A stretch of DNA of 46,587 nt, taken from positions 1 to 46,587 of the IMG/VR virus record IMGVR_UViG_3300025590_000013, one strand, 5' to 3'. The notes beneath the pieces were generated by a model. It worked only from the letters and a program-made list of their open reading frames with translations, had not been told where the DNA came from and did no database searches. The position numbers and the translations under genes were made by a program. The DNA comes from a virus. How positions within the stretch are numbered: position 1 is the first letter of the stretch; each line of letters begins with the position of its first letter. Shown here piece after piece: positions 1-46,587 of this stretch.

Positions 1-1
1 A

Positions 2-373
2 TTGTATCAGGAGCATAGACCTGATGTATGTATGGTAGAGAAGAAAGCATCTGGTCAATCATTAATACAAGATATGCGTAGAGCTGGTATACCTGTACTA
101 GAGTATCTACCTGATAGAGATAAAGTATCAAGAGTCTATGCGTCTACTCCTATGATGGAGTCTGGTAAAGTATGGCTACCTAAAAATAAAAAGTGGTCAG
201 AAGATTTATTAGAAGAGATGTTACGTTTTCCAAATGCTGCACATGATGACCAAGTAGATGCTATGACTATGGCTATACACTATATGAAAGAGTCTTGGCA
301 CTTATCACATCCAGAAGATCCTGAGTGGTCTGATGAACCAAAAGAAAAGAAAGTTGCTTACTGGAGAGTTTAG
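2..373 (+). CDS. terL: Terminase large subunit, C-terminal part (5' end outside window)
   Basis: Partial gene; the reading frame is open to the left edge. The visible 123 residues fit the RNase H-like nuclease domain of the packaging motor, which cuts concatemeric DNA. An early VEKKASGQSL segment carries an acidic residue, and the late FPNAAHDDQVDAMTMA segment has the conserved Asp pair typical of the last metal-binding motif. The ATPase domain must lie to the left. The stop codon sits inside a sigma70-type promoter that serves the next gene. The small subunit is not adjacent; it is encoded on the opposite strand at 33067-33486. Confidence 0.85.
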   Translation: MYQEHRPDVCMVEKKASGQSLIQDMRRAGIPVLEYLPDRDKVSRVYASTPMMESGKVWLPKNKKWSEDLLEEMLRFPNAAHDDQVDAMTMAIHYMKESWHLSHPEDPEWSDEPKEKKVAYWRV

Positions 374-382
374 TGCTATAAT
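354..382 (+). promoter_or_regulatory. Sigma70-type promoter P1 (extended -10)
   Basis: TTGCTT at 354-359 and TATAAT at 377-382 are separated by exactly 17 nt, with TG one base before the -10 (extended -10). The -35 box and spacer overlap the end of the terminase reading frame. It points at the ART-like gene starting at 444 and is 25/30 identical to P2 at 1440. Confidence 0.65.
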
Positions 383-383
383 A
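354..383 (+). repeat. Direct repeat copy 1 (promoter-containing), pairs with 1440-1469
   Basis: Thirty bases here match 1440-1469 at 25 positions without gaps. The match covers the -35 box, the spacer and the -10 box. Together the two copies bracket the ART-like gene. Copy 1 also encodes the last residues of the terminase. Confidence 0.6.
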
Positions 384-443
384 AACAAATGTTATTCTTT
401 TCATTAATCATTATTTATTGTTTATTGTTTGAGGTTTGTTTAC

Positions 444-1433
444 ATGGCAGATAAAAAAGGATTACGTTCTATAAGATATGGTACAGGTGATCAAACAGTA
501 CCTAAAAATAATATGACAATAGAAGATATTAAAAAAGCAGGGCTATTTGGTTTAGATTTAATATCACCAGCATATGATGTACAAGAATATAAACAAGGAG
601 TAGAGCAAACTTTTAGTGGAGATCCTTATGGTATACCTAGAGCAGCAGCAGGTTTACTAGGTATGGTTGTTCCAGGATCTAAATATATAAGTCAAACAGC
701 AAAAAAAGCTGCAAAGAAAATAACTCCTAAAAAATCTTACCCTGAACCTACTGATAAACAAAAACAAGATTTTTTAGATTATATAACAGATCCTAATGTT
801 GGTAAATATTTAGAGAAACAAGCTTCTGATCCAAAAGTTTATCCAGCTCTTCCTATAGGAAAAGAATTTAAAGTTTATCATGGAACAAATAAACCATTTA
901 AAGGTGAAGGTTTTAGAACTGGTACAGGAGTTTTGTTTACATCACCAGATCCAGTATTTGCTGATTCATTTATGAGAAGTTCTTTATATTCTGATAAAGG
1001 AAGTTATCTAAAAGGATCAAGAACATATCCATTAAGAATTAAAGAAAATGCAAATATATTTGATCCAACAAATGAAAAACAATTTAATGAACTTTTAAAA
1101 AATAAAAGATTTAAAGCTTGGGTAAAAAGAAATAATAAAGTATATAATGATGGTGCTCCAGATATAGGAGATGTACCTTTAACTGAGAAACAGTTTTTAA
1201 AATCAATTAAAGAAAATAAATTTTTTAATGATGGAGCAGCAAATTTTATTGAACAAGAAGATTTACATCCTATATTAAAAGATTTAGGTTATGATGGTTT
1301 TACTATGAGAGAATCAGGAAGTACAAATGTAGGATTATTTTTAAATGATAAAGGTACATCTCCTGTGTTAAAAACTTTAGATCAAAAAAAACAAGGGGGC
1401 TCAATAGAAAACTTTTTAAGGAGCTTAACATAA
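444..1433 (+). CDS. ADP-ribosyltransferase-like protein (ART-PolyVal type)
   Basis: The 329-residue protein looks like a phage ADP-ribosyltransferase that would modify a host or virion target using NAD. Seen: FKVYHGTNKPF around residues 143-153 (His motif), then GVLFTSPDPVFADSF around 162-176, the usual second strand with an A-x-S/F pattern, a YPLRI strand near 195, and a late YDGFTMRESG segment near 283-292 that could supply the catalytic Glu. This layout resembles the ART domains of polyvalent phage proteins. The N-terminal 135 residues are not recognised. The C-terminus carries a KKQGGSI motif shared with many other proteins here. The ATG at 444, with GAGG at 431-434, is preferred over the in-frame TTG at 429. 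Own promoter P1. The family call is from motif reading only. Confidence 0.6.
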   Translation: MADKKGLRSIRYGTGDQTVPKNNMTIEDIKKAGLFGLDLISPAYDVQEYKQGVEQTFSGDPYGIPRAAAGLLGMVVPGSKYISQTAKKAAKKITPKKSYPEPTDKQKQDFLDYITDPNVGKYLEKQASDPKVYPALPIGKEFKVYHGTNKPFKGEGFRTGTGVLFTSPDPVFADSFMRSSLYSDKGSYLKGSRTYPLRIKENANIFDPTNEKQFNELLKNKRFKAWVKRNNKVYNDGAPDIGDVPLTEKQFLKSIKENKFFNDGAANFIEQEDLHPILKDLGYDGFTMRESGSTNVGLFLNDKGTSPVLKTLDQKKQGGSIENFLRSLT

Positions 1434-1439
1434 TATAAC

Positions 1440-1468
1440 TTGCATACTGAAGAACTTAGTGTTATAAT
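1440..1468 (+). promoter_or_regulatory. Sigma70-type promoter P2 (extended -10)
   Basis: TTGCAT at 1440-1445 and TATAAT at 1463-1468 have a 17-nt spacer and a TG extension before the -10. It lies in the gap after the ART-like gene and would drive the 1528 gene and the portal. It is nearly the same sequence as P1. Confidence 0.7.
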
Positions 1469-1469
1469 A
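1440..1469 (+). repeat. Direct repeat copy 2 (promoter-containing), pairs with 354-383
   Basis: 25 of 30 bases match 354-383. Unlike copy 1 this copy is wholly intergenic, so the similarity to the 3' coding end of the terminase is not explained by coding constraint here. Confidence 0.6.
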
Positions 1470-1483
1470 TGTTTATCATTAAT

Positions 1484-1504
1484 GTTTACGATCATAACGT
1501 AAAC
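1484..1504. promoter_or_regulatory. Inverted repeat downstream of P2, operator-like
   Basis: GTTTACG and CGTAAAC form a perfect 7-bp inverted repeat with a 7-nt centre, about 16 nt past the P2 -10 box. This is a plausible repressor site or 5' UTR hairpin. No T-run follows, so it is unlikely to be a terminator. Confidence 0.4.
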
Positions 1505-1527
1505 TATTATAGAGAGAGAAGTTATTT

Positions 1528-1953
1528 ATGGGAAAATATAAAAAAGCAATAGAAATAGCAACAGGACAAAATGCAACTGTAAACAAATTAAAAAATTATA
1601 TATTTGATTTTAAATTTAAAAGTCCTAATAGATATGAAGATGGTAAAAAAATTAGTAAATTAGAAAGTATGTCAACTACTGCAGAAATACAAGCACCTTC
1701 ATTAAAAGAAGCTAAAAAATTATTAAGACAGAATAAAGATTACAAAAGAGATTATGATCGCTTTGAAAAATATGAGTTAAATTATGAAGCTAAACCTAGA
1801 ATATCTTTTAGTAGTATAATAGAAAATGGAAAGGTTATTAAAGAATCTGCACAAAGAAAAGCATTTAATATTTTTAAGGAAAAAAATAAAAAAGAAGGTG
1901 GTAGAATAATGAATGATCCTAATAAAAATTATAATGCACAGAGGACAATATAA
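1528..1953 (+). CDS. Hypothetical protein upstream of portal
   Basis: Not recognised. 141 residues, rich in Lys, Ile and Asn, with a mixed alpha/beta pattern and no membrane segment. A KKEGGRIM motif occurs near the C-terminus, of the same kind as in many small proteins downstream. The start follows an AGAGAGAG purine stretch. The stop TAA overlaps the portal ATG by one base, so translation is probably coupled to the portal. Transcription is probably from P2. Confidence 0.65.
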   Translation: MGKYKKAIEIATGQNATVNKLKNYIFDFKFKSPNRYEDGKKISKLESMSTTAEIQAPSLKEAKKLLRQNKDYKRDYDRFEKYELNYEAKPRISFSSIIENGKVIKESAQRKAFNIFKEKNKKEGGRIMNDPNKNYNAQRTI

Positions 1954-4496
1954 TGGCAACAGAACGAAATCCATTTGAACAAATACCAGAAGAAATTTCT
2001 AACATAATAGATATGCCACAACAAGAAGTAATGGAAGAAGGTCCTGCTTTTTATCCTGAAGAAGATGGTGGTATGACTGTAGACTTTACAGAATCAACAA
2101 TAGAAATGGAAGCTGAAGAATCTATACAAGAATGGTATGGAGATATTACAGATAAACTAGATGATGCTGAACAAGAAGAAGTAGCATCTACTATAGTAGA
2201 TAATTATACATCAGATAAAGAATCTCGCTCTGAGTGGGAAGCTATGTTTGAAAAAGGTTTTGATCTACTAGGATTAAAGATACAAGAAACATCAGAACCA
2301 TTTGAAGGTGCGTGTACAGCAGTTCATCCAATGTTAATAGAATCTGCTGTTAAGTTTCAAGCAAAAGCTATACAAGAATTGTTTCCACCATCAGGTCCAG
2401 TAAAAGCACAGATAGTAGGAAAGTCTACTCCTGAAAGAGAAGACCAATCTAATCGTGTGCAAGACTTTATGAATTATCAAACAACAGAACAGATGCCTGA
2501 ATACTTTGATGAGATGGAAAGAATGTTATTCCATTTACCATTAATAGGATCAGCCTTTAAGAAAGTATACTATGATGCTAATCTTAAAAGACCAGTATCT
2601 GAGTTTGTTCCTATTGATCAGTTCTATGTATCTTACTATGCATCTAATCTACGTAAAGCAGATAGATATACACATGTAATATATAGAAGTCCTGTTGATC
2701 TTGCAAGAGATATACGTACAGGTATCTATAGAGATATAGAGTTACCAGAAGCAACTAATCCAGAACCTACATCTTTTTCTTCTAAAATGGATACTATTAT
2801 TGGTTTGTCTCCAACAGGAACAAATGATCCACAGTATACATTACTAGAACAACATTGTTATTTAGAAATAGAAGAAGACTATGCTCTTCCTTATATTGTT
2901 ACAGTAGAAGAGCAGTCACAACAAATTTTAAGTATTCGTAGAAACTATAAGAAGGATGATAAGAATCAGGAGAAAGTGTCACACTTTGTTCATTATAGAT
3001 TCGTGCCAGGCTTTAGTTTCTATGGATTTGGTCTCATGCACTTCTTAGGAAACTTAACTATGACTGCAACAGCAGCCATGAGAAGTCTAGTGGATGCAGG
3101 TCAATTCGCAAACCTACCAGGAGGATTCAAAGCAAAGGGTGTTAGAATTGTTGGTGACAATGATCCTATCAGTCCAGGTGAGTTTAAAGAAGTTGAAGCA
3201 ACAGGGCAAGATCTTAACAAGGCTATAATCTCTCTCCCTTATAAAGAACCTTCCCAAACATTGTTTAATATGCTTGGCTTCATAACCTCTGCAGGTCAAA
3301 AGTTTGCTGATAGTACAGAACAAATTGTTTCTGATGCATCATCTTATGGACCTGTTGGTACTACTATGGCTTTACTAGAAGCATCAAGTAAGTTCTTCTC
3401 TGCTATTCACAAGAGATTACACAAATCTCAAAGAGATGAATTTAAAATACTTGCACAGATAAATTATGATTATCTTCCTTCTGAGTATCCATATGAAATA
3501 CCTTTTGCAGAGAAGAATATCTTCAAGCAAGATTTTGATGGAAGAGTAGATATTATTCCAGTATCTGATCCTAACATTCCTTCAAATGCACATAGGATGA
3601 TGCTTTCCCAGATGGCTTTACAAATGGCACAGCAATCACCTCCTGGTATGTTCAACCTTGAAGCACTTAATAGAACTATACTAAGTGCTGCTAATCTACC
3701 TAACTTAGAACAAATACTACCACCTAAACAAGAACCACAACAATTAGATCCTGTATCTGATATAATGGCTGCAACTAAAGGTATACCTATTGCAGCATTT
3801 CCAGGACAGAACCATGACTCACATATACAAGTTAAGATGATGTATCTACAAGATCCACAGAATGGTGCTAATCCTATTATGGCTAGATTAAAACCAATAC
3901 TTGAATCTAATATACAAGAACATTCTGTATTAAAATACCAAGAGCAAATGAATGGTATGGCAAGAATGGCAATGGAACAACTACCACCAGAACAACAACA
4001 GAATCCTTCTGTAGCAGAATCAGCTATGGCTGCTGCAGCTCAACAAGTAATGAATGCTAATATGGCTGCAGGTCAAGCAGAGTCACCTGAACAACAAATG
4101 GTTGCATTAGAAACAGCAAAGGTAGAATTAGAGAAACAAAAACTACAAGCTACTATGGCTAAACATTCTGCAGACTCTGCATTAGATGCACAGAAACTAG
4201 AACTAGAAGAAGCTAAGTTAATGGTAGATGCAGGAAAAGAAGGTCAATCTGCTATAATGAAAAAAGAAAAAGGTGATCTTGATAGAGCAAGTAAAGAGAC
4301 AATGAAGTCTTTAGATATAATGGCAAAGGCTGCATTAGCAGATCAGAAAGCTGAAATAGATATGGAAAAAATTCGTATGAGTGCTTTAGAAAAAGTTACT
4401 CAAATGGAGAATCTGGATGATAGACAAAGAAGTTTTAAACTTGTTGATGTCATGTCAGAATTATTAAAAGAAGAAATGAAAGGAGATGATCAATAA
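1953..4496 (+). CDS. Portal protein
   Basis: The portal forms the dodecameric ring at the capsid vertex through which DNA is packaged and ejected. At 847 residues it is in the range of large podovirus portals. Seen: an acidic N-terminal arm, then FEGACTAVHPMLIESAVKFQAKAIQELFP near residues 114-142, a wing region with FYVSYYASNLRKADRYTH, and FSFYGFGLMHFLGNLTMTATAAMRSLVDAG near 350-382, as in marine podovirus portals. From about residue 650 the chain turns into a long Gln/Glu/Lys/Met-rich coiled coil. GAGG at 1941-1944 precedes the ATG. It sits between terminase and scaffold, as expected. Confidence 0.9.
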   Translation: MATERNPFEQIPEEISNIIDMPQQEVMEEGPAFYPEEDGGMTVDFTESTIEMEAEESIQEWYGDITDKLDDAEQEEVASTIVDNYTSDKESRSEWEAMFEKGFDLLGLKIQETSEPFEGACTAVHPMLIESAVKFQAKAIQELFPPSGPVKAQIVGKSTPEREDQSNRVQDFMNYQTTEQMPEYFDEMERMLFHLPLIGSAFKKVYYDANLKRPVSEFVPIDQFYVSYYASNLRKADRYTHVIYRSPVDLARDIRTGIYRDIELPEATNPEPTSFSSKMDTIIGLSPTGTNDPQYTLLEQHCYLEIEEDYALPYIVTVEEQSQQILSIRRNYKKDDKNQEKVSHFVHYRFVPGFSFYGFGLMHFLGNLTMTATAAMRSLVDAGQFANLPGGFKAKGVRIVGDNDPISPGEFKEVEATGQDLNKAIISLPYKEPSQTLFNMLGFITSAGQKFADSTEQIVSDASSYGPVGTTMALLEASSKFFSAIHKRLHKSQRDEFKILAQINYDYLPSEYPYEIPFAEKNIFKQDFDGRVDIIPVSDPNIPSNAHRMMLSQMALQMAQQSPPGMFNLEALNRTILSAANLPNLEQILPPKQEPQQLDPVSDIMAATKGIPIAAFPGQNHDSHIQVKMMYLQDPQNGANPIMARLKPILESNIQEHSVLKYQEQMNGMARMAMEQLPPEQQQNPSVAESAMAAAAQQVMNANMAAGQAESPEQQMVALETAKVELEKQKLQATMAKHSADSALDAQKLELEEAKLMVDAGKEGQSAIMKKEKGDLDRASKETMKSLDIMAKAALADQKAEIDMEKIRMSALEKVTQMENLDDRQRSFKLVDVMSELLKEEMKGDDQ

Positions 4497-4708
4497 TGCC
4501 AATAGGAAATAAAGCATATCCTGTTAAGAAAGGTGTTACTAATGGTTATCCTGAACATGTGAAAAATGGTGATGGTGGCATGTATGGCGACTTTACTAAA
4601 AGATCAGATGATGATGGAGCTGTAGGTATGACACCACAACAAGGTGTGCTAAATCAATATGATCCATTTAGCTGGAAATATCCAGCACCAACTAAAGGGA
4701 GAAGATAA
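4496..4708 (+). CDS. Small hypothetical protein after portal
   Basis: 70 residues, not recognised. Gly- and Asp-rich middle (KNGDGGMYGDF, DDDGAVGM) and a basic C-terminus ending PTKGRR. Its ATG overlaps the portal stop by one base, so it is probably translated by coupling. Position suggests a small structural or accessory protein, but nothing in the sequence proves it. Confidence 0.6.
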   Translation: MPIGNKAYPVKKGVTNGYPEHVKNGDGGMYGDFTKRSDDDGAVGMTPQQGVLNQYDPFSWKYPAPTKGRR

Positions 4709-4709
4709 C

Positions 4710-4784
4710 ATGTGGAAATCACCAGTCGTAAAAGAAGTATCTGTAGGACTAGAGATTAACTGCTATGCATGTGCAGAGATTTAA
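4710..4784 (+). CDS. pqqA: PqqA-like precursor peptide (24 residues)
   Basis: A 24-residue peptide reading MWKSPVVKEVSVGLEINCY then ACAEI. It has the whole PqqA pattern: Trp near the start, a Pro three residues on, an E-x-S-V-G segment, and then G-L-E-I-N-C-Y, in which Glu15 and Tyr19 are spaced E-x3-Y like the two residues joined to form pyrroloquinoline quinone. It fits methylotroph PqqA, including the A-E-I tail. GGGAGAAG at 4697-4704 precedes the ATG at a normal distance, and the gene starts one base after the previous stop. No pqqB, C, D or E gene is in the window, so the peptide would need host enzymes. It could instead feed another Glu-Tyr crosslinking RiPP pathway. Confidence 0.8.
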   Translation: MWKSPVVKEVSVGLEINCYACAEI

Positions 4785-4793
4785 TTTCTGAGT

Positions 4794-4988
4794 ATGGATA
4801 TATGGGATGAGGTTGTTAAAGAATATGATAATGAACTCACTAAACTAAGATTAACTGTCTCTAGTGGGCAAGCAGAAGACTTTGCTCACTATAGGCAACT
4901 CGTAGGACTTATTCAAGGAATTGAATGGTCTCGTAATAATTTAAAAAGCATAATACAAAAACGTATGTATGATGAAGAGGATGACTAA
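4794..4988 (+). CDS. Small conserved phage protein, helical
   Basis: 64 residues, predicted to be mostly helical, with the stretch SGQAEDFAHYRQLVGLIQGI in the middle and an acidic end. Proteins of this look occur beside structural genes in marine phages, but I know no function. The stop overlaps the ATG of the GroES-like gene by one base (TAATG), so the two are probably co-translated. The ribosome site is weak (GAG only). Confidence 0.65.
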   Translation: MDIWDEVVKEYDNELTKLRLTVSSGQAEDFAHYRQLVGLIQGIEWSRNNLKSIIQKRMYDEEDD

Positions 4989-5407
4989 TGCAACAGGCAC
5001 ATTTAGGTAACACTATAAAGAATGACATATGGATAACAGATGAAGAATATTTAGATACTCCAGATGTCCTCCCTGAACTTCCAGGTTTTCATGTACTCGT
5101 AAGACCTGTCTCAGTAAAAGAAAAAACTAAAGGTGGTATATTAATACCAAACTCAACAAAAGAAGATATGTCTTATTTAACAACTGTAGGAAAAGTTATT
5201 AAAATAGGTAATCTTGCTTATAATGATACAGATAAATTTCCTAAAGGACCTTGGTGTAAAGAAGGAGATTACATCTGTTACGCAAAACATGCTGGTCAAA
5301 AGATACAATATAAAGAAGTTAAAATGCTTTTATTGTATGATGATCAAGTAATAATGAAAGTAGAAGATCCTAAACATTTAGATCCTACATTTAATTTAAG
5401 TCACTAA
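4988..5407 (+). CDS. groES: GroES-like co-chaperonin (Cpn10)
   Basis: A 139-residue Cpn10-type protein that would cap the host GroEL ring and help fold capsid proteins, as T4 gp31 does. Seen: LPGFHVLVRPVSVKEKTKGGILIPNS near residues 31-56, which is the first strand and the mobile loop with the GGILIP signature, then TVGKVIKIG, a GDYICYAKHAGQKI segment and VIMKVEDP at the end, the usual Cpn10 order. An N-terminal extension of about 28 residues and an insert with FPKGPWCKEG set it apart from cellular GroES (about 97 residues). GAGGA lies upstream. Its place between portal and capsid fits a folding role for head proteins. Confidence 0.85.
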   Translation: MQQAHLGNTIKNDIWITDEEYLDTPDVLPELPGFHVLVRPVSVKEKTKGGILIPNSTKEDMSYLTTVGKVIKIGNLAYNDTDKFPKGPWCKEGDYICYAKHAGQKIQYKEVKMLLLYDDQVIMKVEDPKHLDPTFNLSH

Positions 5408-5408
5408 G

Positions 5409-5437
5409 TTGCACTATAAATTTTTATAGTGTATAAT
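5409..5437 (+). promoter_or_regulatory. Sigma70-type promoter P3
   Basis: TTGCAC at 5409-5414 and TATAAT at 5432-5437 have a 17-nt spacer. It lies in the gap before the scaffold gene and would drive scaffold and capsid genes. The spacer is almost entirely a perfect palindrome (5412-5431). Confidence 0.7.
5412..5431. promoter_or_regulatory. Perfect 20-nt inverted repeat filling the P3 spacer
   Basis: CACTATAAA and TTTATAGTG are perfect 9-bp arms around a TT centre. They start inside the -35 box and end directly before the -10 box. This is where a repressor or activator would act. It has no following T-run of terminator type. Confidence 0.5.
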
Positions 5438-5489
5438 AATAGAATATACAACGTAAGTCGTATGTCTCGTAAACAACGAAGGATGAATA

Positions 5490-6473
5490 ATGGACAATGA
5501 AGAGTGGAATGAAGTTGATACAACAACTCCAGAAGAAGAAAAGAATAAAGTAGAATATGAAGTAGAAGGAGAAATAGAACAAGAAGAAAAAGCTATTCCT
5601 CTAGTACAAGCTGAAAAAGAAAAAGAAGAACCTAAAGTAGATGCACCACCAGAGCTTGAAGGTGTAGAAACTAAAGGAGCACAGAAAAGAATAAGGCAAT
5701 TAGTTAAGCAACGTAAAGAAAGAGATGATCAACTTGCTCAACTAATACAACAAAATGAACAACTTAATAGTAGATTACAGAATACAGAACATCAGTTTAA
5801 TACTGTAAATCAATTAAGTTTAAATGCAAGTGAAAAACAAATAACAGATAAGTTAGAACTTGCAAGAAATGCTTATAAGACTGCTCACGAAGAGGGTGAT
5901 TCAACTAAGATATTACAAGCTCAAGAGTTTTTAAATGAAGCACAAAATGATTTAAAATCTTTAAGTGCTACAAAACAACAATTTGAACAAAAACCTGTAC
6001 AACAACAACAAGCTGTACAACAACCACAGTATCAACCTCAACCTACTGCAGATCCAAAAGCAGAAGATTGGGCAAGTAAAAATGAATGGTTTGGTTCAGA
6101 TCAAGTTATGACTGCAGCATCTTTAGCAATAGATGCACAGTTAAGAGAAGAAGGTTATAGTCCTGCAGATCAAGAGTATTATAATGAAGTAGATCGTAGG
6201 ATAAAAGAAACATTTCCTCATAAGTTTGCAGCAGAAGCTGCTCCAGTTGAGGAAGTTCGTAGGCAGGGAAATGCGTCACAACCTGCTCAAGTAGTCGCTG
6301 GAGCATCTCGCAGCTCTCCAGGTTCTAGTAAGAAAGTTAAACTGTCTAAAGAAGATATTAGACTAGCTAACAAATGGAACGTACCACTTGAACAGTATGC
6401 TCAAGAAAAACTAAAGGCTGATAGAGCTGATGGTGAGTATACAACAATTAATATGCAGCGTGGAGGAAAATAA
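5490..6473 (+). CDS. Head scaffolding protein (probable)
   Basis: 327 residues, very acidic and Glu/Lys-rich at the start, then a long coiled coil (about residues 60-165), a Gln/Pro-rich spacer, and a basic C-terminal part rich in Lys and Ser (SSPGSSKKVKLSKEDIRLANKW). This composition and the position just before the capsid proteins fit a scaffold that guides procapsid assembly through a basic C-terminal end. No sequence signature is decisive. GAAGGATGA precedes the ATG. Confidence 0.7.
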   Translation: MDNEEWNEVDTTTPEEEKNKVEYEVEGEIEQEEKAIPLVQAEKEKEEPKVDAPPELEGVETKGAQKRIRQLVKQRKERDDQLAQLIQQNEQLNSRLQNTEHQFNTVNQLSLNASEKQITDKLELARNAYKTAHEEGDSTKILQAQEFLNEAQNDLKSLSATKQQFEQKPVQQQQAVQQPQYQPQPTADPKAEDWASKNEWFGSDQVMTAASLAIDAQLREEGYSPADQEYYNEVDRRIKETFPHKFAAEAAPVEEVRRQGNASQPAQVVAGASRSSPGSSKKVKLSKEDIRLANKWNVPLEQYAQEKLKADRADGEYTTINMQRGGK

Positions 6474-6968
6474 ATGACACGAGTTAATAGTACACGTAAT
6501 ACTGATTTAAGAGAAAATAATGCTAGAGAAGAAGTTGAATACACATTTGAAGAACAAGATGCTCTTCATATTCCTGATGCAGTTTTAAAGCGTTTCGCCA
6601 ACGAACGTATGACACTTGGATGGTTAAGAATGACCCTTAAAGGTGTAGATGACGTAAAACATTTAGGCAAGAAACTGCAAGAAGGATGGGTATTCGTTGA
6701 TCTGGCTGAAGTTCCTGAAATGAGTGCAACATCTGTCGTGAGAGATGAAGGTAGATACGCAGGGGTAGTCTGTCGTGCTGACGTAGGATTAGCAAAAATC
6801 CCAACTGGTAAATACGAAGCAAGAAGTAAGTTTTATAGAGATAAAAGTAAAGCCATGAATAATGCGATTGAAGCACAACTTATGGGTAACAATAATTCTC
6901 GTATGCCTATTTCTAACAACAGTAAATCAAAAGTAGTAACAGGAAGACAGCCTAACTTTCAGGACTAA
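6474..6968 (+). CDS. Virion-associated hypothetical protein
   Basis: 164 residues; starts directly after the scaffold stop (TAA then ATG). Soluble, with a GWLRMTLKGVDDVKHLGKKL segment and a basic, Asn/Ser-rich C-terminus. Proteins like this sit between scaffold and capsid in marine podoviruses, but I cannot assign a function. A minor capsid component is the likeliest guess, from position only. Confidence 0.6.
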   Translation: MTRVNSTRNTDLRENNAREEVEYTFEEQDALHIPDAVLKRFANERMTLGWLRMTLKGVDDVKHLGKKLQEGWVFVDLAEVPEMSATSVVRDEGRYAGVVCRADVGLAKIPTGKYEARSKFYRDKSKAMNNAIEAQLMGNNNSRMPISNNSKSKVVTGRQPNFQD

Positions 6969-6999
6969 TTCTTTTACTACATAATTAAGGAGAAAAAGA

Positions 7000-7629
7000 A
7001 TGGCAGCAACTAATGCTCCTCGTGGTCTAGTACTTGCGAGAAAAAATGGTGCTGGTTCTAACTCTACTGGAATTACAACTATTAATTGGAATAATGCTCA
7101 TTTAGCTCCAAGTGCAGGGATACCTAATAATTTATTTACAGGTGATCCATTGGCATTTGAGTCATCTACAGGTACTATTGTCGCAGCAGGTGCAGCTGTA
7201 GGCGTTAAGACTATGGGTGTTTTTCAAGGTTGCAGTTACGTTGATGGTTCAGGTGACCAACAATTTAGTAGACAATGGACTGGTGGAATAACAGCTACTG
7301 ATGTAAAACTTCATGTAGCTTCAGATCCTAAACAAACATACTTTGTACAGATGGATGCAACAGTAACTTTCGCAGCTACTATTGCAGGCTATCCACATAA
7401 TACTGCGTTTGTAGTAGGAACAGGCTCAACAAGAACAGGTCAAAGTGGCTATAGAGCAGATGCAGATGGTCAAACTGTATCTTTTTCAGCTATGAGAGTT
7501 ATAGATAGAGCACCTTGGGATACTGGTGTAGCAGCTTCAGCTACTGCAACAGATGCTTTCCCTTGGTATGAAGTACGTCTAAACAATCATATTGATAATT
7601 TTGTAACCACAACATTGTTAATGGCATAA
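7000..7629 (+). CDS. Probable head decoration or minor capsid protein
   Basis: 209 residues, rich in Ala, Thr and Gly with a beta-sheet pattern (GDPLAFESSTGTIVAAGAAVGVKTMGVFQGC). It has the size and composition of capsid-surface or cement proteins and lies 16 nt before the major capsid gene. AAGGAG at 6986-6991 gives a strong ribosome site. The chain ends VTTTLLMA. No catalytic motif is seen, and identity rests on position and composition. Confidence 0.6.
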   Translation: MAATNAPRGLVLARKNGAGSNSTGITTINWNNAHLAPSAGIPNNLFTGDPLAFESSTGTIVAAGAAVGVKTMGVFQGCSYVDGSGDQQFSRQWTGGITATDVKLHVASDPKQTYFVQMDATVTFAATIAGYPHNTAFVVGTGSTRTGQSGYRADADGQTVSFSAMRVIDRAPWDTGVAASATATDAFPWYEVRLNNHIDNFVTTTLLMA

Positions 7630-7645
7630 GGAAAGGAATAATTAA

Positions 7646-8560
7646 ATGGCTATCAATAGAGCAAGTATTGCCAAAGAACTACTTCCTGGACTGAATGCAG
7701 TTTTTGGAATAGAGTATGGCAGCGTAGACGAAGAACATAAACCATTATACGAAATAGAAAACTCAGACAGAGCTTTTGAAGAAGAAGTACTCTTCACAGG
7801 TTTTGGTGGAGCACCAGTTAAGAATGAAGGTGCTGCTGTTGTTTATGATGATGCATCAGAAAGTTATACTTCAAGGTATACTAATGAAACTGTAGCATTA
7901 GCATTTGCAGTAACTGAAGAAGCTATGGAAGATAATCTATACGACACTTTTGCAAAACTAAGAGCAAAAGGATTAGCAAGAGCTATGGGAAGTACAAAAC
8001 AGCAAAAAGCTGCTGACTTGTATAACAATGGCTTTACAACAAACCAAGGTGATGGTGTGCCAATGTTTAGTGCAGCCCATCCAGTTATAGGTGCAGGCAC
8101 AGTAACCAATGTTACTGGTAATGCAGCTATATCAGAAGCAGCTATTGAAGCAGCAATCATTCAGATACAAAAAACTACTGATGATCGTGGCATATTAATT
8201 GGTGCATCTGGTGTTTCATTACACATACCTACAGATCTAATGTTTACAGCAGATCAACTATTAAATACTCCTGGTGCTACAACTTTATCAGCAGGTAATT
8301 TTAATTTAAATGATATAAATGCTGTTAGACATTTAGGTGTACTACCTGATGGATTCTATGTAAACAGGCGTTTTACTGACATTAACGCTTGGTTCATTAA
8401 AACAGATGTACCTAATGGTACTAAAATGTTTAATAGAACTCCACTACAAACAAAAATGGAACCAGATTTCGATACTGGCAATTTACGTTTCAAAGCACGT
8501 GAAAGATATTCTTTTGGTGTTTCTGATTGGCGTGGTTGGTTTGGTAACGCTGGAGCCTAA
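7646..8560 (+). CDS. Major capsid protein (HK97 fold, Mu gpT-like)
   Basis: The 304-residue shell protein. The KELLPGLNAVFGIEY start, EEVLFTGFGGAPVKNEGAAVVYDDASESY (an E-loop-like part), TVALAFAVTEEAMEDNLYD, FSAAHPVIG and FNRTPLQTKMEPDFDTGNLRFKARERYSFG near the C-terminus are typical of Mu gpT-type major head proteins of marine phages. No separate delta domain or protease cleavage site is obvious, and no head protease gene was seen in the window. GGAAAGGA precedes the ATG. A strong hairpin terminator follows directly, which would set a high, separate dose of capsid message. Confidence 0.88.
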   Translation: MAINRASIAKELLPGLNAVFGIEYGSVDEEHKPLYEIENSDRAFEEEVLFTGFGGAPVKNEGAAVVYDDASESYTSRYTNETVALAFAVTEEAMEDNLYDTFAKLRAKGLARAMGSTKQQKAADLYNNGFTTNQGDGVPMFSAAHPVIGAGTVTNVTGNAAISEAAIEAAIIQIQKTTDDRGILIGASGVSLHIPTDLMFTADQLLNTPGATTLSAGNFNLNDINAVRHLGVLPDGFYVNRRFTDINAWFIKTDVPNGTKMFNRTPLQTKMEPDFDTGNLRFKARERYSFGVSDWRGWFGNAGA

Positions 8561-8574
8561 TTACTAAATATATT

Positions 8575-8605
8575 GAGGAGAGTAGAAATATTCTCCTCTT
8601 TATAT
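8575..8605 (+). terminator. Intrinsic terminator after major capsid gene
   Basis: GAGGAGAGTA and TATTCTCCTC form a 10-bp stem with one G-U pair around a GAAA tetraloop, followed by TTTATAT. The T-run is short, so read-through into the next structural genes is likely. It falls where T7-like phages place a terminator. Confidence 0.75.
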
Positions 8606-8619
8606 CATAAGGAAAATAA

Positions 8620-8898
8620 ATGGCAAATAATTATACAAGTAAATTTTTTAGTGGAGCAACAAATGGTGTTATTGTAACAACTTCTGATATAACAAGAGTT
8701 ACAGCAATACATGCAGCAGCAGTTACAGCAACAGGAACTTTTGCTCTTTCTGATTCTACTGGAGATAAAATAAAATTTCAAGTTCCTGCAAGTGGAACAG
8801 CAGATATTTATATAGGAGATATGGGTGTTAGATTTGATGGAACTGTTTCAGTTTCTGCACCTTCAGATGGAAGTTCAGTAACTTTAATATTAGGATAA
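8620..8898 (+). CDS. Small beta-rich structural protein
   Basis: 92 residues, Ala/Thr/Ser/Gly-rich with alternating hydrophobic strands and a GTADIYIGDMGVRFDG segment. Likely a small decoration or head-associated protein, judged from composition and its place after the capsid terminator. Not assigned to a family. TAAGGA lies upstream. Confidence 0.6.
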   Translation: MANNYTSKFFSGATNGVIVTTSDITRVTAIHAAAVTATGTFALSDSTGDKIKFQVPASGTADIYIGDMGVRFDGTVSVSAPSDGSSVTLILG

Positions 8899-8902
8899 CT
8901 AA

Positions 8903-9595
8903 ATGCCTAACTATTCTTATTTAAAAGATGACATTGTAAATACAATAGAGAATGATTCAAATGAGTTTGCTACGCAAATTCCTTTCTTTGTACAAAAAGC
9001 TGAAGATCGTATAATGAAAGAATTAGATGATGTAGCTTTAGATACATATTCCTCTGTTACTTTTACAGCAAACAATCCAGTAGTAAGTTTACCTGATGGT
9101 GCATTAGTTGTACGTAATGTAAACTTTACAACAAGTGCAACTGTATATGGTGAACCAACTGGTATTATTCCTTTGCTACAAAGAACATATGAATATGCAA
9201 TAGACTATTGGAACAAACCTACATCTGTAGGAACTCCAAGATATTATGCACGTAAAACAAATACACAAATTTATATAGTACCTACACCTACTTCTACACT
9301 AGCAGGTGAAATACAATATACAAAACAACCTTTAGCTTTATCAAGTGCAACAGGTACAAGTGCAACAATTTCTAATTATTTTAGTGAAGATTGTTATAAT
9401 GCTTTATTTAATGCTTGTATGGTAGAAGCTAATTATTTTATAAAAGATTTTCAAGTGGTTCAATCATGGGAAGCTAAGTATAAAAATTCAATAGATGGTT
9501 TACGTAATCAAGCAAGACGTACTAGAAGAGATGATATGCAATCTCCAGCAAGTCCTGCAGGTGGACCTACACCAGTTATACAAGGTGCTAACTAA
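8903..9595 (+). CDS. Head-tail adaptor protein (first)
   Basis: 230 residues. The N-terminal helices (YLKDDIVNTIENDSNEFATQIPFFVQKAEDRIMKELDD) followed by a beta section with GTPRYYARKTNTQIYIVPTP and a second helical part (YNALFNACMVEANYFIKDF) match the phage adaptor fold that sits under the portal, as in T7 gp11-like and other marine phage adaptors. The stop overlaps the next ATG by one base. A second, differently built adaptor is encoded at 12537-13211. Confidence 0.7.
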   Translation: MPNYSYLKDDIVNTIENDSNEFATQIPFFVQKAEDRIMKELDDVALDTYSSVTFTANNPVVSLPDGALVVRNVNFTTSATVYGEPTGIIPLLQRTYEYAIDYWNKPTSVGTPRYYARKTNTQIYIVPTPTSTLAGEIQYTKQPLALSSATGTSATISNYFSEDCYNALFNACMVEANYFIKDFQVVQSWEAKYKNSIDGLRNQARRTRRDDMQSPASPAGGPTPVIQGAN

Positions 9596-9816
9596 TGGCA
9601 AGTAAAAAGAAAAAGCGTTCTTTACTAAGTAAAGTATTTAATAATAAAATTATGAGAGGGTTAACTATTTATGAATTAAGTGATTTAATGGCTTCTCCTA
9701 CTACAGAAGCTATGGGTAAATTATTAGGAATGCAAGAAGGTGGGCAGATAAAAGTAAAAAGAAAAAGTTCTAAGAAGAAACCTAGAGGGTGGGGAGCTGC
9801 TCGTTTTGGTAAGTAG
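9595..9816 (+). CDS. Small basic protein with GG motif
   Basis: 73 residues, begins MASKKKKRSLLSK and has QEGGQIKVKRK near residue 46 and a PRGWGAARFGK ending. First of a row of short Lys-rich proteins found between the two adaptors. Function unknown; the charge suggests DNA contact inside the capsid, but this is inference. Translation is coupled to the adaptor stop. Confidence 0.6.
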   Translation: MASKKKKRSLLSKVFNNKIMRGLTIYELSDLMASPTTEAMGKLLGMQEGGQIKVKRKSSKKKPRGWGAARFGK

Positions 9817-10045
9817 ATCTAATATTAAACAACAAATAACTAAACCTGGAGATATTAAAGTGAAGAAAAAAGTAATTAAGAAAAAAATGGGAGGAGGACT
9901 ATCTCCTAATAAAGCAAAAGAATTAAATAATATTATGAATGCTTCACAAGGCATTGCAGAAAATTTACAAAAACAATCTATGGTAAGTAGAAAACGAGGT
10001 GGCATTATTGATGGTAATGATCTTGTATCTTCTTACTATGAATAA
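9806..10045 (+). CDS. Small basic protein with two GG motifs
   Basis: 79 residues from a TTG start; the first residues read VSRSNIKQQITKPGD, a plausible N-terminus that overlaps the previous gene by 11 nt, with GGGGAG at 9791-9796 upstream. A GTG at 9860 with GGAG at 9848-9851 is an alternative start. Carries KKKMGGGLSP and RKRGGIIDG motifs and a short helix between them. Function unknown. Confidence 0.55.
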   Translation: MVSRSNIKQQITKPGDIKVKKKVIKKKMGGGLSPNKAKELNNIMNASQGIAENLQKQSMVSRKRGGIIDGNDLVSSYYE

Positions 10046-10056
10046 GGAGAATAATA

Positions 10057-10284
10057 ATGGATAGAGAATTTATTGGTGGAACTCAAGGTAGATTTCCATC
10101 TAGTTTAAAAACTAAAGATTCTAGTGTAACAAGTGGCAAACCTACAGGACAAGGATTTGGTGCAGCTCGTACAGGACCTGCAGTTAAAGGACCTATAGAT
10201 GCTGTTTGTGATCCAGATTATTCTCAAGGTGAACCTTTTGATATAGGTGGAGTTAAAACTTCTCCTGTATTTGGAGCAAAATAA
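10057..10284 (+). CDS. Small Gly/Pro-rich structural-type protein
   Basis: 75 residues, Gly/Thr/Pro-rich with GTQGRFPSSLKTKDSS and GQGFGAARTGPAVKGPIDAV segments and no membrane segment. Such proteins are frequent in this part of marine phage genomes, but no function is known to me. Strong AAGGAGA at 10044-10050. The stop overlaps the start of the LysM gene. Confidence 0.6.
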   Translation: MDREFIGGTQGRFPSSLKTKDSSVTSGKPTGQGFGAARTGPAVKGPIDAVCDPDYSQGEPFDIGGVKTSPVFGAK

Positions 10285-11018
10285 TGGGATTGTACACAAA
10301 AGTATTAAAAGAAGGAATAAAAAATAAAGATAAAATAAAAGAAATTATTAAAGGTTTACGTTCTAATAAAAAAGTAGTTGAGCAGACTAAAGATCAAATA
10401 AAAAAACTAACTAAAGAGAATACAAAAAAGAAAAAGTTTGCTGGTTTTAGTAATCCTAAAAAATTAAATAGTGCTAAAAAGAAATTAACAAAACTACAAG
10501 CTGCAGATAAGAAAAGAATTGCAACATTAAGAAAAGGTGGATATGCAGCAGCAGGTATAACTACAGGAGGTATTGCATTAAATTCTCTTTTAAAAGAAGT
10601 ATTAAAAGATAAAGGAACTGCTTTACCTGTTAAAACTAAATCTTCATCAGTAACAATTAAAAAAGGTGATACTCTTTCTCAAATAGCTAAAGCTAATGGT
10701 ACAACATTAAAAGCTTTAAAAGAAGCTAATCCTCAAATTAAAGATTTAAATAAAATAAGAATAGGTCAGAAGATTAATTTATCTGCTAAAGTTAAAGATA
10801 GAAAATCTGTATATCAAGGTATGTCTAAATCTGAAATGGCTGCTATAACTAAAAGAAAAAAAGGTGGCACTATGAAAGATCTTTCAGGTGATGGTAAAAT
10901 TACTAAAAAAGATATTCTTATAGGTAGAGGAGTTATTAAAAAGAAACATGGTGGTCAAATAGGAGCACCTCGTGGAACAGGAGCTGCATTACGTGGGTAT
11001 GGTAAAGGTTATAAGTAG
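10284..11018 (+). CDS. LysM-domain protein with EF-hand-like loop
   Basis: 244 residues: a Lys-rich coiled coil (1-80), a short hydrophobic Gly/Ala patch (86-103), a LysM domain at about 122-166 (VTIKKGDTLSQIAKANGTTL to IGQKINL) that would bind peptidoglycan, then DLSGDGKITKKD at 199-210, which matches the D-x-[DS]-x-D-G-x-I-x3-[DE] calcium loop. The C-terminus has RKKGGTM and KKHGGQI motifs and a Gly/Arg end. No catalytic domain is present, so this is a wall-binding protein, perhaps virion-borne. The ATG overlaps the previous stop. Confidence 0.7.
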   Translation: MGLYTKVLKEGIKNKDKIKEIIKGLRSNKKVVEQTKDQIKKLTKENTKKKKFAGFSNPKKLNSAKKKLTKLQAADKKRIATLRKGGYAAAGITTGGIALNSLLKEVLKDKGTALPVKTKSSSVTIKKGDTLSQIAKANGTTLKALKEANPQIKDLNKIRIGQKINLSAKVKDRKSVYQGMSKSEMAAITKRKKGGTMKDLSGDGKITKKDILIGRGVIKKKHGGQIGAPRGTGAALRGYGKGYK

Positions 11019-11275
11019 TGCCTTTTAAGTCTGCTAAACAAAAAACTTATCTAGCTATTAATGAGCCAGATGTTTATAAAAAATTTAAAAAGGAAGAAAA
11101 AATGATGTATGCAAATAAGATGAGTAAAAAAATGTATGGAGGTAAAGTAGAAAAAAAAGCTATGGGTGGTAAAGTTACTAAAAGACCTATGGGTGGTAAA
11201 GTTTACAAAGTAGATAATTCAGGACAAATGATGGTACAAAGAATGTATGGAGGTAAAGTTAAAAATGAATATTAA
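11018..11275 (+). CDS. Small basic protein with four MGGKV-type repeats
   Basis: 85 residues from a GTG that overlaps the LysM gene stop. The N-terminus MPFKSAKQKTYLAINEPDV resembles the MPFKS...YL-type start of small phage proteins. The second half is a repeat: MYGGKVEKK, MGGKVTKR, MGGKVYKV and MYGGKVKNE. Function unknown. It overlaps the holin-like gene by 11 nt at the 3' end. Confidence 0.6.
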   Translation: MPFKSAKQKTYLAINEPDVYKKFKKEEKMMYANKMSKKMYGGKVEKKAMGGKVTKRPMGGKVYKVDNSGQMMVQRMYGGKVKNEY

Positions 11276-11444
11276 ATTAAAAGGATTACTCTCAAGATTT
11301 AAAGAACCCTCATCTTACTCTGCTATTGCAGCAGTATTAGCTATGTGTGGAGTTATAATACCAAGTGATTTATGGCAAAGTATTATTATGATTGGTTGTG
11401 GTATTTCAGGAGCTGCAGGATTCTTTATAAAAGAAAAAAAATAA
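11265..11444 (+). CDS. Small holin-like membrane protein
   Basis: 59 residues with two hydrophobic segments (SAIAAVLAMCGVIIPSDLW and QSIIMIGCGISGAAGFFI) separated by a short polar turn, a basic N-terminus and a KEKK end, as in small phage holins. The ATG at 11265 with GGAGG at 11249-11253 is preferred over the in-frame ATG at 11247. It lies among structural genes, away from the endolysin at 31699. A role in DNA ejection is an alternative. Confidence 0.6.
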   Translation: MNIKLKGLLSRFKEPSSYSAIAAVLAMCGVIIPSDLWQSIIMIGCGISGAAGFFIKEKK

Positions 11445-11450
11445 AGACTA

Positions 11451-11744
11451 ATGGCTGTTCGTAAAAAAAGTAATATGAAAGGTATGACCATAGGTGGTGG
11501 TCAGAAGAGACCTACTAAATCTGGTGCTGGGCTTACTGCAGCAGGTGTAGCTAAATATCGTAGACAAAATCCTGGTAGTAAATTAAAAACTGCTGTAACA
11601 GGTAAAGTAAAAAAAGGTAGTAAAGCTGCTAAAAGAAGAGCGAGTTACTGTGCAAGATCTGCAGGACAAATGAAGAAGTTTCCTAAAGCAGCAAAGAATC
11701 CTAACTCAAGATTAAGACAAGCGAGAAAGAGATGGAAATGTTAA
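11451..11744 (+). CDS. Basic DUF6321-type phage protein
   Basis: 97 residues, very basic. The core GAGLTAAGVAKYRRQNPGSKLKTAV, then GSKAAKRRASYCARSAGQ and NPNSRLRQARKRWKC match a widespread phage family that I recall as DUF6321. Function unknown. The high charge and two Cys residues suggest nucleic acid binding (inference). Confidence 0.7.
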   Translation: MAVRKKSNMKGMTIGGGQKRPTKSGAGLTAAGVAKYRRQNPGSKLKTAVTGKVKKGSKAAKRRASYCARSAGQMKKFPKAAKNPNSRLRQARKRWKC

Positions 11745-11929
11745 AAAAACCTACTAATCCAGGACTAAAAAAATTACCAACTAAAGTTAGAAATAAAATG
11801 GGCTATGCTAAAGATGGTGGAGTAGTACAAAATAAGCTAAAAGAAATTACTGCTGCTTTAAATAAAGCATCAAAAATGCACGCAGCTCAAGCTAAAATTT
11901 TAGCTAATATAAGAAAAAAAATGAAATAA
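11732..11929 (+). CDS. Small basic protein with GG motif
   Basis: 65 residues. Starts MEMLKKPTNPGLKKLPTKV and carries AKDGGVVQ followed by a Lys/Ala-rich helix (about 34-65). An ATG at 11738 is an equally likely start. Overlaps the previous gene by 13 nt and the next by one base. Function unknown. Confidence 0.55.
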   Translation: MEMLKKPTNPGLKKLPTKVRNKMGYAKDGGVVQNKLKEITAALNKASKMHAAQAKILANIRKKMK

Positions 11930-12363
11930 TGGCAAAGCTTTGTCCAAAAGGTAAAGCTGCAGCTAAAAGAAAGTTTGATGTATATCCATCAGCTTATGCT
12001 AATATGTATGCATCAGCAGTATGTAGTGGCAAAGTAAAACCAGGTGGTAAAAAGAAAACAGTAAAGAAAGCTACAGGTGGTGGCTTACGTGATTGGGTAA
12101 AAGAAAAATGGGTAGATATAGGAGCACCTAAGAAAAATGGTAAGTATCAACCTTGTGGTAGAAAATCTACTAAAAGTTCTAAACGTAAGTATCCTAAATG
12201 TGTTCCAATAGCTAAAGCAAATAAAATGTCTACATCTCAAAAAACATCTGCAGTAAAAAGAAAAAGATCTAAAGCTCAAGGTGTAGGTGGTAAACCAACA
12301 AATGTAAAAACATTTGCTGCTAAGAGTGGTGGTTCACTTCTTGTAGCAGCATGTTATGATTAA
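11929..12363 (+). CDS. Basic Cys-containing phage protein
   Basis: 144 residues. Two recognisable blocks: AKLCPKGKAAAKRKFDVYPSAYANMYA at the start, and GGLRDWVKEKWVDIGAPKKN followed by CGRKSTKSSKRKYPKC in the middle. Both recur in marine phage genomes, as separate or joined proteins. The Cys spacing could bind a metal, but no family function is known to me. Strongly basic C-terminal half with a KSGGSLL end. Confidence 0.6.
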   Translation: MAKLCPKGKAAAKRKFDVYPSAYANMYASAVCSGKVKPGGKKKTVKKATGGGLRDWVKEKWVDIGAPKKNGKYQPCGRKSTKSSKRKYPKCVPIAKANKMSTSQKTSAVKRKRSKAQGVGGKPTNVKTFAAKSGGSLLVAACYD

Positions 12364-12374
12364 GGATTAAAAAT

Positions 12375-12530
12375 ATGGCAACAAAATCAGTAAGCTCACC
12401 TAAAGGTTTTCATTGGATGAAAAAAGGTAAAGAGTTTAAGTTAATGAAGAATCCTTCTGCTGGTTATAAACCACATAAAGGAGCAACATTAAAAGCTGCT
12501 TTTACAATACAAAAAGTTCATAAAGGGTAG
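12375..12530 (+). CDS. Small basic protein, 51 residues
   Basis: An open frame of 51 residues starting MATKSVSSPKGFHWMKKGKE and ending TIQKVHKG. AAGGA at 12362-12366 sits 8 nt before the ATG, and the frame fills the gap between the previous stop and the second adaptor gene exactly. Lys-rich and soluble like its neighbours, without a GG motif. Function unknown. Confidence 0.65.
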   Translation: MATKSVSSPKGFHWMKKGKEFKLMKNPSAGYKPHKGATLKAAFTIQKVHKG

Positions 12531-12536
12531 ACTGAA

Positions 12537-13211
12537 ATGGCAACATCAGGTACATATAATTTTAATTTAGATATAGATGAAGTAATTCAAGAAGCTACTG
12601 AAATGATTGGTGGTGAAGAAACACTAGGTCATACACCTGCTTCTGCTAGAAGATCTATTAACTTAATGTTAAATGAATGGCAGAATAAAGGAGTACTATT
12701 GTGGTCTATACAAACTACTGCTGTAACTGCAACTTCAGTTGAGACTTCTTTACCTGATGAAATTTTAGATACATTAGCTGTAACATATGCAGTTAGTGCA
12801 GCATCAACTGATATAGCTTTAGAAAGAATATCACGAGAAGAATATCATAACTTACCTAATAAAACAACTACAGGTAGACCTACACAATATGCAATTACTA
12901 GAGGAGTAAATAATATAGCTTTGTTTTTATATCCTACTCCAGATATTACTACTGGTATTTTAAATATAGAATGTTTTAAACAATTAGAAGATGTTAATAA
13001 ATCTGCAGGACAAAATGCACAAGTACCTAAAAGATTCTTACCAGCTTTAACATGTGGTTTATCTTATTATTTATCTATGAAAAGACCTGGTATTCCTATG
13101 GATAGAATACAAATGTTAAAAGCAAATTATGAAGAGAAGTTAGCTTTTGCTATGGAAGAAGATAGAGAAAGAGCAAGCATGTATATAAAACCTAAGTTAG
13201 GATATATCTAG
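12537..13211 (+). CDS. Head-tail adaptor, P22 gp4-like (second)
   Basis: 224 residues. The first 60 residues (IDEVIQEATEMIGGEETLGHTPASARRSINLMLNEWQNKGVLLWSI) match the helical start of P22 gp4-like tail accessory proteins that close the portal after packaging. A beta section with GRPTQYAITRG and LYPTPDIT follows, then PKRFLPALTCGLSYYLSMKRPGI and a helical end. This is a different adaptor from the one at 8903; podoviruses with several tail accessory rings carry more than one. The stop overlaps the GTG of the next gene. Confidence 0.8.
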   Translation: MATSGTYNFNLDIDEVIQEATEMIGGEETLGHTPASARRSINLMLNEWQNKGVLLWSIQTTAVTATSVETSLPDEILDTLAVTYAVSAASTDIALERISREEYHNLPNKTTTGRPTQYAITRGVNNIALFLYPTPDITTGILNIECFKQLEDVNKSAGQNAQVPKRFLPALTCGLSYYLSMKRPGIPMDRIQMLKANYEEKLAFAMEEDRERASMYIKPKLGYI

Positions 13212-13489
13212 TGGCAACTAATCGTAATGCAATGGCTATGTGTGATCAATGTAGTTTTGTATATCCACATAGAGTAATGCAGTTAAGTAGTTATGATACA
13301 TTAGTTTGTCAAACATGTTTTGATGGTGCATTTGATTTAAAAAACCATCCACAAAATAAAGCAGCAGACGTAAGAGATAATCCAGCAATTCAAAACCCAA
13401 GACCTGATACAGGTGGTAGAAACTTAGAATGGCAACAAGCAAGTTTTGATTGGGATGATTCCACAATAAGATTTTGGAGTAACGCATGA
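13211..13489 (+). CDS. Small zinc-ribbon-like structural protein
   Basis: 92 residues from a GTG start. Cys pairs at 11/14 (MCDQCSFV) and 33/36 (VCQTCFDG) form a treble-clef or ribbon-like metal site. The C-terminal half has RPDTGGRNLEWQQASFDWDD. Found between the adaptor and the first tail fibre, so likely a virion component; exact role unknown. The stop overlaps the fibre ATG by 4 nt. Confidence 0.6.
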   Translation: MATNRNAMAMCDQCSFVYPHRVMQLSSYDTLVCQTCFDGAFDLKNHPQNKAADVRDNPAIQNPRPDTGGRNLEWQQASFDWDDSTIRFWSNA

Positions 13490-15882
13490 GTACATTAACA
13501 AACAAACAAATATCAGAAACATATAAACAGTTATTAAAAGTAAATGTAAGTGCAAATACTAATACTGGTTTAACAAATGATTTACAACAAATACAATCAG
13601 GTGATGGTACTAATGCTGCATTACAAATATCTACTGGTGCAGTTAAAGCTACAGGAACTTTTGGTGTAGATGGTAATGCATCTGTTGGAGGTGATTTACA
13701 AATTAGTAATAAAGTTTGTGCTTCTGCATATTATGGTGATGGATCTAATATAACAGGCATAACATTTACTGGAGATGTTTCAGTATCTAGTTTAATAGTT
13801 ACAAACAATGCTACGATAGGTGGTACTGTTACTATAGGTGGTGCTGTAATGGTATCTGGTGGAGAGATACAAGTTAAAAATGGTGGTGCACAATCTAATA
13901 TAAAACTATATTGTGAATCTGGTAATGCACATTATGCAGCTTTACAATCTCCTCCACATTCTTCTTTTAGTGGTAATATAACAATAACATTACCAGTAAG
14001 TACTGCTACATTAGTAGGTACATCTACTACTGATACATTAACAAATAAAACATTTGGTGATAAAGTAACTTTTGATGATGATATATCTGTTAGTGGTAAT
14101 TCAAATTTTGGTGGAACTGTAACAGTTGCAGGAGCTGCTCATTTACAAAGTACATTAAGTGTTAATGGTGCAGCAACTTTTAATTCTACAGCTACAATAG
14201 CAGGAGCAGCAGTTTTAAAAGGAGCAACAAGTTTAGGTAGTACACTTAAAGTTGCTGGTATAGCAACCTTTTCAGAAAGAGTTTGTGCTTCAGCTTTTTA
14301 TGGTGATGGTACTAATATTACAGGTATTCCAATTTCAGGTAATATATCTGTAGCAAATGCTATAGTAGGTGGAACATTAAAAGTATCAGGTGCAACAAGT
14401 TTAGAAGATGCTGTAGTAATGAAAAGTACAGTTACAGTTATAGGAGCTGCACATTTACAAGGAGCAACAAGTTTAGGAAGTACACTTAAAGTATTAGGTG
14501 CAACAACTATAACAGGTAATACAGGTTTCTTAGGAACTGTTAGAGTATCTGGAGCTACATCTATTGAAGGAGCAGCAGTACTTAAAAGCACTCTTACAGT
14601 TGTAGGAGCTACACATTTACAAAGTACTTTATCAGTAGCAGGTAATGGAACCTTTGCTGAAAAAGTATGTGCTTCAGCTTTCTTTGGAGATGGTGCAAAC
14701 TTAACAAATGTACCTGCAGTTATAACAGGAAACATATCTGTTAATAATGCAACAATAGGTGGTAATTTATATGTAGGTGGTACAACAACAATAGTAGGAG
14801 CTACACATTTACAAAGTACAGCTTCTATTAATTCTACTTTAAAAGTAGGAGGTACTACTACTATAACAGGCAATTCAGGTTTCTTAGGAACTGTTAGAGT
14901 ATCAGGTGCTGCTACATTAGCTAGTACATTAGATATTGCAGGTAATACTTCTATAGGTGGTACAGCTAAGATTACAGGAACTACAACAATAACAGGAAAT
15001 TCAGGTTTCTTAGGAACTGTAAGAGTTAGTGGTGCTACATCTTTAGGAAGTACATTAGCTGTTGCAGGTAATACATCTCTTGGAGGGACAGTTACTATAA
15101 CAGGAAATGTTATGGTATCTAGTGGTTTAATTGCTGTTAAGAATGGTGGATCACAATCAGAAGTTAGACTATACTGTGAATCAGGTAATGCTCATTATGC
15201 TGCTCTTCAAGCACCAGCTCATTCTGCATTTTCAGGAAATATAACTTTAACATTACCTGCAGTAACAGATACAATAGCAGGTATTGCAGCAACACAAACA
15301 TTTACTAATAAAACATTTGGTGATAAAGTAGAATTTGATAATGATGTATGTGTTAGTGGCAATGTACATATAGGAGGTACTACTACAATAACTGGAGCAG
15401 CAGTTTTAAAAGCTGCTGTAAGTATGGGAAGTACACTTAAAGTTACAGGTGCTACAACTATTACAGGTGCAACAGGTGTACTTGGAAGTATGAGAGTATC
15501 AGGTGCTACAAGTTTAGAAGGTACTTTAAAGGTCGTAGGAGGAGCAGCAGCAGCTGTTTGTGCTACAGCCATTAATGGAGTAACCTCTGTAGCTTTAAAC
15601 TTTGCTACAGCACAGAATTTTACAACAACTGTTACTGCAGCACATACATTAGCTAAACCAACTAATTGTGTTACAGGACAAACAGGAAGTATTTTCTTGA
15701 CACAGAGTGGAGGAAGTGGTACAATGGCTTATAACGCAGACTTCAAGTTTATAGGTGGTACAGATCCCACCATGTCAGCAGCTAATGGTGCTGTAGACAG
15801 ATTAGATTACATAATAGTTTCTGCTTCAAGTGATGGAGTAGGTGGAGATATTCAAATGATCATTTCACAGGCATATGCATAA
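13486..15882 (+). CDS. Repetitive tail fibre protein
   Basis: 798 residues, almost entirely short beta repeats of the type GATSLGSTLKVAGATTITG. The block CASAFYGDGTNITG occurs three times (nt about 13719, 14286, 14667). A longer block ending KTFGDKVTFDDDISVSGN is duplicated 421 codons apart. The last 110 residues (TAINGVTSVALNFATAQNFTTTV on) form a separate C-terminal domain that resembles the end of the fibre at 19089. Typical of a trimeric fibre with an elongated shaft used for host contact. N-terminal residues 1-40 probably attach to the tail. Confidence 0.8.
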   Translation: MSTLTNKQISETYKQLLKVNVSANTNTGLTNDLQQIQSGDGTNAALQISTGAVKATGTFGVDGNASVGGDLQISNKVCASAYYGDGSNITGITFTGDVSVSSLIVTNNATIGGTVTIGGAVMVSGGEIQVKNGGAQSNIKLYCESGNAHYAALQSPPHSSFSGNITITLPVSTATLVGTSTTDTLTNKTFGDKVTFDDDISVSGNSNFGGTVTVAGAAHLQSTLSVNGAATFNSTATIAGAAVLKGATSLGSTLKVAGIATFSERVCASAFYGDGTNITGIPISGNISVANAIVGGTLKVSGATSLEDAVVMKSTVTVIGAAHLQGATSLGSTLKVLGATTITGNTGFLGTVRVSGATSIEGAAVLKSTLTVVGATHLQSTLSVAGNGTFAEKVCASAFFGDGANLTNVPAVITGNISVNNATIGGNLYVGGTTTIVGATHLQSTASINSTLKVGGTTTITGNSGFLGTVRVSGAATLASTLDIAGNTSIGGTAKITGTTTITGNSGFLGTVRVSGATSLGSTLAVAGNTSLGGTVTITGNVMVSSGLIAVKNGGSQSEVRLYCESGNAHYAALQAPAHSAFSGNITLTLPAVTDTIAGIAATQTFTNKTFGDKVEFDNDVCVSGNVHIGGTTTITGAAVLKAAVSMGSTLKVTGATTITGATGVLGSMRVSGATSLEGTLKVVGGAAAAVCATAINGVTSVALNFATAQNFTTTVTAAHTLAKPTNCVTGQTGSIFLTQSGGSGTMAYNADFKFIGGTDPTMSAANGAVDRLDYIIVSASSDGVGGDIQMIISQAYA
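13849..14100 (+). repeat. Duplicated fibre block, copy 1
   Basis: Encodes MVSGGEIQVKNGG through GDKVTFDDDISVSGN. Matches copy 2 at 15112-15363 in the same frame at an offset of exactly 1263 nt, with most residues unchanged including YCESGNAHYAALQ. Confidence 0.75.
15112..15363 (+). repeat. Duplicated fibre block, copy 2
   Basis: Encodes MVSSGLIAVKNGG through GDKVEFDNDVCVSGN. The second copy of the block at 13849-14100, 421 codons later and without gaps. Confidence 0.75.
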
Positions 15883-18458
15883 TGGGTGTATTTCAAAATA
15901 ATTTAATGGGAGCAGCTGCAGCAGCAGCATCAGCAGGTGGTGGTGATTTCTATACCCATCAAATAGCACATTCTTTACGCATGAGTGATGCTAATAACAC
16001 TACTTTAAAAATAACAGCAGGTACTCCCACAAGTAGTAAAACTTTTACTTATAGTTGGTGGTGGAAAAGGTATAATGTTACAAGCACTTCTACGCAAAGT
16101 AGTAATGTATTCTGTGCAGGAACAAGTGGTGGAGCTTATGTATTCTGGCCCTTTACAAATAATAATGATTGTGTTGCTAATTTTAATTTTACTGGTGGAA
16201 ACTTTGGAGATAGTCGTTTAACAACAAATATGCAGTTTAGGGATACTTCAGCATGGTATCATTGTGTATTAAGATTTGATAGCACACAGGCAACTGCTTC
16301 TAATAGAGTTCGTTTATACGTTAATGGAGTAGAACCAACATATTCTAGTGCATCTGTTCAAACTGATATATCACAAAATGAAGATATATCATTTATGAAT
16401 CAAGATGGAGTATTACAAGGTTGGGGTGGACTTAGTGGTAAAGGTACAGGGCAAGAAGGTTGTGATGTCCAATTAGCAGAAATAGTTTTTAATGATGGAC
16501 AATCCTATGGTCCAGATTCTTATGGTGAAACAAAAAATGGTGTGTGGATTCCCAAAGACCCAAGTGGACTCACGTTTGGTAATAATGGATACTATTTAAA
16601 TTTTGCTTCTAGTAGTGATTTAGGTAATGATGTATCAGGAAATAATAATGATTTTACTACTGCTAATTTATCAGCACACGATCAAATGCTAGACTCTCCA
16701 ACCTTCAACTCTGATTCTAATGGTGGTAATTTTATGACCTACAATGGAGCATATATGGGAGCAAATAATGCTTTAGCTGAAGGTAATCTACAAAGTACTG
16801 GTAGTAGTGCAGGTAACAATTCAGGTACTTTTGGTATGCTTACTGGCAAATGGTACTGGGAATGTAGAGCAGAAACTGTAAATTCTTATGCTCCTACCTT
16901 TGGTATAGGGCAATCTGGTATAGGAAATACAGATGGACAATATTATATAATTACATGGCAAACTGCTGCTGGACAAATGTATGGTGGTGGAGGTGCTCCA
17001 GTAGGAATGGGTACAATTACTGTAACTAGTACAGGTGTAACTTCTCTTTCTTCAGGAGATATTTTAAGTTTTTGGTTAGATTGTGATAATAAAAAATTAT
17101 GGATAGGTAAAAATGGAACTATACCTAATTCTGGTGATCCTGCAAATGGAACTAATCCACAAGCAAGTTGGGCTACTACTCCTACAGATAGATATTTTAC
17201 TGCAACTTGTCAGAATGTAGGTTCTGGTGTAGGTGTATTAAATGCAGGGCAAAATCCTAGCTTTAATGGTGAAATAACAGCAGGAACTAATACAGATAAA
17301 AATGGTTATGGATTATTTAAATACGACCCAAGTGGTACAGATTTTGTAGCTTGTTGTGCTGCAAATATTCCAACAGCAGATGCAGTAGACCCTGCACAAA
17401 CTGATGACAATTTTCCACAGAAATTGTTTAGTCCTTTATTATATACAGGAACAGGTTCTACTAATGCATTAACAGGATTAGGATTTCAACCTGATCTAAC
17501 ATGGATTAAAGAAAGAGGTGGTGCTAATGACCATAAACTTACAGACTCTACAAGAGGAGTTACTAAGTCTTTAGAGTCTAATACAACTGCAGGAGAAGCA
17601 ACAGATTCAAATGGTTTAACAGCTTTTGGATCTGATGGTTTTACTGTAGGATCTGATGCTGTTTATAATAATAGTTCTGATACTTATGTAGCTTGGAATT
17701 GGAGAGCAAATGGTGGAACAACAACTACAGATACATCAGGAGATATAGATGGTGTGTATCAAACTAATGACTGTGGTTTTTCTATAATGAAGTATAGTGG
17801 TAATGGCAGTAATGCTCAAACTGTTCCTCATGGTATTACAGTAGGTGGAGTAGCTACTGCTCCTTCTTATGTCATAATGAAAAATTTACCAGATTCTTCT
17901 AATAATTGGAGAAACTGGAGTATAGGTTATGATAATGGAGATGCTGATTCATACGCAGAATTTACTACTGGTGCATGGTACGCTAATCAAGGAAGTGGTG
18001 GGTTATTTACAGCTAAACCTACTGACACTATGTTAACTCTTACAGATTATTCTGCTATTAATGCAAGTGGTAAAGATGTAATAGTATATAGCTTTGCAAA
18101 TGTAGAAGGTTTTATTAAATCTGGATCATACGTTGGAAATGGAAGTGGAACTGATGGTACATTTGTTTACACAGGATTTAGACCTGCATGGGTTATGGTG
18201 AAAAAAACAACTTCAACAAATAACTGGAGAATTGAAGATAATGCAAGAGATCCATATAATCCTGCATACCACATGCTACTACCAAATAGTTCAGCAGCAG
18301 AAGATGCTTATACAGATGGTACAGATTATAACGATTTTCTTTCTAATGGATTTAAGTTAGCTAGAGGTGGAGATGCAGCAAACTGGAATGCAAGTGGAGC
18401 AACTTATGTATACTTAGCAATGGCAGAAAATCCATTTCAATACGCAACAGCAAGATAG
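15882..18458 (+). CDS. Multidomain receptor-binding / fibre protein (LamG- and SPRY-like)
   Basis: 858 residues. Seen in order: a lectin-like LamG fold around 50-200 (TYSWWWKRYN, WYHCVLRFDS, VRLYVNGVEP); a SPRY-like fold around 315-440 (GKWYWECRAE and then GDILSFWLDCDNKKLWIGKNG, the usual D-x-D-x2-K-x2-x-K-N-G strand); and two copies of a phage fibre domain (GFQPDLTWIKERGG near 534, GFRPAWVMVKKT near 765) of the kind I recall as DUF7483. Such chains bind surface sugars, so this is a candidate host-recognition protein. Its ATG overlaps the previous fibre stop. Confidence 0.75.
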   Translation: MGVFQNNLMGAAAAAASAGGGDFYTHQIAHSLRMSDANNTTLKITAGTPTSSKTFTYSWWWKRYNVTSTSTQSSNVFCAGTSGGAYVFWPFTNNNDCVANFNFTGGNFGDSRLTTNMQFRDTSAWYHCVLRFDSTQATASNRVRLYVNGVEPTYSSASVQTDISQNEDISFMNQDGVLQGWGGLSGKGTGQEGCDVQLAEIVFNDGQSYGPDSYGETKNGVWIPKDPSGLTFGNNGYYLNFASSSDLGNDVSGNNNDFTTANLSAHDQMLDSPTFNSDSNGGNFMTYNGAYMGANNALAEGNLQSTGSSAGNNSGTFGMLTGKWYWECRAETVNSYAPTFGIGQSGIGNTDGQYYIITWQTAAGQMYGGGGAPVGMGTITVTSTGVTSLSSGDILSFWLDCDNKKLWIGKNGTIPNSGDPANGTNPQASWATTPTDRYFTATCQNVGSGVGVLNAGQNPSFNGEITAGTNTDKNGYGLFKYDPSGTDFVACCAANIPTADAVDPAQTDDNFPQKLFSPLLYTGTGSTNALTGLGFQPDLTWIKERGGANDHKLTDSTRGVTKSLESNTTAGEATDSNGLTAFGSDGFTVGSDAVYNNSSDTYVAWNWRANGGTTTTDTSGDIDGVYQTNDCGFSIMKYSGNGSNAQTVPHGITVGGVATAPSYVIMKNLPDSSNNWRNWSIGYDNGDADSYAEFTTGAWYANQGSGGLFTAKPTDTMLTLTDYSAINASGKDVIVYSFANVEGFIKSGSYVGNGSGTDGTFVYTGFRPAWVMVKKTTSTNNWRIEDNARDPYNPAYHMLLPNSSAAEDAYTDGTDYNDFLSNGFKLARGGDAANWNASGATYVYLAMAENPFQYATAR

Positions 18459-18467
18459 GAATAAAAT

Positions 18468-19085
18468 ATGTGGGCACGAATAGAAGATAATAATATAGTA
18501 GAATACTATGATAGAAAACAATCTTTATTATTAAATGATGTACGTTATTCTTCTCAAATATTTACTATATGGACAGACGCACAACGTAAAGAATTAGGTA
18601 TAGTACCTGTAGTAATTTCAGGATCACATCTTGATACTAAATATTATATAGAACATAATCATTCAGATGCAATAGCAGGAGATGGTAATAGTGTTATAAG
18701 AACTATTGGAGTTAAGGCTGCTGATAGAGCATTAGAAGATGTTGATGCAGTAGATGAAGATGGTAATGCAGTATTAGATCAGTATGGTGTACAAATGGTT
18801 ACAAGAGGTTTAAAATATAATGCTATACAAAAAGTTAAATCACAACAAGCAGGATTTTTATCAAGAACAGATTGGTATATAATACGTAAAGCAGATGCAG
18901 GTACAGCTATACCAACTGCTATACAAACTTTTAGAAATGCAATACGTGCTGATGCAACACGAATAGAGAATGCAATTACAGCAGCAACAACTATGGATGA
19001 ATTTATAGCATTACATACAACAACATATAATGAAGATAATACAGTAGATCAAATAGCAATTACACAATCGTGGACAGAGGAGTAA
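18468..19085 (+). CDS. Tail fibre-associated protein (assembly-like)
   Basis: 205 residues. Begins MWARIEDNNIVEYYDRKQSL with WTDAQRKELGIVPV soon after, a start common in phage proteins next to fibres, and ends in a helical part (TFRNAIRADATRIENAITAATTMDEFIAL) like tail fibre assembly proteins. Its place between two fibre genes supports a chaperone or fibre-tip role, but no assay-proven family is recognised. AGGA precedes the ATG. Confidence 0.5.
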   Translation: MWARIEDNNIVEYYDRKQSLLLNDVRYSSQIFTIWTDAQRKELGIVPVVISGSHLDTKYYIEHNHSDAIAGDGNSVIRTIGVKAADRALEDVDAVDEDGNAVLDQYGVQMVTRGLKYNAIQKVKSQQAGFLSRTDWYIIRKADAGTAIPTAIQTFRNAIRADATRIENAITAATTMDEFIALHTTTYNEDNTVDQIAITQSWTEE

Positions 19086-19088
19086 ATA

Positions 19089-20009
19089 ATGGCATCAACC
19101 TTTACAACTAGAATAAGACTTAATAAACAAGGAGATGGAGACAATCCTAATTCTTGGGGAACAGTTTTAAACAATGGAGTTATTAGTCTTGTTGATGATG
19201 CTATTGCAGGTTATACAACTGTAGCGTTAGGAGCTAATGCTACTGTAACATTATCTGCAGTAGATGGAGGTTCTGATATACCACGTAATGCTTTTATTGA
19301 AGCTAATGGTACTGTAGGTGGTGCTCATACTACTATAACAATGGTTATTCCTAATGTTACAAAAGGATATGTAATTAATAATCAAGCAGCATATACAACA
19401 ACAACTAATGTAATTAAAATAAAAACAGCACCTGGTGATGGACTTACAATTCCACAAGGAGCTATAACACAAGTTATAGTAGACACAGATGGAAGTGTAT
19501 ACTCTACTAATGCAGTAGGTTTAGGATTAGGTACAGCAGCTTCAGCAGACATAGGAGTATGTGCTACTAATGTTGCTGATGTATCTTTAGCAGATTTAAG
19601 ATATGTAAGAACTTCAGCTACCTCTTCAATAGTAGGTGCTGACTTACATATAAAACAAGGAAGTTTAATTGTAGGTACATCTTCTCGTGCTTATAATCCT
19701 ATATTAACATTAACAGATGCAGCAAGTATAGCAGTTGATTTTTCTAAAGGTAATAACTTCTTAGTTACTATAGGTGGTAATAGAACATTAGAACTACCTA
19801 CTAATTGTACTGCAGGTCAATCAGGACAAGTACATGTTATACAAGATGGAACAGGCTCAAGAACTTTAGCTTATAATTCAGCTTGGCAGTTTGTATCTGC
19901 AGCAGTACCAACATTAAGTACAGGAGCTTCTGATGTAGATATACTATGTTATGTAGCTCGTAGTGCAACAACAATAGATGCAGTATTATTAAAAAACTTT
20001 GATAGGTAA
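19089..20009 (+). CDS. Tail fibre / appendage protein
   Basis: 306 residues. Starts MASTFTTRIRLNKQGDGDNPNSWG, a frequent beginning of phage fibre proteins, then beta-rich Thr/Val segments. The last 90 residues (VDFSKGNNFLVTIGGNRTLELPTNC, GQSGQVHVIQDGTGSRTLAYN) parallel the C-terminal domain of the 13486 fibre (NFTTTVTAAHTLAKPTNC, GQTGSIFLTQSGGSGTMAYN). GAGGAG at 19077-19082 is a strong ribosome site. Confidence 0.7.
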   Translation: MASTFTTRIRLNKQGDGDNPNSWGTVLNNGVISLVDDAIAGYTTVALGANATVTLSAVDGGSDIPRNAFIEANGTVGGAHTTITMVIPNVTKGYVINNQAAYTTTTNVIKIKTAPGDGLTIPQGAITQVIVDTDGSVYSTNAVGLGLGTAASADIGVCATNVADVSLADLRYVRTSATSSIVGADLHIKQGSLIVGTSSRAYNPILTLTDAASIAVDFSKGNNFLVTIGGNRTLELPTNCTAGQSGQVHVIQDGTGSRTLAYNSAWQFVSAAVPTLSTGASDVDILCYVARSATTIDAVLLKNFDR

Positions 20010-20012
20010 TTA

Positions 20013-21890
20013 ATGTCTTCTACAAGTTCTAAATTAGTAAAGCTAGACTTTCAACCTGGTATTAGAAGAGAGTCTACACAATATGCAGAAACTAATTCTT
20101 GGTATGATGCTAATAATGTACGTTTTCGTGCAGGTAAACCAGAGAATATAGGTGGATATGAAACTAAAGTATCTGCATCTTTTAATGGTTCAGGTCGTGA
20201 TCTTGTAACATGGACAGACAATGATCAGTTTAAAAGAGCTATGTTTGGTACAGCTCAAATGCTTTACGAACATAGTGGTGATGAAATATTTGATGTTACT
20301 CCTGTATCTTCTAGTGCATCTTTAACAAATGCTTTTAGTGTAGCAGTAAGTAGTAATACTGTAACAGTATCAGCTACAGCACATGGTAGACAAACAGGTG
20401 ACTTTGTATTCTTTACAAGTACTGCTACTATAGGTGGTAATATATTATTAGGAACAAGTACTTATCAAGTTAGTGTTAATACTGTTAATACATTTGCTAT
20501 TAATGTAGAAACTACAGCAAGTGCTGCACAGTCTTCTTCTGGTAATGGTCATATACATTATCTATTAAGTACTGGTGTATCAAATGCTGCTACAGGTTTA
20601 GGTTATGGTGCTGCATCTTATCAAGCTACTGTATGTGCTTCTGATACTAGAGCATGGAATCAACCTACATCTATAGGAGCTAGTGACTTCTCAAGTGAGA
20701 TAACACAATGGAGTTTAGATAACTGGGGTGAAGATATAGTAGCTAATAGAAGAAAAGGATCTATTTATTATTGGGATACAGATGCATCTACTACACCTTT
20801 AAGAGCTGTTAAAGTATCAGGTGCTACTAATTCTACACCTACTACTGTTGATAGTATTATAGTATCTCCTAATGATAGACATTTAATTGCATTAGGTGGT
20901 AATGAGTTTGGTACAACAGCTAGTCCTACAGGAACATACAATCCTTTAACTGTTAGATGGTCTAATCAAGAAGATTATACTAACTGGGTTCCATCTATAA
21001 ACTCTACTTCTGGTGAAGTTATACTAGCTGATGGTACACAAATAGTAGGAGGAACAAGATCTCGTAATGCTACTAATATATGGACTGATAATTCTTTATG
21101 GTCCATGACTTTTGTAGGTCCACCTTTTACTTTTAGTTTTTCACAACTAGGAACTAACTGTGGTTTAATAGCACCTCATGCAGCAGTTGATTATGATGGT
21201 AGAGCAGTATGGATGGGTTATGATAATTTTTATGTATATGATGGACAAGTAAGAAGTTTAGATTGTACAGTAAGAAGATTTATATTTGATAGATTAAATA
21301 TGAATCAAAAAGATAAAATATTTTGTGGAATAAATTCAGAGTTTAAAGAAGTTATTTGGTTATATCCTTCTATTAATTCTACTGAATGTGATAGTTATGT
21401 TGTATGGTCTCCTGATGAAAACTATTGGGCTTATGGAGATAGTATATTTACAACCTTTGCAGACAAAACAGTATTTGGAAATACAATAACTACAGGATTA
21501 CAAGGAACAAATCCTGCAGCTAATAAGTTATTTAATAATGAAGTACAAGATTTATATACAGCAGATGGAGTAGCTATGTCTTCATTTATAGAGTCAGCAG
21601 ATTTTGATATAGAGTCTGGTAATGAAGTAATGTTTTTAAATAGAGTTATTCCTGATTTTAATTTAAATGATGGTAATTTAACATTCTCAATTAAAACAAA
21701 AGACTTTCCTGAGAGTAATGTTTCAAGAGAGAAACCAAATCCACCACATACAGTAACTAATTCAACAGCTAAAATAGATATGAGAGCAAGGGGAAGACAA
21801 GGGAGAGTGAGAGTATCTTGTAACTCAGCAGGTACTAGCTGGAAATGGGGTTCTATTAGATTAGCTATTCAACCAGATGGTAGAAGATAA
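20013..21890 (+). CDS. Tail nozzle / P22 gp10-like stabilisation protein
   Basis: 625 residues, the length expected for the tail accessory protein that extends the portal-adaptor channel and holds packaged DNA. The start LVKLDFQPGIRRESTQYAETNSWYDANNVRFRAGKPENIGGY is the usual N-terminus of this family. NDRHLIALGGNEFG, TVRWSNQEDYTNWVP and the later DGRAVWMGYDNFYVYDGQV repeats fit its beta-propeller-like body. The C-terminus has GRQGRVRVSCNSAGTSWKWGSIRL. The stop overlaps the next ATG. Confidence 0.8.
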   Translation: MSSTSSKLVKLDFQPGIRRESTQYAETNSWYDANNVRFRAGKPENIGGYETKVSASFNGSGRDLVTWTDNDQFKRAMFGTAQMLYEHSGDEIFDVTPVSSSASLTNAFSVAVSSNTVTVSATAHGRQTGDFVFFTSTATIGGNILLGTSTYQVSVNTVNTFAINVETTASAAQSSSGNGHIHYLLSTGVSNAATGLGYGAASYQATVCASDTRAWNQPTSIGASDFSSEITQWSLDNWGEDIVANRRKGSIYYWDTDASTTPLRAVKVSGATNSTPTTVDSIIVSPNDRHLIALGGNEFGTTASPTGTYNPLTVRWSNQEDYTNWVPSINSTSGEVILADGTQIVGGTRSRNATNIWTDNSLWSMTFVGPPFTFSFSQLGTNCGLIAPHAAVDYDGRAVWMGYDNFYVYDGQVRSLDCTVRRFIFDRLNMNQKDKIFCGINSEFKEVIWLYPSINSTECDSYVVWSPDENYWAYGDSIFTTFADKTVFGNTITTGLQGTNPAANKLFNNEVQDLYTADGVAMSSFIESADFDIESGNEVMFLNRVIPDFNLNDGNLTFSIKTKDFPESNVSREKPNPPHTVTNSTAKIDMRARGRQGRVRVSCNSAGTSWKWGSIRLAIQPDGRR

Positions 21891-22177
21891 TGGCACGTTA
21901 TCCAGCAGTACCTAAAGCATATGATGCTTTTAAAAATAGTCCTGAAGCTGATAGAGTACATAGAGAAATATCACAATGGGGTGGAGCTTTAGTAAATCAA
22001 TTAGATACTAGAGATTTACAAGTAGATGCTAAACCTTCTACTAAAATATATTCAGTAGTTACTATAACTGAAATAGGTAGTCCACGTAAAGGTGATATAG
22101 CATATGCAGCATCAGCAGGTAAGTTTAAAGGATATGTTAGTACAACAGCAACACAAGCATGGGAAAATTTAAATTGA
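21890..22177 (+). CDS. Small tail-associated protein
   Basis: 95 residues. MARYPAVPKAYDAFKNSPEADRVHREISQWGGALVNQLDTRD forms helices, followed by a short beta part with GSPRKGDIAYAAS. Proteins like this follow the nozzle gene in marine podoviruses; function unknown to me. Overlaps the next gene by 19 nt. Confidence 0.6.
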   Translation: MARYPAVPKAYDAFKNSPEADRVHREISQWGGALVNQLDTRDLQVDAKPSTKIYSVVTITEIGSPRKGDIAYAASAGKFKGYVSTTATQAWENLN

Positions 22178-22398
22178 AGAAGAATGAATTTTTTAAGTTT
22201 CTTAATGAGAGTACGTATATAGGTAATATAAACTCAGGACAAATTATACCACCTAACATGTATAATTCACAAGAAATTGTAAAACCTATAGCAGACTCTT
22301 CAAAAATAGTGTATAATACTAATAGTAACTTTATAGCAGATAATACTAAACCACAATCAAACTATATGAATATAAGGAATATTAAAAATAATGTATAG
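22159..22398 (+). CDS. Small Asn-rich hypothetical protein
   Basis: 79 residues, Asn/Lys/Ile-rich, no membrane segment or motif. Overlaps both neighbours (19 nt and 8 nt), which fits the compact operon. Lower confidence because AT-rich sequence yields such frames by chance, but the gap would otherwise be about 210 nt. Confidence 0.45.
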   Translation: MGKFKLKKNEFFKFLNESTYIGNINSGQIIPPNMYNSQEIVKPIADSSKIVYNTNSNFIADNTKPQSNYMNIRNIKNNV

Positions 22399-23506
22399 AA
22401 GGGTTTATAGACAAGAGGGTGGTGGCTTATCTGATTTAGGTTCTGAAGCTTTTATGAGACAGTATATAGATAACTATGTACAAGATTATAATAGACGTAA
22501 CCAAGGAGAAGTAGCAGCAAAAGTAATGCCTAGACCTGTTCCTATAGTACCACAGAGACCTAGAGCTACAATACCACAAATAGTTAAAAAAGGTATTAGT
22601 AATTTAATTCCTTTAATACAAAATAATCCAATGGCAAAACTTGGACAACAAGCTATAAATGCACCTGAGATTGCTCAATTAGAATCAGAATATGGACCAG
22701 GTTATACTGGAAAACCTTCTGATGCAAGACATCAAGCTGGTGCTAATGAAATAAGTAAAAATGTAAGTAATCTTATTGATAAAGGTAGTCTTGGTTTAGT
22801 ACCAGAAAAGTTTAGAGATTTTCTTGGAGATATTGTACCTAATTTAGGAGGAGGAATAAAAGAATTAGGTTCTTTAATATATAATACAGCACCTAATAGA
22901 TTTGGTGTACCATCACCTATGCCACCTAAAGAAGCTCTTGATATGGCTATAGAAGACGTAAAAGCTAACTATGAAGGAAGTTTTGGTACAGATAATACAA
23001 AGACTGCTAGAGAAATATATGAAGATGTTTATAGAGAACAACCTTTAACCAAAGAAGAATTTGAACAAACTTTACCAGAAGGATACAAACCATTAAATTC
23101 TACATATGATGCTTATTTTGATACTCCTTATGATGAAAGAGTAGAAACTAGAAAAGGTAGTTATTCAGGAATGCCTATAATATTAAGTCCTGAAAATGCA
23201 GATTTTTTTCAAACATATTATCAAGGTCCTGATTCACAATTACATACAAGACCAGAAGATAGAGTAAATGCTTTTCAACCTGTACAAGCACAACCACAAG
23301 GACTACCTAGCTTAATGAAAATAGTAAATGAACAACGAAATCCTACACCAGTTGATCCAGATGCTCCATATGGTTATGTAGAATATACACCTCCTTTTTA
23401 TGGAGGAATGATGATACCACCAGGGGGAAATAAACCTTATATGGTTCCTGCAGATAAAGATGGTAATCCTGTAAACCCAAAAGGTATTTTTAAGGCAACA
23501 CTATAA
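22391..23506 (+). CDS. Internal virion/ejection-type protein
   Basis: 371 residues. N-terminal RQEGGGLSDLGSEAFMRQYIDNYVQDY, then a Pro/Gln-rich stretch and DARHQAGANEISKN near residue 115, which resembles a conserved helical piece of marine phage virion proteins. Pro/Tyr-rich C-terminus (YVEYTPPFYGGMMIPPGG). Probably packed in the head or tail, judging from its neighbours. AGGA upstream; stop overlaps the next ATG. Confidence 0.55.
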   Translation: MYRRVYRQEGGGLSDLGSEAFMRQYIDNYVQDYNRRNQGEVAAKVMPRPVPIVPQRPRATIPQIVKKGISNLIPLIQNNPMAKLGQQAINAPEIAQLESEYGPGYTGKPSDARHQAGANEISKNVSNLIDKGSLGLVPEKFRDFLGDIVPNLGGGIKELGSLIYNTAPNRFGVPSPMPPKEALDMAIEDVKANYEGSFGTDNTKTAREIYEDVYREQPLTKEEFEQTLPEGYKPLNSTYDAYFDTPYDERVETRKGSYSGMPIILSPENADFFQTYYQGPDSQLHTRPEDRVNAFQPVQAQPQGLPSLMKIVNEQRNPTPVDPDAPYGYVEYTPPFYGGMMIPPGGNKPYMVPADKDGNPVNPKGIFKATL

Positions 23507-25710
23507 TGACACCACCTAATGAATTAGAAAAACTTGCAGAATTTAAAACTGCAATACAAAGTAATAAAGGACTAGAGAGGTTAAGAGCTATGCAATATCT
23601 ACAACAAATGAATAACCAAGGATTAATGGAAATGCCACAGGTTACTGAACAACCTATTGTACAAAGGCAACAAGGTAGCTCTATATCAAGTGGATTAAAT
23701 ACAAATATGACTCCATCTTATTTTCAACGTAATGCAACAGGAGCAAGAAATTTTAATCAATACGATCCTATGAATGATATGTCTGGTGAAAGTGGAATGG
23801 AAATAGGAGAATTAAAAGAAAAAGAATTAATAGCTGATCAACTAAGACAACAAGACTTATTAAAGTCTGATCCTAATACATTAGAAAATATAGATGAAGC
23901 TGCAAGAGTTATAGTATATGGAGGTGATTCTAGATCTAGATTTAGAGCTCAAGATATTTATAGAGCTAATCCAGAAGCAGTACAAAGAGCAATAGATAAT
24001 TATAGAAATAATCCAGAGGAAAGAGCAGGTGGTGGACAAGTAGCTCCTGATCAAATGGCTCAAGGATTAGCAGGTCTTGGTAGATATGGTGATAATATGC
24101 TTCTCCATATTAATCCTGAAGAGTTAGAAGGATTATCTTCTCTAGGAAAAATAACTTATAATCCTATTACAGGATTGCCTGAAGCTTGGTCACTTAAAAG
24201 TTTTTTTAAACCATTTAAACAAGCAGCTAAAAGTGTTAAAAAAATAGCTAAGTCTAAAGCTTTTAGAACAATAGCTCCTCTTGCTTTAACTATTGCAGCA
24301 CCTTATCTAGCTGCTAGTTTCTTTCCTGCTACATTTGGTGTAGGCTCTTCTGCTCTTATGGCTAAAGGACTAGCTGCTCAAGTAGCTGCTATGGGTCCAG
24401 TAGCTTTTGGTGCAGCAACAGCTATAGGTAGTGGACTAGGAGCTCTAGCTGGTGGTGCTAAACCTGGAGATGCATTAAAAGCAGCAGCTTTATCTGGTGT
24501 AACTGCAGGTGGTATGAGAGGGTTTACTAATTATATGGACCCAAATATTGATTCTGTATTTGGTCCTACTTATGGTGGTGGTGGAACACAAGCTAAAACA
24601 CTTGGAGGTTTTGGTGTAAAAACAGGAAGTCCAACTTCATTTAAATCACCAGGTTTAGCACAAGGTTCTCCATCTCAAGTATACAATAATCCTGCTGGAC
24701 CTGGTAATGCATTAGGTGCACAAAGATATGAAAACTTACAATTAAATCAACCAGATATAACTTCTGGAGGAGCACCAGGAACAACAACTATTGAACCTAG
24801 ACCTTTTGATTATGGAGCAACAGCAAACATGGGACCTTATGAAGGAAGTTTTACTCCAGCTTCTGAACCAGTTAATTTACCAATACAATCACAAGATGCT
24901 GTTGCATCAAACTTTAATCCTGGATATAGCCAAACTACAGGTCCTCAACCTAATATGTTACAAAGAGCAGGTCAACAAATAGTAGATAGTCCTGTTGGTC
25001 AAGCAGTATCAGATGCTGGACAATATGTAGCTGATATTCCAATGGGTGATTACAATCTAGGAGAAATAGGTGGAGCAATAGTTGATGACTATAGTACAGG
25101 TATGGGACTTGCAAAACTTGCTGCTATAGATTCCATGACACCTGATTATAGAGAACAATATGCAAAGGAAGATGAGCGTAAGCGTCAACTAGAAGAGTTA
25201 GAAAAATTAGGTTATAGTGTAGACCTATCTGATGCAGATACAGGATTTAATCAAACAATGATAATAAGAGATTCATCAGGTACAGTTATGCCAAGTAACT
25301 TATCCATACAAGATATATTAGATAGAGCTTATGGTAGAAAACCTAGAACTTTATTAGCAGATAAAATATCCTATGCACCAGCTACAGCTAAACATGGTGG
25401 ATTAATTAACTTAGCACATGGTGGTGAATTTAGTGGTATGGTAGAAGGTGATGGACATGGTATGGAAGATAATGTTTATATGCCTATTAAAGAAGGTAAT
25501 GAACAAGTAGGAACATTAGCAGTTTCTCCTTCTGAATATGTAGTAGATGCTTATACTATGTCTGCTCTAGGAAATGGTAATGCAAATGAAGGAGCAAAAG
25601 TAATGGATGGTGTTGTAGAAAGTGTACGTAAAAAAGCTTATGGTACAATGAGACAACCTAATGAAATAAATGGGTTACAAGCTTTAAAACCTATGATGAT
25701 GGGAGTATAA
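23506..25710 (+). CDS. Internal virion protein with hydrophobic segment and GG motifs
   Basis: 734 residues. Gln-rich N-terminus, RAGGGQVAPDQMAQGLAGLG near 172, a long Ala/Gly hydrophobic region at about 254-318 able to enter a membrane, a disordered Pro/Gly-rich middle, and a C-terminal block from about 627 (AKHGGLINLAHGGEFSGM, DGHGMEDNVYMPI, LAVSPSEYVVDAYTMSALGN). That last block is the D-G-M-x-D ... S-x-x-E-x-V-V ... L-G-N-G module that I know from ejection-type proteins of marine phages. Likely ejected with DNA to make a channel. Confidence 0.65.
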   Translation: MTPPNELEKLAEFKTAIQSNKGLERLRAMQYLQQMNNQGLMEMPQVTEQPIVQRQQGSSISSGLNTNMTPSYFQRNATGARNFNQYDPMNDMSGESGMEIGELKEKELIADQLRQQDLLKSDPNTLENIDEAARVIVYGGDSRSRFRAQDIYRANPEAVQRAIDNYRNNPEERAGGGQVAPDQMAQGLAGLGRYGDNMLLHINPEELEGLSSLGKITYNPITGLPEAWSLKSFFKPFKQAAKSVKKIAKSKAFRTIAPLALTIAAPYLAASFFPATFGVGSSALMAKGLAAQVAAMGPVAFGAATAIGSGLGALAGGAKPGDALKAAALSGVTAGGMRGFTNYMDPNIDSVFGPTYGGGGTQAKTLGGFGVKTGSPTSFKSPGLAQGSPSQVYNNPAGPGNALGAQRYENLQLNQPDITSGGAPGTTTIEPRPFDYGATANMGPYEGSFTPASEPVNLPIQSQDAVASNFNPGYSQTTGPQPNMLQRAGQQIVDSPVGQAVSDAGQYVADIPMGDYNLGEIGGAIVDDYSTGMGLAKLAAIDSMTPDYREQYAKEDERKRQLEELEKLGYSVDLSDADTGFNQTMIIRDSSGTVMPSNLSIQDILDRAYGRKPRTLLADKISYAPATAKHGGLINLAHGGEFSGMVEGDGHGMEDNVYMPIKEGNEQVGTLAVSPSEYVVDAYTMSALGNGNANEGAKVMDGVVESVRKKAYGTMRQPNEINGLQALKPMMMGV

Positions 25711-25713
25711 AAT

Positions 25714-27690
25714 ATGGCAGTATTATCCTCACTATTTGGTAGAAATGAAGTAGCACCAGCAGTAGGTGCACAAATGATTTCTGCAACAGAGTTACCTCCA
25801 GAACTTAGACCTTATTATAAAGATATATTAACAAAATCTCAAGCACTTTATAATGATAAAACATCTCAAGGTTATAAACCTTATCAAGGTCCTACACTTG
25901 CAGAGTTTACTCCTGAACAACAACAAGTACAAACTGGTATAGCAGGTCTTGTAGGATCAGGAACACCAGTATATCAAGAAGCTATGGGTATGACAAGAGA
26001 AGCAGCTACTCCTTTTACAACAGAACAAATAGAAGAGTATATGTCTCCTTATCAACAAGCAGTTACTGACATAGAAAAAAGAGAAGCTACTAAACAATAT
26101 CAATCACAAGTTGTACCACAATTAGCTTCACAAGCTGCAACTACAGGATCATTTGGTGGTAGTAGACAAGCTATACTAGAAGGTATGGCTGCAGATACAC
26201 AACAAAGATTATTAGCTGATTTACAAGCTAAAGGAAGTGCACAAGCTTATCAAGATGCTATTAGTAGATTAGATTCAGATAGGTTAGTAAAAGGACAAGC
26301 AGCTACACAACTAGCTAATTTACAAGGTAGTCAATTTAAACAAGCAACAACAGAACTATCAGGTTTACAAGCAGTAGGACAAGAGAAACAACAACAAACA
26401 CAAACTGCTTTAAATGAAGCTTATAAACAATATTTAGATGAGCAACAATTTCCTTATGATACTATGTCTAAATATCAATCTGTTGTAACAGGTGCTCCTA
26501 TTAGACCTATGCAATATGTTCCACCACAAAAAGCTCAATATGAACAAAGTTTAGGTCAACAGCTTGTAGGTGGTTTAGGTGGATTAGGTAATATCTATGG
26601 AGCCTTTACTGGTAGAACTATAGGTGGTCAACCTTATCAACAACCTGCTAAAACTGGTGGTGGTATAGGTACTTTAATTAAGAGAGAAGAAGGTGGTCCA
26701 GCAAATAATAATGAAGATAAAACTTTTGAAACAAACTTTGGTCTTACTAAATTTACTGAAGAGGAAGCAGAAACTATTGAACCAGATGCTTATTTAAATT
26801 ATTTAAGAAATTTCCAAGGACCTTATACTGAAAGATTTAAACAGTCTGAAAAATATCTTCAAGAATCAAACAAACTTATGGAAAAAGATTTAGCAAGAGA
26901 CAAGTCTTATTTACAAGCAGATAGAGATAATGCACAATTTAATAGAGAGCAAGCTGCCTTTACAGCTATGGCAAGATTAGGTACTGATCAAGATGTAACA
27001 AATGCACCAGGAGGTGGAGTAGGACAGGTATTAACTATGTTAGGAAAAGCAGGTCCTGAGATAGGTGCAGCAGAAGCAGCATCAAGAGATAACATAAGAC
27101 AGCAAGATAGAGAAGTAGGTAAATTAGAAATTAAATATAGACAAGCTATGGCTTCAGGTAATTTAGAATTAGCTAATACTTATATGGCTCAGTTACAAGC
27201 ACTATCAGGAGAATATGCAAAGTATATGACAGCTAAAGCTGCAGGTTTAGATGCATTAGGTTTAAATAAAATAACTGGTAGAAAAATTACTGAAGTTATA
27301 AAAAATGTAGAAGCACAAACAAATCCAAAGTTTGCACTTTTGTTAACTAAAGGAGCTGCTATATCAGGTCTAAATCCTAATATTAATAATCCTTTAAGAG
27401 GAGATAAACCAGGAATATGGACTCAAAATGAAATATTAACATGGGCACAAGATAATGCTCTGCAAAGATTACAACTAGATGCTGCTGCAGGTAAAACATT
27501 TGCTAATACACAAATAGCATTTGATAATATGGTAACAACAAATATTGTTAGTTTATTTACTGGTGATGAAAAAGTATTAGATGTTTCTGAAGGTGCTAAA
27601 AAAACTATAAATGATGGTATTGTTGATGGTGTTAAAGTACCAAATAGTACTATAGGTAATGCAAAAGATATAATACTAGGTACACAATAA
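25714..27690 (+). CDS. Ejection-type internal virion protein
   Basis: 658 residues. The first 220 residues (YKPYQGPTLAEFTPEQQ, YMSPYQQAVTDIEKREA, QAATTGSFGGSRQAILEG) match a conserved helical module in phage internal proteins, with a GGSRQ turn. KREEGGPANN near 328 starts a second, helical half (NLELANTYMAQLQALSGEYAKYM). No transglycosylase active site was found. GGGAG precedes the ATG. Likely part of the ejection apparatus along with its two neighbours. Confidence 0.65.
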   Translation: MAVLSSLFGRNEVAPAVGAQMISATELPPELRPYYKDILTKSQALYNDKTSQGYKPYQGPTLAEFTPEQQQVQTGIAGLVGSGTPVYQEAMGMTREAATPFTTEQIEEYMSPYQQAVTDIEKREATKQYQSQVVPQLASQAATTGSFGGSRQAILEGMAADTQQRLLADLQAKGSAQAYQDAISRLDSDRLVKGQAATQLANLQGSQFKQATTELSGLQAVGQEKQQQTQTALNEAYKQYLDEQQFPYDTMSKYQSVVTGAPIRPMQYVPPQKAQYEQSLGQQLVGGLGGLGNIYGAFTGRTIGGQPYQQPAKTGGGIGTLIKREEGGPANNNEDKTFETNFGLTKFTEEEAETIEPDAYLNYLRNFQGPYTERFKQSEKYLQESNKLMEKDLARDKSYLQADRDNAQFNREQAAFTAMARLGTDQDVTNAPGGGVGQVLTMLGKAGPEIGAAEAASRDNIRQQDREVGKLEIKYRQAMASGNLELANTYMAQLQALSGEYAKYMTAKAAGLDALGLNKITGRKITEVIKNVEAQTNPKFALLLTKGAAISGLNPNINNPLRGDKPGIWTQNEILTWAQDNALQRLQLDAAAGKTFANTQIAFDNMVTTNIVSLFTGDEKVLDVSEGAKKTINDGIVDGVKVPNSTIGNAKDIILGTQ

Positions 27691-30600
27691 ATGGCTATAA
27701 GTATTAACTCACAAGACTTTCGTGAAACAGCTCAAGAATTAGATGCTCTTGCTGCTCAGAAGTTATTGGATGAAGAAAAATATAATCAAATACTAACAGC
27801 TAAAGGTTTTGATAAGAATGAGTTTAAAGAAGCATACATAGAATATGCTGATACTCCTCCAGAAGAGTTAGATGAACAAGCTCAAATAACAAATATTCCT
27901 GTTGTTGATCCTATTATACGTACAGTAGGTAGAGCAGTTGGTGAAGCAGGAAGAGGTATTGCAGATACTACAGAAGATTTCTTTCCTGAGTTTAAAGCTA
28001 AAGTAGGCAGTTTTTTAAATACTGCAGGTGATTATGTTCCTGAAGTTGTTAAAGAATATTCTGATCAAATCTTTAATCCTTATCATGGTGATGGTGTGTA
28101 TGGTAAAGCTGAAGAGATGGTTGGAAATATAGGTTCATATTTTATACCTGCTACTGGTATAATAAAAGGAGCAAGACTTGTTGGAGGTGTAACAAGAAAT
28201 GCTAAGTTAATTAATTCTTCAGCTAGAGCAGCAAAAATTAATCAAGCTATTAAAACAAATAAAGTTTTAACTAATGCTACAAAGATTAAAGGTAAGTATG
28301 GTAGGATAGCTACAGTTGCTAAAAATTTAGCACTCTATGGTACAGCTTTTGCTGCAAGTGCTACAATAGTAGAAGACCCACAAGAGAATGCTGTTAATTT
28401 TTTATTAGAAAAGTTTCCTGAATCAACTTTAGCTTTAGAAAGTTTAGCTATTAATCCTAATGATACAGCAGCTCAACAAAGAGTACAAGCTTTTATAAAT
28501 AATATGGGATTAGAAGTAACTTTTTTTGGAGGATTAAAAGGATTATCATTAACTTATAAAGGTATAAAAGCAGGTACTAAAAAAGTAATACCTACACAAT
28601 TAAATAAACTTTTAACAGCTACTACTTCAAGAAGAGGAATGACAGATGATGTTTTAGCTAACTTTGTAAAGTATAATGCTGTAGCAAAAAATGCTTATGA
28701 TACTGCTGTGGTAGAAAGTAGAGAGTTATCTAAATTAATGAAGAAAGATAAATTTGATTCTGTTGAAAACATTGCTGTAGTTAATGAAGCATTGGCTGGA
28801 AATAAATCAGCTCTAGCTCAACTGCCTTCTCTTGTTAAGCCTAAAGTTATAGGTATGAGAAAAGAAATTGATGACTTATCTGGATATTTTTTAAAAGAAA
28901 ATAGAACATCAGGTGGTTTAAAAGTTACTATACAAGATAATTTAAAAACATATATTACACGTACTTTTGAGATGTTTGAAAATCCTTCTTATATTAGAGA
29001 AATGAAAAGTGTTCTTAAAAAAAATCGTAAGAATATATCTAACAATCAATTAGATCGTATATCTAATATAGGTATGAGAGATATATCTGATTATTTAATT
29101 AACACAATGAATCTTACACCTGCACAAGCAGCAGAAAATATAAATCAAGCATTAAAAAATTATCAAAAAGGTCCAGATGGTATTGGTTCTTTCTTATCTG
29201 ACTTAGCAGGAACAGCATCAAGTAAAACAGGTTCTACTACAAAAGGATTTTTTAAAAGAAAAAAATTAGATGAAAAAGTTAAATCATTTTTAGGAGAAGT
29301 TAAAGATCCTAATCTTAATTATGTTAATGCTTATCAAAAGTTAGCTGTATATAAAGCAGAAGTAGATTTTTTAGAAACACTTGCTAAAGATATGATAGAT
29401 AGTGGAGCAGCTAAAGAGTCTATAAAAAAAGGAAAGCAAATGTTTGCTCCTGAAGATGTAGGAAAGTTTGAATTAGCAAATGATGTTGCTCAAGAAAGAT
29501 TGGCTAAAATTTTTGGTAAAGGTCCTATTAATAAAGGTTCAATAAAAAATCCTTTAGAAGGATTATATATAGATCCTAATTATAAACAAGCTTTAAAAGA
29601 TGGGTTACAAGCTATTAATCCTACAGAAAGTAGTGCAATGAGGTCATGGCTTGCTTTAAAAACAACTTCTCAATTAGGTTTAACTGCATTAAATCCAGCT
29701 ACACATGCTGTTAATGTATTTGGTAATAATATATTTATGGCTGCTAATGGATTTATTCCTGGTACAAGAGGTGCAGTAAATGCTGCTACATTTGTTGGTT
29801 CTAAACTATCTGGTTTAACTACTAAAAATCTTACACAAAAATGGAATAGATATAGGGAATTAGGTATTACAGGTAGTGATGTTTTAACAGAAACTATTAG
29901 AGCTAACATAAAACAAATGTCACGTGGTATTAATATGTATGATAAACCTTCAGTAGCTAGAAAACTTTTAACTTCTCCTTATAAAGTTACAAAAAAAACA
30001 TTAGGTAAAGTTATAGATACATATCAACTTGAAGATGATATATATAAAATAATGCATTTTGAAAACACAATAAAGTATTTATCAAAAGCTTTTCCAGAAA
30101 GATCTTTAATTGAGATTGAAGAAATGGCAGCAAAAAGAACAAGAGATTTAATGCCTAATTATTTAATTGCTCCTAAGTTTTTAAAAAAATTAAGGAATAA
30201 ACCTATAGGAGATTTTGCTACATTTGCTGCTGAGTCTACAAGAGTCGCTAAAAATCTAGTTGCTTATACAGTTGAAGATGCACTTAGTGGTAATCCTGAA
30301 TTAATGTCTTTAGCTGCTAGGCGTTTAGGTGGAATGACTATTGCAGGTTTAGGTGCAGATGTACTACAAGCAAAGTCTCAAGTTATGATGGGCATATCAG
30401 ATGATGAAAAGGAAGCTTCTTATATAGTAGGACCTTCTTTTAATTATAATGTTCCTCAATTTTATTTAAGTGGTGTAGAAGATTATAAAGGTAAAAAGGT
30501 TATAAGAAGTGTTTCATCAGGCAGTTTAGATCCATTTAGTTTTATTAAATCAGCAGCTAGGTTTACTCATAAAATATTAAATGATGATGAGATGTCATTA

Positions 30601-31434
30601 GAAAAAATAAAAAATATACGATATGAACCTGAACTTTTTAAATTAGGTATTTCTATGGTAGATAAAACTTTAGCTCCTTTTTTAGGAACATCTATAATAA
30701 CAGATTCATTAGTACAAGCAGTAAAAGATGTAGATGAAGGTAATCCTGGAGCTGCTGTATATGGTGTAGGTGAAGCTTTACTTTTTCCAGGTGTAAGAAA
30801 ATTTATACAAAATAGAGCAGAGTTTGAATCTCAAAAAGGTTATATTCCTGAAGGAGAAAGAACAAAAGGAAGATCAGATTCTTTAATATCTACTGAATAT
30901 AAAGGAGTTCCTGGACAAACAGACTGGAAAGCATTGCTAGGTTTTAAAGTTAATCTACAAGATTTATCTTCTTCTGTTAAATATAATATAGGTTATGATT
31001 TAAATAATATAAATAAAAATAAAAAACTTTCTCAGTTATTAAAAGGTATAGATGGTCCTATACTTAAATTAAAAAAGTTTGGTAGAAATTTTGCAGGTGA
31101 TAGAGCTGTTACTACTGAACAAGATTTAAAGAACGCTAAGAAATCAGATGAGTTACGTATATTAAGAGATGAAAAAAACATACGTATGTATGTAGAAGCT
31201 TATAAAACTTTAGGTTTTTCTATGGAAGATATTGTAAAGAATTTAAGAAATAATAATAATATAGATATATTAGTTAATATAGGATTAAATATGCATACAC
31301 CTTCTAAGTTAACTTCTAGTGATATAGACAATTATCAAAAAAAATTAAAAAAATTAGGTATAAATTTACCAGTAGAGTACTTTCAAAAAATGGATGAAGC
31401 AACAACAGGTTCTAAAATAAACGAAGAGGATTAA
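27691..31434 (+). CDS. Very large internal virion / ejection protein
   Basis: 1247 residues, the largest gene here. Mostly helical; Lys-rich parts alternate with amphipathic or hydrophobic segments (LALYGTAFAASATIV near 211; LGLTALNPATHAVNVFGNNIFMAANG near 660-690). In size and position it matches the biggest ejection protein of T7-type phages (gp16), but I see no lytic transglycosylase motif. It could also carry polyvalent-protein domains not recognisable by eye. It starts directly after the previous stop. Confidence 0.65.
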   Translation: MAISINSQDFRETAQELDALAAQKLLDEEKYNQILTAKGFDKNEFKEAYIEYADTPPEELDEQAQITNIPVVDPIIRTVGRAVGEAGRGIADTTEDFFPEFKAKVGSFLNTAGDYVPEVVKEYSDQIFNPYHGDGVYGKAEEMVGNIGSYFIPATGIIKGARLVGGVTRNAKLINSSARAAKINQAIKTNKVLTNATKIKGKYGRIATVAKNLALYGTAFAASATIVEDPQENAVNFLLEKFPESTLALESLAINPNDTAAQQRVQAFINNMGLEVTFFGGLKGLSLTYKGIKAGTKKVIPTQLNKLLTATTSRRGMTDDVLANFVKYNAVAKNAYDTAVVESRELSKLMKKDKFDSVENIAVVNEALAGNKSALAQLPSLVKPKVIGMRKEIDDLSGYFLKENRTSGGLKVTIQDNLKTYITRTFEMFENPSYIREMKSVLKKNRKNISNNQLDRISNIGMRDISDYLINTMNLTPAQAAENINQALKNYQKGPDGIGSFLSDLAGTASSKTGSTTKGFFKRKKLDEKVKSFLGEVKDPNLNYVNAYQKLAVYKAEVDFLETLAKDMIDSGAAKESIKKGKQMFAPEDVGKFELANDVAQERLAKIFGKGPINKGSIKNPLEGLYIDPNYKQALKDGLQAINPTESSAMRSWLALKTTSQLGLTALNPATHAVNVFGNNIFMAANGFIPGTRGAVNAATFVGSKLSGLTTKNLTQKWNRYRELGITGSDVLTETIRANIKQMSRGINMYDKPSVARKLLTSPYKVTKKTLGKVIDTYQLEDDIYKIMHFENTIKYLSKAFPERSLIEIEEMAAKRTRDLMPNYLIAPKFLKKLRNKPIGDFATFAAESTRVAKNLVAYTVEDALSGNPELMSLAARRLGGMTIAGLGADVLQAKSQVMMGISDDEKEASYIVGPSFNYNVPQFYLSGVEDYKGKKVIRSVSSGSLDPFSFIKSAARFTHKILNDDEMSLEKIKNIRYEPELFKLGISMVDKTLAPFLGTSIITDSLVQAVKDVDEGNPGAAVYGVGEALLFPGVRKFIQNRAEFESQKGYIPEGERTKGRSDSLISTEYKGVPGQTDWKALLGFKVNLQDLSSSVKYNIGYDLNNINKNKKLSQLLKGIDGPILKLKKFGRNFAGDRAVTTEQDLKNAKKSDELRILRDEKNIRMYVEAYKTLGFSMEDIVKNLRNNNNIDILVNIGLNMHTPSKLTSSDIDNYQKKLKKLGINLPVEYFQKMDEATTGSKINEED

Positions 31435-31438
31435 GACA

Positions 31439-31699
31439 ATGGAAGATATGACTATGCTTTGGAATGCTATACTTACATTAGCTGTAGGTGCATTCTTATG
31501 GTGGATTAAAGGTACAAATAATTCTATCAATGTACTAAGAAGAGATTTAAGAAACCATGCTTTAGAAGATGCAAAAACTAGAGAACATCTAGCAATTAAT
31601 TATGCAACTAAAGCTGAAGTAAATAGTGAGATAGGAAAGATACTAACAAGATTTGATAAGTTAGAAGCTAAACTAGATAGGTGGATGGAGAAACATTAA
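31439..31699 (+). CDS. Membrane protein of lysis cluster (holin-like)
   Basis: 86 residues: one N-terminal membrane segment (MLWNAILTLAVGAFLWWIKG), then a charged coiled coil to the end. A single-pass holin or spanin-like partner is likely, because its stop overlaps the ATG of the endolysin by one base. GAGG lies upstream. Confidence 0.6.
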   Translation: MEDMTMLWNAILTLAVGAFLWWIKGTNNSINVLRRDLRNHALEDAKTREHLAINYATKAEVNSEIGKILTRFDKLEAKLDRWMEKH

Positions 31700-32082
31700 T
31701 GCATAAAAGATGGATATACTTTACTGAAGATGAGATGAGATGTAAAGGTTCAGGTAATGTACATATGGATGAAGACTTCATGACTAAGCTTGTAGCTATA
31801 CGTGAGAAACTTAGTGCACCCATGACTATTACATCTGGCTATAGAGACCCTGAACATAATGATAGAGTAGGAGGATCTAAAAGTTCTGCACATGTAGAAG
31901 GTAAAGCTGTAGATATAGCGTGTTATGGAGACAAAGCTTTTAAAATTATACAGTTAGCTATTGAAGAAGGGTTTACTGGTATAGGTGTGAGTCAAAAAGG
32001 TCCTCATGGTGCACGATTTATTCATTTAGACACTATGGATATTAGTCCCCTTGTTGCTAGACCTTGGGTGTGGAGCTACTAA
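31699..32082 (+). CDS. M15-type peptidase endolysin
   Basis: 127 residues. A zinc D-Ala-D-Ala carboxypeptidase-type wall hydrolase of the M15A_3 group: TSGYRDPEHNDRVGG, then SSAHVEGKAVDIAC (the S-x-H-x-x-G-x-A-x-D zinc motif, with His and Asp ligands) and ARFIHLDTMD (third ligand His). The ATG at 31699 overlaps the previous stop and has GGAG at 31687-31690; the upstream in-frame GTG at 31681 lies inside the previous gene and is less likely. No signal peptide, so it needs a holin. Confidence 0.88.
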   Translation: MHKRWIYFTEDEMRCKGSGNVHMDEDFMTKLVAIREKLSAPMTITSGYRDPEHNDRVGGSKSSAHVEGKAVDIACYGDKAFKIIQLAIEEGFTGIGVSQKGPHGARFIHLDTMDISPLVARPWVWSY

Positions 32083-32180
32083 CATGTGGTTCTCTAGGGT
32101 ACTATGGTATACCAAAGGGTGTTAGAGGGCACTCCTGCCTCACTACAGAGCTAAAATATTTTAAAACAAAGGAATAAACC

Positions 32181-32552
32181 ATGAGAATAGGACAAATAGC
32201 AGTATGGTTGCCAGTAGCACTAACTATTATTGGTGCAAGTTATGGTATGATAAACTTTGTTAATAATCTTAGTGGTGTAACTACAACTACTGAAAGAGAA
32301 CTAGCTATACTTAAAGAGAAAGTAAACTCTATTGATAGTAAGTATACTATAGAAGTAAAAAATATTAATGATAAATATAATACTGCTAGAGAAGAACTTG
32401 TTGTAGAGATTACACAAGTAATAGAAAGAGTAGCATTAATGGAGGGTATTGTTAGATCTTCAGAACAACAGTACTATACTCTTAAAGATACACTACAAGA
32501 TCAGAAGCATGACATACAGGAGTTAAATAGATTACTTAATGGAGGGTACTAA
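32181..32552 (+). CDS. Membrane-anchored coiled-coil protein (i-spanin-like)
   Basis: 123 residues: an N-terminal membrane segment (IAVWLPVALTIIGASYGMINFV) then a long periplasm-facing coiled coil to the end, the layout of an inner-membrane spanin. No lipobox partner is embedded. It lies downstream of the endolysin, with AAGGA upstream and a one-base overlap to the next gene. A holin-like role is possible. Confidence 0.55.
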   Translation: MRIGQIAVWLPVALTIIGASYGMINFVNNLSGVTTTTERELAILKEKVNSIDSKYTIEVKNINDKYNTAREELVVEITQVIERVALMEGIVRSSEQQYYTLKDTLQDQKHDIQELNRLLNGGY

Positions 32553-32989
32553 TGCCTACATGGAACAGAGGTCCTTTCTGGGTAGCTTTATTTATATTTA
32601 TAATTGTTATTGCATGGTCTGTTAAAAGCTCAAAAGCTATTAATGAATACCTTAATGACTCTGGTAATCATTGTAGTAGTGGATCAGCAGAACCTTATAT
32701 AGAATTACGTAAAGGACAATCAGGTAATAGTTATCCACATTCTTATACTAATAATTATGATGGAGAATCAGAAGATTATGCTATAGGATTTAGATTTAGA
32801 TTTCAATTAGGATCTAGTTGTACTAAAGAATATAAAAAAATGATGCAACAAAACATGAATTTAAAACAAGAGTTAGAATTATTAAAACTTTGTTCTCGTT
32901 ATAGAGATTTAGATTTAGGTTCTAGCTTTGCTACTGTAAGGGAGAAATGTAAACATGTCAGAAAAAGACAAGTTGATACTGAAGAATAA
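32552..32989 (+). CDS. Membrane-anchored envelope protein in lysis cluster
   Basis: 145 residues: N-terminal hydrophobic anchor (FWVALFIFIIVIAWSV), an extracytoplasmic beta-like middle with YAIGFRFRFQLGSSCTKEY, and a helical coiled-coil end (MNLKQELELLKLCSRYRDLDLG) with Cys residues. The order Cys-Cys-coiled coil recurs in marine phages near lysis genes. It may pair with the previous protein across the envelope; no lipobox is visible. Function inferred from context only. Confidence 0.5.
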   Translation: MPTWNRGPFWVALFIFIIVIAWSVKSSKAINEYLNDSGNHCSSGSAEPYIELRKGQSGNSYPHSYTNNYDGESEDYAIGFRFRFQLGSSCTKEYKKMMQQNMNLKQELELLKLCSRYRDLDLGSSFATVREKCKHVRKRQVDTEE

Positions 32990-33074
32990 TCCAGACTGTA
33001 AATGTAATGAATGTAAGTGTGAGGTTAAAGAAGAAACTTTATTAACTAAACTTATTAAAGTATTGTCTACTTAA
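32955..33074 (+). CDS. Small Cys-cluster protein, 39 residues
   Basis: Overlaps the previous gene by 35 nt in another frame. It starts MSEKDKLILK and carries C-K-C-N-E-C-K-C (four Cys in eight residues), likely a metal-binding knot, then EVKEETLLTKLIKVLS. AAGGGAG at 32938-32944 is its ribosome site. It ends 8 nt into the 3' end of the convergent terminase small subunit. Function unknown. Confidence 0.5.
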   Translation: MSEKDKLILKNNPDCKCNECKCEVKEETLLTKLIKVLST

Positions 33075-33486
33075 ACTCACATAGTTCTATAAGTTTATTA
33101 ACTTTATCTTTACCTAATATTTTTAAAGACTTAACAATACTTAGGTCTACAGTCTCAGGAGTCAGCTCTACTTCTTTATCATTCTTAACTCCTCTTACCT
33201 TAGACAATAACTCTAAAGCTTTTATAGCACTTGTAGCATTACCACTTCTATTAGCATTGTTATATTGTGCTTCTATTTCAGATATAACATCTACATTTGT
33301 TTCTAGTGTAGACTCAAGCTCTTCTATACGTTCTTTAATCTCTTCGTTATTTAGTAACCTATGACCTTGATTTGCAAAAGCTTGAGCACTACTACCTGTA
33401 TAACCTGCAGCTCTAGCAGCTTCAGTAGCATTTCTATGTAGTATATAAGCTTGAGCAAAGCGTTCTTGTTTCTCATTAATAGCCAT
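33067..33486 (-). CDS. terS: Terminase small subunit
   Basis: 139 residues from the ATG at 33486 (NEKQERFAQAYILHRNATEAARAAGYTGSSAQAFANQGHRLL), the HTH-containing start of Terminase_2-type small subunits that recognise the packaging site; helical oligomerisation part behind. A longer frame starts upstream at 33516, but the TAATG overlap with the previous stop and the AGAGAG purine stretch favour 33486. Unusual in that it lies opposite to the large subunit and far from it, last in a - strand operon with a holin. Confidence 0.8.
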   Translation of the reverse strand: MAINEKQERFAQAYILHRNATEAARAAGYTGSSAQAFANQGHRLLNNEEIKERIEELESTLETNVDVISEIEAQYNNANRSGNATSAIKALELLSKVRGVKNDKEVELTPETVDLSIVKSLKILGKDKVNKLIELCEFK

Positions 33487-33815
33487 TAAATTTCTTGCTC
33501 TCTTTCTAATCTCCAAATATTCTCTTGTTTATTTTCATTTAAATCTGGATTAACATTAGGTGTAATCTTCCATAAGTTATCTCTACGATCTGTAGTATCA
33601 CATTTTCCATCAACAATTTCAATGTCTTCAGGTTTATCTTTATCAAAGTCTATAATGTTATCATAGTAAGGACCTACTTGAGTTTGAAATGTATACGAGA
33701 GCATACGTTCACAGTTCTCTAAACTTAAATCTTTAGAGTAAGGTGCACTCTCAAATGTAGTACACTCCCCACGAAAACAAATGAGGAGTATAGCTACATG
33801 AAATATCTCAAGCAT
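33486..33815 (-). CDS. Predicted secreted small protein
   Basis: 109 residues with a short hydrophobic N-terminus (MLEIFHVAILLICF) that could be a signal or anchor, then an acidic Asp-rich soluble part with Cys residues (GECTTFES, ENCERML, GKCDTTD). The function is unknown. Its stop overlaps the ATG of the terminase small subunit, and its ATG overlaps the stop of the 39-residue membrane gene. Confidence 0.55.
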   Translation of the reverse strand: MLEIFHVAILLICFRGECTTFESAPYSKDLSLENCERMLSYTFQTQVGPYYDNIIDFDKDKPEDIEIVDGKCDTTDRRDNLWKITPNVNPDLNENKQENIWRLEREQEI

Positions 33816-33934
33816 TATCTAACAGCCCAATGAAACAACCCTGCAATAAGTCCTGTTACTACTCCATAGTAAATAACATATGTTAAAGTAGTATCTTTAT
33901 ATTTATTATATAAATATTTTATATCATTAATCAT
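33815..33934 (-). CDS. Small membrane protein, 39 residues
   Basis: A single hydrophobic segment (TYVIYYGVVTGLIAGLFHWAV) behind a charged N-terminus that begins MINDIKYLYNKYK. It fills the gap between two genes exactly, with one-base TAATG overlaps to the upstream gene and three-base overlap to the next start, so it is very probably translated. Could be a holin antagonist or small lysis helper; nothing proves this. Confidence 0.7.
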   Translation of the reverse strand: MINDIKYLYNKYKDTTLTYVIYYGVVTGLIAGLFHWAVR

Positions 33935-34296
33935 TAAAATTTAAACTCCTGTTCAAAAAAGATAATACCATCATCATCTATATTAGTATCAAACTGATTA
34001 AGATCTTTACCAGTTTCTCTAGTCCAACCAAACTTGATAGTACTACCACTTACTTGTTTATACTTACCAAACAATCGCATTTTACTTTTCTGATCTTCAT
34101 CCATATCGAAGTAGTATCTGTATCCTGCAGACCATCCAGGTAATGTACTAAACCCTTTAGACTCAGTAGCTTCTGCTTCTTTAGGCATTGTAAAAAATAT
34201 AGAACCTATGACTATTAATGAAAGGACAAGGCATGCAATAATGTACTTGATTTTTTTCTTATTTTTCTTGGTAGTATCTTTAGATTTCTTAGCCAT
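33934..34296 (-). CDS. Membrane-anchored protein with extracytoplasmic beta part
   Basis: 120 residues: Lys-rich start, then one hydrophobic segment (IIACLVLSLIVIGSIFFT), then a beta-type tail (LPGWSAGYRYYFDMDEDQKSKMRLFGKY) outside the cytoplasm. Strong AAGGAGA ribosome site. The gene follows the 3-TM holin in the same operon. Function unknown; an envelope or lysis-assist role is inferred from place and layout. Confidence 0.6.
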   Translation of the reverse strand: MAKKSKDTTKKNKKKIKYIIACLVLSLIVIGSIFFTMPKEAEATESKGFSTLPGWSAGYRYYFDMDEDQKSKMRLFGKYKQVSGSTIKFGWTRETGKDLNQFDTNIDDDGIIFFEQEFKF

Positions 34297-34367
34297 TTAA
34301 TTTCTCCTTGTAAAGTATTAGCAGATGAGATCCACTCCCATTCTGATTCATTGTATGGAAACATAGT

Positions 34368-34781
34368 TTAGTTTAACCTTTTAAATTTATCGTAACTCCT
34401 AGCACCTGTATAACCAAGATAACCTACACCAAACAATGTAATAATAGGTTCAGGTATAGCTGAGAGCCAGCCATGAAAACCTTCTATTAATCGTAGTGCA
34501 AGTTCAGGATTAAAAGCATGAACAAGAGCCATTGGAATTGATGTTAATATTAATAAGTACACTACATATAAAAATGTAGGTCTTGCTCTGGATGTCCAAG
34601 GATCTTTTGACTGAGCTTCAGCAAGTATAGCTGATAACTGATGTTCTACTTCTTTTAATTTTCCTTCTTGTGCTTGTTGAATTAGCTGTAACTTAGCAGC
34701 TTCTCTAGCTTTAGGATCAGGTACAACTCTATCTATAACCTCTCCTACAACAGGCAGTAGTTGTGTTAATAAACTAAGCAT
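34368..34781 (-). CDS. Holin, 3-TM GTA type
   Basis: 137 residues. Amphipathic N-terminus, a central helix (KLKEVEHQLSAILAEAQSKD), then PWTSRARPTFLYVVYLLILTSIPMAL with the R-P motif before the first membrane segment, and two later hydrophobic segments (LRLIEGFHGWLSAIPEPIITLFGVGYLG). This matches the GTA_holin_3TM family, which permeabilises the membrane to let endolysin out. AAGGAGAT lies upstream, and the sigma70-type promoter P6 about 30 nt back. Confidence 0.85.
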   Translation of the reverse strand: MLSLLTQLLPVVGEVIDRVVPDPKAREAAKLQLIQQAQEGKLKEVEHQLSAILAEAQSKDPWTSRARPTFLYVVYLLILTSIPMALVHAFNPELALRLIEGFHGWLSAIPEPIITLFGVGYLGYTGARSYDKFKRLN

Positions 34782-34782
34782 G

Positions 34783-35427
34783 TTAATCTCCTTTGATACA
34801 TGTCCCTATTATACCTTCTTTTGATGTACAAGTCAAGTATATTTTTAAATCTTTGTACTCTTTCCATATACCTTTCATTTTATTTACCCACCATTTATTA
34901 TCAAATAAAGAAACATGTACATTCTCTCCCTTATATTTACCTGTAGTAAATGTTTTTAAAGCAGGTTCACAAGATATGTTTATAAAGACTGTTGAACTAG
35001 ATAGACTAAATATCTCTCGTATTATCCAATCTAAATCTTCTTCAGGTATATGTTCTAACACATCAGTACATATTACCATGTCATGTTTTTTAGTAGGTAG
35101 CTTATCATGTTCTGGTACACCTGGATCATATAAGAATAAATCTTCTATACCCCACCATAAATGTAAAGGTTTATCAAAGTTAGGTATCTTTCCTTTATGA
35201 TTAAGATTTTTGTATTGTTCTTTGTAAGGATACCCTTTGCCACAACCATAATCTAAAATAGATTTACATTTATTATATTGTATAATGCCATATATATCTA
35301 TAGCAAAAGGTATTAAACTTATACCTTGAAACTTAGCATCATCTTCATGTAAATGTTTATAAGCTTCTATTAATTCTAAATACTTTTCAGAAGGTTTAGG
35401 TTTTGTAGGTAATACATAGTTATCCAT
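34783..35427 (-). CDS. Class I SAM-dependent methyltransferase
   Basis: 214 residues from the ATG at 35427 with GAGGAA 9 nt before it (a TTG at 35442 is in frame but less likely). Motif I is SILDYGCGKGYP at 57-67, motif II an MVICTDVLEHIPEEDL stretch near 130, and FINISCEPA follows. Methyltransf_11/23-type. The substrate cannot be read from sequence; the two neighbours upstream suggest a sugar or surface target. The 3' end holds promoter P6. Confidence 0.8.
   Translation of the reverse strand: MDNYVLPTKPKPSEKYLELIEAYKHLHEDDAKFQGISLIPFAIDIYGIIQYNKCKSILDYGCGKGYPYKEQYKNLNHKGKIPNFDKPLHLWWGIEDLFLYDPGVPEHDKLPTKKHDMVICTDVLEHIPEEDLDWIIREIFSLSSSTVFINISCEPALKTFTTGKYKGENVHVSLFDNKWWVNKMKGIWKEYKDLKIYLTCTSKEGIIGTCIKGD
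34808..34836 (-). promoter_or_regulatory. Sigma70-type promoter P6, inside methyltransferase gene
   Basis: On the - strand TTGACT (34836-34831) and TATAAT (34813-34808) with a 17-nt spacer, near consensus. It lies in the last codons of the methyltransferase and about 30 nt before the holin start, so it can drive the holin to terminase-small-subunit operon. Confidence 0.7.
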
Positions 35428-37747
35428 TAAATGTTTCCTCAAATGTTTTTGGTTTAGGTTGTAAATTCCATAGAGCAGCTACCAATGTACCTTTACCATA
35501 GAAATTTAAATTCATTTCCATAGGTGGATTAGCAAATGTTCTTTCACAGTCTTGTGCCATAGCAAGAAGTTCTCCTGTAGTCCAATACTGTGTATCTCCT
35601 ATACCTACTTTAAAATATTTAGGTTTAGGTTCTTCATCTTCAGCACCTGTAGTTTCTTTCTGTTGTTCTTTAGTAGGTTCTTCCATGCTACAATCAAATC
35701 CAAACAAGTCAAAGTGTCTGAATCCCATAGTATGAAAGATACCTAAAGCTCTCATAGCAGCACATGTACCACCTGTAATAAGAGTAGCACCTTGAGGTAT
35801 ACCTATAGCAGGATTAAGAGTAACAGAATTATTATGTACTGCTTTCTTCTGTTCTTCTGGATCACGTAATGATTCTGTAAATGCATGCCATCCATGTATT
35901 TCTGCACCTTTAGATATTAAATGTTCAGTAACAGAAGGATCAGTCATGGAAGCTACAAAGAATTTAGTTTTCTTTTCTACCTTTTTAAATAAATCTTTTC
36001 TTACTACACCATGTGTACTTGTACCTGTAATAGGTCTAGGGTCTAGTACAATACATGCCCAAGGAAGTATACCATTATTAATAAGTGTAGGATAAGAATG
36101 TTTAACACATACAATTTTACTATCAGGATTATTTTTTATATGTGCTTTTAATTTAGGTATATTTAAATAAGGACCACCTGATACAAGTGTAACATTACCT
36201 TGATGCATAGGAAATTTACCTAGCCAAGTCTTTATAAGTTTTAAATTAGTTCTAATGTTATCCCTAATAAAATCTTTAGGTACACAATCTCTAGGATGTA
36301 CTACAATAGGAACACTTAATAAACCTTTAGGTATATCTTGTAATTTTTTATCAGTAAGTATAACAGTAAGATGTGTAAAACCACCACCTCTTACTTTATC
36401 TTGAGAAGGTAATACCCATCTACGTACTCCATCTTTTTTTCCTTTAGGTAAACTATCAAAAATTTTATTTGTTCCTTGGTATTGTTCAGGAGCATTTATT
36501 TTTTCTTCATCTTCTCTAAAGAAATTATCAATAACAATAATAGGATTATGTTTTAAATTATCATAGTCACTTCTTGTAGTAGCTATACTATTACCACCAC
36601 CTATTAAAACAAGATCAGCATCTAAATCTGTACGATCTTTTAGTATATCTTTTGAGTTACCTTTCCCTAACTCAAATGTAAAGACTTTCTTTTTCTCCAT
36701 CATCCTAGCCCTGAAGTCTTGTAATCTTTTTATAACAGCACTCTGAGTATTGTGTGCTTTAAGATTAAATTCTTCTGAATCTGTTTCTAAAGTACCATCT
36801 TCAAATAAATCAAACCCTCTATACAATAGTTCATCTTGACTTTCAAAAGCAGCAAGAGCCATTTCAATAGCACGACCACCATTCCATGTCCCTACTTCTA
36901 TTATAGACTTAGGTTTATATTCTCTAATAACATCAGCTAATTGTTTATATCTTGTAGGCATAATGTCTTGAGATGTTTTATCTTCTGATAAAGCAACTAA
37001 TCTATTACCATCATTATCTCTAATAGGATTAAGACTTATATTTTCTATACCTTGAAAGTGTGTAATGTAATCTTTAATTTGTTCAACAGATTCTATATGC
37101 ATACCATGAGCTTTATAAATATTTAAAAGCCTTTCCATTAAGAAAGAGTCATGCCATTCTCTGTACTGTAGTAGTTCTCCTGAGTTATAAGCACCACGTA
37201 AGTCACCAAGTAAATCAAGAGCAGGTTTCTTATTTAAATTAAAAGCCATGAAAGATGTATCAAGATACCTAGAACCATCAGGATAATCTCTTACACCTGA
37301 ATAAGCTATATCACAATCATCATTTAACATATTAAGTATGTCTTCAGGTACTAATCTTTTTTGACACATAGAATCAGCATCAATCCATATCAACCAACCT
37401 GCATCTTTAGATTCTTCTGCTAATTCAAAAGCTTTCTCAGTCAAAGCAAATACTTTATTGCACCATTTAGTAGCATCTAATTTCCAGTTGTAAGGAATTT
37501 GTCCTTTCTCTGTACCATCATGTGTTATATTTACTTCTTTAAATAGTTTATAATCTTCTATCTTTTCTAATTTTCTAAAAGATACTGAGTTATTTTCTAG
37601 TATAGAATAGTTTTTTAAATCTAAATTATGATAGTAACATGTTACATTTATATCAGGTTTCCAATTATCTTTAATTGATTTAAGTAAATGATGTCCTGCA
37701 ATTTTATAAATATCTTCATTAAAAGAAGTAACAAAATTTATCTTCAT
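35420..37747 (-). CDS. Three-domain protein: glycosyltransferase, methyltransferase, DUF115-like
   Basis: 775 residues. Domain 1 (about 1-240): glycosyltransferase-like, with WIDADSM at 121-127 (D-x-D metal/nucleotide site) and YLDTSFMAFN behind it. Domain 2 (about 275-410): SAM methyltransferase, IIEVGTWNGG at 282-291 and GFDLFED at 311-317. Domain 3 (about 518-745): resembles DUF115/MAF-type, with LVSGGPYLNIPKLKAHI, CVKHSYPTLINNGILPWACIVLDPRP. Such fusions are not usual in cellular enzymes and suggest one chain that adds and methylates a sugar. The ends overlap the neighbouring genes by 4 and 8 nt. Confidence 0.7.
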   Translation of the reverse strand: MKINFVTSFNEDIYKIAGHHLLKSIKDNWKPDINVTCYYHNLDLKNYSILENNSVSFRKLEKIEDYKLFKEVNITHDGTEKGQIPYNWKLDATKWCNKVFALTEKAFELAEESKDAGWLIWIDADSMCQKRLVPEDILNMLNDDCDIAYSGVRDYPDGSRYLDTSFMAFNLNKKPALDLLGDLRGAYNSGELLQYREWHDSFLMERLLNIYKAHGMHIESVEQIKDYITHFQGIENISLNPIRDNDGNRLVALSEDKTSQDIMPTRYKQLADVIREYKPKSIIEVGTWNGGRAIEMALAAFESQDELLYRGFDLFEDGTLETDSEEFNLKAHNTQSAVIKRLQDFRARMMEKKKVFTFELGKGNSKDILKDRTDLDADLVLIGGGNSIATTRSDYDNLKHNPIIVIDNFFREDEEKINAPEQYQGTNKIFDSLPKGKKDGVRRWVLPSQDKVRGGGFTHLTVILTDKKLQDIPKGLLSVPIVVHPRDCVPKDFIRDNIRTNLKLIKTWLGKFPMHQGNVTLVSGGPYLNIPKLKAHIKNNPDSKIVCVKHSYPTLINNGILPWACIVLDPRPITGTSTHGVVRKDLFKKVEKKTKFFVASMTDPSVTEHLISKGAEIHGWHAFTESLRDPEEQKKAVHNNSVTLNPAIGIPQGATLITGGTCAAMRALGIFHTMGFRHFDLFGFDCSMEEPTKEQQKETTGAEDEEPKPKYFKVGIGDTQYWTTGELLAMAQDCERTFANPPMEMNLNFYGKGTLVAALWNLQPKPKTFEETFNG

Positions 37748-38511
37748 ATCATGTAGTCCTTATCCATTTTAATTATACCTTTAAGCTTTAAGTAGTCTGC
37801 ATCATTACACCATTCAACAGCATACTTACCTTCTACTTCTCCTCTTGGTTTCCAATCTTTAAACCAAGGACCACCTGTAGTAAAGTGTACATTCTTTGCA
37901 TCCATGTCTGGTGGTGAATGACCATCTAACCAATTCCATTCTTCAGGTATTCTACCTATGTCTGCTTCTTTATCAGGCAACCAACCAAAGCCATGTAACC
38001 ATCTACCTGTTTGTGTATTAACTACTTCAGGTGTAAGCTTTCTATTCTCACTATGTCCACAATTAAACATTATAAGACTAGACCAATTCTTTCTGTTGTA
38101 TTGGTGTTGTTCTTTACCATCCATTTTTGTTTTATTTTTTGGGTTGTAGTCATGATGAACACACCATACAGGATAGTAATCCATATCACACATTTCAAAT
38201 AGCTCATTTACATCAGCACGTAAATACATATCTGAATCCATAAATAAAGCTTTACCTTCATATAAATTTAAAGCAGGTACTAAAAACCTACTAAAGCTAA
38301 ACTCAGTTGAGAAAGGTCTGCCATCTATAACATCATAAGGCTGTCCTTTTATTAACTCAGACTTACGTTTGTACATTCCTGTAAGTTCTAATAGATCTTT
38401 TCTTAATGGTACAACACGTATGTTATTACCTGATATTCTTTCTATGGTAAACTTTAAAACTTCATATGCTGTATCTTCTTTGGGGTCATACCCTATATAA
38501 ACTGTATTCAT
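37744..38511 (-). CDS. GT8-type glycosyltransferase
   Basis: 255 residues. YIGYDPKEDTAYEVLKFTI at the start and LFMDSDMYLRADV at 89-101 (the D-x-D site of GT-A enzymes) fit a GT8-like fold; the later NCGHSENRKLTPEVV and GWLPDKEADIGRIPEEWN fit the acceptor half. AAGGAGA ribosome site. First gene after the 38571 promoter (P5), followed within 4 nt overlap by the three-domain protein. Confidence 0.8.
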   Translation of the reverse strand: MNTVYIGYDPKEDTAYEVLKFTIERISGNNIRVVPLRKDLLELTGMYKRKSELIKGQPYDVIDGRPFSTEFSFSRFLVPALNLYEGKALFMDSDMYLRADVNELFEMCDMDYYPVWCVHHDYNPKNKTKMDGKEQHQYNRKNWSSLIMFNCGHSENRKLTPEVVNTQTGRWLHGFGWLPDKEADIGRIPEEWNWLDGHSPPDMDAKNVHFTTGGPWFKDWKPRGEVEGKYAVEWCNDADYLKLKGIIKMDKDYMI

Positions 38512-38527
38512 TTTATCTCCTTATTAT

Positions 38528-38558
38528 GAGGGAGCGAAAGGAAACAAAACACTCCCTC
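38528..38558 (-). promoter_or_regulatory. Hairpin in 5' leader of the GT8 operon
   Basis: GAGGGAG and CTCCCTC (8 bp with the closing T-A pair, 17-nt loop) lie between promoter P5 and the ribosome site of the GT8 gene. No T-run follows on the - strand, so it is more a leader hairpin (mRNA stability or translation control) than a terminator; on that strand the sequence ATAATAAGGAGA follows. Confidence 0.5.
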
Positions 38559-38570
38559 AACTTTAATGTA

Positions 38571-38599
38571 ATTATGCCATAGTTTAATTTAAAAGTCAA
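38571..38599 (-). promoter_or_regulatory. Sigma70-type promoter P5 (extended -10)
   Basis: On the - strand TTGACT (38599-38594), 17-nt spacer ending TGG, then CATAAT (38576-38571). The TG gives an extended -10. It lies upstream of the glycosyltransferase genes. Confidence 0.7.
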
Positions 38600-38605
38600 G
38601 AACTT

Positions 38606-38752
38606 TTATAATCTACCTACTCTATGGTGAAGAGATAATAACTTCTCTTCTACTTCTTTATTAGGAGGTGAAGCATATTTTAAATAATAAGCTATCACCT
38701 TTCTAATTAATTCAACATCAGCAGTAGCTATTGCAGGTTTACTTTCTTTCAT
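38606..38752 (-). CDS. Small helical protein after RNR, 48 residues
   Basis: The frame starts MKESKPAIATADVELIRKVI and ends LLSLHHRVGRL. Its ATG overlaps the RNR stop (TAATG), and it fills the gap before promoter P5. Soluble, helical, no recognised family. Probably translated by coupling. Confidence 0.7.
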   Translation of the reverse strand: MKESKPAIATADVELIRKVIAYYLKYASPPNKEVEEKLLSLHHRVGRL

Positions 38753-40689
38753 TATATATCCACCAACTCACATACCCCTGCAGTACATGCAAGTTCTTGT
38801 GATCCTTTCGTGTTATCTTCTTTTTCAAAGTCTTTTAACTTAGCCCAGTTAATACTAGAAGGCATAGCTTTTACTAACTCTTTATAAGTTTTCTCATCTA
38901 TATCTTGATAAGGTGCTTGTTGATATGTATGGTCAGAGAAAGGTAAGAAAGATACACCACTTAGATACTCAAAGTTTTCCCAACACCATGCACCTACTGG
39001 AACCCACTCTTCTTCCTTAACACTAATAGTTACAGAAGGTTTATGTTCACACCAATGCTTGGCATATGTTTTCCATATCTCTAACTGTTCTATAGCTGTC
39101 ATGTCTGTCCTACATACTGAACCTGAAGGAGCTTTCATAGGAAAAGAGAATACAGTAGTATGTTCTGTCTTCATTACATCAGGCTCATTAGGTATACCAC
39201 ATGACTTCATAAACTCAGTCAATGGGTCTTTGTTATCACCTCTTACTGTTCTAATGTAATAAGGATTATGTCTAGCATGTATACCACTAGCACTATCAAC
39301 TAACTGACTCACAGTACCTGAAGGTTTAACACAAGTAATAGCTGTTGATTGATTGATGTTAAACTTCTCAGCATATTCTTTGTTACACTCTACTGCTACC
39401 TTTTTAAGTTTCTCTAATGTCTTAGCAAGTCCTGTTTCTCTGCCATTAAGTAATTCAGAATCCATAATACCAGTAAGAGATACACCAAGTAATCTTTCTT
39501 CCTCTGTATTATCTTGCCATACTTTTCTTAGGTAGCCAAAGTTAGTAAAGGTAGATTGTATAGTACCTAGTAAGGTAGCTACTTTAATCTTTCTTGTAAG
39601 AGTATTAATAGTATCTCCAGCACGTACTACTATCTCTGTAAGGTTACAAAACTGATTAGGTCTAAGGATAATTTCACTACAAGGATTAGTACCAAAGTCC
39701 CAGTTAGATTCTCTTCTACCATTCTCAGCAGCTTTCTTTTGAGCAGATGCTCTACTAAAGATACCTCTCTCACCTGACTTACTTTCATACAAGGACAACC
39801 ATTCCTTCATGAAGATACCTGGATCAGGTTTCTCTGTATAAGCAACAGAGTTATTAGCTAAAGCTCTCTCTGGATTAGTTGACCACCACTCACCTGTCTT
39901 AGCTGTACGTATACGTTGGTCTGATAAGTTAGATAAAGATATAAGAGCTGACCTACGTACTCCACCTACAACTACAACCTCACCTGTCTTACATACTATG
40001 TCATGACATTCCATAGAGGAAAGTTTTCTACCTCTTGATTCTTTAAACTTAGTAATAGTAAAGTCAAACAAATCTACCAAAGGTTGAGGACCACTAGCTC
40101 TACCACCAAATGTTTTAAGTCTAGCACCTGCAGGTCTAACCTTAGATACATTTATCTTAGGTACTCTACCTGTGTATAGGTAAGCTATCAAATCTCTATA
40201 GGCTCTTGCCCATCCATCTTTAGAATCAGTAACAGAAACAACACTATCTATGTACTCAAACTCTACATCAGGTACAGTAGGTAGCTTGTCAGCATACTGT
40301 CTCTCAACAGAGAAGCCTACACCAGTACCATTCATAAGAATATATAACACCTCATCAAATGCTCTTGGGCTATCAATAGGAATATAAGAACAGTTATAAC
40401 CTGATACATGTTCTCTATCTAATGCTTTACCTGCAGTCATAAGAGCTCTCATGCTTGGCATAACTTCAAGAGATAAAATAGATTCTTCTATTTCATTCCA
40501 CTCTTTATCTGTAACTCCTCCTTCATAGTTAGTATCTATATGATCCTTAAAGAAAGACACAAGTCTTCCTACTGTTTCACTCCATGTTTCTCTTCTACCT
40601 TCTTCTTCTATCCATCTAGAATACCTAGACATGTGAATGAATGATTGGTACTCAGTAGGTAAATAATTACTACCCATTAATGATGCCAT
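38752..40689 (-). CDS. nrdJ: Class II (B12-dependent) ribonucleotide reductase
   Basis: 645 residues, of the short monomeric adenosylcobalamin type that makes deoxynucleotides without oxygen or a second subunit. Seen: Cys100 (GYNCSYIP), GVRRSALISLS, NPCSEI with Cys337 (thiyl radical) and Glu339, Cys348 in QFCNLTEI (redox partner of Cys100), and the C-terminal C-x4-C pair in CTAGVCELVDI that takes electrons from the reductant. The start ATG has AAGGAA upstream and follows directly on the previous stop. The host must supply B12. Confidence 0.92.
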   Translation of the reverse strand: MASLMGSNYLPTEYQSFIHMSRYSRWIEEEGRRETWSETVGRLVSFFKDHIDTNYEGGVTDKEWNEIEESILSLEVMPSMRALMTAGKALDREHVSGYNCSYIPIDSPRAFDEVLYILMNGTGVGFSVERQYADKLPTVPDVEFEYIDSVVSVTDSKDGWARAYRDLIAYLYTGRVPKINVSKVRPAGARLKTFGGRASGPQPLVDLFDFTITKFKESRGRKLSSMECHDIVCKTGEVVVVGGVRRSALISLSNLSDQRIRTAKTGEWWSTNPERALANNSVAYTEKPDPGIFMKEWLSLYESKSGERGIFSRASAQKKAAENGRRESNWDFGTNPCSEIILRPNQFCNLTEIVVRAGDTINTLTRKIKVATLLGTIQSTFTNFGYLRKVWQDNTEEERLLGVSLTGIMDSELLNGRETGLAKTLEKLKKVAVECNKEYAEKFNINQSTAITCVKPSGTVSQLVDSASGIHARHNPYYIRTVRGDNKDPLTEFMKSCGIPNEPDVMKTEHTTVFSFPMKAPSGSVCRTDMTAIEQLEIWKTYAKHWCEHKPSVTISVKEEEWVPVGAWCWENFEYLSGVSFLPFSDHTYQQAPYQDIDEKTYKELVKAMPSSINWAKLKDFEKEDNTKGSQELACTAGVCELVDI

Positions 40690-41019
40690 CTATTTTTCCT
40701 TTCCATATTTCTTTTCTAATATTAACTCTGCATAGTGTATTACTTTTCTAATATCTTCTATACCATTTTTTGTTTTGTGTCTAGTTATATACTTTACTAT
40801 ATTACCTTCTAGAAAGTCAAGCTTATTTTCTACAATATAATCTACAGGTTGTATAACACAATCTTTATAATGACTACCACCTATTTGTTTATCAGTAGCT
40901 TTACCATACTCATACTCATGTGTACCTTCTATTGCTTTTTCTTCTTGATTTTTTCTATACATATATTGTTCATAGCTCTCACGACTTGTCGAGAACTCTT
41001 CTGATTCTTTGTCTGACAT
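40690..41019 (-). CDS. DUF3310 protein (T7 gp1.7-like)
   Basis: 109 residues. GGSHYKDCVIQPVDYIVENK and FLEGNIVKYITRHKTKNGIEDIRKVIHYAEL match the DUF3310 signature of T7 gp1.7-related proteins, which in T7 acts on nucleotides as a kinase; this link is from family knowledge and not shown here. Next to RNR, fitting a nucleotide role. Overlaps the previous gene by 41 nt. AAAGGA upstream. Confidence 0.8.
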   Translation of the reverse strand: MSDKESEEFSTSRESYEQYMYRKNQEEKAIEGTHEYEYGKATDKQIGGSHYKDCVIQPVDYIVENKLDFLEGNIVKYITRHKTKNGIEDIRKVIHYAELILEKKYGKEK

Positions 41020-41314
41020 ATTTTATTTCCTTTGAATTAATTACTTTAATTGCGAAACTTCTTGTATAGTCTGCATCCATACCTGCATTCTCACAGACAT
41101 ACTCAAAGTTATCACACGTTACACCAACACTACAGAAGAACCAAGCACGTGCATGTTGTCTCTCAACACTTGTACGTGATGATTCTACTATAGTCTTTTC
41201 TTTTGTTGCATCTAACAATGCTTGAAAGATAACAGAAATAAATAAGATTCTTTCAGGACTTGTAAAAGTTTCTTCTTCTAACTCTGTTATTAATTCAATG
41301 TACTCTTCATCCAT
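40979..41314 (-). CDS. Conserved phage protein, helical
   Basis: 111 residues; QHARAWFFCSVGVTCDNFEYVCENAGMDADYTR near 53-85 looks like an R-x-x-A-x-x-W ... F-x-x-V-C-x-x-A-G-x-D family seen in phage replication regions, perhaps a helix-turn-helix. Function not known. The C-terminus overlaps the DUF3310 start. Confidence 0.6.
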   Translation of the reverse strand: MDEEYIELITELEEETFTSPERILFISVIFQALLDATKEKTIVESSRTSVERQHARAWFFCSVGVTCDNFEYVCENAGMDADYTRSFAIKVINSKEIKYVRQRIRRVLDKS

Positions 41315-41315
41315 T

Positions 41316-41543
41316 TTATTCTTCTTGTGCTATCTCATCTCTAAATGTATCTATTAACATAGACGCAGCTTCGTCTGCTTCAGCAGCTAACTTTACTTGT
41401 TTAATAAATTCATCAACTACTTGTCCATGTTCTCCTATGCCACTAGGATGTTTTAAGTATATACGTGCATTAGTAATAGCTTTATCTCTTTGAGATTGAA
41501 ACTCAGCTAGTGCTGTGTCGTACATTGCTTTTTTAATTGACAT
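41316..41543 (-). CDS. Small helical hypothetical protein
   Basis: 75 residues, soluble, helical and acidic at the end. Not recognised. A strong AAGGAGGT ribosome site lies inside the end of the homing endonuclease gene, which it overlaps by 11 nt. Confidence 0.6.
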   Translation of the reverse strand: MSIKKAMYDTALAEFQSQRDKAITNARIYLKHPSGIGEHGQVVDEFIKQVKLAAEADEAASMLIDTFRDEIAQEE

Positions 41544-41946
41544 TTTTTACCTCCTTTCTTTCTACAGGTCTAAAAAATTTACCACCTATATAATTATTAT
41601 AATATTTATTATTGTCTGAACCTTCAACACAATCAGTTAGTACATTATACTTTACTTGATAAGCTAACTCATAGTACTTTAAACTTCTTTTGTTTTTAAA
41701 TTCATCAATCACTTCAAACTTAAAATTTTTCTTACCTACTTTTTTTATATCTTCTTTTAAATATTTTGAAGAACCCATATAAGATTGCCATCTTGATTCT
41801 CGTTTTGACTTGCCAATAAAGTATTGTTTACATCCTATATATTTCTTTTCTGTTTGTAAATTAGTAATGATATAAACAAATCCAAACTTATCTAAGTCAG
41901 GAACAAAAAGTTTTTTAGTTCCATATTGAACCCAATGACTTACCAT
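41533..41946 (-). CDS. GIY-YIG homing endonuclease (SegE-like)
   Basis: 137 residues. GFVYIITNLQTEKKYIGCKQ at 22-41 is the GIY-YIG variant with its spaced Tyr residues; WQSYMGSSKYLKEDIKKVGKKNFKFEVID and the late YYELAYQV with the Glu expected to bind metal complete the fold. Similar to T4 Seg free-standing homing enzymes, which cut related phage DNA and spread by repair. It sits between the exonuclease and a small gene, overlapping both. Confidence 0.8.
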   Translation of the reverse strand: MVSHWVQYGTKKLFVPDLDKFGFVYIITNLQTEKKYIGCKQYFIGKSKRESRWQSYMGSSKYLKEDIKKVGKKNFKFEVIDEFKNKRSLKYYELAYQVKYNVLTDCVEGSDNNKYYNNYIGGKFFRPVERKEVKNVN

Positions 41947-42803
41947 TCAGTTATCTCCTCCACATTAGGTTCTTTTTTAACTTGTGTAAGATACCTCTTA
42001 CCATTTGAATAATTAAAGACACGTAATCCCTTACCTTCATTAGCATCACTCCAACAAGTACGATTGTGCGAACAGTACAAGCAACCAATAGCAAGCTTAC
42101 GATTACCACTAGCCCCATCAGGTAGATCACTATAACACCTGTCTGGTGGAGAGTCTTTCTCAACAGTTTCTTTAAGATATTTAATTCTTTCTTTAACATT
42201 AATCATCTCCATTGAATGAACACGAGTTAAACAGATGCTTCCATGTTGTTTATCTATAGCTAAAAAAGCAGCTTCATCTACACCATTACCTTCAGCATAA
42301 GCAGAGATTTGTGCTATGTATCCAAAGGGATCATCAGTAGCTAGATTATCATTAGCAAACTTTTGAAAACTTTTACCTGATGCACTCTTACAATCAACCA
42401 ATACACCATCTATCACACAGTCTTGATGTCCTACAATACCATGTACATTAACTTGTTTCTGTAAGTCAGTTACCACATGTCCAGAAAGTCTAGCTAAAAG
42501 AATTAAGACATCCTCTAACAGATGACCATACAAAAATTTAATTCTTGTGTTAGACTCTAAAGGTTTAGGTTCCTCTTTAGAATTTTTCTCATACCATAAT
42601 TGTCTAGCAGGTTTGCCTATAGCAGATAGTCTTAGCCTACCTCTTTCTCTAGGTTTCTCATTAAGTAAACCTTTCAATGTTTTCTTTACACTCTCTGTAA
42701 AAGAGTTTAGATGAGCATCAACTTCTTCTTCTTTTAAATTTGAATCAACAAGAGGATTAAATAAATCATACATATCTTGTACTAAAGTATCAATAGTTTT
42801 CAT
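41940..42803 (-). CDS. PD-(D/E)XK exonuclease (Cas4/RecB-like)
   Basis: 287 residues. Core: GHLLEDVL near 93-100 (Glu), GHQDCVIDGVLVDCKSASGKSF near 125-146, where Asp132, Asp137 and Lys139 form the metal site, and a QISAYAE helix later. Cys residues in IGCLYCSHNRTCW near 239-251 resemble the Cys cluster of Cas4/AddB-type nucleases, but an early fourth Cys is not seen. Most likely the 5'-3' exonuclease of phage replication. A hairpin terminator precedes it. The ATG lacks a good ribosome site. Confidence 0.8.
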   Translation of the reverse strand: MKTIDTLVQDMYDLFNPLVDSNLKEEEVDAHLNSFTESVKKTLKGLLNEKPRERGRLRLSAIGKPARQLWYEKNSKEEPKPLESNTRIKFLYGHLLEDVLILLARLSGHVVTDLQKQVNVHGIVGHQDCVIDGVLVDCKSASGKSFQKFANDNLATDDPFGYIAQISAYAEGNGVDEAAFLAIDKQHGSICLTRVHSMEMINVKERIKYLKETVEKDSPPDRCYSDLPDGASGNRKLAIGCLYCSHNRTCWSDANEGKGLRVFNYSNGKRYLTQVKKEPNVEEITEW

Positions 42804-42837
42804 AATAGAAATGGGAAGATAAACTATACCTTCCCAT
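42804..42837 (-). terminator. Hairpin terminator after SSB gene
   Basis: On the - strand ATGGGAAGGTA and TATCTTCCCAT form an 11-bp stem with one G-U pair and a 5-nt loop, then TTCTATT. Similar in build to the terminator after the capsid gene. The weak T-run allows read-through to the exonuclease. Confidence 0.6.
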
Positions 42838-42854
42838 CCTTTCCTATTTAATTG

Positions 42855-43328
42855 TTATGCAAAATCTAAGTCAGCATCTTGCTTGCTTTTATATCCATCT
42901 TCAACTACATCAAAGTCACTAAGCATGTCATCATCTAATGACTCAGGTGCAGGAACAAAGTTTACAATCATTACTGCTTTCAAGTCACCAAATGTACCAT
43001 AAGGTTTATGCTCATACGTAGTGTACTTTACATTAACTAATGAACCATTACCAACTTTAGCTTCTGTAAAAGGAAGCTTGTCAGCACCTACAACTTTAGG
43101 TGGATCTTTCTTCTCTCCTGTTTTACCCCATGTAGTCTTAGCTTTTATAGTAACAAAGTTACCATTCTCATCACCTTTATTCTTAATAGATAGCCCATCT
43201 TTCTGAGCTATAGCAGTATTCTTTTCGTCAAGGTTACATACATCAATACTCCATTCACCTTCCTCTTTAAATTTAAAGTTAGGTTTAATTATATGTGCCC
43301 AGTTAGCTGTTCCTTGTATTACACTCAT
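42855..43328 (-). CDS. ssb: Single-stranded DNA-binding protein (internal start)
   Basis: 157 residues. GTANWAHIIKPNFKFKEEGEWSIDVCN, then TTWGKTGEKKDPPKVVGADKLPF and VNVKYTTYEHKPYGTFGDLKAV fit the OB-fold SSB of marine podoviruses (T7 gp2.5 role), and the tail is acidic (DDDMLSDFDVVEDGY), as needed to touch polymerase. The ATG at 43328 has AAAGGAG 7 nt upstream, and the P4 promoter lies about 30 nt further. It is in frame with the upstream nuclease ORF. Confidence 0.85.
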   Translation of the reverse strand: MSVIQGTANWAHIIKPNFKFKEEGEWSIDVCNLDEKNTAIAQKDGLSIKNKGDENGNFVTIKAKTTWGKTGEKKDPPKVVGADKLPFTEAKVGNGSLVNVKYTTYEHKPYGTFGDLKAVMIVNFVPAPESLDDDMLSDFDVVEDGYKSKQDADLDFA

Positions 43329-43916
43329 ACGTGTACTCCTTTTCTGTTTATTAATAAAAGAATTATGACATGGCTCTTTAATATTGTCAAGAGTTTTATT
43401 CATAATAAATGTATTATTTAGTTTTAATATATAACTCATCTCAATTCTTGAGATAAGGTCTTGTTTTCCTTGATGTTTTCTACCCCATGTTTTGTAGTTA
43501 GCATCTCTGTAGCTTTCTACTCTAGTGCTTTTATCTACAACTTTGTCAGTTAATTCTACTAACTCTTTTGCGATACACCATACATAGTCATGCTCTCTTT
43601 CAAATACAAAGTAATCACAGTCACCATAAAGCCAACCTTTCTTACCTATTGTATTTAGAAACTCAACAACAATCCATGCGTCATCAAAAACTCTTTGTTT
43701 ATTACCTGTTCTTCTAGCCTTTACATCTACACTAACTGTCTTGTTATCTTTAGTAAGATATAAATCTATATGTTTATATATGTTAGTGTTATCATCAGCT
43801 ATCTCAACTGTATATCCATGCTCTTTAACAGTCTTTATAAAGTTATTTTCTACCTGTATACCTCTTGTTATATACTGAGCATGATCTTTTCTTCCTTTAA
43901 ATTCTTTAACTTCCAT
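42855..43916 (-). CDS. PD-(D/E)XK-like nuclease ORF reading through into SSB
   Basis: One open frame of 353 residues. The first about 160 residues look like a PD-(D/E)XK-type nuclease: Glu23, IDLYL with Asp51, and VSVDVKA with Asp64 and Lys66 as the metal site, followed by an aromatic strand. Residues 161-196 are Lys/Asn-rich and of low quality, as expected from translated intergenic DNA that holds promoter P4 and the SSB ribosome site. The SSB begins at Met197. Either the nuclease stop was lost, making a real fusion, or a base error hides it. GGAGAA lies upstream of 43916. Confidence 0.65.
   Translation of the reverse strand: MEVKEFKGRKDHAQYITRGIQVENNFIKTVKEHGYTVEIADDNTNIYKHIDLYLTKDNKTVSVDVKARRTGNKQRVFDDAWIVVEFLNTIGKKGWLYGDCDYFVFEREHDYVWCIAKELVELTDKVVDKSTRVESYRDANYKTWGRKHQGKQDLISRIEMSYILKLNNTFIMNKTLDNIKEPCHNSFINKQKRSTRMSVIQGTANWAHIIKPNFKFKEEGEWSIDVCNLDEKNTAIAQKDGLSIKNKGDENGNFVTIKAKTTWGKTGEKKDPPKVVGADKLPFTEAKVGNGSLVNVKYTTYEHKPYGTFGDLKAVMIVNFVPAPESLDDDMLSDFDVVEDGYKSKQDADLDFA
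43362..43390 (-). promoter_or_regulatory. Sigma70-type promoter P4 (extended -10)
   Basis: On the - strand TTGACA (43390-43385), 17-nt spacer, then CATAAT (43367-43362), with TG two bases before the -10 (TGT, extended). Full -35 consensus. It lies in the linker of the nuclease ORF, about 34 nt before the SSB ATG. Confidence 0.75.
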
Positions 43917-43917
43917 G

Positions 43918-44412
43918 TTATTCTCCTTTATAATATTTTACTAATCTTTCTGCTGATTCTAAATCATCTCCTATACTTCCTTTAGAAACATTGCAGGAGT
44001 TACATAACCACCCTCTAATCTTACCTGTTATATGATCGTGATCTAAACACCACACATTTTTTCTTTTAGATTTATGTTCTCTAGGTTTATAAGTAGAAAC
44101 ATCTACAACTATTTTATTTGTTTTTAATTGTTTTTCATTTCTTAAACATACAGGACAACAGTAATTTTCTTCAGGAAGTTTAACTTCCCTTCTTCTTTGC
44201 TTATACTTTGAATTTCTTTTTGATTCGCAACTCTTACAAACTCTTGATAATATTCCCAAATTATCAGTCATAAAACTTTTAATTGGAAAGTTCTTAAATG
44301 GTAAAGTTTTTTTACAGTCTTTGCATTCTCTGGTATCTGTTTCCAAATCATAAACAATATCTTTCTCGTATGGAAATAATATTAACTGTTCGTTTAGTGT
44401 GTCTCTGCCCAT
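43918..44412 (-). CDS. Endonuclease VII-like recombination endonuclease
   Basis: 164 residues. WCLDHDHITGKIRGWLCNSC at 121-140 is the D-H-D-H HNH core with the zinc Cys pair 137/140 of T4 endonuclease VII; Cys86/Cys89 supply the other pair. It cuts DNA branches before packaging. An extra Cys pair 30/33 and 59/62 forms a second zinc-ribbon-like N-terminal part. It overlaps the DNA polymerase end by 19 nt. Confidence 0.85.
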   Translation of the reverse strand: MGRDTLNEQLILFPYEKDIVYDLETDTRECKDCKKTLPFKNFPIKSFMTDNLGILSRVCKSCESKRNSKYKQRRREVKLPEENYCCPVCLRNEKQLKTNKIVVDVSTYKPREHKSKRKNVWCLDHDHITGKIRGWLCNSCNVSKGSIGDDLESAERLVKYYKGE

Positions 44413-46025
44413 GTCTTACCTACCTTCCATTCACTATCAAGAGGACACTTCATGTGTAGCTCTTTCTCTGTATCTTTCATAGCATCTTTAGTTATCTGTC
44501 CAAACTTTTTAACATCTGTGTTTAGAACTTCAAACTGATACTCATCATGAATACTAGCTACAAGTTTAGCATCAAGCCCTAGTGTTCTTACTCTTGTCAT
44601 TATATTAATAAGCCATATCTTACATACAACTGCTCCTGCTCCTTGTAATAAAGTATTCAATGCACTATGTGCACTACGTATATGTAGTAATCTACCATCT
44701 ATACCTTTAATCTTTCCTTTAGCTGATGCTTTAGTTACACCATCACGTACTCTTTTTAAAGCTGTCATACTTGATAAGAAATTATCTATTAATCTTTGTC
44801 CTTCTTTAGCACCTTCTCCTACTATCTTTCCTATTTTAGCAGCACCTGCTCCATACATAAAGGCATATATAAAAGTCTTTGCCTGGTCTCTATCAGTTAG
44901 ACCTGCCATCTTCATGTTGTGTGTATGTATATCACCTGTTAATAGTATGTCTGTAAATGTAGTATCATTCATGTAGTGAGCTAAACATCTTAACTCTAAT
45001 CCACTAGCATCAGTACCTACAATAGAATGAGTAGAGGTATCTTCTACTGTCCAACAATCTCTACACTCTTTACCATAAGGTGAACGTACTGCAGGTATTT
45101 GTGCCATGTTAGGAGAGTTGTGAGACATACGACCAGTAATAGTTTTAAGTGTCATTACTCTACCATGTACTCTACCATCATTATCATCACATGCTTTTAT
45201 CCATGACTTAATTTGTGCTATACGTTTCTGTAATAGAAAATACCTAGAGAACTTTCTTGCTTCAGGCATATCTATTGTATCTAATACAGCTTCATTAATA
45301 ATGATATTACCTTTATCTGTATGTTGTTTAGGTTTCCATCCTATTTTAGATAATCTATCTGCTATCTGTTGTCTTGAACCTATATTAAATGGTATGTATT
45401 TTGTTTTTGTTACTAACTCTACTACAGTAGGATCAAAATGTTTAACAGACCACGTAACTAATTCAGTTGCTTCATCTTGTAAAAGATTTAATAAGTTCAT
45501 AGTTTTTTTCATGTCTAAATAAAAACCATTACGTTCTTGTTTGTTTACTATAACTCTTACATCATGTTCTATCTTAATAGAATAAGGTGAAAAGTTTTTT
45601 CCTTCTTTCTTCATCTCATTTAATAACTGATGTGTTATATTAACATCTTGTTTACAATACTCTAACATGTCTGGTGTGTACACTTCAAAGGTATCAACAT
45701 CTCCTTTAGGAAAGCCTAGTCTCTCTCCCCATGCTTTTAAAGAATGACCATCACGTATAGGATAAAACAACTGAGACAATACAAGTGTATCTAAAACTTG
45801 ATCAGGTTTAATGTTAGTACCTAGCAATCTATTACACACAGGTGCATCAAAAGATAAACCATTATGCATAATAAATTGCTTGACACCTTGTGCCCAAGAC
45901 TTGAACTCAGTTACCAAGTCTGGAGGAAAAGGATAAACCCTCCCTGAGTCTATGTCTTTAGCCACAATACAATGAACCTTAGTTGCATTCAAGCTGTCTG
46001 TTTCTATATCAACTATTGCTCTCAT
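44394..46025 (-). CDS. Family A DNA polymerase with 3'-5' exonuclease
   Basis: 543 residues from the ATG at 46025 (GGA 6 nt upstream; an ATG three bases earlier is the alternative). Exonuclease: VDIETDSL near residue 5, HNGLSFDAPV near 54, YCKQDV near 123. Polymerase: motif A GTDASGLELRCLA, motif B DRDQAKTFIYAFMYGAGAAKIG, motif C ASIHDEYQFEV with the catalytic Asp. Shorter than T7 polymerase (704), and I see no obvious thioredoxin-binding loop and no DnaJ-type zinc part. Overlaps the upstream gene by 17 nt. Confidence 0.9.
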   Translation of the reverse strand: MRAIVDIETDSLNATKVHCIVAKDIDSGRVYPFPPDLVTEFKSWAQGVKQFIMHNGLSFDAPVCNRLLGTNIKPDQVLDTLVLSQLFYPIRDGHSLKAWGERLGFPKGDVDTFEVYTPDMLEYCKQDVNITHQLLNEMKKEGKNFSPYSIKIEHDVRVIVNKQERNGFYLDMKKTMNLLNLLQDEATELVTWSVKHFDPTVVELVTKTKYIPFNIGSRQQIADRLSKIGWKPKQHTDKGNIIINEAVLDTIDMPEARKFSRYFLLQKRIAQIKSWIKACDDNDGRVHGRVMTLKTITGRMSHNSPNMAQIPAVRSPYGKECRDCWTVEDTSTHSIVGTDASGLELRCLAHYMNDTTFTDILLTGDIHTHNMKMAGLTDRDQAKTFIYAFMYGAGAAKIGKIVGEGAKEGQRLIDNFLSSMTALKRVRDGVTKASAKGKIKGIDGRLLHIRSAHSALNTLLQGAGAVVCKIWLINIMTRVRTLGLDAKLVASIHDEYQFEVLNTDVKKFGQITKDAMKDTEKELHMKCPLDSEWKVGKTWAETH

Positions 46026-46344
46026 CATCTTTCCAATCATACCAATACTCATTATATAATATCATGGGAGTTCTATCACCTACCCATACATTAGTAATAT
46101 TAAACTGAGCATATTCGTCTGCTTCTTCCCAAGACATACCATCTCTTTCTCTTAGTATCTTACATATCCTACTATAAGAATATACAAGTAAAGGTGGTGA
46201 ATTAAATTGTTCTCCTTTTCCTATAATAGCTTTATCAAAACCATCTATAGAGACAGCTTCAGCATCTAGTCCACACCAGTTACACTCTTCACCATTACCT
46301 ACTTCTAACTCTTCTTGTTCTGTATGACAATAATGTTTCCACAT
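46009..46344 (-). CDS. Conserved marine phage protein, Cys-containing
   Basis: 111 residues. PPLLVYSYSRICKILRERDGMSWEEADEY followed by FNITNVWVGDRTPMIL is a segment that recurs in marine phages and some hosts next to replication genes. CHTEQEELE and ECNWCG near the start could bind zinc. Function unknown. Its ATG abuts the helicase stop and its end overlaps the polymerase start. Confidence 0.6.
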   Translation of the reverse strand: MWKHYCHTEQEELEVGNGEECNWCGLDAEAVSIDGFDKAIIGKGEQFNSPPLLVYSYSRICKILRERDGMSWEEADEYAQFNITNVWVGDRTPMILYNEYWYDWKDDESNS

Positions 46345-46587
46345 TAAAATGGTGCCTCCTCTCCATTGTTATTATCTATTTCGTAAGGATTGTCAATCTC
46401 TTTCATACGACCAGTCTCTTTATCATAGTAAAGATGTGTAGCTACACCTGTCTCACCAGTATATCTATTCTTTAGAATACGTATGGTGGTAGTGTTAGAA
46501 GCTACCTCATCATCTGCTTGTTGATTACGTTCTAATCCTATCACACTATCAGATAGATGTGCTATAGATGCAGAGCCACGTAGATGT
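46344..46587 (-). CDS. Replicative helicase (gp4/DnaB type), C-terminal part, 5' end outside window
   Basis: Partial; open to the right edge, where the - strand reads HLRGSASIAHLSDSVIGLER. The segment IGLERNQQADDEVASNTTTIRILKNR and RYTGETGVATHLYYD is the end of the RecA-like core of T7 gp4/DnaB helicases, including the late Arg region for NTP contact, and YDKETGRMKEI follows. The primase half, if present, lies outside. Next to the DNA polymerase as in T7-type replisomes. Confidence 0.82.
   Translation of the reverse strand, partial: HLRGSASIAHLSDSVIGLERNQQADDEVASNTTTIRILKNRYTGETGVATHLYYDKETGRMKEIDNPYEIDNNNGEEAPF

Follow-up and report, generated by a model that had tools for sequence, protein, structure and literature searches.

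The window analysed here, meaning the whole 46,587-nucleotide stretch of IMG/VR virus record IMGVR_UViG_3300025590_000013, carries a short gene among phage head genes, in the order portal, 70-aa open reading frame (ORF), pqqA, 64-aa ORF and GroES. The features of this region are as follows:

1953-4496, plus strand: portal (head-to-tail connecting) protein of 847 aa, the anchor for finding relatives
4496-4708, plus strand: 70-aa ORF, function not assigned; its stop codon ends 1 nt upstream of the pqqA start
4695-4701, plus strand: Shine-Dalgarno sequence AAGGGAG of pqqA, retained in relatives
4710-4784, plus strand: pqqA, encoding the 24-aa pyrroloquinoline quinone (PQQ) precursor peptide MWKSPVVKEVSVGLEINCYACAEI, identified by a TIGR02107 score above cut-off, the same site in relatives, and selection
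4752-4754, plus strand: Glu15 codon (GAG) of pqqA
4764-4766, plus strand: Tyr19 codon (TAT) of pqqA
4794-4988, plus strand: 64-aa ORF, function not assigned; in L031, a relative without pqqA, it comes directly behind the 70-aa ORF
4988-5407, plus strand: co-chaperonin GroES, with a Cpn10 match

The pqqA frame is intact over 24 codons (75 bp), from the ATG at 4710 to the TAA at 4782-4784, and the ribosome site is as clean as originally described, with AAGGGAG 8 nt before the ATG. The original prediction had also set the gene between the portal and co-chaperonin genes; it does lie in that interval, but it adjoins neither of them directly because the 70-aa and 64-aa ORFs intervene.

The peptide has the canonical PqqA spacing (Trp2, Pro5, Glu9, Gly13, Glu15 and Tyr19), in which Glu15 and Tyr19 are the residue pair crosslinked by PqqE in characterised PqqA. 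This layout was the core of the original prediction, and it is borne out by the NCBI equivalog PqqA model TIGR02107, which scores the window peptide at 27.3 bits (E 2.4e-6; cut-off 20) and the gene at 24.9 bits in a genome-mode search. The Pfam part of the proposed profile check did not hold up as well, as PF08042 gives 20.2 bits (E 6.4e-4), 0.9 bit short of its gathering score of 21.1; membership in PqqA was decided by the equivalog model, with Pfam marginally below threshold. Within the window the DNA pattern of the key residues has a single occurrence, and 100 dinucleotide shuffles gave none. No PqqA family matching the peptide was found in PHROGs, and no chain matching the 24-mer in the PDB. 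Judged on its sequence, 4710-4784 is a true pqqA gene, encoding PqqA. As predicted, no other pqq gene accompanies it, homologues of pqqB, pqqC, pqqD and pqqE being absent from the whole window. A promoter scan of 4300-5500 gave a result below chance, and the window yielded no tRNA genes for host linking.

Conservation and selection of pqqA among viral relatives

To place the gene among related phages, a portal search of IMG/VR was used, which found 80 relatives. The peptide follows the 70-aa ORF in 33 of the 35 loci with a portal identity of at least 83% and enough downstream sequence (some of these contigs are near-duplicates), so that close relatives do keep the gene. In three of these 33, L002, L035 and L042, extra DNA separates it from the 70-aa ORF. 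The close relative L031 lacks pqqA and has the 64-aa ORF directly after the 70-aa ORF, forming an empty site, while L034 lacks pqqA at the site and has other DNA in its place. Among the portal-search loci at 66-71% identity only L080 has pqqA near the portal gene, most of the clade at this identity lacking it there; L149, L190, L196 and L126, which were found through the peptide, add further cases at portal identities of 66-77%. When the search was relaxed so that neither Glu15 nor Tyr19 was demanded, no degenerate versions of pqqA turned up in the portal relatives. A different ORF, starting MANxTFxGPxR, lies between the portal gene and the 64-aa ORF in L034, L080, L149, L126 and L190, with or without pqqA. 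Since the interval also takes up this ORF, it appears to be a variable insertion spot.

Two scans of viral contigs, in which the other residues were fixed and codons 15 and 19 were left free, returned at least 154 alpha-type and at least 120 methylophage-type (beta) matches. Glu15 and Tyr19 are present in every one of the 274 matches listed, in agreement with the expectation that the E-x3-Y pair would be kept in related phages. It should be noted that the number of distinct DNA sequences among the matches listed (101 alpha-type and 109 beta-type) is a safer count than 154, because the latter counts loci that the portal search had also found, and certain extracts overlap within one record. No homologues of pqqB, C, D or E were found in the 274 viral loci listed, which amount to 2.2 Mb. 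Similar pqqA genes, mostly unannotated, occur in hundreds of aquatic phage sequences.

On disjoint nearest pairs of the matches listed, pN/pS is 0.17 for the alpha type and 0.095 for the methylophage type, far from neutral although partly lowered by the residues fixed in the search pattern. In the portal-anchored set, whose loci were picked regardless of the peptide, pN/pS is 0.21. The probability attached to purifying selection (P ~1e-42) is approximate, given the incomplete independence of the pairs and the fixing of some residues by the search. Taken together, the comparisons indicate that pqqA in the phage clade of the window is under purifying selection, with a pN/pS of about 0.2. It is a host-type metabolic gene retained under selection in phage genomes, as expected of an auxiliary metabolic gene.

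Candidate hosts and other phages with pqqA

The closest bacterial PqqA, an orphan copy with the sequence MWKSPVVKEVAVGLEINCYACAEI, belongs to the metagenome-assembled genomes (MAGs) L206 and L217 (MarineAlpha9_Bin3) and is identical to the phage peptide at 23 of 24 positions; between the pqqA genes of L217 and the phage there are eight synonymous changes and one non-synonymous change. Genomes of this type share one bacterial family with MAG TMED109, and 25 of the 28 genomes in the family have this PqqA. The GC content is also low on both sides (0.33 in the window, 0.31 at the host locus of L206). From the PqqA similarity and the low GC, the host is probably a marine alphaproteobacterium of the TMED109/MarineAlpha9 type, a label used because the matching genomes all fall in one family with MAG TMED109. 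AEGEAN-169/HIMB59 was set aside as host, as the matching genomes group with MAG TMED109; a paper on the AEGEAN-169/HIMB59 clade does not give the names of these genomes.

The pqqB-E genes that the phage lacks are present in these candidate hosts. PqqE scores above cut-off in 17 of 18 candidate host genomes, and most candidates also encode PQQ alcohol dehydrogenases, so that candidate hosts carry both pqqA-E and PQQ enzymes. The best of these dehydrogenases are nearest to the structures of quinoprotein ethanol dehydrogenase (6zcv/6zcw) and XoxF, and contain the Asp-Tyr-Asp motif that marks lanthanide enzymes. Candidate host genomes G001 and G004 contain a pqqABCDE operon, whose peptide begins MWKSPVVREVAVGL, along with a second, orphan pqqA that adjoins a LysR-type regulator and a transporter; Lys8 is common to the phage peptide and the orphan host PqqA. 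An orphan pqqA beside a LysR-type regulator, apart from the pqqABCDE operon and in several cases with transporter genes, is also seen in L206, L213, L217, L207, L272 and L293, and this arrangement is retained across marine alphaproteobacteria.

Six cultured methylotroph phages carry the beta type, a second type of PqqA. In INPHARED the beta-type peptide was found in P19250A, Venkman, MEP301, MEP401, MEP402 and four Melnitz records, the hosts of which all belong to the Methylophilales/Methylophilaceae, and in one spring-water phage. Positions of pqqA in these genomes are:

P19250A: KX815270.1, 28085-28153, full frame
Venkman: MT375522.1, 9977-10045
MEP301: MW452941.1, 3316-3384
MEP401: OP830906.1, 41902-41970
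MEP402: OP830907.1, 43050-43118
Melnitz-1: MZ577095.1, 74888-74953

The gene is unannotated in most of these phages. In every copy inspected the frame is complete and a ribosome-site-like sequence is present; a hypothetical protein on the opposite strand overlaps pqqA in Melnitz-1 and the spring phage. Some methylophage copies lie near recombination genes, and the Melnitz copy has a tRNA and a baseplate gene as neighbours. As the peptide itself was the query behind this list, the presence of pqqA in all methylophages does not follow from it alone. The OM43 phages named as known in the MEP401/402 paper (Venkman, MEP301 and Melnitz) are all among the carriers. Neither tblastn with the exact window peptide nor a search with an alphaproteobacterial PqqA consensus gave matches in INPHARED, for which the methylophage-type peptide was needed.

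A third phage PqqA type, MWSKPIITEISVGLEINSYACAEK, is nearest (87%) to the PqqA of alphaproteobacterial genomes of 1.4 Mb. Distant phages, with portals 36-38% identical to that of the window, have beta- or third-type pqqA genes at other distances from the portal gene, placements that suggest pqqA was acquired more than once, each time in keeping with the host type. Matches in Acinetobacter phage MD-2021a were rejected, since the pqqA of CAKLQF020000010.1 has pqqB, C and D next door and looks bacterial. That record contains ppk, pqqB, pqqC, pqqD and a radical SAM gene, and resembles a chromosome filed as phage; CAKLQH020000055.1 is a 13-kb record likewise named Acinetobacter phage MD-2021a.

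Proposed role of phage pqqA

The established biochemistry of PqqE, PqqD, PqqB and PqqC is that PqqA is consumed, one peptide being spent for each PQQ. We consider it likely that phage pqqA is an auxiliary metabolic gene that resupplies this consumed precursor, with PqqB-E of the host completing the synthesis. The phage would make PqqA together with its head genes, after which host PqqD and PqqE would bind the peptide and crosslink Glu15 to Tyr19, and a host protease, PqqB and PqqC would complete PQQ. PqqA would be exhausted first, as it is the only pathway component that is consumed while the enzymes persist. Hence, if the phage shuts down host transcription, PQQ synthesis could stop first through a shortage of PqqA, which a 75-bp gene would cure. 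This assumes that the supply of PqqA limits PQQ in infected cells. With extra PQQ, the PQQ-dependent alcohol dehydrogenases of the periplasm, which are probably of the lanthanide type, would stay charged and go on passing electrons to respiration while infection proceeds. In a methylotroph, extra copies of pqqA are expressed as PQQ synthesis rises, and cell extract converts purified PqqA to PQQ (PMC9851590). Those copies resemble the window gene in that a lone pqqA off the operon raises the dose of precursor, but they are chromosomal and the window copy is viral.

Among the alternatives, the phage peptide might be modified into another Glu-Tyr product, or it might stay unmodified and inhibit PqqD/PqqE or serve them as a decoy. 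A lone PqqA without partner genes would suit a competitor, and a marine PqqA family has been reported as co-expressed with defence systems (PMC11118758). A decoy, however, has no need of both crosslink residues, which are constant in the 274 matches listed, and the near identity of the phage peptide to host copies (23 of 24 positions), together with the lack of any phage modifying enzyme, favours PQQ supply; we therefore regard this alternative as improbable. Slightly less plausible still is a block on superinfection, in which excess PQQ made from phage PqqA would close a PqqU-type TonB-dependent transporter that serves rival phages as receptor. In E. coli, PQQ does block infection by a PqqU-targeting phage, PQQ-bound PqqU being closed (PMC12124388), and two Klebsiella phages also require pqqU (PMC13412088); yet the hosts considered here already produce PQQ, and unrelated pqqA-carrying phages would all need to compete via one receptor. 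That the ORF does nothing for the phage, being chance-carried host DNA or a remnant, as its 75-bp length and the empty site in L031 might suggest, deserves hardly any credence in the face of strong purifying selection, a conserved ribosome site and separate placements of pqqA in unrelated phages.

Resupply of PqqA has a parallel in auxiliary genes of the cyanophage psbA type, by which the phage replaces the component with the fastest turnover and keeps host energy metabolism running. Both would uphold host energy metabolism, but psbA encodes a protein subunit, whereas PqqA is a substrate peptide consumed for a cofactor. If the proposal is true, viruses would uphold host energy metabolism through a substrate, not an enzyme. 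The window peptide resembles known PqqA (TIGR02107, PF08042) in length, residue layout, profile score and near identity to host PqqA, and the gene differs from its bacterial counterparts in sitting among phage head genes without pqqB-E.

Phage PqqA is already known, as the original prediction had noted. For the Lake Baikal methylotroph phage population VP_266, it was proposed that phage PqqA boosts PQQ for methanol dehydrogenase (PMC7678222), and phage PqqA has also been named in reservoir (sediment) viruses (PMC13188868). VP_266 is a T4-like freshwater phage assigned to Methylophilaceae that encodes methanol dehydrogenase too (PMC7678222), whereas the window phage has a podovirus-type portal, probably a marine alphaproteobacterial host, and pqqA alone. 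According to the Lake Baikal paper, P19250A has none of the genes listed there (PMC7678222), which is contradicted by the full PqqA frame at 28085-28153 of the P19250A record. Text searches of the MEP301, MEP401/402, Venkman and Melnitz papers gave no mention of phage PqqA, and no report of PqqA in marine alphaproteobacterial phages or cultured methylophages was found in the open-access PMC literature, to which the breadth described here is new.

On balance we lean towards a broader view, in which phages of PQQ-dependent hosts carry a gene for this consumed precursor peptide in general. Unrelated phages (podovirus-type, siphophage and T4-like) would have recruited it several times, matching the PqqA type of the host each time, and it would be near-universal in methylotroph phages and overlooked at 23-24 codons. 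Genes of that length usually go uncalled, which is why gene lists of methylotroph phages miss pqqA. Abundant bacteria of oceans and lakes rely on PQQ alcohol dehydrogenases to oxidise methanol and other alcohols, and if pqqA is widespread in phages, infection may sustain this oxidation. Hosts are in culture for phages such as Venkman, MEP301, MEP401/402, Melnitz and P19250A, which makes the idea directly testable.

Elsewhere in the window, Pfam identifies a B12-dependent (class II) ribonucleotide reductase at 38752-40689 on the minus strand. By eye, one segment (HGTN...GVLFTS) of a 334-aa ORF at 429-1433 looks similar to ADP-ribosyltransferases; this ORF has no Pfam match. The 775-aa protein encoded at 35420-37747 on the minus strand combines an MptE-like domain with an N-terminal part that looks glycosyltransferase-like by eye, and its gene is adjoined by a methyltransferase-like gene at 34783-35442.
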